From positions 1 through 25,449 of IMG/VR virus record IMGVR_UViG_3300008107_000514: a DNA stretch of 25,449 nucleotides; one strand, 5' to 3'. The DNA is from a virus. The notes under the pieces are model-generated. The model did not search any database. It saw only the letters and a list, made by a program, of their open reading frames with translations, and had not been told where the DNA came from. Positions 1 through 25,449 of the stretch are shown one piece after another (position 1 is the stretch's first letter; the number at the start of each line of letters is the position of its first letter). The translations under genes and the position numbers were made by a program.

Positions 1-594
1 ACGTGGACTCGGTTGGGCGCGGGAACTAACGGGCACTACCTCAAGACGCAGGGCACAGGTGCAAATCCGGCGTGGGCTGCGGTAAGTGCCTCTGGCGGCG
101 GATCGACCAACGTCTGGATTCCGGCCTCCGCGTGGATCCCCCGCACCACCACCGGCGCTGGCATCGACTCCCGAGAGCAGGCCACCAACAAAATCAACAC
201 GGACGAACTGCTCTTCGACGCTGGCACGGATGAGTTCGCTCAGGCGATGATCGTGATGCCCAATAACTGGAACGCCGGGACCGTGACGGCCAAGTTCCAT
301 TGGACGGCCTCCACGGGCTCTGGCGATGTCGTCTGGGGGCTGCAGGGTCGAGCGTATGCCAACGACGACGCGCTCGATCAGGCGATGGGCACAGCGCAAA
401 CGGCCACCGACACCCTGACGGCCACTAACGACGTAGACATCTCTCCGGCCACCTCCGCCATCACCCTTGGCGGTACGGCGGCTTCCGGCAATCCTGTCAT
501 CTTCCAAGTCTACCGGGACGCTGATGCGGCGGGTGACACCCTTGCTGCAGACGCCCGCCTGCTGGGCGTGGAGATCAGCTACACGGCATCCTGA
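1..594 (+). CDS. Tail fibre / tail structural protein, C-terminal part
   Basis: The reading frame is open from the first base, so the true start lies upstream; 197 residues are visible. The first stretch reads LGAGTNGHYLKTQGTGANPAW, which matches the short repeat (LGxGTxGQxLxxxGxGxxPxW) common in phage tail fibre and tail spike proteins just before a C-terminal head domain. The remaining ~160 residues are Thr/Ala/Gly/Asp-rich and look like a beta-rich domain (segments VTAKFHWTAS, VIFQVYRDA, LLGVEISY) with no catalytic motif. The stop shares one base with the next ATG (TGATG), so the two are probably translationally coupled. Fibre identity is inferred from the repeat and the neighbours; the exact host-binding role is unknown. 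A TTG at 13 is unlikely to be the real start. Confidence 0.7.
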   Translation, partial: TWTRLGAGTNGHYLKTQGTGANPAWAAVSASGGGSTNVWIPASAWIPRTTTGAGIDSREQATNKINTDELLFDAGTDEFAQAMIVMPNNWNAGTVTAKFHWTASTGSGDVVWGLQGRAYANDDALDQAMGTAQTATDTLTATNDVDISPATSAITLGGTAASGNPVIFQVYRDADAAGDTLAADARLLGVEISYTAS

Positions 595-1319
595 TGAGAG
601 CGCGCCAGCGACATCTTAACGCCAAGGCCGCTAACGCGTCGCTTGTGCTGGATGCAAGATACATCACGGGGCGGTCAAACTACAGTTATTTAAAGACTTG
701 GTCTGACCGTAGCGGGAACGGTTATGATATGACTACTGTGTTTGATAGTCAGGCGCCGTTTTATGTCGTTAATTCAATTAACGGTTTGCCGAGCACGGAG
801 TGGGATCAAAGCAATGACTACCTGCAAAATGCTAACCCTTTTGATTGGACTGGACTTGTTGTAGTATTTAGGCCCACCGGGACTTCTGGGTCTCTTGGCT
901 TTTGCGGGGCTGTTCCTTCTAACGGGCTCCCAGATGCAGCTTATTACTGCTCCTGCGAGGGTGTAGGTTTGACTGTTGGCTTTACAAGAGTAAGCAGCAC
1001 CCGCACTTATCTTGGCGCTGGAGCCGGGCCAGTAACGTTTGGAAGCCCCTCTATTTTTTCACTTTCGCGGTCAACTACCGCAGTCAAAACCGCAGCAAAT
1101 GGCGTTTATGGCACCGAAAACACCGCTGCAACATTTACCCCGTCAACCATCATCGGGCCTTCGTACATAGGCTGCGGAAATTACAGCAACTACAGGACCA
1201 ATTTTTTCAAGGGGAACATTGCAATCTTCATTGGCATACAAGGATCAAGGCCATCCGATTCGATAATGAAACGCCTAGAACACTTCGCTGCGTACTCCTA
1301 CAAAATCGCCTGCTCCTAA
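594..1319 (+). CDS. Probable receptor-binding tail protein (LamG / concanavalin-like fold)
   Basis: A 241-residue protein starting on an ATG that overlaps the previous stop. Residues ~15-50 read LVLDARYITGR...LKTWSDRSGNGYDM, the start typical of LamG/concanavalin-A-like domains in phage tail and host-attachment proteins (LDA followed by W-x-D-x-S-G-N). Later segments (NGLPSTEWDQSNDYLQ; a serine-rich middle; FFKGNIAIFIGIQG near the end) fit a jelly-roll that binds carbohydrate. The DNA is visibly richer in A and T than the genes on both sides, with many A/T third positions, suggesting recent acquisition as is common for receptor-binding modules. No enzyme motif was seen. Carbohydrate binding is inferred from the family. 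Confidence 0.6.
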   Translation: MRARQRHLNAKAANASLVLDARYITGRSNYSYLKTWSDRSGNGYDMTTVFDSQAPFYVVNSINGLPSTEWDQSNDYLQNANPFDWTGLVVVFRPTGTSGSLGFCGAVPSNGLPDAAYYCSCEGVGLTVGFTRVSSTRTYLGAGAGPVTFGSPSIFSLSRSTTAVKTAANGVYGTENTAATFTPSTIIGPSYIGCGNYSNYRTNFFKGNIAIFIGIQGSRPSDSIMKRLEHFAAYSYKIACS

Positions 1320-1322
1320 TTT

Positions 1323-1721
1323 ATGACCACCTATCTCGTCCTAGACTGCCAACTCCGAACCGAAACCGACCCGCAGACCATCGCCAACCTTGAGCGCAAG
1401 GGATGGGTGGAGACCCCGCCGCCCTCCTACGACCCTGCCACCGAGCAAGCCCCCGTGTGGGAAGCGTGCGCGTGGGTGGTCAAGCCGCTTCCTCCTCCGC
1501 AGCCGTACCGCGTGAGTAAGGACACCATCGTCAGCCGGGTTTTGGCTGCCGGAAAGTTGAACGACCTCATCACCCTGACCAACGGCCTGCCCGAGGATCA
1601 AGCGTATCTTTGGAACAACTTTGCTTGGTTCTGGGACACCAATCCGACCATCGTCGGGATGTGCCAGCAGCTGGGCCTTGATCCTGCGGTCATCCTCGCT
1701 CCCGACCCCTATCTGACGTGA
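1323..1721 (+). CDS. Hypothetical tail-associated protein
   Basis: A 132-residue protein starting three bases after the previous stop with no Shine-Dalgarno sequence. The first half carries a Pro-rich stretch with PPPSYDPATEQAPVWEACAWV, resembling short linker or chaperone-like proteins next to tail fibres. The second half is helical with conserved-looking aromatics (LWNNFAWFWDTNPTIVGMCQQLGLDP). Its stop overlaps the GTG start of the next gene (GTGA), pointing to coupled translation. Position after two fibre genes fits a fibre assembly or cap protein, but that is inference from context only; there is no recognised domain. Confidence 0.6.
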   Translation: MTTYLVLDCQLRTETDPQTIANLERKGWVETPPPSYDPATEQAPVWEACAWVVKPLPPPQPYRVSKDTIVSRVLAAGKLNDLITLTNGLPEDQAYLWNNFAWFWDTNPTIVGMCQQLGLDPAVILAPDPYLT

Positions 1722-1945
1722 TTGAGCTAGCCTCCCTCATAGTAGCCCTAGGAAAGGCCATTCCTTTCGTTTCTAGGCTACTTACCGAGGTGGAGCGTAT
1801 CAGGGTAGCTCAAGCCCACAATGCCATTGATAAAGCCATTGCAGAGGCCCGCAAAGGGCCTTCTGTGTGTCCTAGCCCTTCTTGCCCTCTCCGGGTGCTA
1901 CACGACGGGGCAGGTGGACAGGTTCCTGAAGCACCCCGAGTTTAA
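1718..1945 (+). CDS. Small hypothetical protein overlapping a lipoprotein gene
   Basis: Begins with GTG in a GTGA overlap with the preceding stop; 75 residues. The N-terminal ~48 residues (starting IELASLIVALGKAIPFVSRLL) are a moderately hydrophobic, amphipathic segment followed by a charged helix. From about residue 35 the frame overlaps the lipoprotein gene at 1821, and its last ~27 residues are Pro/Cys-rich and look constrained by the other frame. The arrangement resembles nested Rz/Rz1 spanin pairs, but a clean transmembrane anchor is not obvious, so an inner-membrane spanin role is only a possibility. Confidence 0.5.
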   Translation: MIELASLIVALGKAIPFVSRLLTEVERIRVAQAHNAIDKAIAEARKGPSVCPSPSCPLRVLHDGAGGQVPEAPRV

Positions 1946-2024
1946 GGCGGCGGCTCAGTTTGCCCCCAACTTTACCGCAGAAGTCCTTCACGCTTTGGCA
2001 GAAGCGGAGAAAAAGTCGTGGTAG
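1821..2024 (+). CDS. Small lipoprotein, possible Rz1-like outer spanin
   Basis: A 67-residue protein with a textbook lipoprotein signal: basic N-terminus (K5, R9, K12), hydrophobic core (LLCVLALLAL, 14-23) and lipobox L23-S-G-C26. The mature ~42 residues (YTTGQVDRFLKHPEFKAAA...ALAEAEKKSW) are helical and charged. The ATG lies out of frame inside the 75-residue gene at 1718, as in embedded Rz1 genes, and the next gene is a holin-like protein. If it is an outer spanin it would act in the outer membrane at lysis, which would imply a diderm host. The mature part is not Pro-rich, unlike classical Rz1, so another lipoprotein role is possible. Confidence 0.65.
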   Translation: MPLIKPLQRPAKGLLCVLALLALSGCYTTGQVDRFLKHPEFKAAAQFAPNFTAEVLHALAEAEKKSW

Positions 2025-2030
2025 GATAGG
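2018..2030 (+). promoter_or_regulatory. Repeated translation-initiation box, copy 1
   Basis: GTGGTAGGATAGG lies four bases before the ATG at 2035 and includes the lipoprotein stop codon. An identical 13-mer lies three bases before the ATG at 2733. AGGA and TAGG are weakly Shine-Dalgarno-like, and most other starts here have nothing comparable. Confidence 0.45.
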
Positions 2031-2034
2031 CCCG

Positions 2035-2181
2035 ATGCTCCACGCCAAGGACTACATCGTTGCCGGGACCCCAGTTGCGGCGTCCATCACCCTCTCTCAG
2101 GTGAACCAAGTGGCGGCTCTTATTGGCACCCTTCTCGGAATTGCATACCTACTCTGGAAATGGCGGAGGGAGGCCAAGTGA
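2035..2181 (+). CDS. Holin-like one-helix membrane protein
   Basis: A 48-residue protein from an ATG just after the 13-mer box ending at 2030. Residues ~25-41 (QVAALIGTLLGIAYLLW) form one transmembrane segment, followed by a positive tail (KWRREAK) that should stay in the cytoplasm. The N-terminus is short and mostly polar. This layout suits small holins or antiholins, and the upstream neighbour encodes a lipoprotein, as in a lysis cassette. The frame stays open further upstream, but the ATG at 2035 is the one with the initiation box. The next gene starts in a GTGA overlap with its stop. Holin function is inferred. Confidence 0.6.
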   Translation: MLHAKDYIVAGTPVAASITLSQVNQVAALIGTLLGIAYLLWKWRREAK

Positions 2182-2429
2182 AGAAGGCGGATATGCCCTG
2201 CAACCAGCCGATGAAGAGCTGGAGGCCGGGGAAGAAGAAGGTGGTGAAGGCTTGTGCGAATGGACAGGAGAGGATCGTCCATTTCGGTGATAGTTCGATG
2301 AAGGACTACACCCAGCACCGCTCCAAGGAGCGCCGTAAGTCCTATTGCGCTAGGTCTGGTGGGATAAAGGGCGGGGAAGGTAAGCTCTCAGCCAACTACT
2401 GGGCCCGTAAGGTGCTTTGGTCCTGTTAA
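2178..2429 (+). CDS. Small basic phage protein (FGDSSM...RRKSYCARS type)
   Basis: An 83-residue protein from a GTG in a GTGA overlap; GGAGGGAGG lies upstream and could act as a Shine-Dalgarno sequence. The segments IVHFGDSSMKDYTQH, KERRKSYCARSGG and a C-terminal SANYWARKVLW match the pattern of a small conserved protein found next to structural genes in many tailed phages (FGD-x-x-M..., RRKS[FY]-x-AR, YW near the end). It has Cys residues near the start, middle and end that might bind metal. The function of that family is unknown to me. A virion or assembly role is suggested only by its place among late genes. Confidence 0.7.
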   Translation: MKKADMPCNQPMKSWRPGKKKVVKACANGQERIVHFGDSSMKDYTQHRSKERRKSYCARSGGIKGGEGKLSANYWARKVLWSC

Positions 2430-2433
2430 CCAT

Positions 2434-2574
2434 ATGAGCAAATCCGGCGAACGCTACAAGACGAAGGCGCAGATGAAGCGCCACGAGCAGATGGAGTCGA
2501 AGAAGGACCGTATGATGGAGTACGGTTCGATGAAGATGAAGAACCACGGGACTTCCCGTAAAAAGTGCTCCTAA
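2434..2574 (+). CDS. Small basic Lys/Met-rich protein
   Basis: A 46-residue protein, MSKSGERYKTKAQMKRHEQM at its start and ending RKKCS. Nearly half the residues are Lys, Arg, Met or Glu, with a predicted single long helix. It starts four bases after the preceding stop with no Shine-Dalgarno sequence, and the next ATG follows one base after its stop. The composition suggests binding to nucleic acid or a virion surface. I do not recognise a family. The tight packing and the absence of in-frame stops argue that it is real. Confidence 0.55.
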   Translation: MSKSGERYKTKAQMKRHEQMESKKDRMMEYGSMKMKNHGTSRKKCS

Positions 2575-2575
2575 G

Positions 2576-2716
2576 ATGCCCCTCACCAAGAAGGGTTCCA
2601 AGGTAATGGCCGAAATGGAGGCCGAGTACGGGAAGGAAAAGGCCCAACGCGTGTTCTACGCGATGGCGAATTCCGGCAAGCTGAAGGGCGTCGATTTCAA
2701 GCGGAAGCGGCGGTAA
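2576..2716 (+). CDS. Small basic protein, DUF6496-like
   Basis: A 46-residue protein whose core KKGSKVMAEMEAEYGKEKAQ and following RVFYAMANSGKLKG match the pattern K-G-x-K-V-[MY]-x-x-M-x-x-E-Y-G-x-x-K-[GA]-x-x-V-F-Y-A that I associate with DUF6496, a short family common in phages and some bacteria. It ends in a basic run (FKRKRR). Its function is unknown. It starts one base after the preceding stop, as part of a chain of three small basic proteins before the glycine-rich tail gene. Family assignment is from memory of the motif. Confidence 0.65.
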   Translation: MPLTKKGSKVMAEMEAEYGKEKAQRVFYAMANSGKLKGVDFKRKRR

Positions 2717-2729
2717 GTGGTAGGATAGG
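2717..2729 (+). promoter_or_regulatory. Repeated translation-initiation box, copy 2
   Basis: Exact second copy of GTGGTAGGATAGG, ending three bases before the ATG at 2733. It sits directly after the stop of the preceding gene, so unlike copy 1 it is almost wholly non-coding, which supports a role in initiation or transcription. Confidence 0.45.
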
Positions 2730-2732
2730 TGT

Positions 2733-3452
2733 ATGCCTGTCCTGTCCACAGTTGGTGCTGCCTCTTTGCGGGCGTTTGGGGCCTTCCGTCAGGGGACGGC
2801 GGCTGGGTTCATTTCAGCCACGGGCGGGACGATCACCACTAGTGGGAATTACAAGTACCACACTTTTACGTCTTCGGGGACGTTTTCGGTTACGGCAGCG
2901 CCTGCTGGTAAGACCGTAGACGTTTTGCTCGTAGGTGGCGGTGGTGTTTCGACCAACGCAACATATGGTGGTGGTGGCGCCGGTGGCCTGATTATCCGCG
3001 AAGGCGACAGCATCAGCACCGGATCGTATTCGATTGTTATCGGGCTGGGCGCCACTACGGTTGGTAGCCCAAATGGCGGCAACACCACAGGTCTTGGGCT
3101 CACCGCACTTGGCGGTGGCGGAAGCAATGCCAGCGGCGGTTCTGGCGGCGGCGCTGAGTACGGAACCACTAATTTTGGGTCTGGATTGCAGCCAACGTCG
3201 GCAAGTGGGGGCTACGGCAATGCCGGTGGTCTTCCGGTAAGCGTTCACGGTGCAGGCGGTGGCGCCGGTGGGGCGGCTAGCGGACAAACCGCTGGAGCTG
3301 GCAAGGTCGGAACGCCATTGAGTGGCGACACATTTGCCCGTGGCGGATCTACTAGCTACACAGGAGCTGCAAACAGCGGCGACGGTGGTGGCAGCTACTC
3401 CGACAGCGCAGGCTCCGATGGTCGCGTCATTATCCGCTACCTCTATCAATAA
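2733..3452 (+). CDS. Glycine-rich tail adhesin-like protein
   Basis: A 239-residue protein. After a short N-terminus (MPVLSTVGAASLRAFGAF) comes a beta segment (YKYHTFTSSGTFSVT) and the core VDVLLVGGGG, then long glycine-rich stretches (YGGGGAGGL, LGGGGSNASGGSGGGAE, HGAGGGAGGAASG) ending in GRVIIRYLYQ. This is the glycine-rich domain seen in phage tail fibres and tips, where polyglycine helices present receptor-binding loops. It begins with the same MPVLS as the protein at 5511. Its last base overlaps the ATG of the next gene. It is probably a receptor-binding or fibre-tip protein. The long reverse-strand frame beneath it is a compositional shadow. Confidence 0.7.
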   Translation: MPVLSTVGAASLRAFGAFRQGTAAGFISATGGTITTSGNYKYHTFTSSGTFSVTAAPAGKTVDVLLVGGGGVSTNATYGGGGAGGLIIREGDSISTGSYSIVIGLGATTVGSPNGGNTTGLGLTALGGGGSNASGGSGGGAEYGTTNFGSGLQPTSASGGYGNAGGLPVSVHGAGGGAGGAASGQTAGAGKVGTPLSGDTFARGGSTSYTGAANSGDGGGSYSDSAGSDGRVIIRYLYQ

Positions 3453-5509
3453 TGGCACGCTATTCCAGATTCGGCGCTCTCGACTCGGCCATTGTTGACG
3501 ATGGCGACGTAGGCTTTACGAAGGTGAACAACCGCCTCCGTCCTGACCAGCTCAAGGCTGGGGAGGTGGTGGAGAGCTACAACGGGCGGATGGACATCGA
3601 GGGGGCTTGGCAGACCCGCAAGGGGCTGGACAGCTTCGGTCCCACCCTAACGGCCAATACGGAGTCTATCCGACTGGTTAGCCCAGCGGTCTGGTATCTC
3701 TACGCCACGGCCAGCATCTCCTCCGCTAGTCGGTCAGGCACCACCGTAACGGTAAATACGGCCACGAATGCCTTTGTCACCACTACGCTGGTTAGTTCTG
3801 GGGTGGCTGGCCCAGCCAAGCTGACGGCTACGGCTACGACCGGCGTCTACGGCTCTTGCGTCTTTTCCGATCCGGCTAGTGAGAACGCCAACTACATCAT
3901 CCGGGCGACCAACCAGAACGCCATTGCCACCCCCATTGCGGGTGGGGCATCCACGACCATCGCCTATCCGTCAGGAACCACCATTTCTGACGACGTAGAG
4001 CTGCTCCAATGCTTCGATAAGGTCATTCTCTTCCGAGAGGGCCTGACGGCCCTAGAATGGAACGGAAGCCTGTCTGGAACGCCTGCCTTCACGGAGGTGG
4101 CTTCTGGCGTCTACACCCAGCCCGTCTATTTCGATTCGGCGAGCAACGCCACCATTACGGATGGGGTAGTGACGATCACGGCTACGTCTCACGGTCTGGC
4201 TGTTGGGGATTACGTTTACGTCATCGACCGGGGTACTTCAGAGCTACAGGAAGGGGACTTCAAGTACACCGTTAGCGAGGTGCCCACGGCCAACAGCTTC
4301 AAGTTCATTGGGCAGGTGCCGGATGTGTCCTCGGACCGGATTGTGGTGAGCAAGAAGGTGAGTTCCGGCAAGGGCTTCATCCATATGCCCGCCCCCGGAT
4401 GGGGCCACTATCACCAGCGTCGCCTGTGGGTTCCTTATTGGTACGAGCCGGGTGCTGGGTCTTATTCTGATCGCAATGTCAGGGATGAGATCATTGCCTC
4501 TGACATCCTCGACAGCGACACCTACGACCGCATCCAGAACCAGTATCGGGTGACGGCTGGCATTGCCGACTACGTGGTGGGCTTGCAGGCGTTTGCCGAG
4601 GACAACCTTCTGGTGTTTAACCGAAACTCCATCCACTTGGTGCGGGGTGTGAGTGGTTCGGTGGCAGATACTTCGGTTCAGGTGATTACGGCTGAAGTGG
4701 GATGTGTGGCGCGGAAGTCCATCCTCCAAGTCGGCAATCAGGTCTTGTTCCTCTCCGACAATGGGGTGTATGCCGCGGCCTTTGGTGACCTTTACAACCT
4801 AAGAGGTGCTGGACTACCCTTGTCGGAGCCTATTACGGCCACGATTCAGCGAATCAATACCGACTACGCGGACAAGGCTGTGGCGGCCTATTTCAACAAC
4901 CGCTACTACCTTGCGGTGCCTTTGGATGCGTCCACGACCAATAACGCCATCCTCATTTACAACTTCCTGAACCAAGGGTGGGAGTCGTTGGATATGACCG
5001 GCCAGACTGGCTGGATTGTGGAGAATCTGCTGGTGGCCGAGAATAACGGCTTTGGTTCGCTGTATTCGATCAGTCCCAGTGGCTCCATCCATAAGATTGA
5101 CGCCCGCGAGGACGGGAATGACAATCTGTCCCTATTTGCCGGTGTAAACCCAGCCATCTACCCGATCTCCAGCCGAGTGACCACCCGGCAGTATTCCTAC
5201 GGGATGATGGACCGGAAGAAGTTCAATTCCTATGAGTTCCATATTGAAAGCTCTGCTTCGGAGTCCTCGAACGCGACGTTCTCGGCGGAGGTGGAGAATC
5301 CAGATTCCGCCGTTGATCTTGGCACTCTCTCAAGCCTCTTTGGCGCCAATCTGGCGGTAGGCGAAGATGCGTCGCTGCGTGGTAGAATCGGAAACAAGCG
5401 CGGCTATGGCATCCAGATGACGGTGGCCCCTACCAATGGGCGACCGAAGTTGAGGGCCGTAAAGGTGCAGGCGATGATCACCGACCCAACCATCTCTCAA
5501 GCTTCCTAA
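3452..5509 (+). CDS. Large tail structural protein, beta-propeller-like
   Basis: A 685-residue protein, the largest tail component here. The N-terminus resembles that of phage tail proteins (LRPDQLKAGEVVESYNGRMD, then W-x-T-R-K-G). Residues ~75-330 are Thr/Ser/Val-rich beta strands with an Ig-like insertion (VTITATSHGLAVGDYVYVID). From ~350 on there are propeller-type segments (ENLLVFNRNSIHLVRG, GNQVLFLSDNGVYAA, NNRYYLAVPL, NAILIYNFLNQGWES). Such proteins form the tail tube or nozzle in podoviruses, comparable to P22 gp10 or T7 gp12, but I cannot tell which. No enzyme motif. The start overlaps the previous stop by one base and lacks a Shine-Dalgarno sequence. Confidence 0.65.
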   Translation: MARYSRFGALDSAIVDDGDVGFTKVNNRLRPDQLKAGEVVESYNGRMDIEGAWQTRKGLDSFGPTLTANTESIRLVSPAVWYLYATASISSASRSGTTVTVNTATNAFVTTTLVSSGVAGPAKLTATATTGVYGSCVFSDPASENANYIIRATNQNAIATPIAGGASTTIAYPSGTTISDDVELLQCFDKVILFREGLTALEWNGSLSGTPAFTEVASGVYTQPVYFDSASNATITDGVVTITATSHGLAVGDYVYVIDRGTSELQEGDFKYTVSEVPTANSFKFIGQVPDVSSDRIVVSKKVSSGKGFIHMPAPGWGHYHQRRLWVPYWYEPGAGSYSDRNVRDEIIASDILDSDTYDRIQNQYRVTAGIADYVVGLQAFAEDNLLVFNRNSIHLVRGVSGSVADTSVQVITAEVGCVARKSILQVGNQVLFLSDNGVYAAAFGDLYNLRGAGLPLSEPITATIQRINTDYADKAVAAYFNNRYYLAVPLDASTTNNAILIYNFLNQGWESLDMTGQTGWIVENLLVAENNGFGSLYSISPSGSIHKIDAREDGNDNLSLFAGVNPAIYPISSRVTTRQYSYGMMDRKKFNSYEFHIESSASESSNATFSAEVENPDSAVDLGTLSSLFGANLAVGEDASLRGRIGNKRGYGIQMTVAPTNGRPKLRAVKVQAMITDPTISQAS

Positions 5510-5510
5510 T

Positions 5511-6206
5511 ATGCCTGTCCTTTCCAAAGGCACCACTTTTGCTGTTGGCGATGCCCCCACGGCTACCACCCTGAACAATCTGGTGGATAACGCCACCTTT
5601 GCGTCTGGGGCAGTGGATGATGCCACGACCCAGCTTTCGGGGGGTGCGGTGATTGTGAAGGACGGGGGTATCACCGCTGCCAAGCTGTCCACGGGCGGTC
5701 CGACTTGGACCTCTGGCGGGGCTCTTACGGCTACCTCCATCCAGAACACCCCTATTGGCTCTTCTACGGCCTCTTCCGGGGCGTTTACGACCCTTTCGGC
5801 GTCTGGCACTACCTCCATCTACGAAGTGCTGGAAAAGGCTTCTATTGCGGCTACGTCGCTTACGGGGACCGTTAACTACAATGCCTTGGATGGGGCGGTT
5901 CTGTATTGCACCTCAAATGCATCTGGAAACTGGACGCTGAACGTGCGTGGGGATGGTTCGACGACCCTGAACAACGTGATGGCGACGGGGGATAGCCTGA
6001 GCTTGGCTGTCTTGGTCACTCAAGGGTCTACGGCCTACTACCAGTCCGGCTTCCAGATTGACGGGTCCAGCGTGACCCCGAAGTGGGCGGGCGGCACGGC
6101 TCCGACTGCGGGTAATGCGTCTAGTGTGGACGCCTACACCATCACCATCTTTAAGACTGGTAGTGCAGCCTTCACCGTATTCGCCAGTCAGACCAAGTTC
6201 GCTTAA
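5511..6206 (+). CDS. Tail fibre-like structural protein
   Basis: A 231-residue protein rich in Thr, Ser, Ala and Gly. The middle has TPIGSSTASSGAFTTLSASG, a motif widespread in phage fibre and baseplate proteins (I-G-x-x-x-P/S-x-x-G-x-F-T-T-L), followed by beta segments (WTLNVRGDGSTTLNNV, DSLSLAVLVTQGSTAYY, YTITIFKTGSAAFTVFAS). The C-terminal ~110 residues look like a compact beta domain. It begins MPVLSKGTTF, sharing MPVLS with the gene at 2733. It starts one base after the preceding stop with no Shine-Dalgarno sequence. A structural fibre or tail decoration protein is likely; the receptor is unknown. Confidence 0.65.
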   Translation: MPVLSKGTTFAVGDAPTATTLNNLVDNATFASGAVDDATTQLSGGAVIVKDGGITAAKLSTGGPTWTSGGALTATSIQNTPIGSSTASSGAFTTLSASGTTSIYEVLEKASIAATSLTGTVNYNALDGAVLYCTSNASGNWTLNVRGDGSTTLNNVMATGDSLSLAVLVTQGSTAYYQSGFQIDGSSVTPKWAGGTAPTAGNASSVDAYTITIFKTGSAAFTVFASQTKFA

Positions 6207-6222
6207 TGCGATTGAGAGGGCT

Positions 6223-6564
6223 TTGGACCTCTATGGAGAGGAGTTTGCTAGGGTTCACGGCTTCTATTCCCAGCACGGCTATTGTTACTCTGAGCCAGAA
6301 GCCTTAGTTCTGTTCAGACCGTGTTTACGGGAAAGGTTCTGGGAGGTCAATCCAGCCAGCCCTGACTGTTGGTGGGTGGAGTTGGCGATAGGGGCGAAAG
6401 CACCAGCCATCTTTGCTAGAATCCTCCCGTGGTCACTACCTTACGTTGGCTGGCAACGCGGGGCTAGGAACGACCTAAAACCTCGCTTCTTCCCTTTCAA
6501 CAAAGCCAAAGCACTCTATGAGCTTCAAGGTAGGTTCCCCTCCCCCTCCGCCAGCCCCCGTTAG
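6223..6564 (+). CDS. Hypothetical late protein, start uncertain
   Basis: The frame DLYGEEFARVHGFYSQHGYC, then VNPASPDCWWVELAIG, RILPWSLPYVGWQRG and RFFPFNKAKALYELQGR reads as a real globular protein and resembles small phage proteins often found before internal virion genes, with a WW-x-x-[VL]-A-[IV]-G core and a YV-x-[WF]-x-R-x segment. There is no in-frame ATG near the expected start: the nearest is inside the previous gene at 6115. TTG at 6223 (113 residues) or ATT at 6211 are the best candidates. A competing ATG at 6206 opens only 33 residues in another frame. Its end overlaps the next gene by 47 bases. Function unknown. Confidence 0.55.
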   Translation: MDLYGEEFARVHGFYSQHGYCYSEPEALVLFRPCLRERFWEVNPASPDCWWVELAIGAKAPAIFARILPWSLPYVGWQRGARNDLKPRFFPFNKAKALYELQGRFPSPSASPR

Positions 6565-8410
6565 CGCCGGACAATCTGCTGGTCAGTTCGTTCGGGAGAT
6601 GGCCGATCCGGCCCTCCAGCAGCTCATCTTTCAGTCGGAGGCTACCTACCGGCCCCAGTACACGGCGCTGAATCAGCGTGACCTGATGAACACCCTTATC
6701 GGGGTGGCTCCGGGCACGGAAGAGGGTTTCTACGGCACGCTTGATTTAGCCGAAATGGCGGCTCGCCGTCAGGCGGCGCTTGGACAGAGCCTCCAGACGC
6801 AAGCTACGGAGTTCGGCCTTGCCCAGCTTGGGGCGTATGCCCCGCAGGCCCGTGAGGCTTATTTGGCCGCAAATCCGCAGATGGCGGCGGCTCTGGCTCA
6901 AGCGGAGTCGATGGGTGGTCGGCAGGTTAGTGGCTATTTGAACGAAATGGGGCGGCTTGCGATGCAGGCTCCTCAAGCTCAAGCCATCAGCCCTGAGCGG
7001 GTGGCGGCGATGGGTGGATTCACCCCTCAGCAGGTGGCCGCGCAGCAGGTTCAGCTCGGTGGGGTTCTCACCCCTGAACGGGCAGCCGCGGAGCGCATTG
7101 CTGCCGGGCAGGTGCAGGCGGGGCAGATTGGCGCTGGGGCTCTTGGCGAGTCCCTCTATCAGCAGGCGCTTCAAGCCCAGCAGCAGAGCCCGCTTTCTCA
7201 GGCGTTGCAGGCTCAGGGAATGGCCCGTGCTACGGCTCCCGGTCAGCTCACCCCCGAGGAGATCCGAGCGGCTACTCAGGGCACCCGTGAGGGCTTTGCG
7301 GCTTCCGGTCGTTTGGCTGACAATGCGGCCATTGCCGGTGAGGCTCTTGCCCGTGCGGGCGCGGCGCGTGAGCGGTCGGTGCAGGACATCGCTCTGGCCC
7401 AGCAGATCAATCAGCAGCTTCTTGGAGCCCAGCAGCAGGGTCAGGCGTTGGCTACGGATGTGCTGCGGGCGGACATTGCCCGTCAGCAGGCCAACGTTGG
7501 AACCCAGCTTCAGGCTGGTCAGTTCAACGTCAGCAGCGCCCTCGATGCTTCGCGGTCCAATCAGCAGGCGGCGCTTCAGGCTGCGTTGGCGAATCAGGCT
7601 GCGGCCAATATGGCCCAGCAGTTCAACATCACGAACGCCCAGAACGTGCAGCAGATGAATCAAGCTGCCAACCTTCAGGCGGCGCTTGCCAATCAGGGCG
7701 TTGGACAGCGGGCGTTTGAGTTTGGGGCTGGTCAGAACCTCGCGGCCCAGCAGTTCAATGCCCAGCTTGGGATGTCTGCTGCGGAGGCCAATCGTGCCTA
7801 TCAAGCCCAGCAAGCCCAGCAGCGGTTTGCCAATCTTGGCGCTGTTCTCGGTTCCGAGCAAGCGATGCTTGGTGCGGATCGGGCTTACGCCCTCCAGCAG
7901 GCTGGTCAGCAACAGGGCATCACGGCTGCTAGCCTCGGCCTCATTGGGTTCGGCCAGACTCCCTATGCTCTGGGTCTTGGGGCGCAGCAGCAGGGCATCA
8001 GTCAGGGCCAGATGGGTATGGGTCCGCAGCTCTTCGATCCGTCTGCCGGTATCAACCTTGGTCTCCAGAATGCGGCGAATCTGGGCAACTATCAGGCGGC
8101 TACCTATGGTGCGCAGGCGGGGGCTCGCGGCGCTATGATGGGAGGCTTCTTCCAAGGGCTTGGATCGGCTGCTGGTGCCGCCGGAAGCGCAGCGGCTGCG
8201 GCTTGCTGGGTGGCCCGCGAGGTTTACGGAGAGGAAAACCCCAAGTGGATGCTCTTCCGCGAGTGGCTGTTCTCCAAGGCCCCTGCGTGGTTCCGTAACC
8301 TGTATATCAAGCACGGTGCGGAGTTTGCCGAGTTTATCAGCAACAAGCCGAAACTGAAGTCCCTAATCCGCCGTTGGATGGACAGCCGAATCAGCTACAA
8401 CTTCGCTTAA
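6518..8410 (+). CDS. Internal virion protein, Gln/Ala-rich
   Basis: A 630-residue protein. It has a proline run at residues 9-15, then ~400 residues dominated by Gln, Ala, Asn and Leu (for example AAQQVQLGG, ALQAQQQSPLSQALQAQG, NITNAQNVQQMNQAANLQAA) that should form long helices or coiled coils. A small-residue region (MMGGFFQGLGSAAGAAGSAAAA) could insert in membrane. The last ~65 residues (CWVAREVYGEENPKWMLFRE, then PAWFRNLYIKHG and IRRWMD) form a distinct charged, aromatic domain seen at the end of some phage internal proteins. It is first of three such genes, like ejection proteins of podoviruses. No peptidoglycan hydrolase motif. A 522-residue reverse frame here is a codon-bias shadow. 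Confidence 0.65.
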   Translation: MSFKVGSPPPPPAPVSAGQSAGQFVREMADPALQQLIFQSEATYRPQYTALNQRDLMNTLIGVAPGTEEGFYGTLDLAEMAARRQAALGQSLQTQATEFGLAQLGAYAPQAREAYLAANPQMAAALAQAESMGGRQVSGYLNEMGRLAMQAPQAQAISPERVAAMGGFTPQQVAAQQVQLGGVLTPERAAAERIAAGQVQAGQIGAGALGESLYQQALQAQQQSPLSQALQAQGMARATAPGQLTPEEIRAATQGTREGFAASGRLADNAAIAGEALARAGAARERSVQDIALAQQINQQLLGAQQQGQALATDVLRADIARQQANVGTQLQAGQFNVSSALDASRSNQQAALQAALANQAAANMAQQFNITNAQNVQQMNQAANLQAALANQGVGQRAFEFGAGQNLAAQQFNAQLGMSAAEANRAYQAQQAQQRFANLGAVLGSEQAMLGADRAYALQQAGQQQGITAASLGLIGFGQTPYALGLGAQQQGISQGQMGMGPQLFDPSAGINLGLQNAANLGNYQAATYGAQAGARGAMMGGFFQGLGSAAGAAGSAAAAACWVAREVYGEENPKWMLFREWLFSKAPAWFRNLYIKHGAEFAEFISNKPKLKSLIRRWMDSRISYNFA

Positions 8411-8411
8411 T

Positions 8412-9731
8412 ATGGCTATCATTGGACAAGGCGTACAGGCTGGTCTTGGTCGCATTGACTACTCTCCCTACATGCAGGGGGCGGTGGCCGGGGCTCAGGG
8501 CATTGCTCAGGGGCTTGCTGGCCTTGGTAAAGGAATCGGTAGCGGGATTCAAAGCTATCAGAAGAACAAGGAGGAAGAGAAGCAGGCCACGGCTACCATC
8601 AAGACTTCGGAGACGTTGATCAAAGGTCTTCAGGCATTGGCGGATCAAAAGGACGACAACGGGAATCCTGTACTTCCGGCCAACATCTCTGCCGCACTTG
8701 GCGAGCTATCTTCGGCAATCAGCGATCCAAATCTTGGAGTGCGTGAGCGGTCTCGTATCGCCAGTCAAGGCATTCAGCAGTTTTCTGGATTGATTAACGC
8801 AGGGATGTCTGGGGCTCAGGCTCAGGCGTCTATGCGCCGAGATGCGGCTCAAACTGGTCTCGTTACCGCTCAGGCTACCGCTTTGGCGGATCAACTTAAA
8901 CGCGAGAAGGCGGACAATACCGCTATCGCTACTGCCCTTAGCGAGCTTACTGATCAAAAGCTTTCTACGGAAAAGATCGTATCCAACTTCATTAAGAACG
9001 GTGGTTCGATTGAGGGACTTAAAAACCTCAAGGGGGTTCTGCCTCAGCCGAAGGCAGGCGGAACCCTAAAGACCTACGAAACCACCGAAAACGACATTCC
9101 TTACAAGATTACCGTTGAGGAATACCCGGATGGTAGCCGGAAGGAGTTGGGCCGCGTCCGTACCGACCTCCAGCCCGGAATGCGCGCCGCTGCTGGAGGC
9201 GGGCAAGAGCCTATTCCCGGAAGCGAAATTGATGTTAAGCGGAAAGCCGCGCAGGAGTCTGTTACCAAGCTCTACGATGCGGGCTTGCAGCAAGGAACTC
9301 AGGTCCTTGAAGCAATCGCTCGCGCCAAGGACATCGTTAAAAACGCCAAAACTCCGGTTCAGGGGTTTGGTTCAACGACGTTTGGTTGGACGCCTACTGC
9401 TGAAGATTTGGATGCTCAGTACAACCAGATTCGTGGCATCAATGTGCTAGATACTATTCGTCAGGCGCGTGCCGAAAGCCCGACTGGAGGCAACCCGTTT
9501 GGGCAGATGAATATGAAGGAGTTCGATGCTGCGGGTGCAGTTAAGGGCGCCGTTAACCGTAATATGAGCGATCAAAGCGTCCTTACGAATATGGACACGA
9601 TCGCCAAGGGTATCTTTACGGCTTATCCTCAGCTCAAGGAGCAGTATAAGTCCATCCTTGAAGGCGCAAACGTAAAGCCTGCCCCGCGGCTCAAGGTAGG
9701 CCGCTTCAGCGGGGATATTGTCTCTCCGTAA
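8412..9731 (+). CDS. Internal virion / ejection-like protein
   Basis: A 439-residue protein starting one base after the previous stop (TAATATG, no Shine-Dalgarno). Residues ~5-50 are Gly/Ala/Gln-rich (GLAGLGKGIGSGIQSYQ), then a charged coil (KNKEEEKQATATIKTSET), helical segments throughout, and a C-terminal half with QPGMRAAAGGGQEPIPGSEI and RFSGDIVSP at the end. It has no recognisable catalytic motif. Length, helical composition and place between two large internal proteins fit an ejected virion protein. Compared with the preceding gene it is richer in Lys and Asp and poorer in Gln. Confidence 0.6.
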   Translation: MAIIGQGVQAGLGRIDYSPYMQGAVAGAQGIAQGLAGLGKGIGSGIQSYQKNKEEEKQATATIKTSETLIKGLQALADQKDDNGNPVLPANISAALGELSSAISDPNLGVRERSRIASQGIQQFSGLINAGMSGAQAQASMRRDAAQTGLVTAQATALADQLKREKADNTAIATALSELTDQKLSTEKIVSNFIKNGGSIEGLKNLKGVLPQPKAGGTLKTYETTENDIPYKITVEEYPDGSRKELGRVRTDLQPGMRAAAGGGQEPIPGSEIDVKRKAAQESVTKLYDAGLQQGTQVLEAIARAKDIVKNAKTPVQGFGSTTFGWTPTAEDLDAQYNQIRGINVLDTIRQARAESPTGGNPFGQMNMKEFDAAGAVKGAVNRNMSDQSVLTNMDTIAKGIFTAYPQLKEQYKSILEGANVKPAPRLKVGRFSGDIVSP

Positions 9732-9732
9732 A

Positions 9733-12612
9733 ATGCCCATCTTCAAATTCACCGATTCCCAGACCGGGAAGAGCATTTCAGTCACTTCGGATGCCGTTCC
9801 TACGGAAGAGGAGCTGACGCGGCTTTTTGAGCAGGAGGACCGTCCGTCTTTCACGGCCAGCCCGTATGGGGTTGGCGGTGGCATCTCCTATCCTCCGTCC
9901 ACATACAATCAGCTAACTGAGACTACGGCTGGTTATGCTCGGAACGTAGTTCCCGTTGCCGCTGCGCTTGCAACTGGTGGAGCGAGCTTGGCGGCGCAGG
10001 CTGCTGCTGGTGGTGTGGCTGGAGCAGCGGGCGAAATGGCTGCTAGGGCTGTTGAAGGCCAAGACCTGACTAGTCGTGAGTCTCTCGCAGAGACCTCCAG
10101 GGCTGCGCTTTACAACGCCATCCCTGTTCGTCGAGCGGCTAAGATGATTGAGAATGCCGCTTCCCTTGGGTTTGGCACGGCTTTGGCCGAGTCGGTTGGC
10201 TCGTTGGTTGGCGGTCAACTTTTGTCAGAAGACCCAGATGTTTCCGGCCCTGCCGAGCAGAAGGCTGTTGAAACTGGCCTAATCGCTTCCAGCATTGGCG
10301 CTGGATTTGGGGCTCTAGGCCGCTTTGCGGGCAAACTCTCGTCCGTCGCTCAGGAGAATGCTCAGAAGCAGGAGTTTCTGCGTGAGATCGGCATCACCAA
10401 TCCTGCCCTTTCTCAGGTTCTGCCAGAATACGCTCCGCTGACCAATCGGATGGCGGCGCGTGATCCTGAGCTGGCGAATAAGTTGGCTTCTACCGAGTCG
10501 AACATCACCCGCGAGGTTTTCGACATCATTGGCGATGTGCCCTCCAACTCGGAGATCGCGTCGGAGATCGTGCCTTTGATGCGGAAGGCGGAAGCTGCGG
10601 AATCGACGCTGAAACAGGCGAAGCTTCAGCAGGCGCAGGCCAAGGCGCGTCTCACATCACTTGAGGCTGCTCCTTCGCAGAGCTTGGCTTGGCAAGAGGA
10701 GTATGAGAAAGCTGCCCTTGAGCAACTAGCCTCTGCTCGTCGTCAGGCTTCTGCTACGTTTGCCGCGCAGCAGGGCTTTGGCACGAATGCCTCGATTGCC
10801 TCTCACGCGGACGATCTTACCCGCACTATGATTGGCTTGGATAGTGCCGTACAGGACGTTTCTACGGCGCTATATTCCAAAACCGGATTGGATGCCGCCA
10901 AAGAAATCGTTAGCCGAGATGCCCTCTATCGCTCGGCTAAGGCCACTCTCGGGAATGAGGCCAATACGCCCGTAGGACAGGGCATACTAGAGGCCATTCA
11001 GAATATCGGCAAGGTTGGCGATACGGCTCCTCAGTTTTTGTCTTGGAGCCAATACAAGGCATTGCGCGACGAAATGTCCACTAAGTGGGCTAACTTCAAT
11101 ACCTCTTATAAGAATCGAGCCGAATCCCTTGCTGGATCGGTTTATGAGAATCTTGGGAAGGTATTTCGTAGTACTGTTAAGGACACGCTTGGGGCCGAGT
11201 CGTTGAAGGCATATGATGCCGCGCAGACCTTTTGGCGGAACTGGGCACAGACCCGAGACAGCAACTTCACGCGGGACATCTTTGGCGCAGGCCGTAAGAC
11301 CGATCGTAGCGGCAAGGTGGTAGTTTCTGGCGTCACCGCTGAAGCTTTGGCTGGTCTTGCCAATGATGTTCTTTCCGGAAACACGCAGGGCATTCGCACG
11401 ATTACCCGTGCTGCCGATTTGGTTAAGAAATACTCCCCGGAGGCCGCTGATTCTATCCGGGCGTCCGTTGGTCGGTCGATTCGTGGTGCGATGATTGATC
11501 GCTTCAAGAACGACCCTGCTGGGTTGGTAGTTGCCCTCTCCGAGCAGGTTTCAAAGCCGGAGGTCGTGCCCTTCATCCAGATGGCAGGTTTCGGCACCAA
11601 GCGTCAGTTGGATCAGTTGGCTAAGGTTGTCCGTCAGTACCCGAAGGGGGAGATCACTCAGGAGGTTCTGGATAGTGCGCTTGCGGCTGGTGATGCCGTT
11701 CTTGGGGTTGGCCGTGGCATTACGCAGAAGAAGGCCAAAGAGGCGGCGGCTTTGGCAGTTGCAGGAGCTTCCCAGAAGGCCAATGCCAAGTTGCAGGAGG
11801 CTCGCAAGGTTGCCGCTAAGGCCAACATCACGGCTGACGAAGCCTTGGCTACCTACAACGAGACGCTGAATAACCCGATATTCTCGGTGTTTACGGGGCG
11901 CGGTAAGTACGGATTCACCGAAGAGGCCGGGAAGACTGGACGCGGAACCATCAGCGACTTCGTGATGACTCTTAGTCCTGATGCCGGGCGGCAGTTTATG
12001 ACTGAACTGCGGCGCAGGAATCCGAAGTTCGCGGAACTTGCTAGTCGCAAGATTCTGGCCGATGAAATGTATCGGATTTCCGGCATTGAGCGGAATGCGC
12101 GGGATGCTACGTCCAAGATTGATTTTGATAAGCTCCGCAGGTTGTTCAACCCGACGCTCCCTCAAGACATTGAGCGTGCGGCCCATTTGCGGGCGGTGGT
12201 TGGCGACACCCTGAACTCGCGGATGAAGCGATTCCTCGCCAATCTTGAGAAGGCTTCTCCTACGCTCAAGGAGGCCAAGCTCATCACTCAGGAGTCTGCT
12301 GCTCCTGTCGTTTCAACGGGTCTTGGGTTCTTTCAGGGCTTGTTCAACTTCTTCCCCGGACTTTCGTCCTTAGGCGCTGCGGTGTTGGGCACTCGATTGG
12401 GGCGCATTATTGAGAAGCCGCGCTTCGACTTGCTCACGTATATGGCTACCGATCCGGGCTTTGTGTCTTTCGCTATGAAGACGGATAAGTTCTCGAAGGC
12501 TATGCGCGAGGCCCCGATCCAACGTAGCTACGCCTATATGGTCAACTCGGCCCTTGCGAATGATATGGCCGATGTGGATGCCGTATCTACACAAGGTCAG
12601 CCCACTCGCTGA
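9733..12612 (+). CDS. Large internal virion / DNA-ejection protein
   Basis: A 959-residue protein. The ATG at 9733, two bases after the previous stop, gives MPIFKFTDSQTGKSISVTSD, a compact N-terminal beta domain found on other phage internal proteins. Residues ~72-100 (VVPVAAALATGGASLAAQAA and on) are hydrophobic and could insert in membrane; a coiled coil follows near 275-320 (ESTLKQAKLQQAQAKARL); a second hydrophobic patch is near the C-terminus (GLGFFQGLFNFFPGLSSLG). No lysozyme or transglycosylase signature was seen, unlike T7 gp16. It is probably the largest ejected protein that helps carry DNA across the envelope. Its last 26 bases overlap the convergent gene that ends at 12587. Confidence 0.6.
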   Translation: MPIFKFTDSQTGKSISVTSDAVPTEEELTRLFEQEDRPSFTASPYGVGGGISYPPSTYNQLTETTAGYARNVVPVAAALATGGASLAAQAAAGGVAGAAGEMAARAVEGQDLTSRESLAETSRAALYNAIPVRRAAKMIENAASLGFGTALAESVGSLVGGQLLSEDPDVSGPAEQKAVETGLIASSIGAGFGALGRFAGKLSSVAQENAQKQEFLREIGITNPALSQVLPEYAPLTNRMAARDPELANKLASTESNITREVFDIIGDVPSNSEIASEIVPLMRKAEAAESTLKQAKLQQAQAKARLTSLEAAPSQSLAWQEEYEKAALEQLASARRQASATFAAQQGFGTNASIASHADDLTRTMIGLDSAVQDVSTALYSKTGLDAAKEIVSRDALYRSAKATLGNEANTPVGQGILEAIQNIGKVGDTAPQFLSWSQYKALRDEMSTKWANFNTSYKNRAESLAGSVYENLGKVFRSTVKDTLGAESLKAYDAAQTFWRNWAQTRDSNFTRDIFGAGRKTDRSGKVVVSGVTAEALAGLANDVLSGNTQGIRTITRAADLVKKYSPEAADSIRASVGRSIRGAMIDRFKNDPAGLVVALSEQVSKPEVVPFIQMAGFGTKRQLDQLAKVVRQYPKGEITQEVLDSALAAGDAVLGVGRGITQKKAKEAAALAVAGASQKANAKLQEARKVAAKANITADEALATYNETLNNPIFSVFTGRGKYGFTEEAGKTGRGTISDFVMTLSPDAGRQFMTELRRRNPKFAELASRKILADEMYRISGIERNARDATSKIDFDKLRRLFNPTLPQDIERAAHLRAVVGDTLNSRMKRFLANLEKASPTLKEAKLITQESAAPVVSTGLGFFQGLFNFFPGLSSLGAAVLGTRLGRIIEKPRFDLLTYMATDPGFVSFAMKTDKFSKAMREAPIQRSYAYMVNSALANDMADVDAVSTQGQPTR

Positions 12613-12838
12613 TCCGCTCGTACCACCCCGGTTCCAGCCAGAACCGTTGCCCATCCGTAGGGCCGGACCATATCTCCCCTAGGTAGGTAGGTTGGCCGGC
12701 GTCGGGGTGCGGGGCTACACTCACAAGTGTGAACTTATGCCTTTTGACCGGCATTACGGTGAGACCTTCCTTGGTCTCCACCAGAACCCCTTCTACGTGG
12801 GGTTTGAACTGGTAGAGCGGCTCTAGTGCGTCTGTCAC
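12587..12838 (-). CDS. Hypothetical protein at the end of the replication operon
   Basis: An 83-residue protein from GTG at 12838; AAGGGG lies nine bases upstream, one of the few plausible Shine-Dalgarno sequences here. It contains YQFKPHVEGVLVETKEGLTV, FTLVSVAPH, GQPTYLGEIWSG and FWLEPGWYERISEW, suggesting a small beta-rich domain with aromatic residues. It overlaps the end of the plus-strand virion gene tail to tail by 26 bases. It is the last gene of the leftward operon. No family recognised. Confidence 0.55.
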   Translation of the reverse strand: MTDALEPLYQFKPHVEGVLVETKEGLTVMPVKRHKFTLVSVAPHPDAGQPTYLGEIWSGPTDGQRFWLEPGWYERISEWADLV

Positions 12839-12882
12839 GTCAAAACCCCTTAAAATCGATTCTAGGCACCTCTGTGAGCGTT

Positions 12883-13740
12883 TTAGGCTGTGCCCCTAAT
12901 GCGTAGTTCGATGTGGTCTTCGCCACCTACCCGTACCCGGACGGGGGTGATCTCGAACTCAATCCAACCCAAGGAGGCGGGGGCACGTCCAGCATCGACG
13001 TTGTAGCTCACCTTCCCGGACTCGTAGGCTTTAAGGAAGGACCCGGTGCGCCCTCCCCAGATGGCACGTTCCCGGATGACGGGCTCCTTCTTGGCCCCGC
13101 GCTTTAGCTGGAGGCGGGGGAACAGGGGCAGACAACCTTTCCCGTGGGTGTGCCCCATCAGGTAGATGTCGGCTTCCGTCCACGGCACCATATCCTGAAC
13201 CGACTTGAACTGCCCTCCGATAGTAGCTCCTCCTCCCCTGCCGTGATGGGCAAAGATGGTCAGCAGGTGGCTGTGGTGCGTACGCTTGCTCTTCAGGCTT
13301 ATGCCAACAATGGCCGACACCCCCAGAAACTTTGTTCCCAAAGCAGCCGCAAGTAGATGATCGGTAGTGTTGCCGTCCCCAAGATCAAGATAGTGATTGC
13401 CGCCAAGAAGGCCAATGCAGCGACCACGCATAAACTGCAACTCATTAGCAAGAGTCCGAGTAACGCCCTTATAAACATCTTTGAGAGTGTTCTTGGTGGT
13501 GTCGTGGAGAGGGCCGAGCACCATCCGCTCCGAGGTGCTCATCCCGTCCGTGTAATCTCCCATCCCGAGGAAGATGGCGTTCTTCTTGGATTTGGCGTAG
13601 GCCAAGAACTCCCGCCAATGCCCATCCGCGAACATATCTGAATCGCGGTGAACATCCCCGAATGGAATCAGGGTGAATGGTTTGTTCTCCTCGATCTCCA
13701 GATCAACGAAGTGTCCGTAGAATTGGCCGCAGGTCTTCAT
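12883..13740 (-). CDS. Calcineurin-like metallophosphoesterase
   Basis: A 285-residue protein with the full metallophosphoesterase motif series: GDVHRD (28-33, D-x-H), GDYTDG (61-66, GD-x-x-D), GGNH (113-116), HHGRG (165-169) and GHTHG (196-200). These residues bind two metal ions (usually Mn, Fe or Ni) and cleave phosphoester bonds in nucleotides, nucleic acids or proteins; the substrate cannot be read from sequence. The ~85-residue C-terminus is beta-rich and basic. Length is normal for the family, and all metal ligands are present. Its ATG overlaps the upstream HNH gene stop (ATGA). Context with nucleases and an annealase suggests a nucleic acid or nucleotide substrate (inference). Confidence 0.85.
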   Translation of the reverse strand: MKTCGQFYGHFVDLEIEENKPFTLIPFGDVHRDSDMFADGHWREFLAYAKSKKNAIFLGMGDYTDGMSTSERMVLGPLHDTTKNTLKDVYKGVTRTLANELQFMRGRCIGLLGGNHYLDLGDGNTTDHLLAAALGTKFLGVSAIVGISLKSKRTHHSHLLTIFAHHGRGGGATIGGQFKSVQDMVPWTEADIYLMGHTHGKGCLPLFPRLQLKRGAKKEPVIRERAIWGGRTGSFLKAYESGKVSYNVDAGRAPASLGWIEFEITPVRVRVGGEDHIELRIRGTA

Positions 13741-14087
13741 TTCTTGTTAGCCTTCCTTATCTCGCGTTGTTGTGCCGTGACCTGTGAATGACAGTCCGTG
13801 CAAAGTAGCCTGAACCCATCCACCTCGACGAACAGCCGGGAGACGTATTCGTCCCACCCGCAAAATCCTCGAACAGGGTCCACGACGGGCTGGATGTGGT
13901 CAATGTGGGTTTCCGCATTGCCAACGACCTTTTTGCAGGAGGCGCAGACGTACTGATTTCGTCCAACTCGCGCAGCCTTGCGGCAAGTGTGCTTAGGCCC
14001 CCATCGCCCAGAAGCCCTACGGAGTGCAGATGTAATGAAACTACGCTTTCGAGCTTCGGTCCAAGTTCCATCGTTGTGGGGCTTCAT
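13737..14087 (-). CDS. HNH endonuclease
   Basis: A 116-residue protein. The start at 14087 is chosen because its ATG overlaps the upstream stop (ATGA); an earlier start at 14123 is possible. A basic N-terminus (WTEARKRSFITSALRRASGRWG) precedes the zinc and HNH core: Y47-V-C48-A-S-C51, HIDHIQPV (61-68) and LLCTDCHSQVT (C96, C99, H100). Two CxxC pairs hold zinc and the HIDH and C-terminal His form the metal-dependent nuclease site. Such small HNH enzymes act as homing nucleases, packaging nucleases or resolution enzymes. Inside the replication operon, a processing role or a free-standing homing element are both possible. Confidence 0.85.
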   Translation of the reverse strand: MKPHNDGTWTEARKRSFITSALRRASGRWGPKHTCRKAARVGRNQYVCASCKKVVGNAETHIDHIQPVVDPVRGFCGWDEYVSRLFVEVDGFRLLCTDCHSQVTAQQREIRKANKK

Positions 14088-14341
14088 CCTATGGTGCGGC
14101 GTATGACTTCGTTGCCCAACCATAGCACGCAGGCGTGGATGTGTTTACACCTATCTCTATCTGTCTGGGGGTACTCGCTCATCTTTCCTTCTTTGATGCG
14201 GGGCTGGCATCTGGTCTCCCAGTCCCGGCAGGTGCATTGACCCCTCCCTTTGTGGAGGGAGAGGTCACAGACATAGAACTCCTCTTCCCGAGATTCACTC
14301 GTTACGTGGAAGAGAAGCTGGCCTCTGTGCTCAATCGTCAC
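14084..14341 (-). CDS. SWIM-type zinc finger-like protein
   Basis: An 85-residue protein if it starts at GTG 14341, which overlaps the upstream stop by 11 bases. The frame stays open further up to 14440, but that stretch is covered by another small gene. Core: GQCTCRDWETRC, a charged spacer (QPRIKEGKMSEYPQTDRDRC) and CKHIHACVLWL. This fits the SWIM pattern C-x-C-x(n)-C-x-H, a zinc-binding module for DNA or protein contact found in recombination and transposition proteins. The N-terminus (HRGQLLFHVTSESREEEFYVCDLSL) gives the beta strands that usually precede SWIM. Function is inferred. Confidence 0.6.
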   Translation of the reverse strand: MTIEHRGQLLFHVTSESREEEFYVCDLSLHKGRGQCTCRDWETRCQPRIKEGKMSEYPQTDRDRCKHIHACVLWLGNEVIRRTIG

Positions 14342-14495
14342 GGAGGGCCTCTGACCTGATACGTTCACCACGGGCTTGGGTGAACTTGTGATAACGTTCC
14401 ATTGCCCGGAACTGTTCCACGGGGTCTTCTTCGGCCCCAATGTCGTTGACCAGTTCTTCCATCAAACGCTCTTCAAGTGTCTCTAGCTTTCGCAT
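14331..14495 (-). CDS. Small charged helical protein
   Basis: A 54-residue protein, MRKLETLEERLMEELVNDIG at its start, then AEEDPVEQFRAMERYHKFTQ and a basic end. It is very rich in Glu, Arg and Lys and should be two helices. The ATG lies within the end of the HNH gene (23-base overlap) in another frame, and the stop lies within the start of the SWIM-like gene. No family recognised; the dense overlaps and lack of interruptions support it. Confidence 0.55.
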   Translation of the reverse strand: MRKLETLEERLMEELVNDIGAEEDPVEQFRAMERYHKFTQARGERIRSEALRDD

Positions 14496-14757
14496 ATAGG
14501 TAGTTGTGTTGTGTCGCCCATTTAGGATCGGCGTGAATCAGGTTATGGCAGGGGCGGCAGACTGCCATAAAGATGCGAGTGTCACAGAGCTTCCCCCCAC
14601 GCCCGAGGGGAAGCTTGTGGTGAATGTCCTGTGCGTCCCGCTTTTGGCAGCACTCACAGGACGGGTTGACTGACAAATAATCAGCCTTGAGCTCCCGGTA
14701 GAGCTTCAGGGCTTGCTGCCTTTTTCGGCTTACTTTTCGGAGAGGTGAACGTCGCAA
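14473..14757 (-). CDS. HNH endonuclease, small
   Basis: A 94-residue protein from TTG at 14757. That start is chosen because RRSPLRKVSRKRQQALKLYR is the usual N-terminus of this HNH family ([RK]R[ST]PL[RK]-x-VS-x-[KR]). The core is PSCECCQKRDAQDIHHKLPL (C34, C36/C37, DIHH at 44-47), then FMAVCRPCHNLIHADP (C67, C70, H71, H75). It overlaps the upstream gene by 77 bases in another frame. Similar genes sit in replication regions of many phages, some related to NinG-type recombination proteins. It could process recombination intermediates or be a mobile nuclease. Confidence 0.8.
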   Translation of the reverse strand: MRRSPLRKVSRKRQQALKLYRELKADYLSVNPSCECCQKRDAQDIHHKLPLGRGGKLCDTRIFMAVCRPCHNLIHADPKWATQHNYLYAKARDT

Positions 14758-14890
14758 GCTTGTCGTGGAGTTTCCAGAGCTGTTTGGCAGTCTGGGGGTT
14801 GAAGGCTTGGGTCATCCCGGCACGTACTGCTACGCACTTACGGATGTTCTGCCAGTCGCCCACACTAAGCCCGGCGGGGATCGTAGGCAT
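14681..14890 (-). CDS. Hypothetical protein following the exonuclease
   Basis: A 69-residue protein from ATG 14890, which lies inside the last 26 bases of the nuclease gene. It reads MPTIPAGLSVGDWQNIRKCV with a helical middle (QTAKQLWKLHDKLATF) and a basic, Pro/Ala-rich tail (SPKSKPKKAASPEALPG). The frame extends further upstream, but that part is within the nuclease gene. The tail is where the overlapping HNH frame begins. No family recognised. Confidence 0.55.
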   Translation of the reverse strand: MPTIPAGLSVGDWQNIRKCVAVRAGMTQAFNPQTAKQLWKLHDKLATFTSPKSKPKKAASPEALPGAQG

Positions 14891-15647
14891 TCTTGTACCT
14901 CCAGATTTGGGCTGCGGAGCAGAACAGTTCAAACGCCTCGCGCATCTCAGCCGCTGAGTATTCAACGACCTCGATACGTCCGGGTTCCGTCGTGGAGATG
15001 TAGACATTGTAGCCTACGGAGTTCTCCTTGATGGGTCCACCATTGCACCAGTACGCTACGTGGTAGGCCGCGATTTGGGGAAGGTGGCCGAACTTCGGGG
15101 TGACGGGCTCGCCGGGCGTGGTCTTGGTGCTTTTGAAGTCCAAGATCCCGCACAGCGGACCCTTCGTCACCGCAAGGTCCGTGGTTCCGGCATAGCCGTA
15201 TTCGTGTGAAACAACGGTCACCTCGGAGTCTGCGATGATCAGATCCTCCGCATACACCTTTTCAATGGCGTCCATAGCCATCCCCAACTCAATGCCATCG
15301 TGAGGAGCAGGCTGTCCCTTGAGGTGTGCCTCGATGTTGGCGTGGATGCGGGTGCCCAGCTCGGCAGCGTCCGAAACCTCGTCTAATGCCTTGGAAAGGG
15401 CATTGGCGACGTATTCGTCCATCTGCTCATCTCCGATGGGAGGAGCGTTGAAGCAGTACTCTGCGACCTTCCCCATCTTCCAGCGGTTGAGAGCTGGATT
15501 GTCGATGACCGACAAGATGCCGGTGATGGACGGAAGGAGCTTCTGCTCCTTCGCGTCCCGAATCGTGGTGGCCCGGAATGGGTTCTTCGCCCCTTTCTTG
15601 GTGGGCTGCGTGTGTGCAGCCTGTCCCTCAACGGTGTACCAATGCAT
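14865..15647 (-). CDS. PD-(D/E)XK exonuclease, RecB/Cas4-like
   Basis: A 260-residue protein. Core motifs in order: GTRIH (98-102, the helix that precedes the core), E142 in the first strand, GTTDLA (154-159, with D157), ILDFKST (168-174, D170 and K172 of the D/E-x-K motif) and QIAAYHVAY (191-199, the Q-x-x-x-Y helix). Such enzymes are metal-dependent 5'-3' exonucleases and often pair with an annealing protein for phage recombination. The ERF gene just upstream in the same operon supports that pairing. Its ATG shares one base with the previous stop. Exonuclease polarity is inferred. Confidence 0.8.
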   Translation of the reverse strand: MHWYTVEGQAAHTQPTKKGAKNPFRATTIRDAKEQKLLPSITGILSVIDNPALNRWKMGKVAEYCFNAPPIGDEQMDEYVANALSKALDEVSDAAELGTRIHANIEAHLKGQPAPHDGIELGMAMDAIEKVYAEDLIIADSEVTVVSHEYGYAGTTDLAVTKGPLCGILDFKSTKTTPGEPVTPKFGHLPQIAAYHVAYWCNGGPIKENSVGYNVYISTTEPGRIEVVEYSAAEMREAFELFCSAAQIWRYKNAYDPRRA

Positions 15648-15868
15648 CAGAGTTCGTCCGAGGAGGACGGCTTAGAGTTGGTGGTGCGGGGCTCCGAGAT
15701 GGACAGGGAGAGGAACTTTCCTCCGGTCTTAGCCTCCTTCAGCCATCCAGCGAGGCGGTAGTCCTTGCCGTTCACGTTGAGCTTGCCGGTGTAGTCAGGC
15801 TTGTTGGAGCCCTCCTCCTTGTTGGTATCGCGGAAGAGAACGCCCTTGTTGGTATTGTCGTAGGTCAT
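15647..15868 (-). CDS. Conserved small replication-region protein
   Basis: A 73-residue protein, MTYDNTNKGVLFRDTN at its start, then PDYTGKLNVNGKDYRLAGWL and KTGGKFLSLSIS, ending in a Ser-rich acidic tail (SKPSSSDEL). This pattern (N-x-G-x-L-F, D-Y-x-G-x-x-N-V-x-G-x-x-Y, K-x-G-K-F-x-S-L-S) recurs in small phage proteins near SSB or recombination genes and recalls DUF736-type folds. The acidic tail resembles the tails of ssDNA-binding proteins. The role is unknown; single-stranded DNA binding is a guess. The leader CCACAACCAACAATAAT before ATG is A-rich with no Shine-Dalgarno sequence. Confidence 0.65.
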   Translation of the reverse strand: MTYDNTNKGVLFRDTNKEEGSNKPDYTGKLNVNGKDYRLAGWLKEAKTGGKFLSLSISEPRTTNSKPSSSDEL

Positions 15869-15898
15869 ATTATTGTTGGTTGTGGTTTGCTGACAGAA

Positions 15899-16345
15899 TC
15901 AGAAAGGATCGTCCTTCTGGACGGGCTTGGGAACGTAGTTCTTGACTACGGGATTAGCGGGACGAGCAGCCTCACCGTCGTCGTCTTCCTGCGTGATGCA
16001 GAGGAATGCGGCGAGGGCGTAGCGACGCAGATAGGTCGTGGCAGAGCCGACTCCCTGCGGGTCAGCCTTGGGCAGCGGGGAGCTGGCCGTGTCCTCGATC
16101 CATTGCCCGGACGTGTGCAGCAAACGGGTGGTCAGATGCACCCGGTCCCCGCCGTCTCCGAGCGTCTGGAGCACCACGATGCCAGCCTTGTTGAGCGGGC
16201 CTTTGGTGGCCTCAATCACCGAGCCTAAGCTGGCGTATGAGTTCTTGAAGTGCGGGTTCTTGGCGTCCTTCGACGCGTTCTCCACCTCGCGCTGAGCAGC
16301 CAGAAGGGCTGCGCTAATCAGGTCAATTTTTTCCGATGTTTTCAT
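15899..16345 (-). CDS. ERF-type single-strand annealing protein
   Basis: A 148-residue protein of the ERF superfamily: NPHFKNSYASLGSVIEA (30-46) and GVGSATTYLRRYALAAFLCI (98-117) are its two signature segments, followed by an acidic stretch (TQEDDDGE). ERF proteins anneal complementary single strands in phage recombination and genome circularisation. The downstream PD-(D/E)XK nuclease would provide the resection. The last residues are KDDPF, similar to the acidic tip of SSB proteins. The start ACACAAATG lies inside the end of the upstream gene. No truncation seen. Confidence 0.85.
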   Translation of the reverse strand: MKTSEKIDLISAALLAAQREVENASKDAKNPHFKNSYASLGSVIEATKGPLNKAGIVVLQTLGDGGDRVHLTTRLLHTSGQWIEDTASSPLPKADPQGVGSATTYLRRYALAAFLCITQEDDDGEAARPANPVVKNYVPKPVQKDDPF

Positions 16346-16520
16346 TTGTGTCGTCCATTATGTTGTTGGTCTCCTCAATCCAAAGCAGGGCCATTTCGAC
16401 AACTTCAGCCTGCTCTTGGCAGGTGGGTTCTTCAAAGCGGTTCAGGAAACCGCTGATCACCATCGCAGCTTTAGCGAGCTGCGTCTCGTAAGCGTCTCTG
16501 TCTGGTCTCATTTTTATCAT
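16323..16520 (-). CDS. Small hypothetical protein
   Basis: A 65-residue protein, acidic and helical, with RPDRDAYETQLAKAAMVISG and QEQAEVVEMALLWIEETNNI. It may start at 16520 (GACACAAAGATG) or at the next ATG, 16511. It overlaps the upstream 59-residue gene by 50 bases and the ERF start by 23. Role unknown. Confidence 0.55.
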   Translation of the reverse strand: MIKMRPDRDAYETQLAKAAMVISGFLNRFEEPTCQEQAEVVEMALLWIEETNNIMDDTNENIGKN

Positions 16521-16650
16521 CTTTGTGTCGCTGTTCTTGTGGTGGATTGTTCTGCGGAAGGGAAGCCTTTTCTTTGCCGAAAACTCTATCCCAGCCAGTA
16601 CGAAAGGCTTCCGAGTGATTATTCCGAGGTGAATCTCCTTTGCCGTTCAT
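16471..16650 (-). CDS. Small basic protein coupled to the helicase
   Basis: A 59-residue protein whose ATG overlaps the helicase stop (CGATGA). Segments: NNHSEAFRTGWDRVFGKEKA and a highly charged tail (QEQRHKDDKNETRQRRLRDA). The F-R-x-x-[WY]-D-R-[VI]-F-G-K pattern is common in short phage proteins of unknown function in replication operons. The gene contains a 10-bp inverted repeat (GGAAGCCTTT / AAAGGCTTCC). Without this gene the span would be an unexplained gap in a tightly packed operon. Confidence 0.65.
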   Translation of the reverse strand: MNGKGDSPRNNHSEAFRTGWDRVFGKEKASLPQNNPPQEQRHKDDKNETRQRRLRDAAR

Positions 16651-17981
16651 CGTGCGAGTTGCTGGAACTTGGTGGTGGGACGATTGAAGACCATTCGGAT
16701 GGAGGCGCAGCCGTTGTCCCGGCCTTTAGCTTGGACGATCTCCACCTCTAGGTTCTGGACAGTCTGATCGTTGAGGGTCTGCGTGCCGCCCTCGGAGTTC
16801 TCGGATGGCAGATGGATGAAGATCACCCGGTCTGCGTCCTGCTCGATGTTTCCCGATTCCCGGAGGTCTGAGAGGCGGGGAATGCGGTTCTCCCTCTCTA
16901 CCTCCCGGCTCACCTGAGCCAGCAGGATGACGGGGATGCCCATCGAGACGGCCAAATCTTTGAACGCCAAAGTCGTCTGTCCGATAGCAATGTCCCGCGT
17001 CTCTCCTTTGCCATGCGGCGGCACGTAGAGCTGGAGGTAGTCGATCACGACGGCTTTCACCTGCATAAAGGCTTTGCATGCTTCGATGCGGGCGGCGATC
17101 TGGGATGGATTGCGGTCGCTGTCGAAGATGTGCAGCTTCTTCGACAGGTTGGTCTCGATGTCCTTCAGGGCATTCTCGAAGGCTTTGATCTGGTGCTGCG
17201 AGGCTTGCCGGGATTCAATGGCTCGGACGGAGACGCCCGACATCATTCCAGCCAGTCCTTTACAGACCTTCTTGACCGGCATCTCACGCGAGAAGAGCAG
17301 CGTGTCGCCGTACTTGGTGGCGAAGTGGCGGCAGATGTCGCGGGCCATTGAGGACTTACCGACACCGGGACGAGCGGCGATGACGATCAGTTCCCCGCCA
17401 GTTGCGGCCCCTAGTTCCTTGGTCATATCCGGCCAAGGCCACGTCATTCCGGTCTGCTCGGCTTCCCCGGACAGGAGCTTGGCGAGATCCGCCATCACCT
17501 GACTCGCGGCATCCTTGAGGCTGACCTGCGTAGCCGTCTGATTGCGGATAGCCAAGACCTTGCTGATCTTGGCGACGAACTCATCGACCTGCGGCTTGCC
17601 CGCTAGGGCCATTTGCGTGGTCTCTGAGGCCACAACAGCCAGTTCCCGGGCCTGATACGCATCCCGAAGGGCATCTAGGCTGTAAGCGAACGCCAGAGGG
17701 GTAGGCGAGGCTCCTGAGATGTCTGCGAAGTTTTGCATCCCGCCCACCTTGCGGAGGTCGGGGTCAGACTTCTTGAGTTCCGCGCAAATGATGTGCGGCT
17801 CCAGTCCAATCCCCTTGATGTGAGCCTCGTTGACTTGTTTCCAGATCACTTTGGCGAATGCGTTGTAGAACCAAGCCTCCGTGACCTTGTAGTCCAGAGC
17901 TTTAAGGAGGGCCGATGGGCCTTCGTTCATCACGACCGAGAGGACAATCCTCTCAGCTTCTTCATTGTGCGGGAGTTTCAT
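16647..17981 (-). CDS. DnaB-type replicative DNA helicase
   Basis: A 444-residue RecA-fold helicase. Residues ~1-110 match the DnaB N-terminal domain (HNEEAERIVLSVVM at the start). The ATPase domain has Walker A ARPGVGKSS (203-211), SREMP (231-235), Walker B VVIDYLQL (311-318), LLAQVSREVE (353-362) and DLRESGNIEQDAD (372-384), all in the usual order. The enzyme would unwind DNA at the fork as a hexamer, 5'-3'. Length is normal for phage DnaB. No primase domain or separate loader was seen, so primase may come from elsewhere in the phage or from the host. The start follows AGAAAGATAAATG and overlaps the upstream gene by 20 bases. Confidence 0.9.
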   Translation of the reverse strand: MKLPHNEEAERIVLSVVMNEGPSALLKALDYKVTEAWFYNAFAKVIWKQVNEAHIKGIGLEPHIICAELKKSDPDLRKVGGMQNFADISGASPTPLAFAYSLDALRDAYQARELAVVASETTQMALAGKPQVDEFVAKISKVLAIRNQTATQVSLKDAASQVMADLAKLLSGEAEQTGMTWPWPDMTKELGAATGGELIVIAARPGVGKSSMARDICRHFATKYGDTLLFSREMPVKKVCKGLAGMMSGVSVRAIESRQASQHQIKAFENALKDIETNLSKKLHIFDSDRNPSQIAARIEACKAFMQVKAVVIDYLQLYVPPHGKGETRDIAIGQTTLAFKDLAVSMGIPVILLAQVSREVERENRIPRLSDLRESGNIEQDADRVIFIHLPSENSEGGTQTLNDQTVQNLEVEIVQAKGRDNGCASIRMVFNRPTTKFQQLAR

Positions 17982-18132
17982 TTATCTTTCTGCGGTTTAG
18001 GATGTGTTTGAACTCTTCGTTGGTCAGATAGTGGCGCTGGTAGCCCATCGTGGTGATGCGCTGGGCGATGTTCTTGGGGTCAACCTCCGGGAATGCGTCC
18101 TTCAATTGCTTGAGGGTCATCCCCGCACGCAT
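17962..18132 (-). CDS. Small helix-turn-helix-like protein
   Basis: A 56-residue protein if it starts at ATG 18132, just after the upstream stop (7 bases). The frame is open up to 18237, but that part lies under another gene. Sequence: MRAGMTLKQLKDAFPEVD, KNIAQRITTMGYQRHYLTNE and EFKHILNRRKINE. The helix-turn-helix-like arrangement (MTLKQLKDAFPEVDPKNIAQ) and a basic C-terminus suggest DNA binding, perhaps in helicase loading or regulation. It lies directly before the helicase. No close family recognised. Confidence 0.55.
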   Translation of the reverse strand: MRAGMTLKQLKDAFPEVDPKNIAQRITTMGYQRHYLTNEEFKHILNRRKINETPAQ

Positions 18133-18139
18133 AGCGTTC

Positions 18140-18343
18140 TCAAACCGTATCCGTAAGGATAGCGTCGAGCCGGGCGATTTGTTCCACGCTGAGGTGTTGG
18201 AAGACTGCGGGGTCGCGGATGAAGGCTGTGAGGTCATTGATCTGTGTTTCTAGTTTGGCGGCGAACTCGGCTTTAACTTTGGCCGGGCGTCCGCATTGCA
18301 GGACATCAAGTTGTGCTTTGTCTGTTAATGGCGTTGAATACAT
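18140..18343 (-). CDS. Hypothetical protein downstream of thyX
   Basis: A 67-residue protein from ATG 18343, inside the last 38 bases of thyX (alternative start at 18370). It reads MYSTPLTDKAQLDVLQCGRP, AKVKAEFAAKLETQINDL and FIRDPAVFQHLSVEQIARLD. Helical throughout. GRPAKVKAEF looks like a short basic DNA-contact or AT-hook-like start, but the rest is acidic. Role unknown. Confidence 0.55.
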   Translation of the reverse strand: MYSTPLTDKAQLDVLQCGRPAKVKAEFAAKLETQINDLTAFIRDPAVFQHLSVEQIARLDAILTDTV

Positions 18344-20009
18344 TAGGGAATTGTTTGCTGAAGATTTCACGGATTAGGCAGGCGAGTTCGCGGTGCTCCT
18401 TTTGCGTGTGCTCTGCGCATCTCTGGTCGAAGTAATGAATCCACGACCTGACGTTGCCGGTCACGTACATCCGAGTGCGTGTTGACAATGGCAACACCAT
18501 CCGGGCGGTCTCCTTGCTTACCCCTTTCGAGATGAGGTGCTTGTAGGTTTGGATTGCCGCACTTACGGCCTCCTGCGCCTGCCATTGTAGGTCGATGTCA
18601 TTGCAGGGGTCGCCGGAAGCCTGTCGGTTCTTCTGGTCCTGCCAGCGGAGCTCAATGTTCTCATAGTCGCTGTTTGTTGCGTAGCGTTGGCTGTTATGCG
18701 TCACGATTCCATTCCCAACATAGTTGTGGGAATGGTGATCGACTTCAATGTCATAGGTCATCTCCTCACCAATGTACTCGATGCTTTTAACTTTGCTCCA
18801 ATGAACTGTTAAGCGATTGCCGGTACTCTTCTCGCGCCACGACTTCGTGTGGCCGAGTATCTTGTGGTGAGCGCGATGACACGCAAAGCACAGTACTTCA
18901 ATATTTGAAGGCTCCATAGCCAAAGCCTTGTTTTCAAACACGGGTACTATGTGATGCAATTCAAGCTTATGACTTGAACCGCATCGCGCACACTTGTACT
19001 GAGCGCGCTTTAGAAATTCGGAGCGTAAAGCCGAACACCAATCTGCAATCCTTTGCCGTTCTTCTCGCTGCACACCTCCGCGCCACAAATTAGATTCTGG
19101 CCCGCGTTTTGCAGATGCGCGAATCTTTTCAATCGCCTCTAATGAATGAGGCTTGCCCTTGTATCGCTTGCCCTTGTTCCAAGTCGGACTGTACGAAGCA
19201 ACCTCTAGCTTAGAAAGCTGAAGTCCGTGCTTTGCCATCCATTTTCTGACGGTGTGATACGAAATCCCGGCTTCCTCTGCAATTCCGGGCAGACCGCGTT
19301 TTGAGGAAATTGCGCGCTGACGCGCTTCAATCATCCAGCTCTTGTCCTGATGAATAGGGATACCGTTGCAAGCGAATGCTGCGGCATCTCTCGCCCAAGT
19401 GACACGACCATCGTTTCTCTCTAAGCCTACGGCATCCTCTAAGCTTTTGAACCCAGCCGTTGTGAGAAACTTGTGCTCCTTCGTAGAGTCAATGGACCTA
19501 CCGTTCTCAAGCGTCACGCGGTAAAGTGGCTTAACTCCAGTCTCGAAGACCTCCTTTATCGCGGCGGTAGTGAATGTCCGCGTGGTCTCGTCGAAGACGC
19601 GAACGCACGTGGGCATTTTGCCTGCACGCGATTGCAACTTAAACAGGTGTTTGATGGTACGCTTGTAGGATGCACGCTTGCCTTTCCGTATCCCGTTATG
19701 AAGTTCCAACGTTATCTTGGTATTGCCGGAGACGCAAAATTCCTGAAACGTGAACGAGCGATGGCGAAGGATCTGCGCGGCAATAGCCCGTGACGTTTCT
19801 ACCTCAACGGTCATCGAGGCAGTCTCAAAGACCGACCAATGCCCGTGGCGGATGCAGTATGCAAGGAGACGCGGAGCTGTCTCCGTGTTGAGCTGGTTCG
19901 ACGGGTTGGATACCCGGGCGCAGTAGGCAATGAGGTCGTCTGCGGTGAGGATGCCTTGCTCGATGAGGTCGGCGCAGGGCTGGGTGATGCTGACTAGTTT
20001 TGCGTTCAC
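18306..20009 (-). CDS. thyX: Flavin-dependent thymidylate synthase ThyX, intein-containing precursor
   Basis: A 567-residue precursor. The ThyX part is residues 1-91 plus 440-567 (219 residues, normal length). Its signature R-H-R-x(7)-S is split: RHRSFTFQEF (82-91) ends before the intein, and SQRYA (440-444) follows it. Downstream, LPLSTRTRMYVTGNVRSWIH and HTQKEHRELA match the ThyX C-terminal motif (T-x-N-x-R-S...Q-x-E-x-R-x-x-A). ThyX makes dTMP from dUMP using FAD, NADPH and methylene-tetrahydrofolate, and supplies thymidylate for phage DNA synthesis. The ATG overlaps the upstream stop (ATGA). The precursor should be inactive until splicing, because the intein breaks the substrate-binding signature. 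Confidence 0.92.
   Translation of the reverse strand: MNAKLVSITQPCADLIEQGILTADDLIAYCARVSNPSNQLNTETAPRLLAYCIRHGHWSVFETASMTVEVETSRAIAAQILRHRSFTFQEFCVSGNTKITLELHNGIRKGKRASYKRTIKHLFKLQSRAGKMPTCVRVFDETTRTFTTAAIKEVFETGVKPLYRVTLENGRSIDSTKEHKFLTTAGFKSLEDAVGLERNDGRVTWARDAAAFACNGIPIHQDKSWMIEARQRAISSKRGLPGIAEEAGISYHTVRKWMAKHGLQLSKLEVASYSPTWNKGKRYKGKPHSLEAIEKIRASAKRGPESNLWRGGVQREERQRIADWCSALRSEFLKRAQYKCARCGSSHKLELHHIVPVFENKALAMEPSNIEVLCFACHRAHHKILGHTKSWREKSTGNRLTVHWSKVKSIEYIGEEMTYDIEVDHHSHNYVGNGIVTHNSQRYATNSDYENIELRWQDQKNRQASGDPCNDIDLQWQAQEAVSAAIQTYKHLISKGVSKETARMVLPLSTRTRMYVTGNVRSWIHYFDQRCAEHTQKEHRELACLIREIFSKQFPNVFNAINRQSTT
18693..19736 (-). mobile_element. Intein with HNH homing endonuclease in ThyX
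   Basis: 348 residues (92-439 of the precursor). Splice residues: Cys92 first, His438-Asn439 last and Ser440 as +1. N-terminal block CVSGNTKITLELHNG; the T-x-x-H motif is TKEH (176-179); C-terminal block YDIEVDHHSHNYVGNGIVTHN split as YDIEVDHHSHNYVGN and GIVTHN. Inserted in the middle are a helix-turn-helix (RGLPGIAEEAGISYHTVRKW, 238-257), a NUMOD-like DNA-contact segment (KPHSLEAIEKIRASAKRG, 286-303), and an HNH nuclease (C340, C343, HH352-353, N369, C374, C377-H378). The DNA looks lower in GC than the flanks. A complete element, probably still able to home. Confidence 0.9.
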
Positions 20010-20557
20010 GGCTGCTTCTTTCTAGCTGCGTCGATTGCGGAGCGGAACGTGGCTGCATTGGTAGCGTAGTTCTGGAAGTTAGACGCCACCCCAATCGTGA
20101 CGCTTAAGCCGTCTCCGGTACAGATGAGGTCTTTTGCTGCGCTCTCCAGCCAATCCAACCGCTCCTTATCCGCTCGCAGCGCGGGGTTCTCGCGCGCCAT
20201 CTTGCACACTTCCCGCACCAACGTATCGTCGCTGCGATCCTCGGCGTTCTCTCCCAGCACTACGTCTGCCATAGTGGCTAGATGCAGCCCCTGAAGCGCC
20301 TTTTCGCGCTCCAGCCTTTCCACCTTCGCCAGCAGAGCAGCCTCGCGCTCCGAGCCTTTGCCATTGAGGCGGGCCTGCTCCTCCAATTCCGTTAACAGAA
20401 CGGCATTCTGGTTCTCTGCCTCACACCCCCGACCTTCACAGGTGTCGCACAACCAGTCCGTGCGGGCGTTGTCCAATTGACGCTGGAGGTCGTCCACTTG
20501 AGCCTGCAACTTGTAGTAGGCGGTGATGGCGATCATATCGCCGTGCTCGTTGATCAA
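20006..20557 (-). CDS. Coiled-coil hypothetical protein with CxxC-like cluster
   Basis: A 183-residue protein. It may start at TTG 20557 (TTGA overlap with the upstream stop) or at ATG 20536. A coil (YKLQAQVDDLQRQLDNA) is followed by WLCDTCEGRGCE (C37, C40, C45, possible zinc or redox site), a longer coil (LTELEEQARLNGKGSERE) and a C-terminal region ending TFRSAIDAARKKQP, a pattern seen in Ea22-like and other phage accessory proteins (F-R-x-A-I-D-A-A). The stop overlaps the thyX ATG. Function unknown; protein-protein contact is likely. Confidence 0.6.
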   Translation of the reverse strand: MINEHGDMIAITAYYKLQAQVDDLQRQLDNARTDWLCDTCEGRGCEAENQNAVLLTELEEQARLNGKGSEREAALLAKVERLEREKALQGLHLATMADVVLGENAEDRSDDTLVREVCKMARENPALRADKERLDWLESAAKDLICTGDGLSVTIGVASNFQNYATNAATFRSAIDAARKKQP

Positions 20558-20745
20558 GACGCACCTCCGATCTGCTTCATCCAGAAAACCGCTCGGAGCG
20601 CATTCTGGCGCATCATCTGCCGGGAGCTTTGGCGGAAGATGTCCCGGCTCTCAAATTGAGCGTTCAGTCGGTGGGCCTCGGCACGTCCGAGGAAATAAGC
20701 GGCCATTGCCGCGTTGCCGAACATCGCTTGTCTTTTAGTCTTCAT
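20554..20745 (-). CDS. Small basic hypothetical protein
   Basis: A 63-residue protein, MKTKRQAMFGNAAMAAYFLG at its start, then RAEAHRLNAQFESRDIFRQS and MKQIGGAS at the end. It is helical and basic. The leader CAGAAACCAACACACAATG is A/C-rich and lacks a Shine-Dalgarno sequence. It overlaps the upstream gene end by 11 bases. No family recognised. Confidence 0.6.
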   Translation of the reverse strand: MKTKRQAMFGNAAMAAYFLGRAEAHRLNAQFESRDIFRQSSRQMMRQNALRAVFWMKQIGGAS

Positions 20746-21049
20746 TGTGTGTTGGTTTCTGTGTTTGGTTTCCTACGACGGGGCGAATCCCCGTCTGCAT
20801 CCACTCAAGGCACAGGAGATACCCGTGCGCGTCAATCAAATTGTCGTCCTTCGGCTTATGTGCCTGACGCCGAAGCTTTAAAGCGCACATCATCAGCGGA
20901 ACGTCCTCTGCGGTGATGGGGCTGGTGAGCCGGGTGTTGAGGAGTCCGGTCCACATCGCGGCGATGCCGCTGAAGTCCTGATCTGGGGTGCCGTAGCTCT
21001 CGTTTCTGTCCCCGGTGATCAGACGGATGGCTTCTTCTGCGTGATTCAT
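20735..21049 (-). CDS. DUF6378-like phage protein
   Basis: A 104-residue protein. Motifs: GDRNESYGTPDQDFSGIAAM (13-32), ITAEDVPLMMCALKLRRQAH (45-64) and KDDNLIDAHGYLLCL (67-81). This R-x-x-x-Y-G-x-x-x-x-x-F...I-x-x-x-D-V-x-x-M-M...K-x-x-R...D-N-x-[IV]-D-x-x-G-Y pattern is that of DUF6378, a frequent phage family. The helix and acidic-residue pattern recalls all-alpha nucleotide pyrophosphatases of the MazG group, so it may clear unwanted nucleotides, in keeping with ThyX in the same operon. The enzyme activity is inference. The start overlaps the upstream stop (ATGA). Confidence 0.7.
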   Translation of the reverse strand: MNHAEEAIRLITGDRNESYGTPDQDFSGIAAMWTGLLNTRLTSPITAEDVPLMMCALKLRRQAHKPKDDNLIDAHGYLLCLEWMQTGIRPVVGNQTQKPTHNED

Positions 21050-21459
21050 TCTTTTTCCTCCTTCTCAGCCTTCAGCCGTTCGTTCATCATTGCGTCGGCA
21101 AGGGTGTAGCAGATACGGGCGACCTCTTGCACAGACACGGGACTACCAAACCCTTTGGAGAGCGTCCCGTTGAGGGCCTGCGCCGCGAAGTAGTCGCGGA
21201 GAGCCCGATCATTGTTGAAACTCTTGATCATCGCAGGACTCTTCCCGGAGATCGGCTTTCCCGTCCACTCAATGCCGCGCTCTTGAGCGACCTGCTTGAT
21301 GGTGTTGATGGACCTTTGGCTAATCCCCCGGATTTGGAGGAGTAAGCGGTCATCCATCTGAGCCACCTTCTCTAGGGTTTCGTATCCAAGGGTGCAGAGG
21401 TTCTGAAGAGCCTCTTGCCTTACCCACTTGAGGTCTAAGGATTCGAGTGGAGTGCTCAT
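21046..21459 (-). CDS. RpoA C-terminal-domain-like protein fused to a phage domain
   Basis: A 137-residue protein in two parts. Residues ~8-63 (LDLKWVRQEALQNLCTLGYE, TLEKVAQMDDRLLLQIRGIS, QRSINTIKQVAQERGIEW) resemble the helix-hairpin-helix fold of the RNA polymerase alpha C-terminal domain (L-x-x-R-x-x-N-x-L...G-x-x-T-[IL]-x-x-L...LL-x-I-x-x-[FI]-x-x-x-S-[LI]-N-x-I-K). Residues ~84-128 (DRALRDYFAAQAL, then ARICYTLADAMMNER) match a C-terminal domain common in small phage proteins. The first domain could touch DNA or the host polymerase, and so redirect transcription. The start overlaps the stop of a tiny membrane protein gene (ATGA). Remote similarity by eye only. Confidence 0.6.
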   Translation of the reverse strand: MSTPLESLDLKWVRQEALQNLCTLGYETLEKVAQMDDRLLLQIRGISQRSINTIKQVAQERGIEWTGKPISGKSPAMIKSFNNDRALRDYFAAQALNGTLSKGFGSPVSVQEVARICYTLADAMMNERLKAEKEEKE

Positions 21460-21557
21460 TCAAAGTCCTCCCGGTCAGGGCCGTTCTCGCTTTGGATCAC
21501 GATTCCGACTACGACTCCAATTAGGAATCCGAGTCCGGTGCATATTAGTGTCATCAT
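21456..21557 (-). CDS. Tiny single-helix membrane protein
   Basis: A 33-residue protein starting at tandem ATGs (21557 and 21554) after an A-rich leader (CCCAAAACCAAAG). Residues ~4-21 (LICTGLGFLIGVVVGIVI) form one membrane helix with small residues, followed by an acidic tail (QSENGPDREDFE). Its stop overlaps the ATG of the next gene (ATGA), so the two are coupled. A hairpin (CGGCGC-TTTTT-GCGCCG on the plus strand, 21577-21593) lies just upstream. First gene of the replication operon. Role unknown. Confidence 0.6.
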   Translation of the reverse strand: MMTLICTGLGFLIGVVVGIVIQSENGPDREDFE

Positions 21558-21687
21558 CTTTGGTTTTGGGTTATTACGGCGCTTTTTGCGCCGGAAGGTT
21601 AAGAAATTGAATGTATGTTTTTTCCAATCCCCGCTAGGGCGAGGCGTAGACGAGCCCCGGCAGGAACATCAAGGGAGAACTTTTATG

Positions 21688-21709
21688 TACTACCCCTTTT
21701 TAGATACCG
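21688..21709. repeat. 22-bp direct repeat, copy 1
   Basis: TACTACCCCTTTTT followed by AGATACCG. It matches the copy at 21799-21820 at 19 of 22 positions; the three differences are together at positions 15-17 and 18 of the repeat region. Non-coding position upstream of the leftward operon suggests a protein-binding or promoter element. Confidence 0.6.
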
Positions 21710-21798
21710 GGGGCTTCCATAGGGAGTCGCCCTATGCTGTCTTTTTGCCGTTTGCTGATTCCTCCAAGAGCTAGCTCAGAGTTTCAGTTGGACATCCT

Positions 21799-21820
21799 TA
21801 CTACCCCTTTTTGAGTACCG
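21799..21820. repeat. 22-bp direct repeat, copy 2
   Basis: TACTACCCCTTTTT followed by GAGTACCG, 111 bases from copy 1 and in the same orientation. On the minus strand the core reads AAAAAGGGGTAGTA, upstream of the replication operon in its direction of transcription. Confidence 0.6.
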
Positions 21821-22040
21821 AGAACCCCCAGACCATACCGCTTGAAGCCCCCACAATCTACGTTATGGATTTCTCGTCCAACCTAGCAAAGCTGACTGTA
21901 TCGCCGTTTAAAGCGTCCGGGGCATTTATGGCATTACGTGGCCGGAACCCTACGCGGGCTTCTCGGATAGTCTGATGGTGTTCGGTGAGACCCTCGATAA
22001 GGTCGTCACAGGCTCTCCCTGTGCTCCATTCCATTAGACT

Positions 22041-22089
22041 AAAAAAGAAGCCCGGCGAGGTAGAGCTCTCGACCGGGCTCGGGCTTCTT
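22041..22089 (-). terminator. Rho-independent terminator, minus strand
   Basis: A perfect 10-bp stem (AAGAAGCCCG at 22045-22054 with CGGGCTTCTT at 22080-22089), with further pairing possible inside the 25-base loop. In the minus-strand transcript the stem is followed by a run of U (the A-run at 22041-22046). It would end transcription from the endolysin gene before the replication operon begins. Confidence 0.75.
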
Positions 22090-22193
22090 GCCCCAAACTT
22101 GGTTGAGCGGGCTCTACTCCGCTGCTGACAAAACTGACTCTACCATACAGACGCTTGACTACAAGCTTTAGATGTGGGATTTTACCTTTAAGA

Positions 22194-22379
22194 ATGGAAA
22201 CACTTGAAAGTCAGCTAGATATGTTCGAAGAAAGTTCTAAGAAGGTGAAGGTTTTAAGCGGAGTTCCCGCCAAGAAAGTAGCCATCACTCTAGCGTCGCA
22301 GGTCACGCTTCCCTCTGTCAGCCAGCCATTTACGGCTATTAGGGTTAGCCCAACCGAGACTTGGATCATCAACCATTGA
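22194..22379 (+). CDS. Small protein with beta-clamp-binding-like motif
   Basis: A 61-residue protein, METLESQLDMFEESSKKVKV at its start. Q7-L-D-M-F11 fits the bacterial sliding-clamp-binding consensus (Q-L-[SD]-[LM]-F, as in DNA polymerases and MutS). The rest (GVPAKKVAITLASQV, then FTAIRVSPTETWIINH) is a small basic then hydrophobic region with no known domain. The ATG follows TTTTACCTTTAAGA, one of the repeated CCTTTAAGG-type sites. It is the only plus-strand gene in this part and overlaps the end of the endolysin gene by 90 bases, tail to tail. If real it could bind or block the host clamp. Function inferred from the motif only. Confidence 0.5.
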   Translation: METLESQLDMFEESSKKVKVLSGVPAKKVAITLASQVTLPSVSQPFTAIRVSPTETWIINH

Positions 22380-22712
22380 TTTCACCTTTAAGGAGTAGCG
22401 CGTGGATTGGCCCTTTAAGGCATACTGGGAATTGGGCCCGTGCCTCCAGATGTTCGCTCTGGTTTGCGGCGTGTCGGGCAGCCGGTGCCGCGCCACCCAC
22501 CTATCCGTGTAAAGGCAGAACAGACGGAAGGAGCCATCAAGGGTGGATCGGTCCTTTAAGGAAGCCTTGTGGCCCCAAGCCTGCACGTCCTTGACCACGG
22601 CGGGCTGGATTTGGGCTGGGCCTACGGCGGAGCCGTTCCGGGCGTTTAGGTCGCCGGCACTCTCCATCTGGACGATGGCAAGGAACAGGATCAGGAGCTG
22701 GGACTCGGGCAT
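22290..22712 (-). CDS. Lysozyme-like endolysin (SLT / lytic transglycosylase type)
   Basis: A 140-residue protein. Residues 6-20 (LLILFLAIVQMESAG) carry the catalytic Glu17 in an A-I-x-x-[VM]-E-S-x-G motif; NARNGSAVGPAQIQPAVVKD matches the following N-x-x-x-G-x-x-G-x-x-Q-I-x-P segment of lysozyme-like transglycosylases, and ANIWRHGPNSQYAL the W-[NRH]-x-G-P segment. It would cut the glycan of peptidoglycan at lysis. There is no separate signal peptide, so it may need a holin, although the N-terminal helix is fairly hydrophobic. It lies on the opposite strand from the lipoprotein and holin-like genes near 2 kb. The ATG follows TCTACTAAA. Confidence 0.75.
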   Translation of the reverse strand: MPESQLLILFLAIVQMESAGDLNARNGSAVGPAQIQPAVVKDVQAWGHKASLKDRSTLDGSFRLFCLYTDRWVARHRLPDTPQTRANIWRHGPNSQYALKGQSTRYSLKVKSMVDDPSLGWANPNSRKWLADRGKRDLRR

Positions 22713-22776
22713 TTTAGTAGATTTACTCGATTTAGTGGCCGGGGTTCACCCTTTAAGGGGGATTTGTCCTTTAAGG

Positions 22777-23073
22777 AGCTTTCCCCTAATAGGCGCGCGC
22801 CCGGCAAGCCTCTTCCCAGCGCACGGGTACGTACAGGATACTACGTAGGACTACGTAGGGGAAGAACCCCGGTAACAAGTGTGGATAGGAAAAAGACCCT
22901 AGAAAGCTATTGGGGAAAATTCCCCAATTCCAGAAATCGCAGGAAAGGGCATTTCCTTGCGTTTCTAGGGGTTTTGATGCGCTAGGGCTACCGTGACACT
23001 CCCCGCGTTCCCCGAGCCCCGCAAAACGCAACGAAACGCGCAAGGGAAAGCGCGGATCCGCGCAAATAGGCGC
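22777..23073. promoter_or_regulatory. Palindrome-rich control region A
   Basis: Non-coding DNA between the endolysin promoter side and the terminator of the small-gene module. It holds three TACGTA cores (GTACGTAC at 22827-22834, CTACGTAG at 22841-22848 and 22851-22858), a near-perfect palindrome ATTGGGGAAAATTCCCCAAT (22909-22928, 9-bp arms), CGAGCCCCGCAAA at 23013-23025, AAACGCAA at 23024-23031, and the 14-bp palindrome GCGCGGATCCGCGC at 23050-23063. TACGTA, GGGGAA/TTCCCC, CGAGCCCCGCAAA and AAACGCAA recur near 25.1-25.3 kb. Short open frames on both strands here look accidental. Confidence 0.5.
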
Positions 23074-23102
23074 AAAAAAGCCTCCCCGGCGAAGGGAGGC
23101 TT
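23074..23102 (-). terminator. Rho-independent terminator of the small-gene module
   Basis: Perfect 9-bp stem (AAGCCTCCC at 23078-23086 with GGGAGGCTT at 23094-23102), 7-base loop, and a U-run in the minus-strand transcript from the A-run at 23074-23079. It lies 20 bases after the stop of the last small gene (23122), where an end of transcript is expected. Confidence 0.85.
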
Positions 23103-23121
23103 GGATTGGGCTTGGCTTGGG

Positions 23122-23214
23122 TTAACCTAACAGGGCGAGCCCGGCCCCATACAACAAGAAGCCCGCGCAAACGACAAGCCAAAGGGCCGTTGTCACGAAA
23201 TCGGCCTTTTTCAT
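23122..23214 (-). CDS. Tiny single-helix membrane protein
   Basis: A 30-residue protein, MKKADFVTTALWLVVCAGFL then LYGAGLALLG. One membrane helix spans most of it, with the two lysines at the cytoplasmic end. The ATG overlaps the upstream stop (ATGA), so it is probably translated by re-initiation. It is the last gene before the terminator. A regulatory or host-membrane target is possible; nothing more can be read. Confidence 0.6.
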   Translation of the reverse strand: MKKADFVTTALWLVVCAGFLLYGAGLALLG

Positions 23215-23480
23215 GCGTAAGCGGCTTCAATGGGTTTCCCGGTATGCGCGCAAGTAAGGCTTGGGTCTTCCCAATTAATGTCCGCGCCTATCACTCGCCA
23301 GCCACTGTTGTCCCAAGGATCGCGCAAGGCACTAGTAATGAGCGCAGCGTTTTTTCGCGCAGCGTCAAAGCCAAGGGCCCCGCCGTCCGAACATACAAAG
23401 TAAAGCGGATATCCGCCCGGCCAAGCATAGGGCCCTTGCTTCAAGGCGCGTCCGAAATCTGAAGGTGTGTTTATTTGCAT
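23211..23480 (-). CDS. Conserved small phage protein (YPLYFVCSDGG / DINWED type)
   Basis: An 89-residue protein from ATG 23480, one base after the upstream stop. Segments YPLYFVCSDGGALGFDAARK, SGWRVIGADINWEDPSLTC and HTGKPIEAAYA match a small protein I recall from phages and conjugative elements, with a C-x-x-x-G motif near the end (T-C-A-H-T-G-x-x-I-E-[SA]-A-Y). Two Cys and a His might bind zinc. Function unknown. Its presence in a cluster of very small genes suits an early host-takeover or anti-defence role, which is inference. Confidence 0.7.
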   Translation of the reverse strand: MQINTPSDFGRALKQGPYAWPGGYPLYFVCSDGGALGFDAARKNAALITSALRDPWDNSGWRVIGADINWEDPSLTCAHTGKPIEAAYA

Positions 23481-23481
23481 G

Positions 23482-23631
23482 TTAGCGCAGGGACTTGAGG
23501 TAAACGCGAAATTCGGCGATAGCGTCGCGCTTTGTGTACCCGTAATAAGCGCGGCAAACCAAGCGATGGCCAAGCATCCCCGATAAATGCCAAGCGCCGG
23601 ACGGAAATAATTTGTAAGAGTTTATTTTCAT
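23482..23631 (-). CDS. Small conserved phage protein (YTKRDAI motif)
   Basis: A 49-residue protein, MKINSYKLFPSGAWHLSGML then GHRLVCRAYYGYTKRDAIAE. The W-x-L-S-G-M-x-G-x-x-L-V-x-R-x-Y-x-G-Y-[ST]-K-R-[DE]-A-I pattern is typical of short phage proteins of unknown role. Its ATG overlaps the upstream stop (ATGA), and its stop is one base before the next ATG. Basic overall, with a likely beta-hairpin and helix. Confidence 0.7.
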   Translation of the reverse strand: MKINSYKLFPSGAWHLSGMLGHRLVCRAYYGYTKRDAIAEFRVYLKSLR

Positions 23632-23894
23632 AAGTGTTTATTTGATAAGGACAACGGAGGAACGGCGAACAAGTCGCCTTCCTCGCTTTGGTGCAGCGAG
23701 TAGCAAATCCCCGCAACCGTCACCTCACCAAAGCGAAGGGCGTCCTCCCACGCCTCCCAATAGTATTCGTGATCCGGCCCGGCGCGAAGGATTGCCAAGT
23801 CCTCGGCAACGATACCGGAGACACCTTCAAGCTGCGCGAACTTTTGGGGAACGTAAATACCCCGCAAGCCGTCCAAAAGAATAAAGGGTTTCAT
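23628..23894 (-). CDS. Small hypothetical protein
   Basis: An 88-residue protein from ATG 23894 (ACAGATG, four bases after the upstream stop). Segments: MKPFILLDGLRGIYVPQKFA, AEDLAILRAGPDHEYYWEAW and EVTVAGICYSLHQSEEGDLF. The Y-Y-W-E-A-W-E and DLFAVPP segments recall a common phage and plasmid accessory protein family of unknown function. Acidic. The frame continues upstream to 24182 but that stretch is covered by the neighbouring gene. Confidence 0.6.
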   Translation of the reverse strand: MKPFILLDGLRGIYVPQKFAQLEGVSGIVAEDLAILRAGPDHEYYWEAWEDALRFGEVTVAGICYSLHQSEEGDLFAVPPLSLSNKHL

Positions 23895-23898
23895 CTGT

Positions 23899-24182
23899 TC
23901 AGAAGTTAAGGACAAGGACACTCTCACCAGACTCCACAACTTGCGTGTGATCGCGGAGCCAAAAGAGGGCTTTGTCCGGGTCTTCCTCGGCGTGCCCAAA
24001 GGCAGCGCAAGCCTCGGTCGCGTTTTCGTACTCCGTCCACTCACAGCAAAGGCCGATTGCGTCGAATTCGAGTTCCTCATCCAAGCTGCGCTCAAATTCT
24101 TCGAGATGATCGTACAGGGCGTGGGGCGGATCTTGTTAAAGCGATCGGCAAAATCCGATCCAGAGCGTATGGTGTCTTTCAT
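23899..24182 (-). pseudogene. Small conserved protein gene with an apparent frameshift
   Basis: The ATG at 24182 (leader AACACTAAACACAAAAGATA) opens MKDTIRSGSDFADRFNKIRP, then leaves the frame that encodes the conserved body. The body, in the -1 frame, reads PHALYDHLEEFERSLDEELE, FDAIGLCCEWTEYENATEAC and HTQVVESGESVLVLNF. It matches a widespread small family (A-L-x-x-[YF]-L-E-x-x-E...E-[LI]-[EQ]-[FL]-D-x-I-[AG]-[IL]-C-C-E-[WFY]-[TS]-E-Y). The frames would join as KIRPHALYDHLEEFE if a C were read twice in CCCC (the G-run at 24123-24126 on the plus strand), giving ~94 residues. This may be a base-call error, a mutation or programmed slippage. Confidence 0.6.
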
Positions 24183-24215
24183 TATCTTTTGTGTTTAGTG
24201 TTAACTGACAAAGGG

Positions 24216-24311
24216 TTAAAAGGCGTACGCAAGGCCTAATCCGAGTCCCGCAATCAAAAGGACATAGAGCAGCACGTCGGCAAGGGTGAGGTGTTCGGTA
24301 TCGTGTTTCAT
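24216..24311 (-). CDS. Tiny single-helix membrane protein
   Basis: A 31-residue protein, MKHDTEHLTLADVLLYVLLI then AGLGLGLAYAF. A short polar N-terminus precedes one membrane helix (residues ~12-30). The ATG overlaps the upstream stop (ATGA). It resembles the tiny membrane proteins at 23122 and 21456 in layout but not in sequence. Confidence 0.6.
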   Translation of the reverse strand: MKHDTEHLTLADVLLYVLLIAGLGLGLAYAF

Positions 24312-24508
24312 TCGGTCGCCTCCGGCGTAACGGTTGCTAACTCGGTGATGTCGAATAAGCCATAGTCGGTTGCCGTTCGATGCACTAGGGCAAATGTCCC
24401 GTCTTCGGCATCAATAATCCAAAGGCCGTTAACCAAAGGCCAAGCTTCGACTGACCAATCGGCATTCAAGCCCTTGTGAGGACCGAGGCGTGCGCGTAGC
24501 GTGCTCAT
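24308..24508 (-). CDS. Small hypothetical protein
   Basis: A 66-residue protein from ATG 24508, preceded by CCAACACAAATAAAAACT; an earlier start at 24535 would lie inside the leader hairpin. Segments: MSTLRARLGPHKGLNADWSV, WPLVNGLWIIDAEDGTFALV and YGLFDITELATVTPEATE. It looks like a small beta-barrel or sheet (strands WIIDAED, FALVHR, YGLFDI). No family recognised. Confidence 0.6.
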   Translation of the reverse strand: MSTLRARLGPHKGLNADWSVEAWPLVNGLWIIDAEDGTFALVHRTATDYGLFDITELATVTPEATE

Positions 24509-24527
24509 AGTTTTTATTTGTGTTGGT

Positions 24528-24578
24528 GGAGCCATAAGGGCTCCCCAAGGCCCTCGCCCGGAGGCAAGGGCTATGGGG
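24528..24578 (-). promoter_or_regulatory. Twin-hairpin leader, copy 1
   Basis: Between the 56- and 66-residue genes. A long stem pairs CCCCAAGGCCCTCGCC (24543-24558) with GGCAAGGGCTATGGGG (24563-24578) around a 4-base loop, with a few mismatches. A second stem, GGAGCC/GGCTCC (24528-24544), overlaps its base, so the two may exclude each other. No U-run follows on the minus strand. It shares AAGGGCTCCCC, CCCTCGC and GCAAGGG with the element at 24773-24819. Confidence 0.55.
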
Positions 24579-24583
24579 AAGCC

Positions 24584-24754
24584 TCACGGGACTTTTTCAA
24601 AGAAGCGGACCGTCACCGCTTGCCAGTAATCGTGAACCACTGGCAGTCCCTTGCGCGTTCCTTGAACTGTATATACCACCTGCTTTGAAAGCGGACTTTG
24701 ATAATCCGTGACGCGAATCCTATCCCCGATCTTAACTTTGTGTTTTGTGTTCAT
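24584..24754 (-). CDS. Small hypothetical protein, SH3-like
   Basis: A 56-residue protein from ATG 24754 (leader AACCAAAGCATAGA), reading MNTKHKVKIGDRIRVTDYQS, QVVYTVQGTRKGLPVVHDYW and VTVRFFEKVP. The pattern V-x-x-G-D-x-[IV]-x-V-x-D ... V-Y-T-V-x-G suggests a small SH3-like or KOW-like beta barrel. The 5' end is A-rich (ATGAACACAAAACACAAAG). The stop is followed closely by hairpin leader copy 1. Confidence 0.6.
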   Translation of the reverse strand: MNTKHKVKIGDRIRVTDYQSPLSKQVVYTVQGTRKGLPVVHDYWQAVTVRFFEKVP

Positions 24755-24772
24755 TCTATGCTTTGGTTTCGA

Positions 24773-24819
24773 AGCCCCAAGGGCTCCCCTATCCCCTCGC
24801 TTGCGCAAGGGGAACGGGG
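24773..24819 (-). promoter_or_regulatory. Twin-hairpin leader, copy 2
   Basis: Between the 90- and 56-residue genes. A long stem pairs CCCCTATCCCCTCGC (24786-24800) with GCAAGGGGAACGGGG (24805-24819) around TTGC, and a small stem AGCCC/GGGCT (24773-24785) abuts it. Same order of parts as copy 1, in the same place relative to its downstream gene. No U-run, so a simple terminator is unlikely. Confidence 0.55.
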
Positions 24820-24824
24820 AACGC

Positions 24825-25097
24825 TTAATTAGCGGCGTCCTCCAGAGTCAGGAAGCGGTAGGTGATCCCGGCCCGCGCAAGCTGCTCCTCAAGGCGACGG
24901 CTCGCGTTGTACATAGGAACCGCAATCCCCGGAGCGTTCAAGGAGCACGATTCAAGGCGCTTGTTCGCCGCACTCCAGCGCGAGGGATGCACGGTGCCGT
25001 CTTTCGACAGGATCCGCCAGACCCCGCCAACATTGAAGTCCCCGCCATTGAAAGAAACGGCGACATAGCGGTCGCCAGTCATAATTTGATTATTCAT
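24825..25097 (-). CDS. Small hypothetical protein, first of the right-end module
   Basis: A 90-residue protein from ATG 25097 (leader TAAATAATATAAATCATACT, very AT-rich). Segments: MNNQIMTGDRYVAVSFNGGD, FNVGGVWRILSKDGTVHPSR and RRLEEQLARAGITYRFLTLE. Beta-rich N-terminal half, charged helix in the second half. A second ATG four codons later gives MTGDRYVAV. The frame extends upstream to 25172, but that part shows no coding character. No family recognised. Confidence 0.55.
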   Translation of the reverse strand: MNNQIMTGDRYVAVSFNGGDFNVGGVWRILSKDGTVHPSRWSAANKRLESCSLNAPGIAVPMYNASRRLEEQLARAGITYRFLTLEDAAN

Positions 25098-25345
25098 AGT
25101 ATGATTTATATTATTTAGATTACCCCTCCAGAGTAGCATCCCGGATCCCGGAAACGCAATACGTAGTAACACCTATTTGCTAGCCTCTGAAGTGGGGAAA
25201 TTTCCCCAAAACGCAATAGACGCGAAATCTCGGGGCAGTCCATGCCTAGGTACGGGTCGCGAGGCGAGCCCCGCAAACGCGAAGGAAACCACCTAGGAAA
25301 CGAAATCCCGGCAACCCCAATCCCTAGTGTTCAAGCGTACACTCC
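25098..25345. promoter_or_regulatory. Palindrome-rich control region B
   Basis: Non-coding; it should hold the promoter for the small-gene module. Contents: an AT-rich stretch (25098-25122), AAACGCAA at 25152-25159 and 25209-25216, TACGTA at 25161-25166, the perfect 16-bp palindrome TGGGGAAATTTCCCCA at 25193-25208, and CGAGCCCCGCAAA at 25265-25277. The same parts occur in control region A. No clear -35/-10 pair is visible. Confidence 0.5.
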
Positions 25346-25353
25346 CCAAGGGT

Positions 25354-25437
25354 GACAGAAAGGACAGGAAGACAGGGAAGGACAGAGTGGCGGCCAGAGT
25401 CACGGCCAGAGTGAGACAGGGAGACAGGGAGAGACAG
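25354..25437. repeat. Short GACAG direct repeats
   Basis: GACAG occurs at 25354, 25363, 25371, 25381, 25415, 25423 and 25433, spaced 8-10 bases within two groups. Between the groups lies GGCCAGAGT twice (25392-25400, 25404-25412). The stretch is purine-rich on the plus strand and continues to the end of the window. Possible iterons, packaging or terminal-repeat DNA. Confidence 0.6.
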
Positions 25438-25449
25438 GCTTGGCGCAAT

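Follow-up and report, generated by a model that had tools for sequence, protein, structure and literature searches.

Does a short DNA motif that recurs within and around a lysozyme-like phage gene serve replication, transcription or both? The question arises from the IMG/VR virus record IMGVR_UViG_3300008107_000514, the 25,449 bases of which form the window analyzed here. The nonamer CCTTTAAGG occurs at positions 22385, 22412, 22553, 22750 and 22768, each time on the plus strand, and is preceded at 22185 on the same strand by a near copy with one mismatch, CCTTTAAGA; the remainder of the window does not contain any further exact copy. In 100 dinucleotide-preserving shuffles no 9-mer exceeded three copies per 600 bases compared with the five observed for CCTTTAAGG. 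When up to one mismatch is allowed, the window holds 16 matches, whereas 100 shuffles gave 5.1 on average and never more than 14. The first-pass annotation of this DNA had described a cluster of five exact copies and one near copy that lies beyond chance, and both statements are borne out.

The repeat unit and its place in the window

The nonamer is part of a larger unit. An extended consensus, GGATTTnnCCTTTAAGGA, had been proposed initially and turned out to be only roughly right, as it is exact at just one of the six sites. Across relatives the conserved unit on the plus strand is GGATT-NNN-CCTTTAAGG, and the A trailing it on the 3' side is not conserved. On the minus strand, which also encodes the endolysin-like protein, the unit spans 17 bp and has the form CCTTAAAGG-NNN-AATCC.

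The sites are distributed over coding and non-coding DNA alike, just as noted at the outset, with two located upstream of the endolysin-like open reading frame (22290-22712, minus strand), three inside and one downstream of it. The upstream pair constitutes a tandem array (22742-22776, minus strand) of two 17-bp units 18 bp apart, CCTTAAAGGACAAATCC and CCTTAAAGGGTGAACCC, that is situated 5' of the ATG, where relatives carry two to five units. Within the gene, the sites at 22545-22561 (offset +151), 22404-22420 (+292) and 22377-22393 (+319), all read on the minus strand, code for S-L-K-D-R-S, A-L-K-G-Q-S and S-L-K-V-K-S, respectively. The offset of the first is shared by most relatives and the last is 27 bp away from the +292 site. 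The downstream site (22177-22193, minus strand, offset +519) is degenerate, reads TCTTAAAGG-TAA-AATCC, resides directly before a small gene on the plus strand and overlaps a -10-like hexamer. TACGTAG repeats adjoin the array on its 5' side in the window (22777-22870) and in many relatives, together with a conserved stretch that resembles GCATTAGGTGGAAAA.

The gene that hosts three of the sites encodes a protein of 140 amino acids. Family searches with this protein gave no match. Its predicted fold yielded weak but coherent matches within the lysozyme superfamily (GH23 chitinase, destabilase lysozyme, Slt).

Distribution among relatives and selection on the DNA

A relative of the endolysin-like protein, with up to 100% identity, is encoded on 33 viral contigs, and the unit is present on all of them. 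Conservation in relatives that keep the endolysin had been suggested as a test and is thus found throughout. Most of these contigs feature two to five tandem copies with 17-19 bp spacing just 5' of the ATG, copies within the gene at the fixed offsets +151, +292 and +319, and the degenerate copy at +519 behind the gene. In a few contigs (L009, L015 and L027-L029) an insertion of about 600 bases separates the array from the gene. Taking all fetched loci together, we found 37 distinct tandem arrays of two to five copies with periods of 17 (32 cases), 18 (40) and 19 (7) bp, and the orientation of the sites across relatives is 129:1. When viral contigs were scanned for just the tandem pattern, 38 stretches came up, most of them from the same phage group; a loose 16-mer pattern gave mostly scattered single matches in the viral collection and was uninformative. 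In the distant G005 clade a variant site, CCTTAAGGC-NNN-RAYCC, occurs in the same orientation.

Equal density of the motif across the whole genome, which the first-pass annotation had named as a refutation, is not what we observed. In the complete circular relative G007 (39,439 bases, terminal repeats) all five exact copies fall within 29.0-31.1 kb, and neither G007 nor G001-G003 contain sites outside this region. A copy at offset +896 in type I relatives, introduced below, is probably a coincidence, as it codes for S-L-K-D-K-G within a winged-helix motif. Annotated phage records did not show any DNA similarity to window positions 21000-25449, the helicase encoded in the window reaches at most 28.5% identity among the matches listed from such records, and a TerL search of cellular genomes did not reveal a prophage relative. 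Among the literature matches listed for the 9-mer, no title concerned phage control sites.

The array pattern is also absent from cellular genomes except for two unrelated chance coding matches. This speaks against the idea that the sites address a host DNA-binding protein that is recruited or avoided by the phage, an explanation that we regard as improbable even though we found no phage gene that tracks the motif exactly, bar that for a small clamp-motif protein without a recognizable DNA-binding domain.

The peptides encoded by three of the copies, which are all in the same frame, resemble each other (x-L-K-x-x-S), and one might therefore suspect a protein repeat or mere chance. The codons tell a different story. 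At the three sites within the gene, 67 of 69 leucines are encoded by TTA compared with 7 of 293 elsewhere in the same gene, and TTA makes up 2.5% of the leucine codons in ten genes of the window. Synonymous diversity among 24 distinct endolysin genes amounts to 0.10 in site codons versus 0.27 outside (one-sided p = 0.0095, a value that is indicative since the sequences are related to one another). V110 is the sole site codon with free synonymous variation, and its varying base falls into the NNN spacer of the unit. In G007, the C-terminus of the endolysin-like protein is lengthened by extra site copies that code for S-L-K repeats. As the TTA bias and the low synonymous diversity are accompanied by occurrence of the very same unit in non-coding arrays, the data support that the sites are kept by selection on the DNA itself rather than on the protein, in agreement with the original proposal of selection as DNA or RNA. 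The unit is moreover conserved across relatives with proteins of only 50-65% identity, so that an artefact is refuted by the relatives and its probability is close to nil. As RNA, the isolated 17-bp unit leaves only a very short stem. The locus shows regulatory sites of one family superimposed on the coding sequence of a gene to which they are unrelated.

Possible roles as iterons for replication control or operators for transcription

We infer that the CCTTAAAGG family almost certainly consists of directional protein-binding sites in the phage DNA. The reading we favor, with a probability of about 0.5, is that these sites act as iterons for replication control and at the same time provide an autoregulatory operator. 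The units of the tandem array would be iterons in a region that controls replication, and a phage protein bound to them would open nearby DNA for the phage DnaB helicase. Placed on the plus-strand promoter site, the same protein would repress that promoter, from which a 61-residue protein, a putative docker on the host sliding clamp, would be produced. The dispersed sites in the lysozyme-like gene could allow the binding protein to titrate or bridge complexes. The iteron reading is suggested by the tandem layout, the fixed orientation, the embedding of sites in a gene, the O-like neighbor in type I relatives, the nearby replication genes and the protein with the clamp motif.

A minus-strand replication set is located to the left of the array and comprises genes for a DnaB-like replicative helicase (16647-17981, minus strand), an Erf-like single-strand annealing protein (15899-16345, minus strand), a PD-(D/E)XK exonuclease and the thymidylate synthase ThyX. 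The latter is split by an intein with an HNH domain (window 18306-20009, minus strand), an insert that is missing in relatives such as G001. Relatives of type I, among them G001-G003, encode a lambda-O-like initiator (PHROG_391; HTH_36) directly downstream of the endolysin-like gene, e.g. at 22558-23388 in G001 (L234:2558-3388). At the equivalent place it is missing in type II, indicative of a module swap, and no O-like gene was found in type II genomes, which include the window, G009, G010 and the complete genomes G007 and G005. The O-like protein is consequently rejected as a universal binder, being absent from type II genomes that carry the array. An HTH protein encoded upstream of dnaB is an unlikely binder as well, because the W-clade and G007 proteins did not match each other while their sites agree. 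Should iterons in type II genomes function with no O-like initiator present, the protein binding them would be a new initiator or regulator.

The one-orientation tandem repeats of about 17-22 bp that characterize a lambda-like iteron origin are present here (37 arrays, 129:1). The O-bound iterons in the origins of lambda and Stx phages are likewise repeats of about 18-20 bp in the phage replication region and inside a coding gene, and further likeness resides in the A+T tract that accompanies the array in some of our relatives and in the adjacent O-like gene of type I. In Stx phages, O is 13 residues longer owing to two extra iterons (PMC7466680), which is paralleled by the S-L-K copies in the endolysin-like gene of G007. 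The iterons of lambda and Stx phages are, however, located in the initiator gene, whereas the sites described here are found in a lysozyme-like gene and its leader. The two systems also differ in that our direct repeats combine a near-palindromic 9-bp core with AATCC, in that several copies are dispersed, and in that type II genomes keep the array without an O-like gene. Iterons of the plasmids P1, RK2 and pSC101 resemble the sites in being direct tandem repeats of one orientation and variable copy number, with copies outside the array, one of them on a nearby promoter. Helical phasing is the general rule for plasmid iterons (PMC5043065). In contrast, the period drifts between 17 and 19 bp here, so that such phasing is not maintained, and no Rep protein was identified.

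Some observations count against the iteron reading. Besides the lack of the O-like gene in the window and in the complete type II genomes G007 and G005 and the mixed periods without helical phasing, these are an A+T flank that is weak or absent in close relatives and the fact that sites placed on promoters suit operators equally well. The 60 bases after the array comprise 67-70% A+T in G007/G009/G010-type relatives versus 45-51% for the locus, a point in favor of iterons, but only 37-58% in the close clade. GC skew did not provide a clear origin signal.

The small plus-strand gene (22194-22379) encodes 61 amino acids, overlaps the endolysin-like gene tail-to-tail and is conserved in array-carrying relatives. 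Among 35 contigs with this gene, 34 have at least two exact sites, the exception being a truncated contig. Neither a Pfam or PHROG match nor a recognizable DNA-binding domain was found for the small protein, and a structure model of low confidence shows a helix followed by a linker, the prediction of which is poor, and a beta hairpin at the C-terminus. The sequence QLDMF at its N-terminus conforms to Q-aliphatic-x-[L/M]-[F/L], the motif for binding to the bacterial sliding clamp (PMC11139829), and the protein probably docks on the host clamp. An apparent diverged C-terminus of the protein is kept in the G005 clade. The gene is preceded by the promoter-like sequence TTGACT-17-GATTTT (22155-22183, plus strand), which, like all promoters discussed here, was assigned by consensus match only. 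In an alignment of 24 loci, most relatives have TTGACA instead, and TTGACA-17-GATTTT is nearly invariant although the left flank varies.

This arrangement also fits an explanation by transcription operators only, in which a phage repressor or activator would switch the small-gene promoter and the leftward early operon and form loops between clusters, without any role in replication. As in phage operator arrays of the lambda OL/OR type, several near-palindromic sites lie over promoter-like hexamers in an early control region, and the near-palindromic core CCTTAAAGG would suit a dimer. Overlap with consensus-based promoter elements is indeed evident. The -10-like hexamer in front of the small gene lies within the degenerate site at 22177-22193, the spacer of TTGCGG-17-TAAAAT in the G005 clade is taken up by one variant site, and some G007/G009/G010-type relatives have a TTGACT promoter-like sequence about 35 bp beyond the end of the array. 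On the other hand, the close clade does not show any promoter-like sequence after the array, palindromic operators do not need the strict orientation of 129:1, and we recognized no regulator gene co-varying with the motif. Compared with lambda OL/OR, the one-sided AATCC extension, the fixed orientation and the copies deep inside a gene are unusual, and a repressor gene was not recognized. Operators without a replication role are the main rival of the iteron reading, albeit a less probable one. Plasmid initiators commonly autoregulate, and the iteron and the pure operator readings therefore overlap in practice.

Of the three roles considered in the first-pass annotation, regulator-binding sites and origin repeats both stay viable, while phage-specific promoters are unlikely. 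Units 17-19 bp apart are too close to each other for separate promoters, and ordinary promoter-like hexamers adjoin or contain the sites. The spacing does not conform to promoters of a single-subunit RNA polymerase either, nor did a search of the relatives give any match to the family RNA_pol, a weak absence since the control search was silent too.

Packaging was considered as well. Genes for TerS and TerL in relatives start 2-4 kb to the right on the opposite strand, and repeated TerS sites occur in other phages, such that a terminase small-subunit site of the pac or cosB-like type could be imagined. Oppositely transcribed genes, however, lie between the sites and terS, the circular assemblies of G007 and G005 (terminal repeats) close elsewhere, within genes, and give no sign of fixed ends at the sites, and the sites reside within a gene and on promoters, all of which renders a packaging function very improbable. 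The array adds a new case to a known type of control site and indicates where replication and early control are probably governed in a phage group that has been seen in metagenomes alone.

A two-hairpin element next to the sites

Outside the repeat family, at 22044-22122 on the plus strand, the window contains an element of two hairpins with complementary, covarying loops. Relatives of the element are present in L014, L015, L030, L033, L286, L287, L290, L292, L293, L294, L297 and L299. The loops differ in sequence yet stay complementary, with at least seven pairs among the relatives compared: GTAGAGC/GCTCTAC, GTGATGG/CCATCAC, GTGGTGA/TCACCAC, GTAGCAC/GTGCTAC, GTGAAGG/CCTTCAC, TCCGCTAG/CTAGCGGA and TCTACTAC/GTAGTAGA. 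In an alignment of 14 sequences, each of the five loop-loop pairs tested has changes in both partners, and pairing is kept in 98.6% of their cells; for the whole structure, this value is 94.0% versus 30-39% in slid controls. An Rfam search did not return a credible match. The element is likely a kissing-loop RNA, judging from this covariation. Read on the minus strand, the first hairpin precedes a TTTTTT tract and may double as an intrinsic terminator. Additional pattern matches beyond this phage group lack the second hairpin and look unrelated.

It is conceivable, albeit rather unlikely, that the locus forms a composite switch without a classical initiator, made up of directional iterons dispersed in a lysozyme-like gene, a clamp-docking 61-residue protein and a kissing-loop RNA that sets the specificity of replication between related phages. 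If true, iterons would control the promoter of a clamp-docking protein, and the adjoining RNA loops would change fast while always remaining complementary. The covarying loops beside the array offer an independent handle on specificity.

Further to the left, some 80 bases (window 21881-21962) are conserved at the DNA level in type II and in the very distant L312, L314 and L317. They include the hairpin-like sequence CGCCGTTTAAGGCG with a compensatory change (ACGTGG..CCCTACG / ACGTCC..CGGTACG), and in type I the O-like gene stands in their place.
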